Assembly (NCBI GenBank): GCA_021796215.1
Contig: JAJYOK010000001.1
Location: 186,001 to 250,000, forward strand
Origin: Bacteroidota bacterium
Lineage (GTDB): Bacteria > Bacteroidota > Ignavibacteria > UBA10030 > UBA8401
DNA length: 64,000 bases
Direction: 5' to 3'
Shown here: positions 1-64,000 of the stretch, piece after piece
Position numbering within the stretch: position 1 is the stretch's first letter
How the letters are laid out: every line of letters starts with the position of its first letter
Notes under the pieces: generated by a model
Told to the model about the DNA's origin: nothing
What the model saw: only the letters and a program-made list of their open reading frames with translations
The model's database searches: none
Program-made: the position numbers and the translations under genes

Positions 1-2
1 CA

Positions 3-317
3 TTTACAACGGATCAGTTTAGAGTAACCAGCAGCTATCCTTACAACGGTGCAACGTCGGTATATCGCAATTCCAACATCAGTATCAGTTGTAACGCTCC
101 GTTAGACACGTCAACAATTCGGTCGGCTTTCAGTATCAGCCCAACTGTGGCGGGCACAGTTACTTACTCAGCTTCAAGTCATTATTTCTACTTCTACCCG
201 AGTGTTTCTTATACGGCGAATACGACATACACTTATACCGTTTCAACAGCGCTGAAATCCGCAAGCGGCGGTGCGCTTGCCTCTCCCTTCTCAGCGTCGT
301 TTACTACGGGGCAATAA
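3..317 (+). CDS. C-terminal fragment of a secreted protein with a bacterial Ig-like (Big_5-like) domain; start lies outside the window
   Basis: Frame 3 open from the window edge to TAA at 315-317: ...FTTDQFRVTSSYPYNGATSVYRNSNISISCNAPLDTSTIRSAFSISPTVAGTVTYSASSHYFYFYPSVSYTANTTYTYTVSTALKSASGGALASPFSASFTTGQ*; typical Big_5 pattern. Confidence 0.7.
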   Translation, partial: FTTDQFRVTSSYPYNGATSVYRNSNISISCNAPLDTSTIRSAFSISPTVAGTVTYSASSHYFYFYPSVSYTANTTYTYTVSTALKSASGGALASPFSASFTTGQ

Positions 318-640
318 GTGTAAACTTATATTTCTGACGGAAACGTTTACTGAATATTTCTCCTTTCCCCATAACCCCGTCATTTGGCGAAGCTATCCCC
401 TTGGGTTATGTCGGGGTTTATTATAGTATTCCGTTCCGGATTTTAGCCCTGACAAACCCGCATACCGAATTGCAAAAACCACCTATTGAACATTTCTCCC
501 TCCGCCGGTGTTATACTACTGCAACATCAAAATGGTTCTTTAATTTTTTTCTTTGTCATTTTCCCTTTTCCGTTTTTCATATACTTTGTGGTCTTCTGAT
601 CGCCGATATTCAAATTTTTTGAACTGCTGAACAAGTGTAA

Positions 641-680
641 CGCGAGATTTCATCTCGCGCAGTCGAATTGGAAATTCGAC
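641..680. repeat. Two tandem perfect 8-bp hairpins (CGCGAGAT-ttc-ATCTCGCG and GTCGAATT-gga-AATTCGAC)
   Basis: Read directly; both have 3-nt loops and are separated by 2 nt, just upstream of the pirin gene. Confidence 0.75.
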
Positions 681-714
681 GTACCAACTAAACACTCTTT
701 TCGAGGAGGAAAAA

Positions 715-1647
715 ATGTCCTTGCGTCCTGTTAAACGCATTATTCAAGCCCAGCCGACAATCGAAGGTGCAGGCGTCCGTTTGCACCGCGCGTTCGGCTT
801 CGGCACCACAAAAGATTTCGATCCCTTTCTCTTGCTCGACGATTTTCGGAACGAAAATCCTGAAGATTATCTTGCCGGATTTCCATGGCACCCACACCGC
901 GGAATTGAAACCATCACCTACGTGCTTGCCGGAGAGGTCGGTCACGGCGATAGTCTTGGCAACAAAGGGAAGTTGGGCGCGGGAGATGTTCAATGGATGA
1001 CGGCAGGAAGCGGCATTCTTCATCAGGAAATGCCGCGCGGCGATGCAAGGGGAAGAATGCACGGATTCCAGCTTTGGGCGAATCTTCCTTCTTCTCTGAA
1101 AATGACAACTCCCCGTTATCAGGATGTTCCGTCACGCGAAATTCCTGAAATCACCGATGACGACGGCACAATTGTCCGCGTTGTCTGCGGTACATTCTGG
1201 GGCAGGAGCGGTCCCGTGGATGGCATCGCCGCCGATCCCCGCTATCTCGATGTTTATGTTCCGCCGGGAAAACGCAAAACACTTCCGGTGGAAACCACGC
1301 GCCACGCCTTCGCTTATGTCTTCGAAGGCTCCGGCACATTCCGCGGTGCGTCTGCGCCGCAGGCTGTGAAGACCGATTATGTCGGCAATGAAAAGATGCT
1401 CTCCACCTCAGAGGTGGAGACCATCTTGAGTCTCGATGAAGCGCGCAACCGCTCGCTTGTGCTTTTCGATTCCGGCGAGGAAGTCACCGTGCAAGCAGGC
1501 AATACGGGCATCCGGTTCCTTCTCGTTTCCGGCCAGCCGCTTCAGGAACCGGTGGCTTGGCAGGGACCAATTGTGATGAATACCGACGAAGAAATTCGTC
1601 AGGCATACAACGAGCTTCACCAGGGGACATTCATCAAGCACGGATAA
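715..1647 (+). CDS. Pirin family protein
   Basis: 310 aa; cupin signature FPWHPHRGIETITYVLAGEVGHGDSLGNKGKLGAGDVQWMTAGSGILHQEMP; RBS GAGGAGG upstream. Confidence 0.95.
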   Translation: MSLRPVKRIIQAQPTIEGAGVRLHRAFGFGTTKDFDPFLLLDDFRNENPEDYLAGFPWHPHRGIETITYVLAGEVGHGDSLGNKGKLGAGDVQWMTAGSGILHQEMPRGDARGRMHGFQLWANLPSSLKMTTPRYQDVPSREIPEITDDDGTIVRVVCGTFWGRSGPVDGIAADPRYLDVYVPPGKRKTLPVETTRHAFAYVFEGSGTFRGASAPQAVKTDYVGNEKMLSTSEVETILSLDEARNRSLVLFDSGEEVTVQAGNTGIRFLLVSGQPLQEPVAWQGPIVMNTDEEIRQAYNELHQGTFIKHG

Positions 1648-1654
1648 AATTTTC

Positions 1655-1799
1655 GGTAGTGACTCATTTTGGATGCCGCGTTATACGCGGCATGACGTAG
1701 ATAGAAGTACGTCATTCCCGAATGTGAGCACCTATGGCGCCATCATGTAAAGCGGGACTTCTGTCGGGAATCTAATAAAAGCATCTTAGAAGAGTTCAA
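1655..1799 (+). repeat. Copy 1 of a ~145-bp direct repeat
   Basis: About 10 mismatches by eye against 4069-4213, same length and orientation; contains hairpin ATGCCGCG-TTATA-CGCGGCAT. Confidence 0.9.
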
Positions 1800-1963
1800 A
1801 ACGCACCGCTGCCGGGCGTTATATTAGCTTGACAATTCCTTTCTCTTTTTGTAGCTTCTTTGAAATCCAGATACACTTCTTTACATGCCAAAAATACAGT
1901 TAGGTTGTATGAAACCCTTATTGTCTGCATAAGCAGGCAATAGTTGCAGGTTTGTTTGCAGCA

Positions 1964-2020
1964 CTTCGGTCAGATGCGAATCGAAGAATCTGAAAAAGCA
2001 GATTCTTGTACTGAACGAAG
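1964..2020 (+). promoter_or_regulatory. Putative structured leader upstream of the GLUG protein gene
   Basis: Outer stem CTTCGGTCAG/CTGAACGAAG (one mismatch) enclosing a perfect 9-bp stem AAGAATCTG-aaaaag-CAGATTCTT; another hairpin TTGTCTGC-ATAA-GCAGGCAA at 1921-1940. Confidence 0.4.
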
Positions 2021-2085
2021 CTCAGATGTCTTAACACGATTTTGCAAATTTTATAGGTTGAGTTCAACAATTAAAAGGAGCTCTT

Positions 2086-3777
2086 ATGACAAAAAACGCC
2101 TACAACGTTCTGGTAATCGTTTTGCTTGCTCTGTGCATTGTGACAAATGTGTTTTTGCCCAGAGCACAGGCACAAACTGAGACTGTCCCTACACGGAACG
2201 GAGATACACTTTACATTGCTAATCTTGACAACCTGGCATGGCTTCAGGATGCGAACAATGACACCGCATGGACCGACGCGAACGATTACTTCAAGCAGAC
2301 AGCAAACATAGATGCTTCGACGACATCGAGCTGGAATTCAAACGCTGGCTTTGGTCCCATCGGGACTTCGGAGATTTCTTTCCCTTTCAAAGGAATTTAC
2401 GATGGAGGAGGTTATTCAATATTGAGTCTATATGAAAACAATACAAGTACTTTAGGAGGAATGTTCGGTTACACCGCTTCGGCGACTTTAAAAAATATCG
2501 TGCTTGTTAGTGAAAGTATCACTGCGGATGGAAGCAACGCTTATGTTGGCGGTTTGCTCGCGTTCCCCGATGGCAATGGCGGGACCACCACCATTAATAA
2601 ATGCTCTACTTCCGGAACCATAACATCCAGCAGCGCATCAAACATTGGTGGTCTTGTTGGTATTAGCAGCTCAGGAACGACGATAGAAGACAGTTACAGC
2701 TCCGCAGATGTTATTTGCACCTCGGGTAGCACCCCCATTGGCGGGTTAGTAGGTGACAATAACGGCTTGGTAGAGAACTGCTACACCATAGGAGGCAACG
2801 TCGATGGCGGCAGTAATAATGATGTGGGAGGAGTAGTGGGTAGCAACAACAATGGGACTGTTAGGTACTGCTACAGCGCGAACACCCTCTCGGGCGGGAA
2901 CTCCAATTATACTGGTGGTTTCATCGGCAATAACTATCTCGGCTCTGTCAATAATAATTTCTGGGACACGGATTCTTCAGGATCAATTGGGTTCGGTGCA
3001 GGCTCCTACCCCCAGACTGGTGCGACAGGCGAGACAGCATCAAACATGACAACACAGTCAACATTTACGAACGCTGGGTGGAGCACAGCAACATGGTATA
3101 TGGATGTTGGTACCAACAATGGATATCCCTATCTCTCTTGGCAAAATTCCGGCGGGACACCGTTGCCAATCCAAATGACATCGTTTTCGGCGGTGCTTCT
3201 CAATAGTGACGATGCAGAGTTGAGCTGGTCAACAGCAACCGAAGTGCAGAATGCCGGATGGGAAGTAGAAAGAAAAATAGTAAATGGTTCATGGAAGATG
3301 GAAGGCGGCGCTAACCCTCAATCATCAATCAGCAATCGTCAATGGACAAAGGTCGGTTTTATTTCAGGTGCAGGCGCTAGCAACTCGCCGAAGAACTATT
3401 CCTTCACGGATATGAAGCTTGCTCCCGGACAATATGCCTATCGTCTGAAACAGATCAACAAAGACGGAACGTACAAGTATTCACAGGAAGCGGAAATTGC
3501 AGTTGAGGCGCCGCATGTATTTGCGTTAGAGCAGAATTACCCGAATCCGTTTAATCCCGCAACGAGAATTCAGTATTCAGTAGCCGGCACCCAGAAAGTA
3601 ATGTTGAAAGTGTACGATGTACTCGGAAGAGAAGTAGCAACATTAGTGAATGAACTACAATCTCCCGGAACGTACGAAGTGAATTTTGACGGAAGCAAAT
3701 TAGCAAGCGGCATCTATTACTATCGCCTGCAAAGCGGAAACAATGTCGCAGCGAAAAAAATGTTGATGATTAAATGA
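2086..3777 (+). CDS. Secreted GLUG-repeat protein with type IX secretion C-terminal sorting domain
   Basis: 563 aa; signal peptide; repeated GGLVG...NCYT/DSYSSA blocks (GLUG-like); C-terminus FALEQNYPNPFNPATRIQYSV...SGIYYYRLQSGNNVAAKKMLMIK. Confidence 0.85.
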   Translation: MTKNAYNVLVIVLLALCIVTNVFLPRAQAQTETVPTRNGDTLYIANLDNLAWLQDANNDTAWTDANDYFKQTANIDASTTSSWNSNAGFGPIGTSEISFPFKGIYDGGGYSILSLYENNTSTLGGMFGYTASATLKNIVLVSESITADGSNAYVGGLLAFPDGNGGTTTINKCSTSGTITSSSASNIGGLVGISSSGTTIEDSYSSADVICTSGSTPIGGLVGDNNGLVENCYTIGGNVDGGSNNDVGGVVGSNNNGTVRYCYSANTLSGGNSNYTGGFIGNNYLGSVNNNFWDTDSSGSIGFGAGSYPQTGATGETASNMTTQSTFTNAGWSTATWYMDVGTNNGYPYLSWQNSGGTPLPIQMTSFSAVLLNSDDAELSWSTATEVQNAGWEVERKIVNGSWKMEGGANPQSSISNRQWTKVGFISGAGASNSPKNYSFTDMKLAPGQYAYRLKQINKDGTYKYSQEAEIAVEAPHVFALEQNYPNPFNPATRIQYSVAGTQKVMLKVYDVLGREVATLVNELQSPGTYEVNFDGSKLASGIYYYRLQSGNNVAAKKMLMIK

Positions 3778-4068
3778 TAGTGATCAAGTGACCGGAAATG
3801 ATGTTTTTTCGACGTTGAGCGAAAAATAGGTCGCGCACAGGAGTGTGATAAAAGTCTCGTCATTTCCACGTACCAAAGGAGCGCCTACGGGAAAGGTGGG
3901 GGAATCCGTTTCTTTGCCCTTCTCGCTGGGAGTGTTCTTTGCGCGTAAGTCTGAAATAAAATGCAGTCGTCTGCATAATTTGTTTACGGCCTGAAAAATA
4001 CTACAAGTTCGGTAACAAGTTTCTGCGCAGCATTCTCTGTTGCGCGCTTCACTAATTCCGCCTCTGGC

Positions 4069-4213
4069 GGTAGTAACTCATTGTGGATGCCGCGTTATAC
4101 ACAGCATGAAGTAAATGGAAGTCCGTCATTCCCGAATGTGAGCGCCTATGGCGCCATCATGTAAAGCGGGACTTCTGTCTGGAATCTAATAAAAGCATCT
4201 TAGAAGAGTTCAA
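4069..4213 (+). repeat. Copy 2 of the ~145-bp direct repeat
   Basis: See 1655-1799; left palindrome partly decayed (ATGCCGCGTTATACACAGCAT). Confidence 0.9.
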
Positions 4214-4251
4214 TTGGTGAGGAAGAAATCAAACTGTAACATTACCATCCG

Positions 4252-4362
4252 GTAGTGTCTCAGTTTAAAAATATTTCGGGTAGGACAGACATTTTTGCCT
4301 GTCTTTATTTGGCCAGACAAAAAATGTCTGACTTGCCGGTGAATGCCAAAGTGAGATACTAC
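4252..4362. repeat. 111-bp palindromic MITE-like element
   Basis: Terminal inverted repeats GTAGTGTCTCAgTTT / AAAgTGAGATACTAC plus an internal inverted pair GACAGACATTTTTG.. / ..CAAAAAATGTCTGAC; lies between convergent genes. Confidence 0.6.
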
Positions 4363-4380
4363 AATTTAACCCTTAAGGAT

Positions 4381-5991
4381 TTATATGGGCGGCAACCCTA
4401 ATTCTTTAAGAAACTGATTATGCTTATCGGCAGCTTCTTTTGCTTTCTTTTCGATATCTGTGAGCTTTGCGTGTACCTCCATCAGGTCAACTATTTCTTC
4501 TGATGTTGCCGTGCTAACATAACGTGAAATATTCAAATTGAAATCGTTTTTCCCGATCTCATCCATCGTCACCTTGCGGGAATAACGGACTTCTTCTTTT
4601 CGGTGCTGATAGGTTTGCACTATTTTCTCAATGTGTTCCGGCAGCAAACGATTTTGACGTTTCCCTTTTTCAAAATGCTCGCTGGCATTAATAAACAGTA
4701 CGTCATCAAATTTTTTACATTTCTTCAATACCAAAATACATACTGGAATACCGGTGGAGAAAAAAAGGTTAGCCGGTAAGCCAATCACGGTATCAATATT
4801 TCCATCTGTTAAAAGTTTTTTTCGGATTTTCTCCTCTGCGCCTCCTCGAAACAATACGCCATGAGGCAAAATAATCGCCATCGTACCTTCTTTGCCTAGA
4901 AAATGAAACCCGTGCAACAGGAAAGCAAAGTCGGCCGCCGATTTAGGGGCAAGACCATAGCTTTTGAAGCGAAAATCCTTTCCCATTTCTTCACTTGAAT
5001 CCCAGCGATAGCTAAATGGAGGATTGGCGACAACCGCATCGAACTCCATCTTTTTAGCCGGGTTCATTTCGTTTAGTATATCCCAATCGTTTAGCAACGA
5101 ATCGCCATGATGTATTTCAAACTCCGTATCTTTTACGCCGTGCAATAGCATGTTCATGCGGGCAAGGTTGTACGTGGTAATGTTCTTCTCCTGTCCATAT
5201 ATCTTGCCGATACTTCCATCTGCGTCTTTTATTTTCTTACGCACATTCAGCAACAGCGAACCGGAACCGCAGGCATAATCTAATACCTTATTGAGTTTTT
5301 TCTTTTTCCCCAACGCAGGATCCTGACTGTCCAGCGTTACAATTTCGGAAAGGATGGAAGATATCTGCTGCGGCGTATAAAACTCCCCTGCTTTTTTGCC
5401 GGAACCAGCGGCAAATTGACCGATCAGATATTCGTACGCATCGCCTAATGTATCGCTGTCGGCAGAAAATTTGGCAATGCCTTCGGCTATTTTCTGTATG
5501 ATGGTGCAGAGTCGTTTATTCCGGTCGGTATAATTTTTCCCGAGTTTATCCGAATCGAGATTGATCTCAGAAAACAAACCTTGGAAGGTGCTGTCAAAGG
5601 ATTGGTTTTCGATATACTTAAAACCATTTTGAAGTGTATGCAGTAGTTCCCCGTTTTGCATACGTGCCATATCAGCAATATTGCTCCACAAGTGTTGTGG
5701 CTCTATTACATAATGCACTTTCCTACGCATCTGTTTTTCAAACTCACCAACATCTGCTGCATTAGCTTTATACCATAGTGATAACGGTGTACGTTTATCT
5801 TCTTTCGCCAAAGCAGGATAATCTTTACCCAATTCCTTTTTTGCTGCCGCTTCGTAGTTATCAGATAAATAACGGAGAAATAAGAATGACAGCATATAGT
5901 CACGAAAATCGTCTGCATTCATGGCGCCACGCAGATCGTCTGCTATTGCCCAAAGGGTTTTACCGAGTTGTTGTTGTTCTATTGCTGTCAT
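4381..5991 (-). CDS. hsdM: Type I restriction-modification system methyltransferase subunit M
   Basis: 536 aa; N6-MTase motifs VLDYACGSGSLLLNV and VVANPPFSYRW; HsdM N-terminal domain. Confidence 0.97.
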   Translation of the reverse strand: MTAIEQQQLGKTLWAIADDLRGAMNADDFRDYMLSFLFLRYLSDNYEAAAKKELGKDYPALAKEDKRTPLSLWYKANAADVGEFEKQMRRKVHYVIEPQHLWSNIADMARMQNGELLHTLQNGFKYIENQSFDSTFQGLFSEINLDSDKLGKNYTDRNKRLCTIIQKIAEGIAKFSADSDTLGDAYEYLIGQFAAGSGKKAGEFYTPQQISSILSEIVTLDSQDPALGKKKKLNKVLDYACGSGSLLLNVRKKIKDADGSIGKIYGQEKNITTYNLARMNMLLHGVKDTEFEIHHGDSLLNDWDILNEMNPAKKMEFDAVVANPPFSYRWDSSEEMGKDFRFKSYGLAPKSAADFAFLLHGFHFLGKEGTMAIILPHGVLFRGGAEEKIRKKLLTDGNIDTVIGLPANLFFSTGIPVCILVLKKCKKFDDVLFINASEHFEKGKRQNRLLPEHIEKIVQTYQHRKEEVRYSRKVTMDEIGKNDFNLNISRYVSTATSEEIVDLMEVHAKLTDIEKKAKEAADKHNQFLKELGLPPI

Positions 5992-5995
5992 AATT

Positions 5996-7069
5996 CTAAT
6001 GAAGTATAAATTTGTAAGTGTTTAAGATTTTTTGAAAAATATCTTTGAAAAGAGCTTCTTCTTGTGGTGACATTTCATTAAACTGCAAATGATAAGCATC
6101 CTTATGAGACAAACTATTAATTGTATTTCCTACTTCTTCAACATTTACAATGCCTATTTGTTCTAATGCGTATCCGATACCGCCCTTTCCTAAAAAGGAA
6201 TTAATATTTTCGAGTGTCTGTCTAAGCAAAACAAAATGATAAACATATAATTGGTTTCTAACTGCATCCTCTAAAGTTTGCAATAAATGAAGATGAAATA
6301 AAAAAACATCGTTGTTCGGGTTTTTGAGGGAAAAATCATTGTCGCGATTATTTAAGATAAATAGCTTAGTTATGTTTTTATATCTCCCACTTTTCTCACC
6401 TTTTTTTAATCTATCGGTCAAAATAGAAAACAAGCCGATATGATGAGTTGTAATTATTATACGCTTCTCGGTTTCATAGTTCTCTTCAATGAGGTCGAAA
6501 ATTGTATTGGCAGTTATAAATATATTATGATCATCCAAGCTTGAAACAGGGTCATCAATAAAATAATGAGCATCTTGTTCATCAGCCCAGCCATCTACTT
6601 CAAATAGGGCAAGGAAAAAGCACCAGACAAATATCCTTTCCTCACCCCTTGATATTTTTATTCGCTTTTTCTCCTCACCATTTTCCAGAAAAAATGAAAT
6701 TGATTCTATTCCGTCCTCAGGGTTTTCATATTCCTTAAATTCGAATTTATATTTCGGCTGGTATGGTTGGAGCTTTTCACTTACCCTTTCAGGATCGAGT
6801 ACAATTAAATTATGAAACTGATTCAAACTGCTGCGAATTACATTAAGCCGTAAGTTGGCATTGTCATTCTCTTCATCATTATCCCATTTAAAAAGGTCTT
6901 CACTGTAAGCATTGTAATAAACTCCTGAATGATCACCATTGTTATTTGCCTTTGTAAAATTTTTATATGCCACTGATAGCTGAGTTTTACCAATGGAATT
7001 GAAAGCATAAATAAGTATGATTTTCTCATCATTCTCATTTAATTTTTTAGCGATTTCTTCTAAGGTCAT
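5996..7069 (-). CDS. ABC-class ATPase embedded in the hsd operon, candidate PrrC/RloC-like anticodon nuclease
   Basis: 357 aa; degenerate Walker A AFNSIGKT, signature-like SRGEER, Walker B/D-loop YFIDDPVSSLDDHN, H-loop TTHH; C-terminal R-x3-E...H arrangement (R283, E287, H322). Stop/start overlap of 4 bp with hsdS. Confidence 0.75.
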   Translation of the reverse strand: MTLEEIAKKLNENDEKIILIYAFNSIGKTQLSVAYKNFTKANNNGDHSGVYYNAYSEDLFKWDNDEENDNANLRLNVIRSSLNQFHNLIVLDPERVSEKLQPYQPKYKFEFKEYENPEDGIESISFFLENGEEKKRIKISRGEERIFVWCFFLALFEVDGWADEQDAHYFIDDPVSSLDDHNIFITANTIFDLIEENYETEKRIIITTHHIGLFSILTDRLKKGEKSGRYKNITKLFILNNRDNDFSLKNPNNDVFLFHLHLLQTLEDAVRNQLYVYHFVLLRQTLENINSFLGKGGIGYALEQIGIVNVEEVGNTINSLSHKDAYHLQFNEMSPQEEALFKDIFQKILNTYKFILH

Positions 7070-8256
7070 TTCTGATCCGTAATAATTGGAAACAACTGCT
7101 GCATCAAACCTTTTTTATGGATTTTGAGTACTTCTATTTTTTCTGTTTGTGCTGTAATAAGTGTGTCCAATGAAGAAAGGCACTCTGCAATCCTTTGTTG
7201 CTCCTTTGGGTCTTTAGGTAACAGCATTGGGAAATTCAAAACATCATCATTTCTAAGGTTCGTTTGTTTTACGCCATCATCAAAAGCAAGAAAATATGAA
7301 TTTCTATTCAAGATATAAAACAGCAAAAGACCATTTACATCAAAAGCTGTAATTTTACAAATACGTTGATTAACCGAGAATAAGTTATTAGTATCAACAA
7401 AAAAGCATTTAGCTATTGCTTTGCCATTTGGTACATCACTGAGAACCATCAAAATATCATCTTTCTCAGCCAAGCAAAAAGGTGTATTTGTATATTTTCT
7501 TACTTTACCATCGGATGAGATGAATTTTGAGTTTACAACGATATATTCGCCCTCTTCAACAATATCTTGTTCGTGTGCTTTGCCGTTTTCATAATTTGCT
7601 ACTTCACTTAATATCTTCTCTACCCACTCTTCAGCATCTTTAAACTCTGCAAAACGCAACTTAGGTACAATTTCCCCCTCAACAGGGAATAGCTGTTGCA
7701 TCAATCCTTTTTTATGGGCTTTGAGTGCTTCGAGTTTTTTGTTTTCTGCAGTAATAAAATCATCTAACGAGGAAAGGCAATCGGCAATTTTTTGTTGTTC
7801 TGGTGGTTTTGGTATAGCAGTTAAAGCTTTAGAATAATCTGAATAATAAATATGCGGTATTCCTGAACCCTTAATGTAGCTTGTCAGGTTTATTGTTTGA
7901 AGTAAATAGAACAAAAATTTCAATTCGTATGTTTTAGAATCTTGCGATTTCAAATAAGATAAAGTCCCTAGTATAGAAGACTCCTTTTTGTAAAGAAACA
8001 ATCTCCCAACACCAGAACCATCCTTGATTATTGCTATATAATCCTCGTCTTGTTCAAAGGATTCCGTATAACCTATTAATCCATCTGCACCGTATACGGG
8101 ATAACCATTATCTAATAGTTGCAATTTATTTTGTGCAAGAGACGAACTCTCAGACTTTATTGCAACGCCTAAACTATCAATCCCCCAGTAATCTTTATCT
8201 CGAAACTCGGGAAACCGCAACTTCGGTACTATATTTTTTCCTGTTTCTTTACTCAT
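7066..8256 (-). CDS. hsdS: Type I restriction-modification specificity subunit S
   Basis: 396 aa; two target-recognition domains with duplicated conserved regions (EQQKIADCLSSLDDFITA..LMQQLFP and EQQRIAECLSSLDTLITA..LMQQLFP). Confidence 0.97.
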   Translation of the reverse strand: MSKETGKNIVPKLRFPEFRDKDYWGIDSLGVAIKSESSSLAQNKLQLLDNGYPVYGADGLIGYTESFEQDEDYIAIIKDGSGVGRLFLYKKESSILGTLSYLKSQDSKTYELKFLFYLLQTINLTSYIKGSGIPHIYYSDYSKALTAIPKPPEQQKIADCLSSLDDFITAENKKLEALKAHKKGLMQQLFPVEGEIVPKLRFAEFKDAEEWVEKILSEVANYENGKAHEQDIVEEGEYIVVNSKFISSDGKVRKYTNTPFCLAEKDDILMVLSDVPNGKAIAKCFFVDTNNLFSVNQRICKITAFDVNGLLLFYILNRNSYFLAFDDGVKQTNLRNDDVLNFPMLLPKDPKEQQRIAECLSSLDTLITAQTEKIEVLKIHKKGLMQQLFPIITDQK

Positions 8257-11224
8257 AAGCTTTCAAACCAGATATTTCACGCCCTTGTGCAAGTTTTTTT
8301 AAGAGCGGAGTGAGGTCTTCCATCAATGCCAGTTCTTTTTTAGTTCGGTCTTTCCAGCCAAGTTGCAGTGGCGCCAGCAAATCGCTCAATCGTTCACCAT
8401 CAAATATCATCCGGCTCGTAATGCCATCGACAAAGCTTTTTAATGCTACCATTGTTAAGCCATGTTTTTGGGCTGTGGCATCCAGTTCTTTTGCAAACTT
8501 TTCTTCTTTAAACGTTTCATAACCTTCCTTTATTTCTTCTTCGGAGAGACCTATACCAATTTTCAAACTATTAATATATGCTATGATATCATCCCGCTCT
8601 TCCATCAGGTTGGCACTGGAGCCAAGCAGGTTAATAAGCTGCTCCTTCGTCATTTTTTGTTTAGCCGGTTTACCTTGTGTGTATTTGGCTATGAGTGCAA
8701 TAATATAGTCGTAATCCACCAGCGAAGAGGCAAACAGTACAAATTCAAAATCTAATTGCTGGATATCGGGGTTTCCAGTATCACCTTCTTTGGCCTGCTT
8801 ATCTTTTAGGCGCTTGGCAGTTTCCAAATAGGCACCTTTAAATGAGCGGAGTTGTTCTTCGGGTAACAGCTTTTCTATCGTATCCTTATTCTCTGTACTT
8901 AAATCGGTGTATTGGTCAAGTTGCGTTTTCAGCCGCTGCACTTCTTTGAACCGCTCGATAAAAACAGCTCGTGAAGCATCTCCTTTCAGGTTGCTAACAT
9001 CTTCAGGTTTACACTCCAGCCCGCTTGACTGCATGAATTTGTCTAAGGCGGTCACTGCTTTTTCGTATTTACCTATTACAATCGGTGCAGGTTCAACTAA
9101 CCATATCTCTTTGGCTTTGTTCGCATTTTCTCCTGAGAATAACGTAATGGCTTCATCAACAAAAGATCGCTGCTGTCGAAAATCCAATATGTTGCCATAC
9201 GGTTTGGTGTCATTAAGAATTCGGTTAGTACGGGAGAATGCTTGTATCAGACCATGATACTTCAAGTTCTTATCGACGTACAGTGTATTGAGATATTTGG
9301 AATCGAAACCCGTGAGCAACATATCTACCACAATTGCCACGTCGATTTTATTTTTATGCGGATAATCTGTATTGCTGTATTTATGATCTTTTATGCGCTG
9401 CTGGACATCCTGATAGTATAGATCAAACTCACCAATAGTATGATTGGTACCATACTGTTCGTTGTAATCGCTGATAATGGTTTTTAATGCGAGTTTTTTT
9501 TCTTCGGGTTTCTCTTCATTATCTTTTTTCTCCTGCAACAAATCTTCCTGTAACTGCTTTACATCTTTGTTGTCTTCGGCAGGAGGAGAAAATACACAGG
9601 CAATATTCAGTGGTGAGAAATTATCATCTTTAGCTTTTCGCTGTAATTGTATTTCTTTAAACAGTTTATAGTATTCAATAGCATCATTAATAGAAGCGGT
9701 TGCCAATAGTGCATTAAAACGGCCGTAATGTGTTGCAGCATCATGCTTTTCCAAGATAGCTTCGACGACAGCCTGTTGTGTAATTGTTTCACCCGCTTTA
9801 GGTTTGTATGATCCTTCACCTTTATAATAATCTACATGGAAGCGCAATACGTTGCGGTCTTCAATGGCATGCGTAATGGTGTAAGCATGCAGTTGTTTTT
9901 GAAAAATATCAATGGTTGTTTTGTACGTCCCCACTGTACCGTCAACTTGCTTATAGCTTGCATTGGTTTCAAATATCGGTGTGCCTGTAAACCCGAAGAA
10001 CTGCGCGTTGGGGAAAAATTCTTTAATGGCTTTATGGTTCTCTCCAAACTGCGAACGGTGGCATTCATCAAAAATAAATACCATCCGTTTTTTGCTGAGG
10101 GGTTTTAATCGCTCCTTGAAGTTTTTTTTAGGGTCGGGGTCGAGCGCCACGCCCAGCTTTTGAATAGTGGTAACGATCACTTTATCAGCATAATCTTCCG
10201 ACAACATACGCCTGACAAGAGTTTCCGTGTTTGTATTTTCTTCAACACAGCCTTCCTGGAATTTATTAAACTCTTCACGGGTCTGCTTGTCGAGATCTTT
10301 GCGGTCCACCACAAACAGACATTTTTCAACATCGGGGTTGTCCTTTAATAATGTCGATGCCTTAAATGATGTAAGGGTTTTACCGCTGCCTGTTGTGTGC
10401 CAGATATACCCATTGCCCCTGTTTTGGTGAATGCAGTCAATAATGGCTTTCACTGCATAAATCTGGTAAGGACGCATTACCATCAGCTTTTGCTCGCTTT
10501 CCACGAGCACCATGTAGCGGCTAATCATTTCTCCCAGCGTACACTTGGCAAGAAACTTTTCTGCGAAGTCATCAATGTGAGTTATCTTTTTATTGTCTTC
10601 ACTTGCCCATTGATAGACGGGTAAAAACTGTTCCTCTGCATTAAAGCTAAAGTGCTGATTACGATTGTTGGCAAAGTAGTACGTATTGGCACGGTTGCTC
10701 ACGATAAAAAACTGAATAAAGCAGAGCAATGAATTGGTATAGCCATTGCCGGGATCATTTTTGTAATCGACAATCTGCTGCATTGCCCTGCGAGGGCTAA
10801 CTTCCAATGTTTTGAGTTCAATTTGTACTACAGGAACGCCGTTAATAAGCAGGATAACATCATAGCGGTGACTACTGTTTTCAGTATTCATCCGCAACTG
10901 GTTTATAACTTCAAAATCGTTTTTACACCAGTCTTTAATATTTACAAGTGTGTATTGTAATGGCGTTCCGTCTTCACGCTGAAAAGTATTTCGTTGGCGT
11001 AATATTTTTGAGGCATTAAATACATCAGGATTAATAATCTCATCGCGCAGGCGGGAAAACTCAGCATCGGTTAGACTAACCCTATTAAGGGTTTCAAATT
11101 TTTTTCGAAAGTTTTCCTCAAGTGATTTACGATCACGAATATCGGACCGATATGTATATTTCAGATCGGTTAGTTTTCCGATGAAGCCATATTCAATTTG
11201 AGGTTCGTTAACCGTTGAAGTCAT
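8249..11224 (-). CDS. hsdR: Type I restriction endonuclease subunit R
   Basis: 991 aa; nuclease domain then helicase motifs HTTGSGKTLTSF, DECHRSQ, GFTGTPIF. Confidence 0.97.
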   Translation of the reverse strand: MTSTVNEPQIEYGFIGKLTDLKYTYRSDIRDRKSLEENFRKKFETLNRVSLTDAEFSRLRDEIINPDVFNASKILRQRNTFQREDGTPLQYTLVNIKDWCKNDFEVINQLRMNTENSSHRYDVILLINGVPVVQIELKTLEVSPRRAMQQIVDYKNDPGNGYTNSLLCFIQFFIVSNRANTYYFANNRNQHFSFNAEEQFLPVYQWASEDNKKITHIDDFAEKFLAKCTLGEMISRYMVLVESEQKLMVMRPYQIYAVKAIIDCIHQNRGNGYIWHTTGSGKTLTSFKASTLLKDNPDVEKCLFVVDRKDLDKQTREEFNKFQEGCVEENTNTETLVRRMLSEDYADKVIVTTIQKLGVALDPDPKKNFKERLKPLSKKRMVFIFDECHRSQFGENHKAIKEFFPNAQFFGFTGTPIFETNASYKQVDGTVGTYKTTIDIFQKQLHAYTITHAIEDRNVLRFHVDYYKGEGSYKPKAGETITQQAVVEAILEKHDAATHYGRFNALLATASINDAIEYYKLFKEIQLQRKAKDDNFSPLNIACVFSPPAEDNKDVKQLQEDLLQEKKDNEEKPEEKKLALKTIISDYNEQYGTNHTIGEFDLYYQDVQQRIKDHKYSNTDYPHKNKIDVAIVVDMLLTGFDSKYLNTLYVDKNLKYHGLIQAFSRTNRILNDTKPYGNILDFRQQRSFVDEAITLFSGENANKAKEIWLVEPAPIVIGKYEKAVTALDKFMQSSGLECKPEDVSNLKGDASRAVFIERFKEVQRLKTQLDQYTDLSTENKDTIEKLLPEEQLRSFKGAYLETAKRLKDKQAKEGDTGNPDIQQLDFEFVLFASSLVDYDYIIALIAKYTQGKPAKQKMTKEQLINLLGSSANLMEERDDIIAYINSLKIGIGLSEEEIKEGYETFKEEKFAKELDATAQKHGLTMVALKSFVDGITSRMIFDGERLSDLLAPLQLGWKDRTKKELALMEDLTPLLKKLAQGREISGLKAYE

Positions 11225-11645
11225 TTTCGGAATAGAGTTTTTTACGTAATTGTTGAACTTTAGTAACCGTAATTTAGTGAAATTATCGCTAACGTTTGTA
11301 AAACCGCGTTATGTCGTTTTTTTACTCCCGTTTTTGGATGGGATAGATGCTATAACTTGTGGCACCAAAGGCGCCCTGTCGTTTATTTCGTTTTTTAATT
11401 GCTAGCCTTGTTCAAAAGAAGTTTTTAGTTGGCAGGTGCGTCCAATATCCCTTTTTTTCTCTCAATTGTCAAACCGTTGTATTGTTTTCTGTGGATTTGC
11501 CTAACGAAAGGAATAGTTCGGGAAATTGCGGCAAGTGGAAAGTTCAGTTCCACATTAATAAATAAATTTCAGATTATGATGAAAGAGAAAAGTTGAAGCC
11601 AATCTTGCTAATCATTATATTTTTTAGAACAACAATTGGCTTTGC

Positions 11646-14174
11646 ATGAAATTCATTGTTACAGCACTATTTGTTTTTTTCGGAAGTGAATCCGCCTTTG
11701 CGCAAATTTCCACCGGCACAATACGCGGCACAATTCGGGATATTCGAATTCCTGCTGAAAGCCCCCTTAGGGTAGAAAAAGAACTTCGCATTTTGCTGAC
11801 TGAAACGACAAGCCGCACGCTTATTCAGGAAACTTCTCCCGCGGGCAACGGTTCGTTCGTTTTCCGGAATGTTCCTTTCTCAACGTTCGATATTACTGTG
11901 ATGTTGGATTCCGTTTTGCTTGGGGGCAAGCGTGTCGTTGTCTCTTCACCTGTTCCTCAGGATGTTGTGATTGATTCGCTTCGTGAATATGAGCTTCATG
12001 GAATCGTGATTGAAGGAAATGCGAACGCCAAAACTTCTTCTCATCTTGCCACGCATATGTTATTGACCGCCGCTTCAATTCAAAATCTTGAATCCGACGG
12101 AAATGGAAAAAAAATTGAGCGCATTCTTCTTTCTACGCCCGGCGTTGTGCCGGATGAAGACGGACGAATGCACGTGCGCGGCGAAGATGCGCAGTTGCAG
12201 TACGTAGTTGACGGTATTCCGATCACGGGAAATCTTACCCGCGTTTATTCAAGCCTGTTCAATGCATCGCTCATCAAAGCAATTGATATTCAAACCGGCG
12301 CGCTCAATGCGGAATACGGAGTTGCTGCCGCCGGTGTTCTCGCCGTAACAACGAAATCCGGATTCGACGAACCGCTTTTCGGCAGCGCTTTGCTGACCTA
12401 TGGTTCATTCGGCGCGGTCGAGCGTTCGCTTCAGCTTGGCGGAAATTTGAACGGACACGCCGCGCTCTATCTTGCCGGTTCAAGCAGCGCATCAAATCGT
12501 TATCTCGATCCTGTCTCAGGCTTTTCTCCGATTCACGATCAGGGCGAAGCCAATTCTTTCTTTGGAAAACTGAATTTCCTGGCAAGCGATAAGCTCGATA
12601 TTACAATGCTCGGAAGTTATGACAACACGCGGTACGAAATTCCGAACGGCGTAGTAAAAGTACCGGCGCAGGATCAGGTTCAGAATTTGAAAGATTATCT
12701 GTTCGGCATTCGCGCAACATTGATGTTAAGTTCATCTTCGTTAATGAGCGTTGTCGGATACTCGCGTTATGCGCACAGCCTTGTCACAAGCGGCGGCTTG
12801 AAACAGATTCTCACATCGGATGACGCTCTCAAAGCGGTTCACGAAAACGAAAAATTTTTTATCGGTGCGGATCGAACGAACACAACAAACGGCGCTCAGG
12901 TTGAATATGCGTCGCAGAGCAATTTCTTCTCGCTTCATCATGCAATCAAAATTGGTGTTGACGGCGAAGTCTATCCGCTCAAAGAATTTTTCACATTTGC
13001 AGTGACCAATCCTGCGCTTTCCGATCCGAACGTTTCCGGCGGCGACGTTCGGTATGCGCCGTATGATCTTACGAGAGGCGGCACGCCGTTTCTTGTTGAC
13101 CGAGCGAAAACCGGAACACGCTTTTCCGCTTACGCGCAGGATCAAATTGCCATGAACAAGTGGGTGTTGAACGCCGGATTTCGGTTCGATGAGTTCAATT
13201 TGCTTGAGCGGGAATCCGCGTTTTCGCCGCGCGTGAACATTGCCTATTTGTGGAACGACGATCTTACATTGCGTGCTTCGTATAATAGAATTGTGATGCA
13301 AGCGCCGCTCGAAAATATTCTTGTCTCGAGTTCAGACGAAGCGCGAATGTTGACCGGTGCAGAACAGGGAAATGTTCCGACGAATGTTCGCAGCGAACGT
13401 GAACATGTGTTTGAACTCGGCGGCATGTACAAAGTAAACGACTATCTCGATCTTGATTTGAATGGCTACAGCAAGTTAATCGACAATTTTATTGTCAAAG
13501 TCGAACTTGGAAATTCCGGCATCATTTTTCCTGTCAATTTGAAAAAAGGATTTGTCGGCGGCGGAGAATTGACTGCGCGTTTACACGATTGGAACAATCT
13601 TTCGGGAGAAATGACGGTGACAACGGCAACATCGCTCGGCATCAAGCCTTCTGACGGTTCATCTCCAATTGGCGCGGGACTGATTCTCGGCGAAGAAGGG
13701 CACAATTATTCTCAACCGTTTGGCGGTGAAGATATGTTTCCGACAGAACACAATCAGCTTCTTACTGCCGTGCTTCATTTGTCGTACGAGGTAACGGAGG
13801 AATTTTCTGCAAATCTCGGTGCGCGTTTCGATTCCGGCTTACCGTTCGATCTTGTGGACAGCACGGGAAAAGGACTTGATGAAGCCGCGTCGCGGGCAGA
13901 ATTGAAGCGCCGGGGTTATTCCGACGATGTGATCAATTTGCTTTCGTTGAAGCCCGAATCGCCGGGATCGCCGGATAAATCTGTCGCTCCGCACGCAGTA
14001 TTCGATGTCGGAGTGATGTATCAGTTCTCTGTTTCTTCACTAACATTGCGCTCCTCGGTTTCTATTTTGAATGCGCTCGATACAAAATATCTGTATAAGT
14101 TTGAATCAAGTTTCGGCGGAACACACTTCGGTCTCCCGCGCACAGTAATGTTTACAGTCGAAGCGTTGTACTGA
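11646..14174 (+). CDS. TonB-dependent receptor
   Basis: 842 aa; signal peptide, N-terminal regulatory beta-sandwich-like region, plug (GVVPDEDGRMHVRGEDAQLQYVVDGIPITGN) and barrel, C-terminal aromatic residue. Confidence 0.9.
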   Translation: MKFIVTALFVFFGSESAFAQISTGTIRGTIRDIRIPAESPLRVEKELRILLTETTSRTLIQETSPAGNGSFVFRNVPFSTFDITVMLDSVLLGGKRVVVSSPVPQDVVIDSLREYELHGIVIEGNANAKTSSHLATHMLLTAASIQNLESDGNGKKIERILLSTPGVVPDEDGRMHVRGEDAQLQYVVDGIPITGNLTRVYSSLFNASLIKAIDIQTGALNAEYGVAAAGVLAVTTKSGFDEPLFGSALLTYGSFGAVERSLQLGGNLNGHAALYLAGSSSASNRYLDPVSGFSPIHDQGEANSFFGKLNFLASDKLDITMLGSYDNTRYEIPNGVVKVPAQDQVQNLKDYLFGIRATLMLSSSSLMSVVGYSRYAHSLVTSGGLKQILTSDDALKAVHENEKFFIGADRTNTTNGAQVEYASQSNFFSLHHAIKIGVDGEVYPLKEFFTFAVTNPALSDPNVSGGDVRYAPYDLTRGGTPFLVDRAKTGTRFSAYAQDQIAMNKWVLNAGFRFDEFNLLERESAFSPRVNIAYLWNDDLTLRASYNRIVMQAPLENILVSSSDEARMLTGAEQGNVPTNVRSEREHVFELGGMYKVNDYLDLDLNGYSKLIDNFIVKVELGNSGIIFPVNLKKGFVGGGELTARLHDWNNLSGEMTVTTATSLGIKPSDGSSPIGAGLILGEEGHNYSQPFGGEDMFPTEHNQLLTAVLHLSYEVTEEFSANLGARFDSGLPFDLVDSTGKGLDEAASRAELKRRGYSDDVINLLSLKPESPGSPDKSVAPHAVFDVGVMYQFSVSSLTLRSSVSILNALDTKYLYKFESSFGGTHFGLPRTVMFTVEALY

Positions 14175-14224
14175 TCTCTTTTTTCACTTGTATCTTCACA
14201 AATGGTTTTGTAGCTTTTGACACT

Positions 14225-16651
14225 ATGAAGATTAAATCACCTCGCATATTTTTCCCCTTCCGAATTTTTGTTGCCGTGTTGTTGATGTCCGCGGGAGTGT
14301 TTGCACAAATTCAGGACGAACTATCTGCGGTATCCCATCCAATGAATACGCCGTACGGTATTGTATTTACAAATTCGATGGCGAACGCGGTCTATCTTAC
14401 GCACAATGGAATTACGGAAGAATTGTTTTCCGGTCCCGGCTGCGGAATGTATCTGACGCTGTCTTCCGACAAAACGAAGATCGGCTTCAAAAGCATTTCC
14501 GCCGATACACGGCAGGCGCCGGCAGTGTTCGATTTGAATACAAAAGAAACTGCACTGCTTCACGATTATGTGAATCAAGCAGGGCAAGTAAGTTTTTCTG
14601 CGAACAGTGAGATTGCATATTCAATCGGGAATGATGTTATCGTTCAAAATGGAACGACCACACGCCGCATCAATCTCGGTGCTTACTCAAACATTGCTGC
14701 GCTTTCTTCTGATGGAAAATTCATTGCATTCAGCGATGACAAAAACAAAATATTTATTCTCAATGTAAACTCGCAGCAACGGCGGTGCATTACAACTTCA
14801 TCAAAAGGATATTATTTGCCCGTGTGGTCGCCGGCGGCAGACCGGTTATGTTATTCAAGCCTGGATGATTCGTTGTTCGTGTATGATGCGAGTAACGAGC
14901 AGTCGTATTCTCTCGGCGAAGGGAGCGAACCGGCATGGTCGAACGATGGCGAAGCGTTAGTGTTTGTTCGAAAGGAAGTTGAAAAATATACTCTGCTCAA
15001 TTCAGATTTGTACAGCGCTTCATACGATGGGAAAGAAATTATTCGGCTCACCGACACGCCAAACATTTTTGAAACTGAGCCGAGCATTTCAAACCTGCCT
15101 GCCGGACAAACAGGCAGCGAAATTATTTTCCGTTCGTATAACAAGAGCGCAATTTTCAAAGCAACGCTGTCCCGCTCACCAGCAATTCTTCAAAATGTAA
15201 GCACAGTTGCAACGATTGATAATGCAGCGGTTCCGAAGTTGCAGAAAGAATCCTCAAATTCTTCAGTCGAAAAAATTTCAGCGCCAGCAGTCTATTTTGA
15301 AATGCCGTACACAAATCAAGTGTACGACACGCCGGATTGGTACAACGGCAGCGCTGCTTGCGGACCGACTTCTGCTATTATGGTGCTGGCATATTACAAT
15401 TTACTCCCTGCGTGGAATGTGTGGTGTAAGTATTATCCGGCATACGCTCACTGGAGCGCGTACGGCAATTACGTGTGCGAGCAGTATCATTTCCGTCTAG
15501 TTGATTATGTTTATTCGGCAACGGATCCGAATGGAAAATCTTCGTGGGGCGGATATGGATTTATGTGGACCGGAAACTACTCTCCCTATTCACGCATAGT
15601 TCAATATTATACCAATCATGGATTGACAGCGAGCCGTCTGGATGCGCCGTCACTCGACATAGTGATAAGCGAAGTGAGCAATGGACATCCGTACACTTTG
15701 TGCAACGGCTTGACGACGGCGGGTCATATCATCGTCATCAACGGTGTGGACAGCGTACGGGGAACATTGATTGTCAACGATCCGTATGGAAATAAAAATT
15801 CGGGAATTTATCCGAGCAGAAATGGCAAAGGTGTGTCTTACGATTGGCCCGGCTACAACAATGGGCATCAGAATCTCAACACATCGTGGTGGGGCGTAGC
15901 AGTGAGATATTCGCCGCCGTCAGTCTGCGATACAATTGTGGACGATCTTCAATTTGGCAAAGGATTTACTCTTCACAATTCTGCACCGGCTTCAATGTCG
16001 TTGTGGAAGGATAAGAAAGCCGGCTACGAAGGACACATGTGGTGGGTATTTACGCGTCACAGTGACACATGTTATGCGCAATGGCAGCCAACGTTGAAGG
16101 AAGAAGGAATGTATGAAGTCTCAGCGTACATTCCGTACAGCGTTGCCAAAGCCGCCCGATATAAAATTGTAAATGCAAACGATACGGCAACGGTCATTAT
16201 AGATCAAAGTCAGTACGATTCTTCGTGGGTATCACTCGGAACTTTTCCATTCGTAAAAGGAGACAGCGGCTATGTTCAGCTTGGAGACGGAAGTGATTCG
16301 GTCGGACAAGCGATCATTTTCGATGCAATTCGCTGGACGTATCAAACGCCGCTTGCAGTGCAAGGAAATCCTGGTCAACAGATCCCTTTGCATTTTTCGT
16401 TAAGTCAGAATTATCCGAATCCGTTCAATCCGACAACAAAAGTTCAGTATTCAGTAGCCAATAGCGAGAATGTGACACTGAAAGTGTACGATATTCTTGG
16501 GCGCGAAGTAACGACGTTAGTGAACGAACAAAAATCTCCGGGGACATACGAAGTGCAATTTGACGGAAGCAAACTATCGAGCGGAATTTATTTTTATACG
16601 CTTCGCAGCGGGAGCTTTGTGGAGACGAAAAAGCTGACGCTGCTCAAATAA
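14225..16651 (+). CDS. Secreted C39-family peptidase with N-terminal TolB/WD40-like repeats, golvesin-like domain and T9SS sorting domain
   Basis: 808 aa; CGPTSAIMVLAYY ... AGHIIVINGVD ... IVNDPYG; YEVSAYIPYS..ARYKIVN..VIIDQSQYDSSWVSLGTF (golvesin-like); QNYPNPFNPTTKVQYSV C-terminus. Confidence 0.8.
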   Translation: MKIKSPRIFFPFRIFVAVLLMSAGVFAQIQDELSAVSHPMNTPYGIVFTNSMANAVYLTHNGITEELFSGPGCGMYLTLSSDKTKIGFKSISADTRQAPAVFDLNTKETALLHDYVNQAGQVSFSANSEIAYSIGNDVIVQNGTTTRRINLGAYSNIAALSSDGKFIAFSDDKNKIFILNVNSQQRRCITTSSKGYYLPVWSPAADRLCYSSLDDSLFVYDASNEQSYSLGEGSEPAWSNDGEALVFVRKEVEKYTLLNSDLYSASYDGKEIIRLTDTPNIFETEPSISNLPAGQTGSEIIFRSYNKSAIFKATLSRSPAILQNVSTVATIDNAAVPKLQKESSNSSVEKISAPAVYFEMPYTNQVYDTPDWYNGSAACGPTSAIMVLAYYNLLPAWNVWCKYYPAYAHWSAYGNYVCEQYHFRLVDYVYSATDPNGKSSWGGYGFMWTGNYSPYSRIVQYYTNHGLTASRLDAPSLDIVISEVSNGHPYTLCNGLTTAGHIIVINGVDSVRGTLIVNDPYGNKNSGIYPSRNGKGVSYDWPGYNNGHQNLNTSWWGVAVRYSPPSVCDTIVDDLQFGKGFTLHNSAPASMSLWKDKKAGYEGHMWWVFTRHSDTCYAQWQPTLKEEGMYEVSAYIPYSVAKAARYKIVNANDTATVIIDQSQYDSSWVSLGTFPFVKGDSGYVQLGDGSDSVGQAIIFDAIRWTYQTPLAVQGNPGQQIPLHFSLSQNYPNPFNPTTKVQYSVANSENVTLKVYDILGREVTTLVNEQKSPGTYEVQFDGSKLSSGIYFYTLRSGSFVETKKLTLLK

Positions 16652-16702
16652 CGATAACTCCTGTGCTCAATTCTTTGATTTCATAGATAAAGGAGAAAAC
16701 AA

Positions 16703-18184
16703 ATGTCACGATTCAACCGTGTACTATCGGTTATATCCTGTGCGTTTTTATTTTTTGCTGTCCTGCCTTCATGTTATGCACAGATAAAATCTTACGATGC
16801 CGCTCTCCAGTTGGAGAACGCAGGAAAATTCAAAGAAGCAACGACGCTTCTTGAAAATGTTCTTTCTGAAAATTCGAACTCGCTGTCTCAAGACGAAAAA
16901 AACAAAATTCTCTTCCAGATTGAAAGAATGAGACGCATTCGAATTGATTATTCTCTGACAACTGATGACCTGTATGCCCAGCTTGAACGAGGCATTCAAA
17001 ACATTTCAAGAGACGAATTCAATGAATGGCTGAAGGATGGAAAATTCGACGCGAGAACGATTGACGATACGCTGCGATTTGTTAGCCCGAGCAGGAGCAA
17101 TTTATTTTTCCGTTATGCAGATATTGCGGCACGGAGAATTCCGCCGCTTAACCAATATGCCTATCACGAAGCAATATTCAATGATTGCAGCGCGATAAAA
17201 AAAACTTCAGATAGTTTGGGAACACCATATGTCTTGCCGAAAAATTTCAAAATGAAAATGGACGTTACTGCTGATTCCGGCGCTGCAAGCCCCGGCGAAA
17301 TTGTGAAAGCGTGGCTTCCGATTCCGCGAGCGTTCCCGTTTCAAAAAGATTTTCATCTTGTTTCGTCTTCGAGTAACCCGATAAACATTTCTGACGCGGA
17401 TAGTCCGATCCGCTCCATCTTTATGGAGCAGCCGGCAGATTCAAACGGCGGTTCAACGTTTACAATCGAATATTCGTACAGAACTTTCGGCGTCCATTTT
17501 GCTCTTAATGAAAATACAATACAGCCGTACGACAAAAACGACAGCGTCTATAACAAATTCACCAGCGAAGCTCCGAACATTATTTTTACAGACAAAATTA
17601 AGAAATTATCTCAAGAAATTGTCGGCAGCGAGAGCAACCCGCTTTTGAAGGCTAAGAAAATTTATGATTGGATTTCGCAGAACATCAAATATAGTTTTGC
17701 GAGAGAATACTCGACGATCAACAACATCAGCGATTACTGCCTGACGAAGGAATATGGCGACTGCGGGCAAGAGGCGATGTTGTTCATCACGCTTTGCCGG
17801 TACAACGGTATTCCGGCGCGATGGCAGTCAGGTTGGTTTACATTTCCGAATGCAAAAGATATTCATGATTGGACGGAAATTTATCTTCGACCGTACGGAT
17901 GGATTCCGGTTGATCCGTACATGGGAATTGCCGCAACGAGATATATGATGGATTTAACTGAAGAGCAGCGGAAGATAATTCGCGATTTTTATTTCGGCGG
18001 ACTTGATCAGTACCGCATGTCCGCGAACTCCGGCAACAACCAGATTCTCAGTCCGGCGAAAAAATATTTTCGATCAGACAATGTGGATTTTCAACGAGGC
18101 GAGCTTGAGACTAACGAGAATAATATTTATTTCGATAAGTCAGGATACAGCTTCGATATTCAGGAAATCACAATTAACAATTAA
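16703..18184 (+). CDS. Secreted transglutaminase-like domain protein
   Basis: 493 aa; signal peptide; YGDCGQEAMLFITLCRYNGIPARWQSGW ... HDWTEIYLRPYGWIPVDP. Confidence 0.88.
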   Translation: MSRFNRVLSVISCAFLFFAVLPSCYAQIKSYDAALQLENAGKFKEATTLLENVLSENSNSLSQDEKNKILFQIERMRRIRIDYSLTTDDLYAQLERGIQNISRDEFNEWLKDGKFDARTIDDTLRFVSPSRSNLFFRYADIAARRIPPLNQYAYHEAIFNDCSAIKKTSDSLGTPYVLPKNFKMKMDVTADSGAASPGEIVKAWLPIPRAFPFQKDFHLVSSSSNPINISDADSPIRSIFMEQPADSNGGSTFTIEYSYRTFGVHFALNENTIQPYDKNDSVYNKFTSEAPNIIFTDKIKKLSQEIVGSESNPLLKAKKIYDWISQNIKYSFAREYSTINNISDYCLTKEYGDCGQEAMLFITLCRYNGIPARWQSGWFTFPNAKDIHDWTEIYLRPYGWIPVDPYMGIAATRYMMDLTEEQRKIIRDFYFGGLDQYRMSANSGNNQILSPAKKYFRSDNVDFQRGELETNENNIYFDKSGYSFDIQEITINN

Positions 18185-18186
18185 CG

Positions 18187-18236
18187 ATTACGAATTAGCC
18201 AGCACCACCAATCATTGTTCATTGATAATTCGTAAT
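18187..18236. terminator. Probable bidirectional terminator between convergent genes
   Basis: Perfect 11-bp inverted repeat ATTACGAATTA ... TAATTCGTAAT. Confidence 0.5.
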
Positions 18237-18240
18237 TGAT

Positions 18241-19248
18241 TTATTTCTCCCTCTCCATCACGTAATCAACGAACAGCAGGAGCGATTTTTTCGCTTCTGA
18301 TCCCGGAAAAGGACGGAGACATTCGCGTGCCTGTGCGCTGAATTCCTCTGCTTTTTTCACGGCGTATGTAATGCCGCCGTATCGCTCGACGAAGGCGACA
18401 ATTTCCTCGATGTCGTTTGCACGGGTGCCGCCTTTGATTTTTTTCAAAATGCGGCGCGATTCTTTCGCCGGCGCTTTTTGCAATGCATGGATAAGCGGCA
18501 GGGTGATTTTTTTTTCTTTCATGTCGCTTCCCACCGGTTTGCCGATAATGCTTTTGCGGCTCGTGTAGTCGAGCAGATCGTCGCGGATCTGAAATGCCAG
18601 TCCGATATTTTCCCCGAAGTCTTTCATCAACGTGCGCTGTTCAACATTGGTTGTTGCACTTGCGGCACCGATTTCCGTACAGGTAGAAATAAGCGACGCG
18701 GTTTTATCTGAAATGATCTTGAAATATGTTTGCTCATCAATATCCAATTCCCGGCTTTTCTGAATCTGGAGAATTTCTCCTTCGCTCATTCGACGGACGG
18801 CATCCGAGACTGTTTTTAGAAAATAATGGTCCTCGTTCTTCAGCGAAAGCATTAGTCCGGTAGAAAGGAGATAATCTCCCATCAACACAGCGATTTTATT
18901 TTTCCACACGGCGTTGATCGAAGCGAGCCCTCTGCGCGTATCAGCATCGTCAACCACATCATCATGGACAAGAGTTGCGGTATGAAGAATTTCGACAAGC
19001 GTAGCACCACGGTATGTGCTTTCAGAAATTCCCCCGCACGTTTCAGCGCAGAGAAAAACAAGGATCGGGCGTATGCGTTTCCCCTTTTGTTTGACAATGT
19101 ACCGTGCGACGGTATCAACAAGGCGCACGTTCGAGCGCATCGCCTGTTTGAAGTATGCAGAAAATTCCTTCAACTCACTGTTGACAGGAGCCTTGATGGT
19201 ATTGAGGTCAAAGGCTTTTTGGGGATTGATGGCTTCAGTCAGTTTCAT
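18241..19248 (-). CDS. Polyprenyl synthetase family protein
   Basis: 335 aa; HDDVVDDADTRRG and QIRDDLLDY aspartate-rich motifs. Confidence 0.95.
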   Translation of the reverse strand: MKLTEAINPQKAFDLNTIKAPVNSELKEFSAYFKQAMRSNVRLVDTVARYIVKQKGKRIRPILVFLCAETCGGISESTYRGATLVEILHTATLVHDDVVDDADTRRGLASINAVWKNKIAVLMGDYLLSTGLMLSLKNEDHYFLKTVSDAVRRMSEGEILQIQKSRELDIDEQTYFKIISDKTASLISTCTEIGAASATTNVEQRTLMKDFGENIGLAFQIRDDLLDYTSRKSIIGKPVGSDMKEKKITLPLIHALQKAPAKESRRILKKIKGGTRANDIEEIVAFVERYGGITYAVKKAEEFSAQARECLRPFPGSEAKKSLLLFVDYVMEREK

Positions 19249-20015
19249 GTCGAAGATCCCGCTGGTGCGTCGGCGCTGCGTTTCTTTTGTGCGTAGGCGG
19301 AAATAAAAATACTGATTTCGTACAAAACCATCATAGGCGCGGCGAGTAGACTTTGCGTAACAATGTCAGGCGTCGGCGTCACGACTGCGGCAATGATCAA
19401 GATAACGACAATAGCATGCCGGCGGTAATGACGCATGAATGCCGGTGTGAGAATGCCAAGCCGCGAAAGGAAATACGCTATCATCGGAAGCTCGAACAAT
19501 ATACCGGCACCAAGGATAAGGCTCAGCATAAAACTGACGTACTTGTCTGCGGCAATATTTAATTCTATATTCTGCGTGCCGAATGTTGCGAAGAACTTGA
19601 GCGCTGTCGGGATCAGCACAAAATATCCGAAAGTGACGCCCGCAAGGAAACAGAAGGACGTATAGAAAACAATCCAGCCGATATTTTTGCGTTCCTTAGG
19701 CAGAAGCCCCGGCGCAACAAATTTCCATACTTGATAAAGAATTGCCGGCATGCTGAGAATGAGTCCTGCAATCAAAATGACTTCCATGTAGAGCAGCACA
19801 ATGCCATACGGCGTAAGCACTTGAAGCTTGAGATGAAGCGCGTGCAGAGGACCCAACAACAAATCCTGCACAAGAAAATCTGAAAAGAAGGCGCACCCGA
19901 TGCCCGCGACAAGCACCGCGATGAGAGCCTTTACAATGCGCCAGCGTAATTCCTCAAGATGATCGAGGAAGGACATCTCCCGGACTTCTGTTTCGCCTGT
20001 AATCTCTTTTGTCAT
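19245..20015 (-). CDS. tatC: Twin-arginine translocase subunit TatC
   Basis: 256 aa; SFLDHLEELRWRI N-terminus, multiple TM segments, overlaps next gene start. Confidence 0.95.
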   Translation of the reverse strand: MTKEITGETEVREMSFLDHLEELRWRIVKALIAVLVAGIGCAFFSDFLVQDLLLGPLHALHLKLQVLTPYGIVLLYMEVILIAGLILSMPAILYQVWKFVAPGLLPKERKNIGWIVFYTSFCFLAGVTFGYFVLIPTALKFFATFGTQNIELNIAADKYVSFMLSLILGAGILFELPMIAYFLSRLGILTPAFMRHYRRHAIVVILIIAAVVTPTPDIVTQSLLAAPMMVLYEISIFISAYAQKKRSADAPAGSST

Positions 20016-20109
20016 GAAAGTTTGAGAGGGATAGTGTTTGATCTTCTTTTTTTGGCAACTGAACGGCAGAGTTAGTTTGTTACATCATTTTTTTTGCGCC
20101 GGAGGCGCA

Positions 20110-21405
20110 TCAACTTCTGGTCGCGTACAAAGGAAATTTCGCACACAACTCTGCAACAGAATCTTTCACCGCTTCGTACGTTGATGTCTTGCCGACATTT
20201 TGAATCACCTGATCAATGAGATCGGCAACAATGTGCATTTCTGTTTCTTTCATTCCGCGCGTTGTAAGTGCCGGTGTGCCGACACGAATACCGCTTGTGA
20301 TGAACGGAGATTTATCGTCGAACGGGACTGCATTTTTGTTCACGGTGATGCCCGCTTGGTCGAGCGCTTCCTGTGCATCCTTACCGGTAACATTTTTGTT
20401 GCGAAGATCAATCAACATCAGATGATTATCCGTTCCGCCGGAGATAATGTTGTAGCCTTTTGAGACCAATCGTGATGCGAGCGCTTGGGCATTCGAAATA
20501 ATTTGTTTCGAGTACACTTTGAATTCCGGTTGCAGAGCTTCCTTGAATGCTACCGCTTTCGCTGCGATAATGTGCATAAGCGGTCCGCCTTGAATGCCGG
20601 GGATGACCATCGAGTCGAGCAATTCCGACATCATTTTTCGTCTGCCGGATTTCGGTGCAACAATGCCGAACGGATTTTCAAAATCCTTGCCCATCAGAAT
20701 TAAACCGCCGCGAGGTCCGCGCAGCGTCTTGTGTGTTGTCGATGTGACGACGTGACAGTAGGGAAGCGGGTCGTTAAGTAATTTCGCAGCGATCAATCCT
20801 GCCGGATGAGCAATGTCGGCGAAGAGAAATGCGCCGGCTTTATCGGCAATCTCACGGAATTTTTTGTAATCAATATTACGGGAATACGCGCTCGCACCGA
20901 CAGTGATAAGTTTCGGTTTTTCTTTCAGCGCTATCGTTTCAACTTCATTGTAATCAATTTGCCCGGTTTCTTTTGAGACGCCGTACGCGGTGAAATGATA
21001 TAATTGTCCGGAAAAGTTTACAGGCGACCCGTGTGTGAGATGTCCGCCGTGCGAGAGATTCATGCCGAGCACTTTATCACCAGGTTTGATGAATGTGAAA
21101 TACACCGCCATGTTCGCCTGCGAGCCTGAATGCGGCTGCACATTGGCGTATTCTGCATTAAACAATTGCTTCACCCGATCGCGCGCGAGGTTTTCGGCGA
21201 CATCCACAAATTCGCATCCGCCGTAATAGCGTTTGCCGGGATATCCTTCGGCATATTTATTTGTCATCACGCTTCCCGCCGCTTCGAGCACGGCGAGGCT
21301 TACAAAATTTTCTGAAGCAATAAGCTCGAGTTTGGAATTTTGCCGCTGCGTTTCGTTATGAATTGCGCCGGCAATGTCGGGGTCAAAAGTTTGAAGTGAA
21401 GTCAT
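20110..21405 (-). CDS. glyA: Serine hydroxymethyltransferase
   Basis: 431 aa; [45 protein letters not shown]-Lys motif. Confidence 0.98.
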
Positions 21406-21512
21406 TGCGAAAATCCATATTTGTATAAAGTGAAAGTAGAAATCAGAGGTCAGAAGTCAGAGCTCGGAAGTCAGATGTTAAATCTCACGTCACGAATCTC
21501 GAACTTCAAAAC

Positions 21513-21950
21513 TCAGCAGGACGTCAGTGAATGAATTTTATTGACGCGCCGCTCGTGACGTCCGCCTTCAAATCCAGTATCGAGAAATGTTGTAATAATT
21601 TTCTGCGCCATTTCCCATTTGAGAAGTCGTTCGCCGAGGCAAAGCACATTCGCGTTGTTATGCCGCCGGGCGAATTCTGTGGCAAGAACGGATTCAACCG
21701 CCGCTGCCCGAACGCCTTTGTGCTTGTTCGCGACAATACTCATGCCGACTCCGGTTCCGCAAATAAAAATGCCCCGGTCGCATTCGCCTTGAGAAATGGA
21801 AACTGCCGCTGCATGTGCGTAGTCCGGATAATCTGAAGCTTCGGTGGACTGTGTCCCGAAATCTTTGAAAGGGATCTTCAAACTTGTCAGAAGTTCCTTC
21901 GCTTTTTCCTTGTAGGCAAAGCCTGCGTGGTCACTCGCTAAAGCAATCAT
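21513..21950 (-). CDS. rpiB: Ribose 5-phosphate isomerase B
   Basis: 145 aa; ASDHAGFAYKE, GIFICGTGVGMSIVANK. Confidence 0.97.
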   Translation of the reverse strand: MIALASDHAGFAYKEKAKELLTSLKIPFKDFGTQSTEASDYPDYAHAAAVSISQGECDRGIFICGTGVGMSIVANKHKGVRAAAVESVLATEFARRHNNANVLCLGERLLKWEMAQKIITTFLDTGFEGGRHERRVNKIHSLTSC

Positions 21951-21952
21951 GA

Positions 21953-23200
21953 TTATTCTGTCTCCGGAGGAATAAACATCAGCGCGCTTGCACTGAACGA
22001 GACTGTCATACGGATGATATTCTCACGCAACAATCCGTCTGCAGTCGTGCCGCGGATTCCGTATTCAAGCCCAATGTCTAGTTTTGCCGCATAAGAAATA
22101 GGGTAACTCATTCCCACTGTCACAAAGTATTCGTTGATCGCTGTGCCGTTGATCTCAAGCTGCGAAGCATTCATGTATGCACCGACGCGATAGGTAATGT
22201 CATCAAAATACGGCGATGCTGCGTTATGTGTTCGCATGAATTCCGCGCCGACGCCAAGGCGTGTGCTGTTTTTCAACTGAGCCGGGTGTGTTCCGAACTC
22301 GGTGTAATTACTCCAATCGTTGTACTGAACATCGCCGGTAAGAATGATCCGCTCATCGAGCAGATATGCCGCCCCGAAACCAACGCCGAACGGGATTTTT
22401 ATTGTTCCGCTTGCGTTCGCACTTGTATCTTTCTGAGTGATGTAATTTTCCGTTGTCAAATCATCCGCAGTTAATGATCCGCCCGTGAAGAATGTGAAGC
22501 CGAGATTCAAATTCTTCTTTTCTGAAAAACCAAACGCTTTATCAATGCCGGTATAAATTCCGCCGAGTGTAAACGCAAAACCGTCCGCATTGATTGCTCT
22601 GTCCGTTTCTGTCGAGTAATAGGAATTGCTTGTGAATTCGAGAGTGTGTCTGGAGCGCAATGTTCCGAAAATATAATGGGTTGCTGCACCAAGAAAAAGA
22701 TTGTTCACCGGCGAAACGCTGAGACTGAATTGCGCATCGGTCAATCCGCCGCTTCCGTCATATCCTTCCGAATAAGAATAGGAGCCGCTGGTTTTTTGGT
22801 CGACAATGCTGTACGCAATTTTGCTGAACGGCGACAAGCCGATCGAGAATGTGATGTTGCTTGGGTGATATACAGGAAATGCGATGGTAAAATTTTTAAA
22901 ATTTCCCGAACTGAGAAACGTGTTTTGAGTTCCATCGTTCATCGCATATCCGTTATATTGAAAGTCCACTGCCATCCGCGTTCGTCCAATGTGTGCAAGC
23001 GCCGCCGGGTTAAAAAGATTAATATAGCCGTCGGTGACCAGTGCAAGCCCGGTTTCGCCCATTCCTTCGGACCGTGTGCTCATGAATGATGTCGGTTCGC
23101 CGATGCCGTAACGGGAATATGGTGAGCCGCCGGATGCGAAGAGCGGCTGTGCATGGCAAAGTGCAAGAAAAACTGCAAGGGAAAAAATTATTTGTTTCAT
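21953..23200 (-). CDS. Outer-membrane protein of the PorV/FadL-like beta-barrel type
   Basis: 415 aa; signal peptide; GSPYSRYGIGEPTSFMSTRSEGMGETGLALVTDGYINLFNPAAL; repeated amphipathic strands. Confidence 0.7.
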   Translation of the reverse strand: MKQIIFSLAVFLALCHAQPLFASGGSPYSRYGIGEPTSFMSTRSEGMGETGLALVTDGYINLFNPAALAHIGRTRMAVDFQYNGYAMNDGTQNTFLSSGNFKNFTIAFPVYHPSNITFSIGLSPFSKIAYSIVDQKTSGSYSYSEGYDGSGGLTDAQFSLSVSPVNNLFLGAATHYIFGTLRSRHTLEFTSNSYYSTETDRAINADGFAFTLGGIYTGIDKAFGFSEKKNLNLGFTFFTGGSLTADDLTTENYITQKDTSANASGTIKIPFGVGFGAAYLLDERIILTGDVQYNDWSNYTEFGTHPAQLKNSTRLGVGAEFMRTHNAASPYFDDITYRVGAYMNASQLEINGTAINEYFVTVGMSYPISYAAKLDIGLEYGIRGTTADGLLRENIIRMTVSFSASALMFIPPETE

Positions 23201-23207
23201 GAGAAAA

Positions 23208-24377
23208 TTATCTTTTAGTGTATGTTACGTGCAGCACCGGGCGTTTTGTTGAATCGGGATCTTGCGAAGAATAAAACACGTACCGGTCAACGCAGCCGTT
23301 TTCGTTTGCTGCTTCAAGCAGAAGTCCGTAATTTGCCTCCGTGCTGGTAACCCACGACTGCACAATTGGCGACAACGGAATTGAGTAGACGGGATTCGAT
23401 GTTTGCGTAGTATCTTTTCGTGTTCCGTAATAGAAGTAAGAACCGTTCACAGTATCAGGATATTGTGCGTTGGAGACGAGGCGCACCAAAACGGAATCCG
23501 GCGTGCTTGTGCCGTGCGAACTCAACGGGTTGAGTGTTAATTCCAAAAATGCATTATTGATAAATGGTTTATTCACGAGTGAGCTGAGATCGAAAGAGAT
23601 TTTACTGCGCCGCCCAACTCCGCCTTGAATGTCGATGAGCGATGGCAAAATTGAAGAAGAATTTTTTGCGAGAAAAGTATCACTGCCATAAGTAAAGGTC
23701 ATGGAATCTTCAACACCGTTTTTCGTGTAACGTACAACCAATTCTGCGCTGGATGTCAATACATTGAAAGAAGGAAATCCCCAAATTCCGGTGTTGGTCG
23801 CACCCGGCTGCGGCATAATTGCGAATCCATAGAACCGCGGTAACGTGGTGTCTGTTGATGCGGTGATCCATTTGCGCACCACATTGGTATCAAGAAGAAC
23901 GACGATGGTGCTTGTATCCGTGATGACCTGATTGATCGTTCCGCACGTTGTTGGGTCGATACTTATGTAATCAGAAGAATCTACAGGAGTGTCTGTCGTC
24001 CATGGCGCGAGAATCTCGTGAACTTCAAATTGTTGTGCAGTGCTGCTCATGTTCCAGAGATAGCCGACGTGTAATTGAAGTTCGCATGTATCGAGCTGCA
24101 CCGTTCCAAGAGTATCGCCGTCACCTTCGTACAATCCTGTGAAGTTCAACAGCGTTTTCGCTTCAACTGAATTTGCAGCGCCGACGAGATTGTAATATCC
24201 TGCGCCGTTTACAATGTTGCTGTGAAAAGTGGAGTCGCTTGTTGCAAAGAATGAAGTATCAGTGACGGCGAACCGTTGATTAAAGAAGTTGTTGCCAACC
24301 GAGCTGACATTTTCACTGCAGCCGATAAGTATTGTCGCACTGAGAAACAAAGAAACGATGAAGGAGAGAATTTTCAT
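23208..24377 (-). CDS. Predicted lipoprotein, possibly DUF4270-like
   Basis: 389 aa; lipobox SATILIGCSEN; glgA-proximal position is as recalled for DUF4270 genes in Bacteroidota; no diagnostic motif seen. Confidence 0.55.
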   Translation of the reverse strand: MKILSFIVSLFLSATILIGCSENVSSVGNNFFNQRFAVTDTSFFATSDSTFHSNIVNGAGYYNLVGAANSVEAKTLLNFTGLYEGDGDTLGTVQLDTCELQLHVGYLWNMSSTAQQFEVHEILAPWTTDTPVDSSDYISIDPTTCGTINQVITDTSTIVVLLDTNVVRKWITASTDTTLPRFYGFAIMPQPGATNTGIWGFPSFNVLTSSAELVVRYTKNGVEDSMTFTYGSDTFLAKNSSSILPSLIDIQGGVGRRSKISFDLSSLVNKPFINNAFLELTLNPLSSHGTSTPDSVLVRLVSNAQYPDTVNGSYFYYGTRKDTTQTSNPVYSIPLSPIVQSWVTSTEANYGLLLEAANENGCVDRYVFYSSQDPDSTKRPVLHVTYTKR

Positions 24378-24389
24378 AAGAAGAAAGAA

Positions 24390-24977
24390 TTACGATAATT
24401 GTTCGCGTGATAAAATTGTTTTTTTGACAAACTGCACCGCATCGTACAAATCCACAGCAAAAAAATCCGGTTCACCGAGGCAATCATTTTTTTCACTTGC
24501 GCCGTAGCCAGTGGCCACCATGGCGGTACCTGCCCCGACCGTTTTTCCCATTGTGACATCGCGGCAGCGGTCGCCAATTGTGAACGATTGCCGAAGGTCA
24601 ATGTTGTGTTCGTGTGCTGCTTGAAGGAGCATTCCCGTTTTAGGCTTTCTGCATTCGCATTCAATATTATAGCGCGCATCGTTAGTGCCGGGGAAGTGCG
24701 GGCAATAATAATACGCATCAATATGCGCCTCCGCGCGGCGAAGCCGTAGAGAAAGTTCCTGATGAATTTCAGCCAGCGCTTCTTCAGTAAGAAAACCGCG
24801 CGCAATGCCTGACTGGTTTGTTACAATAAACACTTTTACGCCAAAATTGTTCAACTCACGGATTGCAGTGTCGGAGCGGGGAATGATCTGGAGCTGGTTT
24901 GGTGAAGTGAGAAAATCAACATCTACATTGATTGTTCCATCGCGATCCAAAAACACGGCGATATGTGAGCGCTCCAT
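24390..24977 (-). CDS. gmhB: HAD-family hydrolase, D-glycero-manno-heptose 1,7-bisphosphate phosphatase-like
   Basis: 195 aa; FLDRDGTINVD, VTNQSGIARG, CPHFPG...C.CRKPKTGML, IGDRCRDV. Confidence 0.85.
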   Translation of the reverse strand: MERSHIAVFLDRDGTINVDVDFLTSPNQLQIIPRSDTAIRELNNFGVKVFIVTNQSGIARGFLTEEALAEIHQELSLRLRRAEAHIDAYYYCPHFPGTNDARYNIECECRKPKTGMLLQAAHEHNIDLRQSFTIGDRCRDVTMGKTVGAGTAMVATGYGASEKNDCLGEPDFFAVDLYDAVQFVKKTILSREQLS

Positions 24978-24983
24978 CGTTTT

Positions 24984-26462
24984 TTACTTCACCAGAGTTC
25001 GATAGAGTGCAGCATATTTCTTCGCGGATGTTTCCCACGAAAAGTTCTGAGCCATTCCGTTCCGCATGATTTTTTTCCATGCGCTTTGATCTTGGTACAT
25101 TTTCAGTGCGCGATGGATTGTCTTCAACAATTCCTTCGCTTCGTATTTTTTGAATTTGAAGCCTGTTCCGTTTGTGGCGGAATCAACATCAACAATGGTA
25201 TCCTCAAGTCCGCCTGTTGCGCGGACAATTGGTATGGTACCGTATTTTAAACTGTACAATTGATTAAGTCCGCACGGTTCATATTTCGACGGCATGAGAT
25301 ACATATCGCTTCCTGCTTCGATTAAATGTGCGATCTCGTCGCTGTAGCCGAAGTAAACGCCAACCTTTGTCGGATGTTTTTTATGAAGAGATTCAAAAAA
25401 ATCCTGATACTGTTTTTCGCCGGCGCCAAGAAGTACGAATTTTACGTCGGACTTCATCAGGTCTTCGCTGATGCTCTCGATAAGATCGAGGCCTTTTTGG
25501 TCAACGAGGCGGGAGATCATACCAATGACCGGAACACCTTCTTTGAATATAAGATTAAATTTTTTCAGCAGCGCTTTTTTGTTTTCTACTTTACTTTCAA
25601 TCGAGTGGGCATCGTACCTCACCGGAATCAATGTATCGGCTTGCGGATTCCAGATTTCGTAATCAATGCCGTTTACAATGCCGTGCAAATGCGATTTTCG
25701 TTTTTGTATCACTCCTTCAAGCCCACAGCCGTATTCTGCAGATGTGCGGATTTCCTCCGCATATTTTTCGCTTACGGTTGTAATGATATCGGAATAGACA
25801 AGGCCCGCTTTCATAAAGCTCATTTTTTCATAGAACTCGAGCCCTTCTGGCGTGAACACAGATTCCGGCAATCCTGTTTTTTTGAATGACGCTGCGGGGA
25901 AGACGCCTTGATATGCAAGATTATGAATTGTGAAGACTGTTTTCACGTTTTTAAAAAACGGATCGTCGCGGTAGATTGTTTTTATATAGGCGGGAATCAA
26001 TCCGGTTTGCCAGTCATTGCAATGAATCACATCGGGTTTCCAGCCGAGCCGTTTCAGTGTTTCCAGAACGCTGCGGGAAAAGAAAATAAACCGCTCATCG
26101 TTATCGACATAATCTTTCTTCGTCTCCGGACTGGAATAGATGCCGTGGCGGCCGAAAAATTCCTTGTTGGCGATGAAGTAGACCTGAACCTTTGCTTTCG
26201 TATTGGCGATGAACGACGAATTGACATTTGCCACTTTTACATGCTCACCAATCGGCACTTCAATTTCTTTCAGCCGAATAACATCGTGAATTTTGAATTT
26301 GCGTTCGCTGATAGAGCCGTAGCGAGGTGCCGCAATGCGAATTTCATGTCCGAGTTCCCTTAAAGTTTGCGGCAGGGAAGCCGAGACATCGGCGAGCCCG
26401 CCGGTTTTTACAAATGGTTCTACCTCGCTGGTAACAAAGAGCACATTAAGCGGTTTTGACAT
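24984..26462 (-). CDS. glgA: Glycogen synthase (GT5)
   Basis: 492 aa; LFVTSEVEPFVKTGGLADVSASLP (KTGGL), SRLVDQKGLDLI, PSKYEPCGLNQLYSLKYG. Confidence 0.97.
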   Translation of the reverse strand: MSKPLNVLFVTSEVEPFVKTGGLADVSASLPQTLRELGHEIRIAAPRYGSISERKFKIHDVIRLKEIEVPIGEHVKVANVNSSFIANTKAKVQVYFIANKEFFGRHGIYSSPETKKDYVDNDERFIFFSRSVLETLKRLGWKPDVIHCNDWQTGLIPAYIKTIYRDDPFFKNVKTVFTIHNLAYQGVFPAASFKKTGLPESVFTPEGLEFYEKMSFMKAGLVYSDIITTVSEKYAEEIRTSAEYGCGLEGVIQKRKSHLHGIVNGIDYEIWNPQADTLIPVRYDAHSIESKVENKKALLKKFNLIFKEGVPVIGMISRLVDQKGLDLIESISEDLMKSDVKFVLLGAGEKQYQDFFESLHKKHPTKVGVYFGYSDEIAHLIEAGSDMYLMPSKYEPCGLNQLYSLKYGTIPIVRATGGLEDTIVDVDSATNGTGFKFKKYEAKELLKTIHRALKMYQDQSAWKKIMRNGMAQNFSWETSAKKYAALYRTLVK

Positions 26463-26610
26463 AGTGATTAGTGTTGTAAGATGCGACAGTTAATTCAAAC
26501 ATATCAATTTAACAAAAAAACCAGCCATAATCAATGATAATGCTGAATGGAGATTTTCACTGCGAGGGAAAAGACATTCATGTTTTTTCAGAAAATCATG
26601 ACATGCGTTC

Positions 26611-26639
26611 TTGACAATAGTTGCTGTGTTTTCTATATT
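26611..26639 (+). promoter_or_regulatory. Sigma70-like promoter upstream of porU
   Basis: TTGACA (26611-26616), 17-nt spacer, TATATT (26634-26639). Confidence 0.55.
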
Positions 26640-26697
26640 GCTTCATCATATAACAGGAGCAACGCGCACAGTTTTTTGTTAAAGGTTATCTTTCTTG

Positions 26698-26729
26698 TGC
26701 GAAGTTTTGGTACTTCGCGGATTTTTTTT
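26698..26729 (+). terminator. Intrinsic terminator/attenuator candidate in the porU leader
   Basis: GCGAAGT-tttggt-ACTTCGC stem followed by GGA and T8. Confidence 0.6.
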
Positions 26730-26774
26730 CTGGGAATCAACCTTTAATGTTTATGCGAGTTGCTTTTTTCATGT

Positions 26775-26818
26775 ACCGAACGTTTCAAGGGGTTGAAAGA
26801 AGAGTGTACTCGTTCGGT
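26775..26818 (+). promoter_or_regulatory. Nested hairpin in the porU 5' region
   Basis: ACCGAACG ... CGTTCGGT perfect 8-bp stem enclosing TTTCAA-gggg-TTGAAA. Confidence 0.5.
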
Positions 26819-26845
26819 TATATTTCTTTTCCTTCTTAGACTTCT

Positions 26846-29800
26846 ATGTGCATGTTTCGAGCTTCCGGAAAGGTTGTTCTATTTTTACTTTTTCTCCTTC
26901 TTGTACGACGAGAAACGGCAGTTGCACAATTTAGTCAGAATGCGCCGGACATGCGCGTTCTTGATTCGTCCGAACAGGGAATCACGGTTGAATTCGTCCC
27001 ACATTATCTTCCGCTGAAAAAAGATACTGTAAAGGATAAAGTATACGACGTCGTTCAGTTCGAGCGCGGTTTGCCGTTCGATTATGCATTTGCCGGGAAG
27101 CCCGATGTACGATACCGCTCAGTGCTCATTGGCTTGCCGGGGCGGAATGGCAACCGCATTTCAATTGTCCAATCCGATTTCGAAACGATGACTGGGATTT
27201 CGCTTAAAACGATTCCGTCGTTTCAACGAACAAAGGAAGAACAAAAAAATGATTTAGGTCAAGCGAACAATGGTTCAGAAAATTTTCCGGCGGACATTGT
27301 TTCATTGACGAACGTAGGAATTGTTGATGGAATTTTTGTCGGGACAATCACTCTTTGCCCGTTACAGTACCAGCAAACAGCACATACATTAAAAAAATAT
27401 TCGCGCATCGTTTTTCATGTGGACTATGGAACGCCAGAAGGTGTGCGGTCACATGCCGGTACCGTGGATTGGGAAAAACAAGCGCTTATCAACGGCACCG
27501 TTATGGAAAAGTTGTCGGCAAGCCGGCCGCCTCTTGCAAAAACTGCTCAAGTGAACAGCGTCCTTGCCGCCGGCAAATGGGTGAAATTGGAAATTCAATC
27601 TGACGGAATGTATAAGATAGATGCTTCATACTTGCGCACAATCGGAATGGATGCCGCAGTGGGTGGTCCGTTTTCAAGTGTAAAAGTTTATGGAAATAAC
27701 GGGCGCGTTCTTCCTCCGAACCTGAACGTTTCCCGCCCGGCTGATTTAACGCAATTCCCCGTGCTTGTCGTCGACAACAATAACAACGGAAACTTTGATG
27801 CGGACGATTATATTCTTTTTTATGCGCCGGGAGTGACGGGCTGGAATTATTCGCCTTCGCAAAAAACATACTCGCATTATCTCAACCCGTACACAAATTC
27901 CAATTATTGTTTCATTCAATATCTTCCCGGGGAAACGCAAGCAAAAATACAATCAGTTTCTATCAACGGTTCTGTCGGAGGTGATGTTACAACCACAGTG
28001 GGGAAAGTATTTTTCCATGAAGAAAAAACCAATGTCACCCATTCCGGTTTGGAATGGTACAGCTCGCCGTTTGATGCGCTCGTTGCCACAACTCGCGTGA
28101 TTAGTAACAAGTTGGACGGATACACTACCGGTACGCCGGTAACCTATAAGTACGAACTTCTTTCCCGTGCTGATGTTTCTTCGTCTTTCACTTTAACGGA
28201 ATCGGACAAATTTTTGACAACTGTTCCTATTCCGGCAATGACAAATGATGTGTTGAATGATCCCGCCGCGGTGTATGAATACTCAAAGGCAGGTCAAGTG
28301 ACAACTGTGCCTAACCTTGTTGATCAGCGAAGTAATTTGAAACTGGTCTATCGTGCCGACAGCAAGGCGGCAATCGGATGGATTTATTGGATTGAAATTC
28401 TTTATACACAGCAGCTCGTTCCGGTCAGCGATGAACTGCTTTTTACTTCTCCGGATACAAGCGGCACCGTCGAATATAATCTGTCGGGATTTTCGAGCAG
28501 TAATGTGAGCGTCTTTGATGTGACAAATGTTTTTAATGTCCGATCACTTGCAGTGACGCAAGCACAAGAGGCGGGCCGAATTCTGTTCAAAGATACACTC
28601 TCCTCAGGTTCGATTAAAAAGTATTGGGCAGGAACATCTGCCGCGTATAAGACTCCAGCATCGTTTACCGCAATTCCAAATTCGAACCTGCACGGAATCA
28701 CATCCGGAGCAGATTTTGTCATTATCACTCATCATGATTTTCTTACGCAAGCCCAGCAGTTGCGTGATTACAAACAGAATCTTCCCGGCGGTGACGCCTT
28801 GCGGACGATGGTCGTGGAAGTTGATACTCTTTATAATGAGTTCGGCGACGGCATGCCTGATCCCACGGCAATTCGCGATTTTTTGAAATATGCGACGACA
28901 CAGTGGCAGGTGCCGCCGAAATATGTTTTGTTTTTTGGCGATGCGACGTATGATTACAAAAATATTCTGAGGGAGACAAAAGACTGGGTACCAACGTACG
29001 AGACTTCTACAACGCGCGACCAAATATATACGTATGCTTACGATGATTATTTCTGTTCTCTTGATCCACTGAACAGTACAACAGTTTCTATGGCACACGG
29101 AAGGTTAGCTGTTCGTACTCCGGAAGAGGCGCAATTGGTTGTTGATAAAATTATGCAGTACGAAGCAAAACCCTCACACGGTGCGTGGCAAAATATTATC
29201 ACGATTGTGGCAGACGATGGCTATGTGAACGATGCAAATTATGACGAAACATTCCATACAACCCAAGCAGAGAATCTTGCAACTATCGACACCCCAAAAA
29301 TATTTGATGTGAAAAAAATCTATGAGGTTGATTATCCGACTGTGATCGCTGCTACGGGACATCGCAAGCCTGCGGCGCGGCAGGCAATTCTCGATCAGGT
29401 GAATCGCGGAACGCTTGTGTTGAATTTTACTGGTCACGGTAATCCAACAGTATGGGCGCACGAATCCATTCTTACGCAAAGTGATGTTAACTCACAATTT
29501 TTTAATGCTGACAAACTCACGTTTGTTTGTGCGGCAACATGCGACTGGGGAAGATTTGATGACGGAAATACGCAAAGCTCTGCAGAAGATATTATTACAA
29601 ATCCGAATGGCGGAGCGATTAGTGTGTTCAGTGCAGATCGCGCGGTGTATTCGGGAGACAATGCACTAATCAATTATAAATTTTATGATTATACTTTCCC
29701 CCAAAACCCTTATCAACGAACACTGCGTCTTGGAGATGCGGTGATGCTTGCAAAGAACAATGCGGGCAGTGATCCGGATAACAATCGAAAATATCATTTG

Positions 29801-30904
29801 CTCGGTGATCCGACGCTGCGTCTTGCCGTTCCTCGGCTTGTGATGAGCATTGATTCAATCAACGGTATTCCGCTTTCACAATCGCAGTCGGATACTCTCA
29901 AGGCTTTCGAAAAGGTTACAATAAAAGGAGCCGTACGTGACAATAATGGATCCGTTCAAACGGGCATCAACGGAACAGCATTGGTAACAGTGTTCGATGC
30001 ACAACGTAATCGTCATATTGTTGATTATGGCTTCGCTTATAATTTTGTCCAGGCGGGCGGAATTATTTACAAAGGAGAAGATACGGTAAGGAACGGACAG
30101 CTTTCTGCCACGTTTATAATTCCCAAAGATATTTCCTATGAAAATAAAAGCGGAAAGCTGTCTGTTTATTTTTCGACGCCGACCAGCGATGGGCGTGGTT
30201 ATACAGAAAATGTCGTCATCGGAGGCACAAGCAGCGATACGATCGTAGATACGCAAGGTCCTTCCATTCGAATTTATTTGGATGATAATTCATTTCGCTC
30301 CGGCGATCTTGTCAATGAAAATCCAGTACTGTATGTAGACCTCAGCGACAGCGGCGGTATCAATACTTCTACCAGCGGCATCGGTCACGGTCTCACCGCG
30401 TGGTTGGATGACAGTTCAAAAGGAATTGATCTCAGCGATTACTACACGGGAAAAAAAGACAGTTATCAAGAAGGAACGGTTCAGTATCAATTACCGGGAT
30501 TAGCACCGGGACGTCATACCTTGCAGGTGAAGGCGTGGAATGTGTATAACTATTCATCTTCGGATCATGTGGAATTCACTGTTGCCCCGAGCACAACACT
30601 TTCTTTGCAGAATGTGTACAATATTCCCAATCCGGTTACTGTTGCAAGGACGACGTTCACTTTCCAACAAAATCAACTGACGCCGATTGATGTTCACATT
30701 AAAATTTACACCATTGCCGGACGGCTTGTTCAAACTATTGATCGTTATGCGGTTGCTGACCGCTTTGTTGAAATTCCGTGGGACTGCCGCGACCGCGACG
30801 GCGATTTGCTCGGGAACGGAATTTATCTCTATAAAGTTATGGCAAGTACAATAGACGGAAACATGACGAGTGAAGCTTTGGGGAAGCTGGCAATTGTTCG
30901 GTGA
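26846..30904 (+). CDS. porU: Type IX secretion system sortase PorU (C25 family)
   Basis: 1352 aa; signal peptide; gingipain-like catalytic region LVLNFTGHGNPTVWAHE and LTFVCAATCDWGRFDD; own C-terminal sorting-like domain (IYTIAGRLVQTI..GNGIYLYKV). Confidence 0.93.
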   Translation: MCMFRASGKVVLFLLFLLLVRRETAVAQFSQNAPDMRVLDSSEQGITVEFVPHYLPLKKDTVKDKVYDVVQFERGLPFDYAFAGKPDVRYRSVLIGLPGRNGNRISIVQSDFETMTGISLKTIPSFQRTKEEQKNDLGQANNGSENFPADIVSLTNVGIVDGIFVGTITLCPLQYQQTAHTLKKYSRIVFHVDYGTPEGVRSHAGTVDWEKQALINGTVMEKLSASRPPLAKTAQVNSVLAAGKWVKLEIQSDGMYKIDASYLRTIGMDAAVGGPFSSVKVYGNNGRVLPPNLNVSRPADLTQFPVLVVDNNNNGNFDADDYILFYAPGVTGWNYSPSQKTYSHYLNPYTNSNYCFIQYLPGETQAKIQSVSINGSVGGDVTTTVGKVFFHEEKTNVTHSGLEWYSSPFDALVATTRVISNKLDGYTTGTPVTYKYELLSRADVSSSFTLTESDKFLTTVPIPAMTNDVLNDPAAVYEYSKAGQVTTVPNLVDQRSNLKLVYRADSKAAIGWIYWIEILYTQQLVPVSDELLFTSPDTSGTVEYNLSGFSSSNVSVFDVTNVFNVRSLAVTQAQEAGRILFKDTLSSGSIKKYWAGTSAAYKTPASFTAIPNSNLHGITSGADFVIITHHDFLTQAQQLRDYKQNLPGGDALRTMVVEVDTLYNEFGDGMPDPTAIRDFLKYATTQWQVPPKYVLFFGDATYDYKNILRETKDWVPTYETSTTRDQIYTYAYDDYFCSLDPLNSTTVSMAHGRLAVRTPEEAQLVVDKIMQYEAKPSHGAWQNIITIVADDGYVNDANYDETFHTTQAENLATIDTPKIFDVKKIYEVDYPTVIAATGHRKPAARQAILDQVNRGTLVLNFTGHGNPTVWAHESILTQSDVNSQFFNADKLTFVCAATCDWGRFDDGNTQSSAEDIITNPNGGAISVFSADRAVYSGDNALINYKFYDYTFPQNPYQRTLRLGDAVMLAKNNAGSDPDNNRKYHLLGDPTLRLAVPRLVMSIDSINGIPLSQSQSDTLKAFEKVTIKGAVRDNNGSVQTGINGTALVTVFDAQRNRHIVDYGFAYNFVQAGGIIYKGEDTVRNGQLSATFIIPKDISYENKSGKLSVYFSTPTSDGRGYTENVVIGGTSSDTIVDTQGPSIRIYLDDNSFRSGDLVNENPVLYVDLSDSGGINTSTSGIGHGLTAWLDDSSKGIDLSDYYTGKKDSYQEGTVQYQLPGLAPGRHTLQVKAWNVYNYSSSDHVEFTVAPSTTLSLQNVYNIPNPVTVARTTFTFQQNQLTPIDVHIKIYTIAGRLVQTIDRYAVADRFVEIPWDCRDRDGDLLGNGIYLYKVMASTIDGNMTSEALGKLAIVR

Positions 30905-30919
30905 GTAGTGTTGTTATCG

Positions 30920-30948
30920 TTGACCAAGAAAATTAAAAATGTTACATT
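30920..30948 (+). promoter_or_regulatory. Possible sigma70-like promoter for porV
   Basis: TTGACC - 17 nt - TACATT. Confidence 0.35.
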
Positions 30949-30967
30949 ATTATAAATCAGCAAAGGA

Positions 30968-32104
30968 ATGATTTGTATGAAGAAGTTTGGAATTTTTCTG
31001 GCAGTACTTTTATTGTGTGCAAGCGGAGAAGAATTGCGTGCGCAGAGTACAATAACAACTGCCGTTCCCTTTCTCCTTATTTCCCCGAATTCCCGCGCCA
31101 GCGGCATGGGAGAAACAGGAACAGGGCTTGCGGATGATGCCGCGGCGATTTACTGGAATCCCGCCGGACTTGCTTTTTTAAAGGGAAGTGAAGTAAGCAT
31201 TTCGCACGCGAACTGGCTGCCACAGTTTCATCTCTCGGATCTTTTTTATGATTATCTGAATTACCGTGAAGATGTTCCGGAATGGGGCGGAAGTATTGCG
31301 GCGAGCGTGACCTATTTGAACTTAGGCGAGTTCATTCAAACGGGCGAAGGAGGGCCGACTGAAATCGGACGGTTCAAAGCTTTCGAATATGCGGCAACAT
31401 TCGGGTATGGAACTGTTGTTGCAGACAATCTTGGATTAGGCATGAATATTCGTTTCATTAACGATCGTTTATCACCGATTGGCACTGCGAATGAAAAAGG
31501 GAACGGTATTGCGTACGATGTGAGCTTCGATTTTGGATTTCTTTATAAACCGAAAACGCTCATTATTCCGTTCACAGATGTCGATCTGGGCAACGAGTTC
31601 AGCGTTGGGATGAATCTATCCAACATGGGACCGAAAGTTACCTATGTAGATGCAGCACAGGCGGATCCGCTGCCGACGAATTTACGGCTCGGTTTCGGTT
31701 TCGTTCCAGTACACGATGAATTCAACAGCCTCAAGTTTGCGCTTGATTTCAGTAAGTTGATGGTGAGCTATTACACGGATGCCCAAGGAGTTACCCACTC
31801 TGATCCCTTTTACAAAGCGATCTTCACTTCGTGGACTGACAGATCGCCGAGCAATGAGTTGCGAACGATTGTTTCCTCAGTCGGCATGGAGTATACATAC
31901 GACTCGCTGATATCATTCCGCACGGGATATTTTTATGAAGATCCGAATTTCGGCGGAAGAAAATTCATGACATTCGGCGCCGGCATCCGGTACGACATTT
32001 ACGGATTTGATTTCAGTTATGTGTACACGGCATCGGATCAGAACAGCCCGCTTTCCGATACACTGCGGTTCACGCTTCTTATTTTATGGGGCGGCGTAAA
32101 TTAA
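30968..32104 (+). CDS. porV: PorV/PorQ family outer-membrane protein
   Basis: 378 aa; PFLLISPNSRASGMGETGTGLADDAAAIYWNPAGLAFLKGSEVSISHANWLP; directly downstream of porU. Confidence 0.92.
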   Translation: MICMKKFGIFLAVLLLCASGEELRAQSTITTAVPFLLISPNSRASGMGETGTGLADDAAAIYWNPAGLAFLKGSEVSISHANWLPQFHLSDLFYDYLNYREDVPEWGGSIAASVTYLNLGEFIQTGEGGPTEIGRFKAFEYAATFGYGTVVADNLGLGMNIRFINDRLSPIGTANEKGNGIAYDVSFDFGFLYKPKTLIIPFTDVDLGNEFSVGMNLSNMGPKVTYVDAAQADPLPTNLRLGFGFVPVHDEFNSLKFALDFSKLMVSYYTDAQGVTHSDPFYKAIFTSWTDRSPSNELRTIVSSVGMEYTYDSLISFRTGYFYEDPNFGGRKFMTFGAGIRYDIYGFDFSYVYTASDQNSPLSDTLRFTLLILWGGVN

Positions 32105-32185
32105 ATTCGTCATCCATATCCATGATGCGTTTTCGCCCTGATTGAAAATCCCTTTGGGATTGTTTTTCACTAACCGGATTCTGGT

Positions 32186-35100
32186 ATGACGAAAAAAATT
32201 TCGCTTTCAGCGTCAGCCTCCATTGTGGGCGCTGCGTTATTTATTCTCTTTTCATATTCGTATAGCGGCCAGCATCTGGCTCATCCGGTACGGGCTGAAG
32301 AAAGTTCTTTTTTTTCGGGACATATTCCTGTTTACGAGCACTCATTTCCCGATACGTTAAAAGTGTTAGCGGTGATGGTACAATTCGTGCCGGATTCGAG
32401 CGAGTTAACGTCCGGGAACGGGCAATTTGATCTTTCTACCGCACCGCAGCGTATCCTTGACGCGCCGCCGCGCGATTCTGCTTATTTCGCCGATCATCTC
32501 CTTTTTGCTCAAAACTATTTTCACAAAGCTTCAAACGGTAAACAGAACATTACGGCAACAGTGCTGGGCGGCGTCTTGACTCTTCCTCACCAAATGCGAG
32601 ACTACAGTCCGGAAGATACAACAAATTTGCCGCTCGCCAATCTTGCCGTTGACGCATGGCGCATGGCAGATTCGCTGTACCCTGCATTCCCGTTTCAAAA
32701 TTATGATCTCTTTGTTGTCTTTCATGCCGGTTCAGGAAAAGATGTTGATCTGCGCGGCTCACTCGGTTACGATCCAACGCCGTACGATTTGCCGTCACTC
32801 TATTTTGACCTCAGCGGTTTTCGTCAGGCTCTCGGCTCATCGTTCAGCGGAATTACGCTGCCAAACCATCCGGCATTCACAATCACAAACAGCGCAATTC
32901 TTCCCGAAACGGAAAATCGTCTCATTCCGGGAATCGGCGGCGACGTTCTGCTGCAGTTGAGCATCAATGGGTTGATGGTGGCGAGTATCGGAAGTCATCT
33001 CGGCTTGCCCGATTTATTTGATACGAAAACGGGTGGAACAGCGATCGGCCGTTTCGGTTTGATGGACGGCCAATCCATTTTTAGTTTTTCAGGATTGTTT
33101 CCGCCGGAACCATCAGCATGGGAAAAAATTTATTTAGGATGGACAACACCGATTACTGTGCCGTCAGGGCATTCAACGCTGAGCATTCCTGCGGCCAGTT
33201 TGACAACGGGCGGGAATGATACAATCTATAAAATTCCAATCAGCGCGAAAGAATATTTTCTCGTAGAAAACCGCAATCGCGATGTGAAAAACGACGGGCA
33301 AACATTGACGATCCGCTGGAATGGTGAACAATTTACGAAGCAGTATGCAGAGGATGATCCTGATTTCAATGCGTCAAATGTTGATTCGATTTACGGAACA
33401 GTGGTGAATGTTGACGATTTGGATTGGAGCTTACCCGGCGCTATCGGCTACACCGGCGGAATTTTGATTTGGCACATTGATGAAACCATCATTGACAATA
33501 ATCTCGCGACGAATTCCATCAATGCCGATCCGGAACATCGCGGCGTGTACTTAGAGGAGGCGGACGGCTCGCAGGATATTGGTCAATCGTACGGACTGAT
33601 AGATCCCGGCAGCGGAAGCGAGGACGGTACGCCGCTCGATTTTTGGTACAGCGGAAACGATTCGCCAGTCTATCAAAATGAATTTTCAGAAACTTCTCAC
33701 CCGAATTCGCTCAGCAATTCTTTTGCACATTCGTTCGTTACGCTGAATCATTTCAGCAGTGCCGCGCCGGTGATGACATTTCAAACCCAGCTCGGCACTG
33801 CGGCGGTGTCGCTGGAAAATATCATCAAGCTTGGCAGCATCAAAGGCAATCAACATGATGCGCCGGTGTTTGCCGATGTTGATGCAGACGGTGCAAAGGA
33901 AGTTGTTTACGCGTCGGGCGATTCTATTTTTATTTTGAAGAACGGAGTTGCTTCCTTGGTTTCGCCGTTTGGCGGCACGCTGCAGCCTGCGATTGCAAGC
34001 ATTGCCGATACAAACCGGATCGTTGCAGTGCACGACAGCTCGCTCTATATTTTCCGTTTGAAAGCGGTTGGAAATGCTTTCAATTCCGAGATTATGAGTT
34101 CAGTCAATACGCCAACATTGTTGTCCTCACCGGTATTTTCGAGAAACGTCTCTAACCCGCAGTTGTTTGTCGGTGGAGCGGATGGCTCACTTTTCACTTT
34201 TTCGACTGCTACGCAAACACTTTCTTCATCTCATATTATTTCTTCGCCTGTAGTTGGTGCAGCGCTCTATTCTGATTCTTCGTTGCTTGCTTATACTTCG
34301 GACACAGTTGTTTCGAGCTGGCAAAAAGTGTGGAGTTTCGCAGGAAGAAAAATTCTTGCTGCATCGTTTGGGCAGTTTGATAACAACAGTGTTGCTTCAT
34401 CGTATCTTGTTGTAGTAACAAATGATAATACTGTCACGCTTTGTCCTCCATCAGTTCTTATGCACACCACCCCGACGTCTTTGGAAAATGATTTGCAGTC
34501 ATTTTCGGTCAACGCCAATGTTACCGGCTCGCTTGCACTTGCCGATGTGAATGGCGACGGTCAGCTTGATATTCTTGTTGGTACCGATCAAGGATTGTTT
34601 GCGTTCAATAAGAACGGCGTACAGATCGAGCACTTTCCGTTGAAAACTCTCGACGGCGGTTCAGTGGTCGGTTCGCCGGTGATTGCAAAAACTCCTTCCG
34701 GCTCCGTTGGGATTTTTTTCGGGAGTTCGAATGGACAGGTTTACGGATTTGACAATAATGGAAAATTGCTCGCCGGGTTTCCTATCCAAACGAGCGGTAT
34801 TGTTTCGTCGCTTGCGATGAACGGCAGCGAGCTGGCGGCGGTTTCAACCGATTCATCGTTGTATGTCTGGAATGTGAACGGTGTTTTTGATTCCACAAAA
34901 ATTCTCTGGAACGGATTGTATGCCGATGAATATCATTCCAACGCTGTGCTTCAAACCGGCGCGGTTACATTCAAATCGTCTGAACTTTTGCCGCCGTCGT
35001 TCGCCTACAATTGGCCCAATCCGGTGTACGATAAAACGACGAACATCCGCTATTACCTGAGCAAACCTGCAACAGTTTCGATAAAGATTTTCAATATGGC

Positions 35101-35266
35101 AGGAGAGCTTGTTGATGAATTTTCCGGTCCCGGAATGGCGAACCTCGACAATGAAGTTCAGTGGAATGTTTCGAAAGTACAGAGCGGTGTCTACTTCGCG
35201 CAAATCAAAGCGGTATCCGCCGGCGAAGAAAAAAGTGTGATCATTAAAATTGCCGTGGTGAAATGA
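32186..35266 (+). CDS. M6-like (immune inhibitor A-type) protein with VCBS/FG-GAP-like repeats and C-terminal sorting domain; zinc motif degenerate
   Basis: 1026 aa; M6-like DLFVVFHAGSGKD, GSHLGLPDLFDT..GRFGLMDG, ILIWHIDETI; ALADVNGDGQLDILVGTDQGLF repeats; NWPNPVYDKTTNIRYYLSKPATVSIKIFNMAGELV C-terminus. Confidence 0.8.
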   Translation: MTKKISLSASASIVGAALFILFSYSYSGQHLAHPVRAEESSFFSGHIPVYEHSFPDTLKVLAVMVQFVPDSSELTSGNGQFDLSTAPQRILDAPPRDSAYFADHLLFAQNYFHKASNGKQNITATVLGGVLTLPHQMRDYSPEDTTNLPLANLAVDAWRMADSLYPAFPFQNYDLFVVFHAGSGKDVDLRGSLGYDPTPYDLPSLYFDLSGFRQALGSSFSGITLPNHPAFTITNSAILPETENRLIPGIGGDVLLQLSINGLMVASIGSHLGLPDLFDTKTGGTAIGRFGLMDGQSIFSFSGLFPPEPSAWEKIYLGWTTPITVPSGHSTLSIPAASLTTGGNDTIYKIPISAKEYFLVENRNRDVKNDGQTLTIRWNGEQFTKQYAEDDPDFNASNVDSIYGTVVNVDDLDWSLPGAIGYTGGILIWHIDETIIDNNLATNSINADPEHRGVYLEEADGSQDIGQSYGLIDPGSGSEDGTPLDFWYSGNDSPVYQNEFSETSHPNSLSNSFAHSFVTLNHFSSAAPVMTFQTQLGTAAVSLENIIKLGSIKGNQHDAPVFADVDADGAKEVVYASGDSIFILKNGVASLVSPFGGTLQPAIASIADTNRIVAVHDSSLYIFRLKAVGNAFNSEIMSSVNTPTLLSSPVFSRNVSNPQLFVGGADGSLFTFSTATQTLSSSHIISSPVVGAALYSDSSLLAYTSDTVVSSWQKVWSFAGRKILAASFGQFDNNSVASSYLVVVTNDNTVTLCPPSVLMHTTPTSLENDLQSFSVNANVTGSLALADVNGDGQLDILVGTDQGLFAFNKNGVQIEHFPLKTLDGGSVVGSPVIAKTPSGSVGIFFGSSNGQVYGFDNNGKLLAGFPIQTSGIVSSLAMNGSELAAVSTDSSLYVWNVNGVFDSTKILWNGLYADEYHSNAVLQTGAVTFKSSELLPPSFAYNWPNPVYDKTTNIRYYLSKPATVSIKIFNMAGELVDEFSGPGMANLDNEVQWNVSKVQSGVYFAQIKAVSAGEEKSVIIKIAVVK

Positions 35267-35285
35267 GCCACCTCACAACGAAGAA

Positions 35286-35356
35286 GGATTAATGGATTTT
35301 TGGATAGATGGATTGCTGATTTTCTTTTTTTCATTAATCCGCTAATCCAGCAATCC
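35286..35356 (+). other. Intergenic sequence with two interleaved 9-bp inverted repeats (pseudoknot-compatible)
   Basis: a GGATTAATG 35286-35294; b GGATTGCTG 35310-35318; a' CATTAATCC 35332-35340; b' CAGCAATCC 35348-35356. Confidence 0.6.
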
Positions 35357-35366
35357 GAGACTGTTC

Positions 35367-38300
35367 ATGCGAATTACTTTTTTCTACATATTCACTTTTG
35401 TTTTCATAACCGCGTTTTCCGCGCTCGCTCAGGATGGAGATTTCACTCATCCAGAATTGCAGTGGTACACAATTGAAACGCCGCATTTTTATGTGAACTA
35501 TCACAGCGGTGAAGAACGAACCGCAAAGGTGATTGCAAAAGTTGCCGAAGACATTTACGGTCCGGTCACCTCATTGTACCATCATCAGCCGGATCAAAAA
35601 GTGAGCATCGTCGTGAAGGATTACGACGATTATTCGAACGGCGGCGCATATTTCTATGACAACAAAATTGAAATTTGGGCACCGGCGCTTGACTTTGATC
35701 TTCGCGGCACGCACGACTGGCTGCGCAATGTGGTGACGCACGAATTTACTCACATTGTACAGATTCAAACATCCATGAAATTCGGCAGACATGTGCCGGG
35801 AATTTATTTTCAATGGCTTGGTTACGAAGCGGAACGCCGTCAGGATGTTCTCTATGGTTATCCGAATGTGATCGTGTCGTATCCGATTTCCGGTTTTCTT
35901 GTGCCGAGCTGGTTTGCGGAAGGCGTGGCGCAGTACAATCGGCCAGAGCTTGGGTACGATTCGTGGGATTCGCACCGCGACATGATTCTCCGCATGTATG
36001 CGCTCAACAATAATATGCTCACGTGGGATGAGATGAGCGTGTTTGGAAAAACGAGTCTCGGCAATGAGTCATCGTACAACGCCGGTTTTGCACTGGTGAA
36101 ATATATTTCCGAAACGTACGGCGAGGATGCGCTTCGCCGCATTGCAAAAAATCTTTCACGTCTTACTGAAATCAGTATTGGCGACGCTATCGAGCGGGCT
36201 GTAGGGAAGAGCGGCAGGGAGGTGTACAATGAATGGAAAGAACATATTACTGCGGAATATAAACGACGCACTGAACCGATTCTTCAGCATAAAGTTGAAG
36301 GGAATGAAATAGCTTCCGTCGGGTTCGGAAATTTCTATCCGGCATTTTCGCCTGACGGAAAAGAAATTGCTTACACTTCGAACAAAGAAGAAGATTATTT
36401 CGGGCTCTCTTCTATTTATGTGTATGATGTCGTCACGAAAACTGAAAAGGAACTTATTGATAAAGTTCATTCATCGCTGTCGTGGTCGCCGGATGGGAAG
36501 AAAATATATTATTCGAAGATCTCGCGTGATAATCCGTATTGGTCTGGTTACTCGGATGTTTATGTCTGCGACATTGCGACCGGCGAAGAAACACGCCTCA
36601 CGCATGCCGCACGCGCCATCAATCCTTCTGTTTCTCCGGATGGAAAAGAAATTGCTTATGCGACCGAAGCTGATGGCACGATGAATATCTGCGTGGTTGA
36701 TGCTGATGGAAATAACATTCGCCAACTGACACACTTTACTGAAGGGGAGCAAGTCTTCACGCCGAAATGGTCGCCCGACGGCTCGTCCATCGTTTTCGGT
36801 TATGCAACACGCGATGCGCAGGATGTTGCACGCGTTTCTGTTGCTGATGATGCGTTCGAAGATTTAATTCCCGGCGATGACGATTCACGCAATCCTGTCT
36901 ATTCACCCGACGGAAAGAGAATATTTTTTGTTTCTGACCGGACAGGAATTTTCAACGTATATAGTTACGACGTTGCGACGAAGGCGATTCAGCAGATAAC
37001 GAATGTCATTGGCGGCGCGTTTATGCCGACGGTCAATCAGTCAGGCAACATTGCATATGCTTCGTACACTTCCACTGGATTTAAAATCGCCCTTTTAAAG
37101 AATGCAGCGCCGCAGGAATTTGCCGGAAATGAATATCTTCCGCCGAAAAGCCGCCCGCTTGCGTCGTTATCCGACACAGCAGTTGAGAATCAATTTGATT
37201 GGAATAAGCTCCGTGCATTTGACGATACAAAACTGCCTGATGATTCGTCGCGGTCATACCGAAATATTTTCAGCAGTCTTTCAGTCATTCCGCTTATTCG
37301 TGTTGACAATTATAACACGAAGAACAAAGGTTTGGACGATATCAAGCTCGGCGGTTATTTTCTTTCTTCCGACATGCTGGATAAGTACAGCATCTTCGGC
37401 GGTGCGGCAATTAACCGCGAGCTTGAACGCGATATTTTTTTCACGTTTGAATATCGTGACCGGATTTTAGGGTTGTGGAAACTCGGATGGTCGCCGTCAG
37501 TCTCGTTCGAAGTCTATAACATCACGCGAAACAGTACCGGCTCTTTCGATATTTTTACAAATCGTCCGGTGAATATCAACCTTGGCATCACCTACGGCTT
37601 GTTAGAATTCGACCTGCTTTTTAAGCAGCATCTTTTTATGCCTTCGGATTTGCTGACGTACGGAGCGTCGTACAGCCGCTATAGTACAGATGTCAGTTCG
37701 TTTGTCATCCCCGGCGATGCCAATTACCAGCCGATAGATGTTCCGGGCTCGAGCGATTTGTATTTCAAGGGAACAGATCTTTCTCTCCAGTACCAGTTCG
37801 AAGCAATTCATCCGTCGCGTGACGCCGACATTAATCCGGTCGGAATGAAATTTAATTTCCGGTACGATTACGAGTTGAATCGTTTCAACGCAACAGGGGA
37901 ATATGAGGCGAGCGAAAACGGCCTCAATCCAAAGCTTGATCCTTTCGATTTTCACCGTGCAGAACTTCATCTCGATACGCATTTTCAATTGCCCGGATGG
38001 AAACATACGTTGTCGCTTTCGCTGCGCGGAGGAACAATCTTTGGGCCCGAGGTTCCGGACTTTTTCGATTTTTATGCCGGCGGTTTAGCGGGAATGAAAG
38101 GTTATCCGTTCTACGCGATCGGCGGCAATGAAATTGCCACCGCAAATCTGACGTACCGCTTTCCACTGTGGCAAAATATTGATGCGCGATTCCTGCAATT
38201 GTACTTCGATAAATTGTACGCTTCAGTGCACTACGATTTTGGCGATGCGTGGACAGGCAATCCCGCGATTAGGAATTTCAAAAAAGATGCCGGGTTTGAG

Positions 38301-38465
38301 CTGCGGCTTGAATCGTATTCGTTCTATGCATATCCTACAAGAATTTTCTTCAACGGAACATACGGCTTTGATTCGTTCACGTTTGTCAACAGCTATGCGA
38401 ATGCAAGGTACGGCAAGGAGTGGAGGTTTTATTTCGGCGTGCTGTTCGGTTTTGATATTGACTGA
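35367..38465 (+). CDS. Fusion of MA-type zinc peptidase, TolB/PD40 propeller and BamA/TamA-like barrel
   Basis: 1032 aa; VVTHEFTHIVQ (HExxH) with downstream SWFAEGVAQY Glu; repeated PD40 blades (FSPDGKEIAYTSNK.., WSPDGKKIYYSK..); C-terminal barrel FYAGGLAGMKGYPFYAIGGNEIATANLTYRFPL. Confidence 0.8.
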   Translation: MRITFFYIFTFVFITAFSALAQDGDFTHPELQWYTIETPHFYVNYHSGEERTAKVIAKVAEDIYGPVTSLYHHQPDQKVSIVVKDYDDYSNGGAYFYDNKIEIWAPALDFDLRGTHDWLRNVVTHEFTHIVQIQTSMKFGRHVPGIYFQWLGYEAERRQDVLYGYPNVIVSYPISGFLVPSWFAEGVAQYNRPELGYDSWDSHRDMILRMYALNNNMLTWDEMSVFGKTSLGNESSYNAGFALVKYISETYGEDALRRIAKNLSRLTEISIGDAIERAVGKSGREVYNEWKEHITAEYKRRTEPILQHKVEGNEIASVGFGNFYPAFSPDGKEIAYTSNKEEDYFGLSSIYVYDVVTKTEKELIDKVHSSLSWSPDGKKIYYSKISRDNPYWSGYSDVYVCDIATGEETRLTHAARAINPSVSPDGKEIAYATEADGTMNICVVDADGNNIRQLTHFTEGEQVFTPKWSPDGSSIVFGYATRDAQDVARVSVADDAFEDLIPGDDDSRNPVYSPDGKRIFFVSDRTGIFNVYSYDVATKAIQQITNVIGGAFMPTVNQSGNIAYASYTSTGFKIALLKNAAPQEFAGNEYLPPKSRPLASLSDTAVENQFDWNKLRAFDDTKLPDDSSRSYRNIFSSLSVIPLIRVDNYNTKNKGLDDIKLGGYFLSSDMLDKYSIFGGAAINRELERDIFFTFEYRDRILGLWKLGWSPSVSFEVYNITRNSTGSFDIFTNRPVNINLGITYGLLEFDLLFKQHLFMPSDLLTYGASYSRYSTDVSSFVIPGDANYQPIDVPGSSDLYFKGTDLSLQYQFEAIHPSRDADINPVGMKFNFRYDYELNRFNATGEYEASENGLNPKLDPFDFHRAELHLDTHFQLPGWKHTLSLSLRGGTIFGPEVPDFFDFYAGGLAGMKGYPFYAIGGNEIATANLTYRFPLWQNIDARFLQLYFDKLYASVHYDFGDAWTGNPAIRNFKKDAGFELRLESYSFYAYPTRIFFNGTYGFDSFTFVNSYANARYGKEWRFYFGVLFGFDID

Positions 38466-38532
38466 AATTGATTTGCCGCAGAGGCGCTGAGGGCACAGAG
38501 AATTTAAGAATGAAGAAGAAAAGGAGACTATT

Positions 38533-39420
38533 ATGAAAACGCTCGGAATTTTTTTATTGTTTCCTGTCGTCGTTTTTGCCGGCGAGCATTCTCTGACCGG
38601 GAATGCGAGAGTAGATCTGCTTTTTGTTTCCGCGCAGCAACTTGATTCTTCGCAAACATCTCAGCCAACGATTCAGGGCGCGAGCGCAGAGATGAAGAAA
38701 CCGCTCTTAGCTGCGGCGATGTCTCTTGTTGTGCCGGGCGGAGGCGAATTTTACTCGGGGAGTTACGTTAAGAGCGCAATTTTTTTCTCCGCTGAAGTTG
38801 CCGCTATTGCAGTTGCACTTACATACAATTCACAAGCGAATTCGAAAACAAACCAGTTTGAAGCGTACGCGAATGCACACTGGAGCGCCGTGCGGTACGC
38901 GAAATGGATTGTGAACCATGGCGTTAACGATTACGGACCGACAAGCCCCGCCCCAACTCCCACAGATTATAATGCCATCGCCAATCATGATTTTTCAACA
39001 ATCAACGCGTGGGAAAGCGGTTCTCATTCCGAAGGATTCACGCATCTGCTTCCTAAGTATGGCGAACAGCAGTATTATGAATTGATCGGAAAATATGACC
39101 AATACAAATTCGGATGGGATACATATCCTCAGGATGCGAATGGCGTTCCGGTATCGGATGGCAACGATTACTATGGCATGGTACCTCAGCAGATGTTGAA
39201 TTACGACGCTGACAGAGGGAAGGCAAATAACTATTATTATATTGCAGGAATCGCAACAGGAGTCGTTGTTGTAAATCATGTGCTGAGTGCGCTTGATGCT
39301 GCGTTATCAGCAGCGTCACATAATAGAACAATTGAAACGCGGGTAGGAATGCGATTACAAAATATTGATGGCAATACAAGTGAGTTGGTGCCTGAATTCC
39401 ATCTGTCACTGAATTTTTAA
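38533..39420 (+). CDS. DUF5683-like membrane protein
   Basis: 295 aa; KKPLLAAAMSLVVPGGGEFYSGSYVKSAIFFSAEVAAIAVALTYN. Confidence 0.6.
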   Translation: MKTLGIFLLFPVVVFAGEHSLTGNARVDLLFVSAQQLDSSQTSQPTIQGASAEMKKPLLAAAMSLVVPGGGEFYSGSYVKSAIFFSAEVAAIAVALTYNSQANSKTNQFEAYANAHWSAVRYAKWIVNHGVNDYGPTSPAPTPTDYNAIANHDFSTINAWESGSHSEGFTHLLPKYGEQQYYELIGKYDQYKFGWDTYPQDANGVPVSDGNDYYGMVPQQMLNYDADRGKANNYYYIAGIATGVVVVNHVLSALDAALSAASHNRTIETRVGMRLQNIDGNTSELVPEFHLSLNF

Positions 39421-39425
39421 GTAAA

Positions 39426-39465
39426 GAGATGGGATCCACTTTCAAGGTGAAGCCCATCTTGTTTC
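39426..39465. terminator. Probable bidirectional terminator
   Basis: AGATGGG ... CCCATCT inverted repeat between convergent genes. Confidence 0.4.
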
Positions 39466-40550
39466 TATTTCTCCACGCGGATAATATTTACCACGCCGCC
39501 GGCAAAGAAAATAATATTGGCAAGCCACGCAGTGAGCATCGGATTAAGATCTCCGTTATAACCGAACACTTCGCTCATTTTCATAAAAGCAAGATAGACA
39601 AAACAGACTGCAACTGAAATTCCAAATTGCACCGCAAGCCCTCCCCGTCTTTTTCCGTATGAGAATGGAACTCCGAACAACACTACAATAAAGCTTGCAA
39701 AAGGGAAAGAGATCTTGTTGTAGAAGTCCACTGACCACCGCGCAACATCATTGCCGGCGCGCTGCTGGTTGGCAATAAATTGTTTCAGCTCGAAGTAATT
39801 CATCTCGTCCGGTTTGTCCTGCTTCTTCACAATGTCTGTCGGAGCGAAGTGAAGTCCATCGAGCGGCAGCGTTGAAAACGGGTGAAGCGTTTCTTTGTTG
39901 TCCGCAAAAACGCGCTCCACACCATTGACAAGAATCCACGATTTTGTTCCAGTGTCCCATCGGATTTGGCGGGCGTCGTACCTATCAGCGAGGCTGATGA
40001 GATTCGTGTCGCTGAAATCCTGCACGGAAACACGCGTACCCAAATTTGCCCTGCCATCGAAAAAGCTGATATAGACAATACGCTTCGGACCGTCCTGTAA
40101 ATAAATATTCGAGCGAGATGTAATTTCTAAATCCTGCTGCAAGTACACTTGCTCAATCTGGTATTTGTGCTGATTGGCGTACGGCACAACCCATCCGTTG
40201 AAATAGACCGACACAACGCTGATGGTGAATGCGAGAATCAACATCGGTGCCATGTAGCGGTACATGCTCACGCCGCTTGCTTTGATTGCTGTCAGCTCAT
40301 TGTTGTTTGAGAGTCTTCCGGTTGTGAACAGGCTCGAAAGCAAAACACCGACCGGCGTCATCAGCTTAATAATTTCAGGTGTGAATGCGATGTAATATTG
40401 CAGGATGACCATGAAGTCAGCTTTTCGGTCAAGGAAGTCGTCCAGCTTTTCCATCAAATCAATGATGACAAAAATAGCGGTGAAAGCGATCAAACCGAAG
40501 AGCGCTGTAAGCAGGAATTGCTTTGTGACAAGACGGTCAATTATTTTCAT
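39465..40550 (-). CDS. lptG: LptF/LptG family permease (probably LptG)
   Basis: 361 aa; MKIIDRLVTKQFLLTALFGL..., YjgP/YjgQ architecture SNNNELTAIKASGVSMYR. Confidence 0.88.
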   Translation of the reverse strand: MKIIDRLVTKQFLLTALFGLIAFTAIFVIIDLMEKLDDFLDRKADFMVILQYYIAFTPEIIKLMTPVGVLLSSLFTTGRLSNNNELTAIKASGVSMYRYMAPMLILAFTISVVSVYFNGWVVPYANQHKYQIEQVYLQQDLEITSRSNIYLQDGPKRIVYISFFDGRANLGTRVSVQDFSDTNLISLADRYDARQIRWDTGTKSWILVNGVERVFADNKETLHPFSTLPLDGLHFAPTDIVKKQDKPDEMNYFELKQFIANQQRAGNDVARWSVDFYNKISFPFASFIVVLFGVPFSYGKRRGGLAVQFGISVAVCFVYLAFMKMSEVFGYNGDLNPMLTAWLANIIFFAGGVVNIIRVEK

Positions 40551-40645
40551 TGCGTGGAATTGTGATTAAAATGTTCAATTATCAATTTTCTATCTTTTGA
40601 GTTTCTGATAAAGCAGAATTGAAGAACCTTATCTGTTATTCTTTT

Positions 40646-41210
40646 AACCTTAGTAATTGCCACATTTCCTCAACACTCAACCTTATTACCTTATTTCTTT
40701 AGACGCAATGCTTTTTTCGTAAAATTTCATAAACGATTCATATTCCTCCTTAAAGCCTACTTTTCGATGGTGATTCGGCTGGTTAAGGATGTATTTACAA
40801 ACTCTGTCAACATCTGCCTTTGAGACGGAAAAAGCAGCCGCTGAGTCTTGCCATGCAAACCGCCCGGCACAAAGTTTAATTTCGTTGATAAATCGTTCCG
40901 AACTTTCAGCGATAATTGTCGCCAGGTCTTCTTCTGAAATTGCTGGAGAGCGTGATACAAGAAAATGAACATGTTCTGGATTTGCATAGATTGCGTACAT
41001 TTTAGAGTCGTTGTTGTTTACTATCCCGGTAATGTATTTTTCAATTCGTACTCTGTGTTTTTCAAGAATAGCGGGGAAGCGATTCAATGTTATGAAAATA
41101 AAGTGGGTATACAAGTTGTTGTATTTTATTTTCATTTTCATTTGCCTCTTGATTTTGTTCATAAGGTAATAAGGTTGAAAGATTGTTTAGCAGTCTCTGT
41201 TACTAAGGTT
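40646..41210 (-). mobile_element. IS200-like/RAYT element bracketed by inverted repeats
   Basis: 18-bp perfect inverted repeat TCAACCTTATTACCTTAT (40677-40694) / ATAAGGTAATAAGGTTGA (41161-41178); outer 11-bp pair AACCTTAGTAA (40646-40656) / TTACTAAGGTT (41200-41210). Confidence 0.65.
40686..41162 (-). CDS. IS200-like / REP-associated tyrosine transposase (Y1 HUH)
   Basis: 158 aa; YTHFIFITLNRFP, HUH motif PEHVHFLV, SSERFINEIKL...FAWQDSAAAFSVSKADVDRVCKYILNQPNHHRK. Confidence 0.88.
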   Translation of the reverse strand: MNKIKRQMKMKIKYNNLYTHFIFITLNRFPAILEKHRVRIEKYITGIVNNNDSKMYAIYANPEHVHFLVSRSPAISEEDLATIIAESSERFINEIKLCAGRFAWQDSAAAFSVSKADVDRVCKYILNQPNHHRKVGFKEEYESFMKFYEKSIASKEIR

Positions 41211-41276
41211 TTACTCTTTATGTTTGTTGTTATGTCTATATGAAACTAAATTGAAGCGAAGAGCGCAGAGAATTGT

Positions 41277-42686
41277 TTATTGTACATTTTGGCGCTGAGT
41301 AATTTTCCGGCGGGAGAAAAAGCTTTTCAGTCGTTTCCACCAATCGAACTGCATCTCGATATTTCCATGTGCCATACGGATGGTGAGAACAATCCCAAGA
41401 ATGCCGATCACAATGTTTGCAATCCACATTCCTAACCACGGTTGAATAAATTCTCGGTCGGCAAGTTTTTCGCCGCCAATAAGCGATGCCCAGTACATGA
41501 GAAAGAAACCAAGGCTGAGCGAGCCGGCCATACCGAAGCCGCCGCGCCGCGTCATCACACCTAACGGTGCACCGATGAGAACGAAGACAAGGCATGCGAC
41601 GGGAATCGAATATTTTTTGTGAATCTCAACCATGTACTGGCGAATGTTGGTATCTTTGTCACGCAGACTGAAATATTCCATATCGAGCATATTGCGAAAC
41701 ATCATCAGGCGGCTGCCGATGGATGTGTAGAGATTGATCTGGTTCCATGCGGCAATGTCCGGCGATTTCGGCGATACAGAACCGAGAAGAAGCTCATCAG
41801 CTAACTCTTCATTCAAGCGGTGGATGTGCTTTTCGATTTTTGCTTTCTCTGTGCGAAGACTGTCTACGATGTAGCGCATCATGCCGGCGCTCAGTTCGCG
41901 CTGCCCGCGGCTGAACGCATTTTCTGATGAGCGTTCAAAATCGAATCCTTCTGCTTTGGTCACAAGCCTTTGCCGCTGAAATTTGATGATCCGGTACGAT
42001 TGAAAATCTGTTGTGTTCAATTGATGAATTTCTCCGTCGTAGAGATCCATAATCAAATTCCGGTAATCCGGAGAAAAAGAAAGGACGCCGTGCCTCGCTG
42101 AGATCATCACATTTTTATTCGGATCGGTGTCGTCATAGATAATAACACCTTCGAGATTATTCGAGTTGGCAAATGTTTTCCGTACAAGAATACTGTAGCC
42201 GGGCAAATCCTGCGAGAAAAGTCCCGGCACCAAAGTGAATGTTGGTTTTTTCCGGCGGATGTCCATCATTAATGTTTTCAGCCGATGATTTGCTTCTGGG
42301 AGCACCTTGTTATTAAATTCCACCATCGCATATGTGACAACGAGCGCGGCGATAAGTGCCGGCACCATCATTCTGTAAAGGCTGATGCCGCCGGCTTTCA
42401 TAGCGGTAATTTCACTGTTTGAGCTTAACCCGCCGAACGCCATCAGCGTTGCGACGAGCACTGCCATGGGCACTGCAAGGACGACCATCCACGCGAGATT
42501 GAGAATTACCAATTCAATAATGACCGCGCCGCTTAATCCTTTGCCGACGAGCTGGTCCATAAATTTCATAACAAATTGAAGAATGAACAGGAACATTGTA
42601 ACACAGAAAGCCCCAATAAACGGTGCGACATGAGCGCGGAGAATATGCCGGAAAACAATCATGATTGAATATACAAACACAGCCAC
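41277..42686 (-). CDS. lptF: LptF/LptG family permease (probably LptF)
   Basis: 469 aa; YSIMIVFRHILRAHVAPFIGAFCVTMFLFILQFVMKFMDQLVGKGLSG; SSNSEITAMKAGGISLYRMM. Confidence 0.88.
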   Translation of the reverse strand: MAVFVYSIMIVFRHILRAHVAPFIGAFCVTMFLFILQFVMKFMDQLVGKGLSGAVIIELVILNLAWMVVLAVPMAVLVATLMAFGGLSSNSEITAMKAGGISLYRMMVPALIAALVVTYAMVEFNNKVLPEANHRLKTLMMDIRRKKPTFTLVPGLFSQDLPGYSILVRKTFANSNNLEGVIIYDDTDPNKNVMISARHGVLSFSPDYRNLIMDLYDGEIHQLNTTDFQSYRIIKFQRQRLVTKAEGFDFERSSENAFSRGQRELSAGMMRYIVDSLRTEKAKIEKHIHRLNEELADELLLGSVSPKSPDIAAWNQINLYTSIGSRLMMFRNMLDMEYFSLRDKDTNIRQYMVEIHKKYSIPVACLVFVLIGAPLGVMTRRGGFGMAGSLSLGFFLMYWASLIGGEKLADREFIQPWLGMWIANIVIGILGIVLTIRMAHGNIEMQFDWWKRLKSFFSRRKITQRQNVQ

Positions 42687-42843
42687 TTTTTTCCAACGAA
42701 AGGGTGTTGCAATTCTTTCTTCTTTTTTCTACATTTATGACAACATTTCAAAGCATCCTACGACAATTTGGAGAACAGTCAGCAGATTTGATACGTGCTT
42801 TTCGGTAAGATGAGTGACAGCACATTTTGAAATTACAGTGTGA

Positions 42844-45800
42844 GTGCATTCACAAATTTTCCGCACGTCCCGGCAAGTCGGGATGGTTTTCAACTTAACG
42901 CGGTTGACTGTTTTCTCAATCCTTCTAGTGATATTTCGTATTCCGACATTCTTCCGACAAGATTTTCCTGCTCGATGGAATCATCAGGCAGGCAAGCGCT
43001 TCTTTTTCATCCTCACAATAGCCGGAGTGTGCGTTCTCGGCTTCTCATTTGAGCCGGATGAACCTTCTATGGCTTTCCTGGCGGATGCCTCTGCGTCGGC
43101 TGCTGTAAGTTCATCTCCATTTATCTTCAGCGATGCAGCTTCTGCCGAACAGGATTCGTTCCCGCAAGCCGGAGGACTTTCTCGTCGTGCGCTTGCTCGG
43201 CTCAACGGCGCAGGAGCCGACACAACCACTTTCTTCGGAGTTGATACGGCAGCATTGAGGCGTGCAGCATTGATGCCGCGTGATTCGACTGCGCGGCTTG
43301 CACAATTTTTGTATCATCGGGAAGATTCGCCGGTCGTTTCGCTTTTCCAGCCGCACACGTACTCGCTTTTCCTGAAACCGCCGGCTGTTCTCATGCATAC
43401 TGTGGAATTGGATTCGACAGGCCAGTTCGTCATCATTCGTGAAATGGTGGATGGCAAAGACGTAAAAATTCCGCTGAAAGTTCCGCTCAAAGAATATATT
43501 GAGAAGAGATTATTATTCGAACAGCAGCGATATTTTGCAGATCAGGTTTATAAGTATGAAGGAATAAAGAAGCGCGATGAGTTGGGTGAACTGTTAGGCT
43601 CATTCACCAATATTGATATCCCGATTCCCGCCAATCCGGTTTTCAGCATTTTCGGTCCGCCGCACATTAACCTTCACATTTCCGGTGCGGTTGATATTAC
43701 GGCGGCATTTCGCAACACGGTAACCGACCAATCTACATTGTCGGCGCTCGGCAATTCACGCAATGAGCCGGATTTCAAACAAGATGTGCAGATCAATATC
43801 AATGGTACAATCGGCGACAAGTTGAATATTCTCGCCGACTGGAACACGCAGCGCACGTTTGAGTATGAAAACCAACTGCACATCAAATACACTGGTTACG
43901 AGGATGAAATTGTTCAAAGCGTAGAAGCCGGCAACGTTTCGCTTGCGACCAATTCACAATTCATCTCGCCGAGCGCAGCGCTCTTCGGCATTAAAACGCA
44001 AATGAAATTCGGTCCGTTGACGCTCGTTTCCATCGCGTCGCAAAAGAAGGGGCAAATCAAAGATTTGACGGTTTCCGGTGGAACGACAACTGTGCCGTTC
44101 GAGATTCACGCCTATCAATATTCCCGCGATCATTATTTTCTTGATACGAGCTACATTCCATTATTCGAACAATACTATTCGGATGAGTCTCGTCCAACCG
44201 ATGCAAGCAAGCACATTTCGGATTGTGAAGTCTATGTTACCCACACGAATCTTGATCCTCAGAACTCTATACAAGCAACCGCGTATGCGTACCTTCCGGC
44301 TATTACAGATTCTGCTGCATACAACAAGTTCAAAGACCCAAATTTCCAGACTTCTCAGGAAGCAAGCGACCTGATCAATAATGGAGAACTTGCTGTCGGG
44401 CGCTGGGACAAGCTTGTGCCGGGGCAGGATTATGTTTTGCATGATTATACCGGTTACATTTCGTTGAACCGTTCTGTGCCGGACAATCAAGCCATTGCTG
44501 TAGCGTATCGTACGGACAGCGGACCGAATTCAGTGTACGGTGTGTTGTCAAGCGTGAAAAGTGTTCAGGATTCTATTATTGTGTTAAAGTTAATTCGCCC
44601 GGTCAATCTAATTCCACGATACCAAACCGCGTGGAAACTGATGCTGAAAAATATCTATTCCCTCGGAGGCAGGAATATCAAGCCGGATGGCTTTAAGCTC
44701 GACATTCAATATAAGATTCCGGGTCAAGACCCAATGTCGGAAATTAATGGAAATTATTTTCTGAAGATTTTCGGGTTTGATAATTTCAAATCTGATAATA
44801 CTCCCGGACAGGACAACACATTTGATTATCTTCCCGGTATTACCATTGATGAGACCCGTGGCGAAGTTATTTTTCCTTCGACGGAGCCGTTTAGAAAGAG
44901 TCTGATACAGTTTTTTGGCAGTGATACAGCAACATCTGACAGTTTGATTTATCCGGATGTTTATGACACACTGGCGAGCGCCGCGCAGAACAACACACAG
45001 CGTGATCGTTTTGTTATTACCGGACAAACGACAGCCGGAAGCTCGAATACGTATAATCTTGGTTTCAATATTGTTGAAGGAAGCGTGCAGGTTATTCTCA
45101 ACGGCGAACCGCAGAAATTGAACTCTGATTATACGGTTGATTACATTACCGGTCAGGTGATTATCAAGAATCAAGCGGCGCTGGTGCCCGGTGCGAATTT
45201 ACAAATCAAATATGAGCAGAACGATCTGTTCCAGCTTGCATCGAAAACATTGTTGGGTACACGCGGCGATTTAAATCTTTCCGATAAGACCGGTTTCGGT
45301 TTCACCGTGATGAATCTGAATCAGCAAACGCTCAGCGACAAAGTACGTTTAGGTGAAGAGCCAACCAATAATACCATCTTTGGAATTGACGGTCATACCT
45401 CGCTTGATTTACCGTTCCTTACCAAAGCGCTGGACGCCCTGCCGTTTGTTTCTACAAAAGCACTGTCGAATATCAATCTGCGCAGCGAAGCAGCATATAT
45501 GTCGCCGAATCCTAACACAAAGACGAGCCTTATTGCAAGCGATGGAGGAAAAGGTGTCGCGTACATAGACGATTTTGAAGGAGCAAAACGCACAATTCCG
45601 CTTGGAGACAATTACGGGCAATGGCACGATCTCAGTGTACCGGCTTATATTGATGGAGTGGATCCGATTACGGGCAACCCGATTCCAGACACAACGAAAA
45701 TATTTTCCAAGGCAAAAACGTATTGGTACAACCAGCTGCCATATAGCGGCGTAAGTGTAACCGATATATGGCCGGCGAAACAAGTAACTCAAGACCAGCA

Positions 45801-48800
45801 AAATGTAACGGTGTTGGATGTTCAGTACGATCCCCGTACGCGCGGGGAGTATAATTATTCCATGAATCTGAGCCGAAATTTTGGTTCTAATGCACCTGCT
45901 GATACTGTGAAAAAAAACTGGGGTGGAATGATGAAGCTTGTTTCTTCAGGTGTTGTGAATTTGGTGCAGGAAAATATCGGCTACATCGAATTGTGGGTTC
46001 AGTCGAATCCGGCTGTACTCGATTCAACAAAAAAGGTCTACATTGACCTTGGCGAAATCAGCGAGGATGTGATACCAAATCGCAAACTCGATAATAAAGA
46101 AGCGGGGACTGTTCAGACGGGGCTTGTGACGGCGGAGCGAGACTTAGGCTTGGATGGTGTGTCAGATGCAGATGAACGATCCGTGTATGCGCAATTTGTG
46201 GCTGCGAATCGTGACGCGTTTTCCGATATCGTTAATGATCCGGCAGGCGATGATTTTAGAACCAACACTAGCGAAGACTACCGTTTTGTCAATGGCACCG
46301 AAGGAAACATGAATAGTGAAATTGGCAGATTTCCGGATACGGAAGATTTGAACGGCAACAATTCGCTCGATTTGAACAACAGTTATTTCGAATATGAATT
46401 GAACCTTGACACCACTTCAGCAAATCCGCAGCGCGTCGGCGGCGGAAACAAAAGATGGTACGAGTATCGGATTCCTATTAATGAATTCATTCGCAAAGTT
46501 GGCTCTCCCGATCTTTCCGTCATTGAATTTGTGCGCGTCTGGTTCAAAGGATTTGATCAGCAGGAGTGGCTCCGCATTACGGAATTCAATCTTGTCGGCA
46601 ATCAATGGCAAGTGAATAACAAATCTGCTGCTGATACCACAATGTCAGTTAGTGTCGTCAGCATCGAAGATAATCCGCGAACGTACACCAGCCCGCCTGG
46701 CGTTGGCCGTGCCGTGGACAGAACGCAGACGGCGCAGTCATCGCAAACGATTTATCAAAACGAGCAGTCACTTTCGCTTGTTGTCAATGGACTTCAGGAT
46801 GGCGACAGCCGTCAGGCAATCAAATGGTTTACTTATAAGCCGCTTGACCTTTTCAGCTATCGCGTTCTGAGAATGTTCGTTCACGGTGATGAGGGACCGC
46901 CATATTCACCAAACAAACGTTTCTCAGATGATTCGAATAATCCCGATGCATATCTTTTCATCCGTTTCGGCTCCGATACGTTGAATTATTATGAATATCG
47001 TGAGCCAGTGCTGCCGGGATGGCATCCTGATAATACGATCAACATTCCGTTCACCGACCTCACGGCAATTAAACAAGGGCGTGATTCGACGAATCAAGTT
47101 ATAACTGTTGGAGTGCCAAACGGTCCACCCGGTTCAACGTACAGCGTGCTTGGAAACCCGACCCTGACAAATGTTTCATTTATTTCTGTCGGTATTTATA
47201 ATCCGCCGGGAAAAGGTGTGCAAGCATTAACCGGTGAAGTGTGGATTGATGAATTGCGTCTTGCCGATCCGGACAATACGCCGGGGTGGGCGTACAGCAT
47301 TTCGTCGCAGATTGCATTAGCTGATATCGGCAACCTGTCATTCAATTATCAACAGGTTGATCCGTTTTTCCATCAGCTTGAAAATCAATTTGGAAGCCGC
47401 ATTGACGGCAAAAGCTGGGGAGTGTCAGCGAATTTTTCATTGGAAAAATTTCTTCCATCGTCATGGACAGGAACATCGCTGCCCTTTAGTTACAACCATC
47501 AGGAATCGGTGAGCAAGCCGCGGTATTTACCAAGCTCGGATATTATTGTCACTCAAGCCGCTGATAGACAGCGACAGATTGTAACGCATAAAACAGGATC
47601 AGCCGCCGCCGGGAATGCTGCGGCAAACGATCTTATCCTGCAGTCGCAATCGCTTTCGACTACCAATACGTATGCGCTTCCCACAATTAAGTTCGTGTTT
47701 CCTTCAAACAAGTGGTACATCAGAGATATTTTGAATCAGTTGACCTACGGGTTCAATTACACGATTTCAACAATGCGCAATCCGACAACGGCGTATCAAG
47801 AGTCGTGGTCTTGGGCAGGACGAATGTCGTACGCATACCAAACGAGTCCTAATTTGTATCTTATGCCGTTTTCTCTTTTTGGAAACACAGGTATTATTTC
47901 GGATTTGAAAGACTTTCATCTTTATTACATTCCAATCACAAACATCGGTGCAAATCTTTCTGTTACTCGTTCGCAGACTCATCAGCTTTTGCGTTCACAA
48001 ATTCAGCAAAGCGCCCCGACACGCGGTTTCAGCGCAACCCGTTCAATGAACTTTAACTGGAAGCTGACGGAAAACGGCTATTTGAATCTTTCCGGTGATT
48101 ACTCGGTTGATATTGCCAGCACTCTTGCGCAGCTTGAAACAGACCAGTACAACCGTCAGCGTGCTTTCACCGACATGGTAGGCGACCTGTTTTTGAAGGA
48201 TCAATTCATCAACTTCGGACGCGATTATTCGTACAATCAGAATATTAATGTCAACACACGTCCGCGGTTTCCCGGATTTTTAGGATTGGATAAATATCTA
48301 ACGCTGTCATCACGATATTCCGTTTCGTATCGCTGGTCAAATAATCTTCAACAGGGAGATTTAGGAAAGGGAGCGGGATGGGGAAATAATATTTCGTTCT
48401 CAACGGATTTTAATTTAAAATCATTTGTTGATACGTGGTTCCCGGCTCTTCCTGCGACAACGGAGAATACGTTACCACAGCTCCCTCAACAACAATATCC
48501 GCCGCCTGAAGCGTCGCCGCGCGGCAGGCGTTCTGAAGGAGCGAATCCTGCCCAGCCGCCGCTGCCTGATACTACGCATCGTGCAATATCTGACACAACT
48601 CGGCCCGCTTTGAACGACACAACGAAGCTTGCTCAGCCGTTAGATACTGTTGCTGTGCCGGCTCCGCCGCCGAAGAAAAAAATTTCTCCCAAGGAAGCGT
48701 TGATTCAAATTGCGCGGCTATTTATTAAAACACCGCTTTTGGATTACGATAAAGTGAGTCTGACATTTACTCAGACGAATTCGTCGCAGAATCCCGGCAT

Positions 48801-50028
48801 TCCGGGCCGCCCCGGCTTTGCAAATCTTTTTGGCAGAGTTCCGTTTCTGCAAGCCGCCGATCCTTCATACGGTCCGAGCCGCGCATATCAGCTCGGATTA
48901 GTTACCGATCCAACTTCGAGTATTACGAGTGTTGTGTTCAAAAATTCATTTCCGTTCATTGGCTTCACGGTGGACCATGGTGTTCGTGCAGTGAATGCTA
49001 ATTTTTCAGATGTGTTTAGCCAGAGCAACAAGCTATCTTTTTCAACAAGCCGTCAATTATGGACCGGCGCCCGCGTCGATTTGAAATGGAATCTCGGATG
49101 GGATTATTCCCGCAATAAATCTGTGACGACGGATGCTCATGGCATTCCGATGATCAACAGTGTACAGGCAGGTGGAAGCATTCAACGTTCGTTCTTCACT
49201 GTGCCGCCCGTGTTTATCTTTTCAATTTTCAAAAGCGGCATTACAGAGGTGGCGCAAGAATATGACAACTTGAGAGCGAACACTGCCGATACGAGAACCA
49301 ACGAACAAAAACTCGCCGCTGCTTTTGAAAACGGGTTTGAATCGTTTCCTCTTCTTCGAAAGATTTTTGGAGAATATTTCCCGCGCGTCAATTATACTTT
49401 TCATTGGGACGGTCTGGAACAGCTTTCATTTTTCCAAAAGTGGGCGCAGCGCGTGAGTTTAGATCATGCGTACAACTCAACGTTCACGACATCGTTCAAA
49501 GGAAGTCTTGTTGGTGCAGGACAAACTGTTGAGGCAGAGCGCATCCTTTACGGCTTTGCGCCGTTGATTGGTTTGAATATTACATTCAAAGAAATGTTCA
49601 AGGGAAATATGAGTGCCAATATTCAGTATTCTACCAACTCGACATTCGATCTTACTCCGATTGCACAAAATATTATTCAAGGAAGCACGCGCGAAATTTC
49701 GCTCACCGCAACATATGGACGCACAGGATTTGAAATACCGTTTTTCGGACTTTCGCTGTCGAACGATGTAGATATCAGTTTCACGTATTCGCTTTCACAA
49801 AATTCCCGGAATACTTATTCTGCGCAGGAAGGACTTGGGACAGCAGTGCCGGGCGAAGGTTCCACTCGAACCACTATGGAACCGCGCATCCGCTATGTAC
49901 TCAGCTCGCGCGTGACAGCATCCGTCTACTATCGTTATACAAGCATTGCGCCTGATGCAGGAGGGTCGAGCATTCCCGGCTCTACAAGTAATGAAGGCGG
50001 ATTGAATGTTCACATTTCGATTCAATAG
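42844..50028 (+). CDS. sprA: T9SS outer-membrane translocon / cell surface protein SprA (start codon uncertain)
   Basis: 2394 aa; characteristic motifs HINLHISGAVDITAAFRNT, GDKLNILADWNTQRTFEYENQLHIKYTGYEDEIVQSVEAGNVSLATNSQFI, SYMSPNPNTKTSLIASDGGKGVAYIDDFEGAKRTIPL-type region. Confidence 0.95.
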   Translation: MHSQIFRTSRQVGMVFNLTRLTVFSILLVIFRIPTFFRQDFPARWNHQAGKRFFFILTIAGVCVLGFSFEPDEPSMAFLADASASAAVSSSPFIFSDAASAEQDSFPQAGGLSRRALARLNGAGADTTTFFGVDTAALRRAALMPRDSTARLAQFLYHREDSPVVSLFQPHTYSLFLKPPAVLMHTVELDSTGQFVIIREMVDGKDVKIPLKVPLKEYIEKRLLFEQQRYFADQVYKYEGIKKRDELGELLGSFTNIDIPIPANPVFSIFGPPHINLHISGAVDITAAFRNTVTDQSTLSALGNSRNEPDFKQDVQININGTIGDKLNILADWNTQRTFEYENQLHIKYTGYEDEIVQSVEAGNVSLATNSQFISPSAALFGIKTQMKFGPLTLVSIASQKKGQIKDLTVSGGTTTVPFEIHAYQYSRDHYFLDTSYIPLFEQYYSDESRPTDASKHISDCEVYVTHTNLDPQNSIQATAYAYLPAITDSAAYNKFKDPNFQTSQEASDLINNGELAVGRWDKLVPGQDYVLHDYTGYISLNRSVPDNQAIAVAYRTDSGPNSVYGVLSSVKSVQDSIIVLKLIRPVNLIPRYQTAWKLMLKNIYSLGGRNIKPDGFKLDIQYKIPGQDPMSEINGNYFLKIFGFDNFKSDNTPGQDNTFDYLPGITIDETRGEVIFPSTEPFRKSLIQFFGSDTATSDSLIYPDVYDTLASAAQNNTQRDRFVITGQTTAGSSNTYNLGFNIVEGSVQVILNGEPQKLNSDYTVDYITGQVIIKNQAALVPGANLQIKYEQNDLFQLASKTLLGTRGDLNLSDKTGFGFTVMNLNQQTLSDKVRLGEEPTNNTIFGIDGHTSLDLPFLTKALDALPFVSTKALSNINLRSEAAYMSPNPNTKTSLIASDGGKGVAYIDDFEGAKRTIPLGDNYGQWHDLSVPAYIDGVDPITGNPIPDTTKIFSKAKTYWYNQLPYSGVSVTDIWPAKQVTQDQQNVTVLDVQYDPRTRGEYNYSMNLSRNFGSNAPADTVKKNWGGMMKLVSSGVVNLVQENIGYIELWVQSNPAVLDSTKKVYIDLGEISEDVIPNRKLDNKEAGTVQTGLVTAERDLGLDGVSDADERSVYAQFVAANRDAFSDIVNDPAGDDFRTNTSEDYRFVNGTEGNMNSEIGRFPDTEDLNGNNSLDLNNSYFEYELNLDTTSANPQRVGGGNKRWYEYRIPINEFIRKVGSPDLSVIEFVRVWFKGFDQQEWLRITEFNLVGNQWQVNNKSAADTTMSVSVVSIEDNPRTYTSPPGVGRAVDRTQTAQSSQTIYQNEQSLSLVVNGLQDGDSRQAIKWFTYKPLDLFSYRVLRMFVHGDEGPPYSPNKRFSDDSNNPDAYLFIRFGSDTLNYYEYREPVLPGWHPDNTINIPFTDLTAIKQGRDSTNQVITVGVPNGPPGSTYSVLGNPTLTNVSFISVGIYNPPGKGVQALTGEVWIDELRLADPDNTPGWAYSISSQIALADIGNLSFNYQQVDPFFHQLENQFGSRIDGKSWGVSANFSLEKFLPSSWTGTSLPFSYNHQESVSKPRYLPSSDIIVTQAADRQRQIVTHKTGSAAAGNAAANDLILQSQSLSTTNTYALPTIKFVFPSNKWYIRDILNQLTYGFNYTISTMRNPTTAYQESWSWAGRMSYAYQTSPNLYLMPFSLFGNTGIISDLKDFHLYYIPITNIGANLSVTRSQTHQLLRSQIQQSAPTRGFSATRSMNFNWKLTENGYLNLSGDYSVDIASTLAQLETDQYNRQRAFTDMVGDLFLKDQFINFGRDYSYNQNINVNTRPRFPGFLGLDKYLTLSSRYSVSYRWSNNLQQGDLGKGAGWGNNISFSTDFNLKSFVDTWFPALPATTENTLPQLPQQQYPPPEASPRGRRSEGANPAQPPLPDTTHRAISDTTRPALNDTTKLAQPLDTVAVPAPPPKKKISPKEALIQIARLFIKTPLLDYDKVSLTFTQTNSSQNPGIPGRPGFANLFGRVPFLQAADPSYGPSRAYQLGLVTDPTSSITSVVFKNSFPFIGFTVDHGVRAVNANFSDVFSQSNKLSFSTSRQLWTGARVDLKWNLGWDYSRNKSVTTDAHGIPMINSVQAGGSIQRSFFTVPPVFIFSIFKSGITEVAQEYDNLRANTADTRTNEQKLAAAFENGFESFPLLRKIFGEYFPRVNYTFHWDGLEQLSFFQKWAQRVSLDHAYNSTFTTSFKGSLVGAGQTVEAERILYGFAPLIGLNITFKEMFKGNMSANIQYSTNSTFDLTPIAQNIIQGSTREISLTATYGRTGFEIPFFGLSLSNDVDISFTYSLSQNSRNTYSAQEGLGTAVPGEGSTRTTMEPRIRYVLSSRVTASVYYRYTSIAPDAGGSSIPGSTSNEGGLNVHISIQ

Positions 50029-50124
50029 TGTTGATTGTGTTTCATTCTTGATTTCGGTGATGATTTTTCCTATTTTAATACGCAATATAAGTGAAGTTCT
50101 GAAATATTTTAAAAGGCGGAATCA

Positions 50125-50460
50125 ATGTATACGTTTCTGGTATTGGTAGAAATTATTGTTTGTTTGTTGCTGATGGTCGTTGTGCTGATGCAGAGCAGCA
50201 AAGGCGGCGGGCTTGCAGGAACATTCGGCGGCGGTAATTTTGGAACGGTGTTCGGCGTTCGCCGGACCGCCGATTTTCTTACACGAGCAACAACAATTCT
50301 TGCAACAACATTCATGGTGCTAAGTCTCCTCATCAATATTTTCTTTCTGCCGGGCAAAGGGAAAAGTGCCGGCGAAAGTGTTATCCAAACCGGACAGTCT
50401 TCTGTTCCGCCGGCGCAGATTCCCGCCCAGCAAACACCGGCTCCAACTACGAACAAATAA
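50125..50460 (+). CDS. secG: Preprotein translocase subunit SecG
   Basis: 111 aa; LLMVVVLMQSSKGGGLAGTFGGGNFGTVFGVRRTADFLTRATTILA. Confidence 0.95.
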   Translation: MYTFLVLVEIIVCLLLMVVVLMQSSKGGGLAGTFGGGNFGTVFGVRRTADFLTRATTILATTFMVLSLLINIFFLPGKGKSAGESVIQTGQSSVPPAQIPAQQTPAPTTNK

Positions 50461-50482
50461 ATTTTTCCTCACTTGATAACTC

Positions 50483-50516
50483 CGGCTCGTGCATTGATCG
50501 AATGATGCACGAGCCG
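50483..50516 (+). terminator. Strong hairpin downstream of secG
   Basis: Perfect 12-bp stem CGGCTCGTGCAT / ATGCACGAGCCG, 10-nt loop. Confidence 0.6.
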
Positions 50517-50677
50517 CTGTTGTTTCCACAGCTTCTTTATTTAAAATATTTTTCGGTTCTGTTTTTTTCGGGAACTTTGGCGAAATGTAATCGGTTGTAT
50601 TTTTTAATTGTTCCTGAAAAAAATTACTGAACCGCACGTGCGAAGCGCGCAATTCACATTTTTCAATTAACTAACGT

Positions 50678-51079
50678 TTGCGAGGAGGCATTATGGCGAG
50701 GTATGTTTGGAAGATCGTGGTGTTAATGGCAATTGTGATTCCGCTGTCATTGAATGCAGGAACAAAGACGCAGAAGAAGATGGCAGCAAAAGAGACCGCT
50801 GTTACGGGCGAAGTAGTTGATGTTTCTTGTTACCTGCACAGTGGAGCAAAAGGGGAAGATCATGCTGGTTGTGCCGCGGCCTGTGCAAAAGCCGGCGGAG
50901 CGCTTGGTATCTTGACGAAATCCGGAAAACTATACGTATCGATGCTGCCAGATGATCATAAATCTGGGCCAAACGCGTTGTTGATGGATCACATTGCTCA
51001 TACGGTTACAGCAAAAGGTTACATCCGAAACAAGGGCGGAGTCAACGGAATTATGATCACTAGTGTGACGACACAGTAA
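50678..51079 (+). CDS. Small secreted conserved protein of unknown function
   Basis: 133 aa; signal peptide; Cys-containing VTGEVVDVSCYLHSGAKGEDHAGCAAACAKAGGALGILTKSGKLYV. Confidence 0.7.
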   Translation: MRGGIMARYVWKIVVLMAIVIPLSLNAGTKTQKKMAAKETAVTGEVVDVSCYLHSGAKGEDHAGCAAACAKAGGALGILTKSGKLYVSMLPDDHKSGPNALLMDHIAHTVTAKGYIRNKGGVNGIMITSVTTQ

Positions 51080-51118
51080 ATGAATGTGGCCAGAGAAAGC
51101 ATATTGTTAGTGCAACGC

Positions 51119-51154
51119 AAGGCGGTGAGGGATATTCTCGCCGCCTTTATTTTT
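51119..51154 (+). terminator. Rho-independent terminator
   Basis: AGGCGGTGAG ... CTCGCCGCCT followed by TTATTTTT. Confidence 0.8.
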
Positions 51155-51185
51155 GTACAGTAAACAAGTTCGGAAGGGAAGTGCT

Positions 51186-51907
51186 GTGGCTTCTCGTCGC
51201 GTTGTTTTGAAAAGTAAAAAAACGCTGCACATGAAACGCTGTCGGTTTATTTAGAAAAACCGCAGGATTTTCGTTACAAAGCCGGACAATCTATTGATCT
51301 TACGTTGATAAATCCATCGGAAACAGATGCCGAAGGAAATACGCGTGCATTCACGCTTGCAAGCGCACCGTTTGAAAATGAATTGATGATTACTACTCGT
51401 TTAAGAAATTCTGCGTTCAAGCGTACCTTGCAGTTAATGCCGGTGGGCACGGAGATGAGTATTGACGGTCCCTTCGGAAACATGACGCTCCATTCAGATG
51501 AAAAACGCCCTGCTGTGTTTTTGGCGGGCGGCATCGGTATTACGCCGTTTCGTAGTATCATTCTTCAGGCGGTAGAAGAGAAGAAGCCGCATAGATTATT
51601 TTTGTTCTTTTCAAATCGTACGCCACGTGATGGAGCGTTTTTGGATGAATTGAAAAAGGCAGAAGCCGCTCATACCAATTTTACATTGGTCACAACTATG
51701 ACGGGAAAAGATGTTTCGGACGATGAATGGAACGGCGAAAGAGAACACATCAGCTTCACGATGATACGTAGATATGTCAAAGATCTATCACATGCAGTGT
51801 ACTATTGTGCCGGTCCCGCCGCAATGGTTGCCGCAATGCGAGCTATGCTGAACGAAAGCAGTGTGAATGATGACGACATCCGAAGCGAAGAATTTTCCGG
51901 ATACTGA
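51186..51907 (+). pseudogene. Ferredoxin-reductase-like FAD/NAD-binding protein with an apparent frameshift at an A7 tract
   Basis: GTG start frame reads MASRRVVLKSKK then stops; the next frame continues NAAHETLSVYLEKPQDFRYKAGQSIDLTLINPSETDAEGNTRAFTLASAPFE...FLAGGIGITPFRSI...YYCAGPAAMVAAM; shift at A7 51216-51222. Confidence 0.7.
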
Positions 51908-52032
51908 GGGACGATGCTCTGCCAGGACTTGCTGTTGAAAATTTCTTCATTTATTGTTTGTCCAGGAAATTTTTTTTGAAAAAAATCATTTTTGTTCTTG
52001 CGTTTGCAGAAATTTCTTTTTAACATTGATGC

Positions 52033-52118
52033 GTCATCTGTAACAAAGTTGCAGGTGACAAATCCCGAAGGGTTTCCTTCGGAAGTGGTCTAAAGCTCTC
52101 CAGAGCGAAATTGCCACT
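52033..52118. other. Cluster of three consecutive hairpins upstream of actA
   Basis: GTCATCTGTAAC-aaa-GTTGCAGGTGAC (12 bp with two G-U); CCGAAGG-gttt-CCTTCGG; AGTGG..GCTCT-cc-AGAGC..CCACT. Confidence 0.6.
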
Positions 52119-52370
52119 GCCAATAAAATCCAAATGTTGTAATGTAGTCGAATAGCTTCTCGGTGTTGTTATATCCTGTGAGTAGAGCAAAAAATATTCA
52201 CAGAACAGCAAGAGCGTTCTCGTAGATCAAAGTTGCATCATTCATTTGTTGTTATGAATGATAGTGACAGAAGTGAACGAGAGCAGTTTCTCAAAGGTCA
52301 GTCTGAGATGATGAACGCGTTTTTCAAAAACAGCCGTCAAGGTTTAGTCGAAAGGAGCAACTCGTAGAAG

Positions 52371-53027
52371 ATGGCTCAGCTTTTTCACCCGAGATCAACC
52401 GTCATTTCAAAAGCGAGCATCGTCATTGTTATTATTGTCCTTACGTCTGTTATAGTTGCGGCGACAGAGATATATCGCTCCGGTTATACGACAGGACAAA
52501 ATGTTGCACGCGAACAGCCGATTCCTTTCAGCCACAAGCATCATGTGAACGATGAAGGATTAAGCTGCGCTTACTGCCACACATCCGTAGACAAATCCTC
52601 CTTTGCAGGAATTCCCCCGACGTACACCTGCATGACATGCCATTCGCAAATCTGGACAACAAGTCCGATGTTACAGCCTGTGCGCGATAGTTATCAGACA
52701 CAAAAACCGCTGGAATGGATTCGTGTACACGACTTGCCGGACTTTGTTTATTTCAATCACAGTATTCACATCAACAAGGGAATTGGCTGCGAAACATGTC
52801 ACGGCAGAGTTGATCAAATGCCGCTGATGAGACGACAGAACACATTGTTCATGGCATGGTGCATTGATTGTCATCGCGCGCCGGAAAAATATATTCGTCC
52901 GCGCTCTGAAGTTTTTAATATGACATACGAATATCCGAAGAACCAGGAAGCATTCGGGAAAAAATTGGTTAAAGAATATAATGTTCAGGTGAATCGTATT
53001 ACTGATTGTTCTACCTGTCACCGCTAA
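52371..53027 (+). CDS. actA: Alternative complex III pentaheme cytochrome c subunit ActA
   Basis: 218 aa; five CxxCH motifs (CAYCH, CMTCH, CETCH, CIDCH, CSTCH); first gene of the ACIII operon. Confidence 0.92.
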   Translation: MAQLFHPRSTVISKASIVIVIIVLTSVIVAATEIYRSGYTTGQNVAREQPIPFSHKHHVNDEGLSCAYCHTSVDKSSFAGIPPTYTCMTCHSQIWTTSPMLQPVRDSYQTQKPLEWIRVHDLPDFVYFNHSIHINKGIGCETCHGRVDQMPLMRRQNTLFMAWCIDCHRAPEKYIRPRSEVFNMTYEYPKNQEAFGKKLVKEYNVQVNRITDCSTCHR

Positions 53028-53035
53028 TTGAAACT

Positions 53036-56020
53036 ATGGCACTTAACGAGAAACTTGATTTAAAAACAATCCGGGAAAAACTTTCCGGGGAAAAAGGCCG
53101 CCAGTATTGGCGAAGCTTGCAGGAAGCTGCTGAGACCGATGAGTTCAAGGAATTTTTACACCGTGAGTTCCCGCGCGAAGCCTCGGTGTGGGGCGAAGGG
53201 TTGGATCGGCGGCGGTTCCTTCAAGTGATGGGAGCTTCATTAGCTCTTGCGGGGTTGAGTGCGTGTGTAAAGCAGCCGGACGAAAAAATTGTTCCGTATG
53301 TGAAACAGCCGGAAATTTTAGTTCCCGGCAAACCGCTCTATTATTCAACAGCGTTTGTAATGAGCGGTTATTCAACAGGAGTTGTTGCGACAAGCAACAT
53401 GGGGAGGCCGACAAAGTTGGAAGGCAATCCATCACATCCCGCAAGTTTGGGCGCAACCGATGCATTCACACAAGCATCACTGCTTACGATGTATGATCCT
53501 GAGCGCTCGAAAGTCGTTCTTCACGACGGAAACTATACAACGTGGGATAAATTCTGGCAAAGCATTCAAACAGATTTGATGGTGCAAAGTTCGTTGAAGG
53601 GAGCCGGGCTTCGCATTCTCACTGAAACGCTCACCTCGCCGACGATCGGAAAACAAATTCAAGACCTTCTGCAGAAGTATCCTGCTGCAAAATGGTATCA
53701 GTATGAATCGGTGAATTACGACGCCGTGAGAGAAGGTTCAAAGCTTGCGTTCGGTGAATATGCTCAGCCGATTTATCATTTTGACAAAGCTGATATTGTG
53801 CTTTCGCTCGATTCTGATTTTTTGACGCAGGGACCCGGTGCTGTGCGGCACGCGCATGATTTTGCCGAGCGCCGCAGAGTTCGTCAAAACAAAACCGACA
53901 TGAATCGGCTTTACTCTATAGAAAGTTCGCCGACGCTTGCCGGTGTAATGGCAGATCATCGTTTGACAACGCGTGCAAATGAAATTGACAACATTGCACT
54001 CACCATTGCTCAACAGCTTGGCGTTTCCGGTGCTGTTCCACTTCGGCAGATTCACGATGCACAACAACAAAAAATGATTTCTGCGATTGTTGCCGATCTC
54101 CAGCAACATCGCGGTGCAGGTGTTGTCGTTGCGGGTCCGCATCATTCAGCGCAACTGCATGCACTTGCTCATGCGATCAATGTTGAACTTGGCAATGTTG
54201 GTACAACCGTCACATTTGCTGAATCGCCTGAAGTTGCGCCGGTGAATCAGCTTGAATCATTAAAGGCGCTCGCACTGGAAATGACGAGCGGCAATGTTGA
54301 TATGCTGCTGATCCTTGGCGGCAATCCGGCATATGATGCGCCGGCAGATTTGAAGTTTGCTGAATTGCTTCCCAAGGTGAAACTGAGCGTTCACATGGGA
54401 ATGTATGAAGATGAAACGTCGGCGTTGTGCAAGTGGCATCTGCCGGAATCTCATTTTCTTGAATCGTGGGGAGATGCGCGCGCATTTGACGGCACCGCTT
54501 CAATTATTCAGCCGCTCATTGCTCCGTTGTATGAAAGCCGTTCGATATGCGAATTCCTTGATCAATTCATCGGCGGTAACGAGAACAAAGGATATGACAT
54601 CGTCAAAAATTTCTGGAAGTCACAAACGAAATCCGGCAATTTTGATATTCTTTGGGAAAAGTCATTGAATGATGGCGTCATTGCAAACACGGCATCGTCG
54701 CCGAAAAATGTAAAGCTTGTTAGTTCAGGGTGGCAAAATACTTCGTCGGGTGTTGCACCGTCCGGAATTGAAATAATTTTCCGTCCTGACCCGACAATGT
54801 GGGATGGACGTTTTGCAAATAACGGTTGGCTGCAAGAACTTGCAAAGCCGCTGACGAAATTAACGTGGGACAATGCTGCCCTTATTGCTCCGTCAACTGC
54901 TCAGAAACTCGGGGTGCAGAACAGCGATGTCGTTGAATTGCATTTTCAGGGACGAATGGTGAAAGCGCCGATCTGGATTCAACCCGGGCATCCGGCTGAA
55001 GCGATCACGCTGACTCTCGGCTACGGCAGAACCATGACCGGAAAAGTCGGAAGCGGTACGGGCAGCAATGCAAATTTGATACGCACTTCGACAGCAATGT
55101 GGCATGCAGAAAATGTAGAGATCCGAAAAACGGGCGAGACGTATCCGCTGTCAGTGACACAAGAACATTTCAGCATGGAGAATCGCAATCTCGTTATTGC
55201 TGGAACGGTCAAAGAATTTGTTGAGAAACCGGATTTCGTTAAAGAATTAGAGGATGCGCCGTCTCCGGAGCAAACGCTCTATCCAATTCATCAGTATGAC
55301 GGCTATGCATGGGGAATGTCGATTGATCTTTCATCGTGCACCGGCTGCAACGCATGTGTCATTGCATGTCAGGCGGAAAACAATATTCCGGTTGTCGGCA
55401 AAGAGCAGGTTGCGTTTTCAAGAGAGATGCAGTGGATACGCATTGACCGGTATTTCAAAGGCGATCTTGATAATCCGGAAGTGTACTTTGAGCCTCTTCC
55501 GTGTATGCATTGCGAGAACGCTCCGTGCGAACTTGTTTGTCCGGTCGGCGCGACGATGCACGATTCCGAAGGATTGAATGTGATGGTGTACAACCGCTGC
55601 ATTGGAACACGATATTGCTCAAACAATTGTCCGTACAAAGTGCGTCGTTTCAATTTTCTGTTGTTCTCGGATGAAACGACGGAGACATACAAGATGATGC
55701 GCAACCCGGACGTGACGGTGCGGGCGCGCGGCGTGATGGAAAAATGCACGTATTGCATTCAAAGAATCAACGAAGCACGCATTACAGCAGAAGAGGAAGA
55801 TCGTCCGATTCGGGATGGAGAAATTGTAACTGCGTGCCAGCAAGCATGTCCTTCGAATGCGATTGTGTTCGGAAATATCAACGACAAGAAAAGCGCGGTG
55901 GCTAAATTAAAAGCTGAACCTCACGATTACAGCCTGCTGGCGGAATTGAATACGAAACCGCGCACGACGTATCTTGCAAAATTGAATAATCCAAATGGCG
56001 CTTTACGCCATGGCGCCTAA
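53036..56020 (+). CDS. actB: Alternative complex III molybdopterin-like/Fe-S subunit ActB
   Basis: TAT-like RRRFLQVMGASLALAGLSAC; CTGCNACVIACQAENNIPVVGK and CMHCENAPCELVCPVGAT cluster motifs; ATG at 53036 preferred over the ORF-track start. Confidence 0.95.
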   Translation: MALNEKLDLKTIREKLSGEKGRQYWRSLQEAAETDEFKEFLHREFPREASVWGEGLDRRRFLQVMGASLALAGLSACVKQPDEKIVPYVKQPEILVPGKPLYYSTAFVMSGYSTGVVATSNMGRPTKLEGNPSHPASLGATDAFTQASLLTMYDPERSKVVLHDGNYTTWDKFWQSIQTDLMVQSSLKGAGLRILTETLTSPTIGKQIQDLLQKYPAAKWYQYESVNYDAVREGSKLAFGEYAQPIYHFDKADIVLSLDSDFLTQGPGAVRHAHDFAERRRVRQNKTDMNRLYSIESSPTLAGVMADHRLTTRANEIDNIALTIAQQLGVSGAVPLRQIHDAQQQKMISAIVADLQQHRGAGVVVAGPHHSAQLHALAHAINVELGNVGTTVTFAESPEVAPVNQLESLKALALEMTSGNVDMLLILGGNPAYDAPADLKFAELLPKVKLSVHMGMYEDETSALCKWHLPESHFLESWGDARAFDGTASIIQPLIAPLYESRSICEFLDQFIGGNENKGYDIVKNFWKSQTKSGNFDILWEKSLNDGVIANTASSPKNVKLVSSGWQNTSSGVAPSGIEIIFRPDPTMWDGRFANNGWLQELAKPLTKLTWDNAALIAPSTAQKLGVQNSDVVELHFQGRMVKAPIWIQPGHPAEAITLTLGYGRTMTGKVGSGTGSNANLIRTSTAMWHAENVEIRKTGETYPLSVTQEHFSMENRNLVIAGTVKEFVEKPDFVKELEDAPSPEQTLYPIHQYDGYAWGMSIDLSSCTGCNACVIACQAENNIPVVGKEQVAFSREMQWIRIDRYFKGDLDNPEVYFEPLPCMHCENAPCELVCPVGATMHDSEGLNVMVYNRCIGTRYCSNNCPYKVRRFNFLLFSDETTETYKMMRNPDVTVRARGVMEKCTYCIQRINEARITAEEEDRPIRDGEIVTACQQACPSNAIVFGNINDKKSAVAKLKAEPHDYSLLAELNTKPRTTYLAKLNNPNGALRHGA

Positions 56021-56036
56021 GGCGCTCATTCGGAAT
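55995..56036 (-). repeat. Partial reverse-complement copy of the core of the 145-bp repeat, overlapping the actB 3' end
   Basis: Reverse complement ATTCCGAATGAGCGCCTTAGGCGCCATGGCGTAAAGCG against ATTCCCGAATGTGAGCGCCTATGGCGCCATCATGTAAAGCG in copy 2; 23/28 matches in the AGCGCCT..GTAAAGCG block. Confidence 0.55.
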
Positions 56037-56056
56037 TAGCAAGTTAGGAAAAACCT

Positions 56057-57436
56057 TTGGAGACAATAGAACATACCGCCGTCTATGAACAGCCTCAGCC
56101 GCTCATCGCTGAAGGACATGATTATGGCTCGATTACCGACAAGATCAGTTCGGATGTTCTTGAGAAGAAAACGCCGAAGAGCTTATTCATGGCGTTCGCC
56201 GTCACTTTTAGTCTGGTGATGCTGCTCCTGCTTTCCGTTACCTATCTTTTTTTCAAAGGTGTAGGGATTTGGGGAATTCGTATCCCGATCGGTTGGGGGT
56301 TTGCAATTGTCAATTTTGTGTGGTGGATCGGTATTGGTCACGCGGGAACATTGATCTCAGCAATCTTGCTTCTTCTCCATCAGCAGTGGCGTAATTCTAT
56401 TAACCGGTTTGCGGAAGCAATGACACTGTTTGCGGTTGCGTGCGCGGGAATGTTTCCAATACTGCATCTCGGACGTCCGTGGGTTTTTTATTGGATTATT
56501 CCGATGCCGGATACAATGCGGCTTTGGCCAAATTTCCGAAGCCCGCTGGTGTGGGACGTGTTCGCCGTTTCAACGTACGCAACGATTTCACTCATCTTTT
56601 GGTTTGTCGGATTGATTCCCGATTTGGCAACGATGCGCGACCGTGCAAAACAAAAATGGAAAAAAATTGTGTACGGGATGTTGGCGATGGGCTGGAGGAA
56701 TTCTGCAAAACATTGGCATCGGTATGAGACAGCATATTTGCTGCTCGCCGGACTTGCAACACCGCTTGTGGTTTCCGTTCACAGCGTTGTGAGCTTTGAT
56801 TTTGCCGTCGGCATTGTTCCCGGCTGGCACACGACAATTTTTCCGCCGTACTTCGTTGCAGGCGCAATTTATTCCGGTTTTGCTATGGTGCTTTCTCTTG
56901 TCATTCCTGTCCGTAAGCTTTATCATCTCGAAGATTTTGTCACAGCACGTCATCTTGATTACATGGCAAAGGTGATGCTTGCAACCGGATTGATTGTTGC
57001 GTACGGATACGCGATTGAAACTTTTTGCGCGTTCTACAGCGGTAATAGGTTTGAACATGACATGATGATCAACCGCATGTTCGGTCCCTACGGCCCGTTC
57101 TATTGGATGCTCATTTTATTCAACATCGCGCTGCCTCAGTTGTTGTGGCTGAAAAAATTTCGTCAAACGCCGTGGCTGCTTTTTGTAATGTCCATCATTA
57201 TCAATATCGGAATGTGGCTTGAGCGGTTTGTGATTATTGTTTCAAGTCTGGCGCGCGACTTTGTCCCCTCGTCATGGGCAATTTTTGTCCCGACAAAATG
57301 GGATTGGTTCACATACATTGGCACTATCGGTTTTTTCCTGATGGCAATGATTCTCTTTATCCGCATATTGCCGATGATTTCTATTTTTGAATTACGGACA
57401 CTGCTGCCGATGTCCGGTAAATCTAATCACGAGTGA
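56057..57436 (+). CDS. actC: Alternative complex III NrfD-like quinone-binding subunit ActC
   Basis: 459 aa; NrfD/PsrC fold, FVWWIGIGHAGTLISAILLL; TTG start. Confidence 0.95.
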   Translation: METIEHTAVYEQPQPLIAEGHDYGSITDKISSDVLEKKTPKSLFMAFAVTFSLVMLLLLSVTYLFFKGVGIWGIRIPIGWGFAIVNFVWWIGIGHAGTLISAILLLLHQQWRNSINRFAEAMTLFAVACAGMFPILHLGRPWVFYWIIPMPDTMRLWPNFRSPLVWDVFAVSTYATISLIFWFVGLIPDLATMRDRAKQKWKKIVYGMLAMGWRNSAKHWHRYETAYLLLAGLATPLVVSVHSVVSFDFAVGIVPGWHTTIFPPYFVAGAIYSGFAMVLSLVIPVRKLYHLEDFVTARHLDYMAKVMLATGLIVAYGYAIETFCAFYSGNRFEHDMMINRMFGPYGPFYWMLILFNIALPQLLWLKKFRQTPWLLFVMSIIINIGMWLERFVIIVSSLARDFVPSSWAIFVPTKWDWFTYIGTIGFFLMAMILFIRILPMISIFELRTLLPMSGKSNHE

Positions 57437-57978
57437 TGAGTATGGCGACATCGTTTATTCATGGATTGATGGCAGAATTCAATACGGCCGATGAAGTGTT
57501 GAATGCGGCGCAGAGAGCATCGCAAAACGGCTACACGGAAATGGATGCCTACAGTCCATTTCCGGTAGAAGGCTTGTCGGAAGCTGTCGGATTTCATAAA
57601 ACACGGCTGCCGCTGATCGTATTGATTGCCGGATTGTGCGGCGCCGTCGGCGGATATTTTTTGCAATACTATGCCGCCGTCATCGGATATCCGTTAAACA
57701 TCGGCGGGCGTCCGCTTCACAGTTGGCCATCGTTCATTCCTATTACATTTGAACTGACGGTGTTGTGTGCCGGCGTTACGGCCGCAGTGGCGATGATCAT
57801 TTTGAACGGGCTGCCGATGCCGTATCACCCGGTCTTCAATGTACCGGCATTTGAAAGAGCGACGCGCGACAAATTTTTTCTTTGCATCGAAGCTGCAGAT
57901 CCAAAATTCGATCGAGCGGCGACTGAAAATTTTTTGAAATCATTGCATCCGGTAGAAATTTCTGTTGTTGAGAAGTAA
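57433..57978 (+). CDS. actD: Alternative complex III subunit ActD (DUF3341)
   Basis: 181 aa; LMAEFNTADEVLNAAQRASQNGYTEMDAYSPFPVEGLSEA. Confidence 0.95.
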   Translation: MMSMATSFIHGLMAEFNTADEVLNAAQRASQNGYTEMDAYSPFPVEGLSEAVGFHKTRLPLIVLIAGLCGAVGGYFLQYYAAVIGYPLNIGGRPLHSWPSFIPITFELTVLCAGVTAAVAMIILNGLPMPYHPVFNVPAFERATRDKFFLCIEAADPKFDRAATENFLKSLHPVEISVVEK

Positions 57979-57985
57979 AACGAAA

Positions 57986-58588
57986 ATGATAACCTTGAAA
58001 AAATTGTTCTCACATACCGTTCTCACATTTGCGCTGTCAGCAGCAGCGCTGGGCGTCATAGGGTGCGGCGGTGTGAATTTGGATAATCAGCCGAAATACA
58101 AGCCGCTTGCCGCGAGCCGTTTTTTTGCGAACGGCCAGTCGTCACGCCCGCTGGTTGAAGGAACAGTGCCGCGCGGTTCCTTTACCACCGATTCACTGCT
58201 GATCACGGGAAAAGTAAATGGAAAACTTGCCGACCTGTTTCCGTTTCCCGTTACTGAACAAGTGCTGGAGCGAGGACAGGATCGCTTCAATACATTTTGC
58301 TCCCCATGTCATGGGCGGCTGGCGAATGGTGAAGGAATGGTTGTGCGGCGAGGATTTCCCCAGCCCCCATCTTTTCAAACAGACAGCGTGCGAGCTATGC
58401 CGGCAGGATTTTTCTTCGATGTTATCACCAACGGTTTCGGAAGAATGTACAGCTATGCGCCAAGCGTTCCCGTTCGTGATCGGTGGGCAATTGTTGCGTA
58501 CATCCGTGCACTTCAGCTAAGTGAGAATGTAGCCGTAAAAGATTTACCGGAAGCAGAACAACATCAACTTCTTGGAAAAGCTCAATGA
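57986..58588 (+). CDS. actE: Alternative complex III monoheme cytochrome c subunit ActE
   Basis: One CSPCH motif: GQDRFNTFCSPCHGRLANGEGMVVRRGFPQPPSF; lipobox-like VIGCGG. Confidence 0.92.
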   Translation: MITLKKLFSHTVLTFALSAAALGVIGCGGVNLDNQPKYKPLAASRFFANGQSSRPLVEGTVPRGSFTTDSLLITGKVNGKLADLFPFPVTEQVLERGQDRFNTFCSPCHGRLANGEGMVVRRGFPQPPSFQTDSVRAMPAGFFFDVITNGFGRMYSYAPSVPVRDRWAIVAYIRALQLSENVAVKDLPEAEQHQLLGKAQ

Positions 58589-59799
58589 ATTATTTTGAAG
58601 GACCGCGCCCGTTTCTTGATCGCATTCAACAGTCCGCACTTGTTGTCGGCGGAATCGGTGCATGCGCGTTAATTGTTGGCGCGATTTTTTCAACACAGCA
58701 ATTTTTCCAATCGTACCTCTTCGCGTACATGTTTGTGTTGAGCTTTTCGGCCGGCTCACTTGGAATCCTTGTCCTTCACCACATGGTTTCGGGCAGGTGG
58801 GGATTTGCCATCCAGCGCTTGATAGAAGCTTCCACGCGAACGATTCCCTTGATGGCGCTGCTCTTTATTCCGATTCTTCTTGGGCTGAAAGATATTTATC
58901 CGTGGATGCATCATGATTCGATGCCGCAAGGTCCGTTGATGGGATTCAAACAAACATATTTAAGCATCCCGTTATTTGTCGGACGCGCAGTTTTCTACTT
59001 TGCTGTTTGGACGCTGATGGCATTTACACTGACACGATGGTCGCGCAAACAAGATCAAAGTTCTGATGTTTTGTTGACACGAAAGCTGCGTTTATTAAGC
59101 GCGCCGGGAATTATTATTTATGTTTTCACGATGACCTTCGCCGGATTTGATTGGGTGATGTCGCTCGAACCTCAGTGGTACTCATCCATCTTCGGCGCGT
59201 TGATTGTTGTCAGTCAGGTGCTTTCGACATTAGCGTTGTGCATTATTGCACTTCGTTTGCTTGCCAGATTCAAACCGTTCTCCGGATTTTTGACTGAGAC
59301 GCATTTTCACCACCTTGGCAATTTACTCCTCACATTTGTTGTGCTATGGGCGTACATGCAGGTGTCTCAGCTTATTATTATTTGGTCGGGAAATTTGCCT
59401 GAGGAAAATCTCTGGTATCTGCATCGCGGAGGAACGTGGAATTATCTTGTCATTCCGTTGGTGATCGGTCATTTCTTTATTCCGTTCTTTCTTCTTTTAT
59501 CCCGCAGAACAAAGAGGGCGATGGCGCGGTTGGCTCTCGTTGCGGTTTTTATTTTAATAATGCGGGCAGCCGATATGTTCTGGCTCATTACGCCGGCATT
59601 TCATCCGGCAGAATTTCATTTGAGCTGGCTCGACATTGCAGCACCTATTTCTCTCGGCGGATTGTGGTTGGCATTGTTTATCTGGCATCTGAAAGCATAT
59701 CCTTTAATTCCGTTACACGATCCGCGCTTCGTTCTGTCCGGCGGAATGGAACAAGCATCTGAACCGGCTTTGCAAACGGGCGGACGCGCAAAAGGTTGA
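58585..59799 (+). CDS. actF: Alternative complex III membrane subunit ActF
   Basis: 404 aa polytopic protein; LKDIYPWMHHD, TFAGFDWVMSLEPQWYSSIFGAL, LWAYMQVSQLIIIWSGNLPEE. Confidence 0.93.
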   Translation: MNYFEGPRPFLDRIQQSALVVGGIGACALIVGAIFSTQQFFQSYLFAYMFVLSFSAGSLGILVLHHMVSGRWGFAIQRLIEASTRTIPLMALLFIPILLGLKDIYPWMHHDSMPQGPLMGFKQTYLSIPLFVGRAVFYFAVWTLMAFTLTRWSRKQDQSSDVLLTRKLRLLSAPGIIIYVFTMTFAGFDWVMSLEPQWYSSIFGALIVVSQVLSTLALCIIALRLLARFKPFSGFLTETHFHHLGNLLLTFVVLWAYMQVSQLIIIWSGNLPEENLWYLHRGGTWNYLVIPLVIGHFFIPFFLLLSRRTKRAMARLALVAVFILIMRAADMFWLITPAFHPAEFHLSWLDIAAPISLGGLWLALFIWHLKAYPLIPLHDPRFVLSGGMEQASEPALQTGGRAKG

Positions 59800-59803
59800 A
59801 TGT

Positions 59804-60247
59804 ATGGATCAGCATGAAAAAATTCAGTCAAAGGTTACAAATGGACCGGCTGCTCAAAATTTATCTTCTCCGACGCATGAGCTGCGGGACGCCAATGTCA
59901 AAAACCTGTGGCTGATTGGCGGCGGTTTGTTTGGCGCGGTTTTAATTGTGCTGGCATTGTTGGCCGGGCTGTTTGCATTTTACACGCATCACACAACTGC
60001 ACCGGACACAAAAGCATCCACATTTATTGTGCCGGATAACACCGCTCCGGGTCCGCACATTCAGTCTGATCCGCATGAGGATTTGTTGAAGCTGCGCGCT
60101 TCGGAAGATTCGGTGCTCACCAGCTACGGCTGGGTTGACAAAAATACCGGAGTCGCGCGCGTGCCGATTTCTGTTGCAATGAAGATGATTGTAAAGAAAG
60201 GCCTTCCGGTGAGAAATCAACAGGAAGAGTCAAAGGTGAAAGAATGA
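59804..60247 (+). CDS. Small membrane-anchored protein of the ACIII/cox operon
   Basis: 147 aa; one TM; ASEDSVLTSYGWVDKNTGVARVPISVAMKMIVKKGLPVR; overlaps the downstream gene. Confidence 0.75.
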   Translation: MDQHEKIQSKVTNGPAAQNLSSPTHELRDANVKNLWLIGGGLFGAVLIVLALLAGLFAFYTHHTTAPDTKASTFIVPDNTAPGPHIQSDPHEDLLKLRASEDSVLTSYGWVDKNTGVARVPISVAMKMIVKKGLPVRNQQEESKVKE

Positions 60248-61116
60248 AAGGAATCAATTGTGTCTATAAGGCGGCGCACAGGTCTGTGTCCGCAATTATT
60301 GGTGTTAGTGTTGCGATGCTGTTCATGATGGTCTCTTCACATCCTGCGGAAGCACAGCTGAATTCAACTCAGGTTTTCAATAATGTTAAGTTCGATCAAA
60401 AATTGAATTCACAAGTTCCGCTCGATTTAGCTTTTCGCGATGAAACAGGAAAGCACGTGCAGCTGAAAGATTTTTTCCATGGCAGGCCTGTTGTGTTGTC
60501 GCTCGTCTATTACCAATGTCCGATGCTTTGCACGCAGGTATTGAACGGCATGACGCAATCCTTCAACTCGCTCAAGTTTTCACTCGGAAAGGACTTCGAT
60601 GTCGTTACTGTCAGCATAGATCCGAAGGAAACACCGGATCTTGCGGCGGATAAGAAGAAAGAATATCTGCGCATGTACGGCAATCGCCCCGGCTCCGAAG
60701 AGGGCTGGCATTTTTTGACCGGCGAAAAACCTCAGATTGATTCTCTCGCCGACGCTGTCGGTTTTCGGTATCTGTATGACGCGAAGACCGATATGTTTGC
60801 TCATCCGAGCGGCATCATGGTGCTGACGCCTGAAGGAAAAGTGTCACGATATTTATTTGGCGTCGAGTATTTGCCGAAAGACCTTCAATTCTCACTGATA
60901 GATGCATCGTCACGAAAAATCGGTTCGCCGGTTGATCAGCTATTGCTTTTGTGTTACCATTACGATCCAACGACTGGAAAATACGGAGTGGTGATAGCGA
61001 ATATCTTTCGTGCCGCCGGTGCTGTCACGATTGTCGTGCTCGGCACAGTGCTGCTAATTTTTTTCCGGCAGGAAAAGAAAAAATCTCCGAAACAGGATGC
61101 ACAACAACACACGTGA
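60244..61116 (+). CDS. SCO1/SenC family copper chaperone
   Basis: 290 aa; LVYYQCPMLCTQVL (CxxxC), VSIDPKETPDLAADKK, SGIMVLTPEGKVSRYLFGV. Confidence 0.93.
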   Translation: MKGINCVYKAAHRSVSAIIGVSVAMLFMMVSSHPAEAQLNSTQVFNNVKFDQKLNSQVPLDLAFRDETGKHVQLKDFFHGRPVVLSLVYYQCPMLCTQVLNGMTQSFNSLKFSLGKDFDVVTVSIDPKETPDLAADKKKEYLRMYGNRPGSEEGWHFLTGEKPQIDSLADAVGFRYLYDAKTDMFAHPSGIMVLTPEGKVSRYLFGVEYLPKDLQFSLIDASSRKIGSPVDQLLLLCYHYDPTTGKYGVVIANIFRAAGAVTIVVLGTVLLIFFRQEKKKSPKQDAQQHT

Positions 61117-61155
61117 TGTATGCTTTTATAAAATATCGAACTGAATTCTCCGACT

Positions 61156-62112
61156 ATGTTTAATATTCCACTTTTTCCGACAGAAGCTTCGACGACCGCC
61201 AGCCGTGTAGACCTGTTGTTCTTCGCGCTGATGGGGATTATTGTGCTGTTTACGACGTTGATTTTTGTCGGCGTGATTTTCTTTTCCATCCGGTACCGGC
61301 GCGGTTCGCGGGCAAGCAGAAAGGGAGCGACATCGGAAAATATGAAGCTCGAGCTTGCATGGACGATCATTCCGCTCTGCATCACGATGGGAATTTTTAT
61401 CTGGGCGTCGAAGTTATATTTCGACATGCATGTGCCTCCGAAAAATGCGATGGACATTTATGTTGTCGGCAAACAGTGGATGTGGTACATTCAGCATCCT
61501 GAAGGAAACCGCGAGATCAATACACTGCATGTGCCTCTTGGCAAACCGGTGCGTTTGATTTTAACATCGCAGGATGTGATTCACGATTTTTTCATTCCGG
61601 CATTTCGCGTGAAGCAGGACGTGATTCCGGGCCGGTATACAACGGAATGGTTTCAGGCAACGAAGCTTGGAGAGTATCATCTCTTCTGTGCGCAGTATTG
61701 CGGAACGGGGCACGCGCAAATGGTCGGTACGGTGATTGTCATGCAGCCGTGGGAATACGAACAGTGGCTTGCAGGAAAATCGAGCGGCGTGACAATGTCA
61801 AGTTCCGGCGAGCAGCTTTTTACACAGTTCGGTTGTGTGACCTGCCATCGCTCGGATAATACGGGACGCGGCCCGACGCTTGTCGGATTGTTCGGAAAGA
61901 AAGTGTTATTGCAGACAGGCCAAACAGTGGTCGCGGATATGGATTACATCCGCGAATCTATTCTCGACCCGAGGGCGAAGGTCGTCGCTACGTATCAGCC
62001 GATTATGCCGACATTCAAATCTCAGATCGATCAAGCGCAGTTAATGCAGTTAATTGAATATGTGAAGTCGCTCGGAGGTTCACAGTCGGCTTCGAAAGGA
62101 AATAAGAAATGA
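61156..62112 (+). CDS. coxB: Cytochrome c oxidase subunit II with fused C-terminal cytochrome c domain (caa3-type)
   Basis: 318 aa; CuA motif [13 protein letters not shown]-terminal [18 protein letters not shown]. Confidence 0.96.
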
Positions 62113-63725
62113 GCACAAGCGGCAGCGAAAATCATACGAATTATTTAAATGATGGGTACGGTGTGAAGTCGTGGCTGCTGACGACAGACCACAAGCGCAT
62201 CGCCATTTTGTACATGATTTCGATAACACTCTTTTTCATGATCGGCGGTTTTTTTGCGCTGGTCATTCGTTTGACGCTTCTTTCTCCCAACGGAACGCTC
62301 GTTTCGGCAGACACGTACAACAAGATGTTTACGATGCACGGCGTCACGATGATTTTCTTTTTCCTCATTCCGTCCATCCCGGCAGTGCTCGGCAATTTCC
62401 TCGTGCCGATGATGATTGGCGCACGCGATCTTGCATTTCCGAAACTGAATTTATTAAGCTGGTACATTTATGTGCTTGGCGGTATCTTTACACTTTCTGC
62501 GATGGTGCTCGGCGGTGTTGATACCGGCTGGACATTCTATACGCCGCTCAGCAGCGGTTATTCGCACACGAATGTTGTTCCGACAGTCATCGGAGTTTTC
62601 ATCGTCGGGTTTTCTTCGATTCTTACCGGATTGAATTTTATTGTCACGATTCATAAGATGCGCGCGCCGGGATTGACGTGGTTCCGGCTGCCGCTTTTCA
62701 TTTGGGCCCACTATGCAACGAGCGTGATTCAGGTTTTGGGAACGCCGGTCATTGCAGTGACGCTTGCGCTTGTCGGATTTGAACGCATTACCGGAGTCGG
62801 AATTTTCGATCCGAATATCGGCGGCGACCCGATTCTGTTTCAGCATTTGTTCTGGTTCTATTCTCATCCCGCCGTGTACATTATGGTTCTTCCTTCGATG
62901 GGTATCGTGAGCGAAGTCGTTACGTGCTTCTCGCAGCGCAAATTGTTCGGTTACCGGCAGATGGCGTTTGCAAGCATGGCAATTGCGGTGTTTGGATTTC
63001 TTGTGTGGGGACATCACATGTTCGTCAGCGGTCAGTCGGTGTATGCCGGGATGGCATTTTCCGCTCTGAGTTTTCTTGTTGCTATTCCATCTGCAGTGAA
63101 AGTATTTAATTGGACGGCGACGTTGTACAAAGGAACTATTCGTTTCAACACACCGATGTTGTACGCGTTCGGTTTCATCGGCTTATTTACTATTGGCGGA
63201 TTGACGGGAATTGTTCTTGCTACTCTTCCGGTGGATGTGCACGTGCACGATACCTATTTTGTTATTGCACATTTCCATTACATTATGGTCGGCGGCGCTG
63301 TGATGGGCTACATGGCGGGGCTGCATTTTTGGTGGCCCAAAATAACGGGGAAGTTATATCCTGAAGGACTGGCAAAATTTTCTGCGTTGACATTATTTGT
63401 TGGATTCAATCTGACATTTTTCCCGCAATTCATTCTCGGCTATTTAGGGATGCCGCGCCGCTATCATATCTATCCGCCGGAATTCCAGGTACTGAATGTT
63501 CTTTCAACGGCAGGCGCGTCAATTCTCGGGCTTGGGTACATTATTCCGTTCTTTTATTTCATGTGGTCTCTGCGAAAAGGAAAAGTCGCCGGCAATAATC
63601 CGTGGAATGCAAAGGGATTGGAATGGCTCACGCCCTCGCCGCCGCCGACATTTAATTTTGACAAGACGCCGGTTGTTACCGAAGAAGCATACGCATATCC
63701 TGAGGAGGACCTTGCCGGTGGATAA
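62109..63725 (+). CDS. coxA: Cytochrome c oxidase subunit I
   Basis: 538 aa; [41 protein letters not shown]. Confidence 0.98.
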
Positions 63726-64000
63726 CGAGCAATTAACACACGAGACGCGGTCATTTGTCGCTCATCAATTCGACGATCTCGAGCAGCAGAAGGAAGCCGG
63801 CACGCTCGGCATGTGGGCATTTCTTGCCACGGAAATTCTTTTCTTCGGCGGAATGTTCATGGCGTATTTCGTGTACCGCTTTTCGTATCCTCAGGTGTTT
63901 GCTGCCGCGAGCCAGTATATGGATGTCGCGCTTGGCGGTGTCAATACCGGAGTTCTTCTTGTGAGCAGTTTAACAATGGCACTTGCCGTTCACGCGGCGC
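63718..64000 (+). CDS. coxC: Cytochrome c oxidase subunit III, truncated by window end
   Basis: GTG start overlapping the coxA stop: [61 protein letters not shown]. Confidence 0.9.

Follow-up and report, generated by a model that had tools for sequence, protein, structure and literature searches.

An inactivated M6-like protein accompanies the PorV shuttle and an Omp85-type protein with a putative protease domain in T9SS gene clusters

What role may be played by a protein which is built like an M6 metallopeptidase, carries a T9SS sorting tail and has no zinc-binding motif? This question is raised by a 1026-aa coding sequence (32186..35266, + strand; here M6i) located in a 64,000-nucleotide stretch of contig JAJYOK010000001.1 of a Bacteroidota bacterium, the whole of which was analysed and is called the window below. 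In the window M6i follows porU, the sortase gene (26846..30904, +; NF033707, 1003 bits), and porV, the gene of the type A substrate shuttle (30968..32104, +; NF033710, 268 bits); these profile matches bear out the location directly after porU-porV which had been proposed from the nucleotide letters alone (the sequence-only reading). Further downstream come a gene for a 1032-aa protein, a DUF5683-like gene, the usual next gene of the cluster (38533..39420, +; assigned by synteny and by PF18935, E 2.1e-5, just under the cut-off), two LptF/LptG-type permease genes on the opposite strand, and sprA (Sov), encoding the T9SS outer-membrane translocon (42844..50028, +; TIGR04189, 1099 bits; G000:C14:229372-236013). 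The translocon, shuttle and sortase genes are found together in this one region, sprA lying 8 kb downstream of M6i. Between the two permease genes, 40686-41162 (-) encodes a 158-aa protein which by eye resembles an IS200/REP-associated transposase.

By its profile score M6i is a member of NCBIfam NF052323, the T9SS-dependent M6-like inactivated metalloproteases. It reached 869.8 bits over residues 48-1026, which is 270 bits over the cut-off of 600, and it has the near whole-length match, the inactivated M6 site and the type A sorting tail of that family, with no difference in kind. The inactivated state is already curated by NCBIfam; the library entry gives neither function nor genomic context, and in our literature search no paper turned up that deals with M6 proteins or pseudoproteases of T9SS.

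The AlphaFold model of M6i, based on 67 sequences (mean pLDDT 86.6, pTM 0.83), contains a signal helix, an M6 domain in which residues 261-271 form the helix of the former active site, a propeller and a sorting domain. The N-terminus is likely a Sec signal peptide (about residues 1-37; 32186..32296, +), modelled as a hydrophobic helix 10-24 followed by a low-confidence stretch 24-53. The M6-like, metzincin-type pseudo-catalytic domain (about residues 55-540; 32348..33805, +) matched TIGR03296 with E 1.2e-17 and 64.7 bits, below the curated cut-off of 110.8, and the M6 region of the family was aligned by hhalign to active M6 domains with probability 99.6 and E 1.2e-23; on these profile comparisons the domain is homologous to M6 catalytic domains. 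In place of the VCBS-like repeats that the sequence-only reading had seen, the model and Foldseek gave a beta-propeller (about residues 541-930; 33806..34975, +) matching designed 8-bladed propellers and BamB, the FG-GAP score of this region being weak. The Foldseek query was the full model, and all 50 matches listed were to the propeller; when the family profile was compared with the sequences of solved structures, designed propellers and CFAP52 were the sole matches. The protein ends with a T9SS type A C-terminal sorting domain (residues 943-1020; 35012..35245, +), over the cut-off of both PF18962 and TIGR04183 (32.1 bits, cut-off 23), in agreement with the sorting tail expected earlier.

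The InhA group of M6 peptidases is the one which we take to be the thuringilysins. Metzincins have in common the motif HExxHxxG/NxxH/D, with Asp as the third ligand in thuringilysins (PMC12237041). In M6i the corresponding segment (A266-D276; 32981..33013, +) reads ASIGSHLGLPD instead of HExxHxxGxxD and is encoded by GCG AGT ATC GGA AGT CAT CTC GGC TTG CCC GAT, so that the two zinc-binding histidines are replaced, as is the catalytic Glu, while Gly273, the third-ligand Asp276 and the Met-turn LMDG (residues 292-295; 33059..33070, +), aligned with LMAG of active M6, are retained. Compared with M6 peptidases (InhA/thuringilysin, TIGR03296), M6i shares the homologous domain, the third-ligand Asp, the Met-turn, HxG, EYFLxENR and WHID, whereas the H, E and H of HExxH have become A/S/G, S/N/T and S, respectively, in the family. 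The segment GVFAHEYGHIFGLPDLYD of M6i aligns onto NGLMVASIGSHLGLPDLFD of M6 proteins of the same phylum which retain the site (L163, L164), and a motif scan of the whole 1026-aa protein detected no HExxH. The codons, the alignment to these active relatives and the scan uphold what had been claimed earlier, namely that HExxH was lost and that M6i has no other copy of it.

None of the orthologues checked has HExxH in this position, whether among L001-L060 or among 95 ORFs with a readable motif, two sets which overlap in some genomes, and the most divergent orthologue (G060) reads NGLMVANTGNFLGLPDLYD there. In the alignment of 67 orthologues S270 occurs in 65 and D276 in all 67; H180, H430 and, in the Met-turn, L292 and D294 are also invariant, M293 is found in 98%, and position 271 varies between H, Y and F. 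A lone off-site HExxH, at residue 138 of one orthologue (L032/L078), is not conserved. Chance can be ruled out for the motif replacement because it is conserved among orthologues. Recent decay of the site was rejected too: the sequence-only reading had named orthologues keeping HExxH as the finding that would speak against its own interpretation and had called for this alignment, in which the ASIGS-type replacement proved conserved and such orthologues numbered zero. The dN/dS values, computed versus the two nearest usable orthologues, were 0.01-0.08 for parts of the M6 domain, 0.17-0.18 for the propeller and 0.06-0.10 for the tail, and by this measure purifying selection on the M6 domain is strong. 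These orthologues show that HExxH was lost before the family diversified and that M6i is an ancient pseudo-peptidase. The earlier description of M6i as an exported pseudo-peptidase tied to T9SS gains support from the site lost in all orthologues and from the type A tail; the role of binding or scaffold component proposed with it stays hypothetical.

PorV recognises type A C-terminal domains (PMC12618676), which bind PorV loops inside the SprA pore (PMC10994853). M6i carries such a domain, as type A cargo of T9SS does, and its PorV-dependent export is predicted. M6i and its neighbourhood were surveyed in a sample of 198 genomes of one phylum. M6i scored over the curated cut-off in 74 of them, and four further genomes, all of one family, have a clear homologue with a lower score, which gives 78/198. 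The order porU-porV-M6i-protease-DUF5683 recurs in relatives from Ignavibacteria, Melioribacteraceae, Balneolaceae and in a Rhodothermia MAG. A porV gene adjoins M6i in 73 of the 74 genomes and porU in 65; among the nine without an adjacent porU, this gene lies elsewhere in four, with M6i still next to porV in three of these, and has no match over the cut-off in five. The tie to porU-porV suggested by the sequence-only reading thus held for PorV, and not for PorU.

SprA and the porV-M6i-protease cluster are kept in five Balneolaceae genomes (G161, G223, G172, G136 and G117, family f28; 99-100% complete) in which no PorU, PorZ or PorQ scored over the cut-off and PorU2 was not found, the absence of PorU meaning here that profile scores stay below the cut-off. 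These genomes possibly possess a sortase-less T9SS. PorU2 was considered as a hidden partner in the PorU-less genomes and rejected, since it was not detected there. M6i is not confined to genomes with the PorU-PorV-PorQ-PorZ sortase complex, and since the family persists without detected PorU, PorZ and PorQ, it seems to be tied to PorV and the downstream protease, not to PorU; gene content suggests that M6i goes with PorV and the translocon and is not bound to the sortase.

The companion, i.e. the 1032-aa protein encoded next to M6i (35367..38465, +), was resolved by orthologue alignment and Foldseek into a gluzincin-like domain (HEFTH), a TolB propeller and a BamA-like barrel. Its model (mean pLDDT 84.7) matched TolB with E 4e-12 and the BamA barrel 6fsu with E 9e-8. 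H125, E126, H129 and E185, in the motifs HEFTH and WFAEG, are shared by all of the 48 orthologues compared, and on this basis the HExxH peptidase is intact-looking. WD40-Omp85 proteins form a described group (PMC4104836) and have, like the companion, a TolB-like propeller ahead of an Omp85-type barrel; relative to their description in the part of that source used here, the companion adds an N-terminal HExxH gluzincin-like domain. Companion orthologues were present in 78/78 genomes with M6i and in 0/120 without it, a count which leaves out weak paralogues of up to 139 bits and for which the Fisher p is no true probability, the genomes being related. The pattern reflects few independent gains and losses. 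In about eight genomes (G063, G071, G134, G142, G177, G185, G189, G231) the two genes are unlinked.

We consider it about an even chance (0.5) that M6i is a non-catalytic T9SS surface component working with PorV and the Omp85 protease and not needing PorU, PorZ or PorQ; we infer this function from the dead site, its conservation, the sorting domain, the linkage to PorV and the co-occurrence with the companion. M6i would be exported through SprA by PorV and would stay on the cell surface or close to it. It would take part in the PorV export step not as a catalyst but as a subunit that binds or has a structural role. Its former substrate cleft and its propeller may serve as binding surfaces for a polypeptide or a partner. 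The gluzincin/WD40/Omp85 protein, with which it would cooperate, might supply catalysis or membrane assembly, and the whole would be independent of the PorU sortase and the PorZ/PorQ attachment complex. More tentatively, PorV, M6i and the Omp85 protein could constitute an undescribed sortase-independent T9SS module of Ignavibacteria, Balneolaceae and Rhodothermia which controls PorV-borne cargo; the assembly, release or quality of this cargo would be governed jointly by the pseudo-protease at the surface and by an outer-membrane protein acting as protease or assembly factor.

The main competing explanation, which we find somewhat doubtful and yet the strongest of the alternatives, is that M6i is plain cargo, a surface adhesin or binder of polysaccharide or protein with no role in the secretion machine. 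Its build of pseudo-enzyme, propeller and type A tail is cargo-like, and the propeller evolves faster than the other parts, which would suit a ligand-binding region. On the other hand, a single arrangement with porV is kept across several lineages, and co-occurrence with one Omp85 protease even where the genes are unlinked would be unusual for cargo. Such co-occurrence, together with the invariant HExxH and WFAEG of the companion, would also fit an M6i that is a partner or regulator specific to the Omp85 protein (a substrate presenter, an inhibitor or a substrate), with T9SS just as the export route. This we regard as unlikely: the N-terminal domains of Omp85 proteins are expected in the periplasm and T9SS cargo ends outside, so that contact would require a periplasmic stage or the barrel, and M6i remains by porV where the companion lies elsewhere.

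The idea that M6i belongs to the PorU-PorV-PorQ-PorZ attachment complex, perhaps as a PorZ stand-in bringing lipopolysaccharide to the sortase, deserves still less credit. PorZ (NF052228) is likewise a T9SS protein composed of propellers and an uncleaved CTD (PMC8545088), and the M6i gene often comes after porU-porV; PorZ differs in having two propellers and no M6 domain. Replacement of PorZ by M6i was rejected because PorZ (G000:C27:18950-21184) and PorQ are encoded elsewhere in the window's own genome, and PorZ is present in most M6i-carrying genomes; with the persistence of the family where PorU, PorZ and PorQ are undetected, membership of the attachment complex is already largely refuted. 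Least probable is that M6i has re-invented a metal site and is still an enzyme. The invariance of D276, H180 and H430 in the 67-sequence alignment might be taken in its favour, but counterparts of H180 and H430 are widely kept in active M6 and therefore look structural, HExxH is absent elsewhere in M6i, and position 271 is variable.

The dead active site of the family had been recorded by NCBI; what is new is the association of M6i with the PorV shuttle and not with the sortase, and its presence in exactly those 78 of the 198 genomes that have the Omp85 protease fusion. If M6i and the Omp85 protease do cooperate, then T9SS beyond the Bacteroidia includes accessory components not known from Porphyromonas and Flavobacterium.

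In one genome (G203), the one clear case of joint loss, a single deletion of about 6.2 kb took out M6i together with the companion and kept porV and the DUF5683-like gene; between these two, at 8709-9221 of L184 (G203:C1:494000-510000), what is left of the N-terminus of M6i is fused to what is left of the C-terminus of the protease. Because this deletion removed both, the two genes appear to be dispensable together, although it is one event and equally consistent with their adjacency. Distance correlations among the cluster proteins brought out no closest partner, the trees being congruent. The DUF5683-like gene is still beside porV in G203 and in G216, both of which are without M6i.
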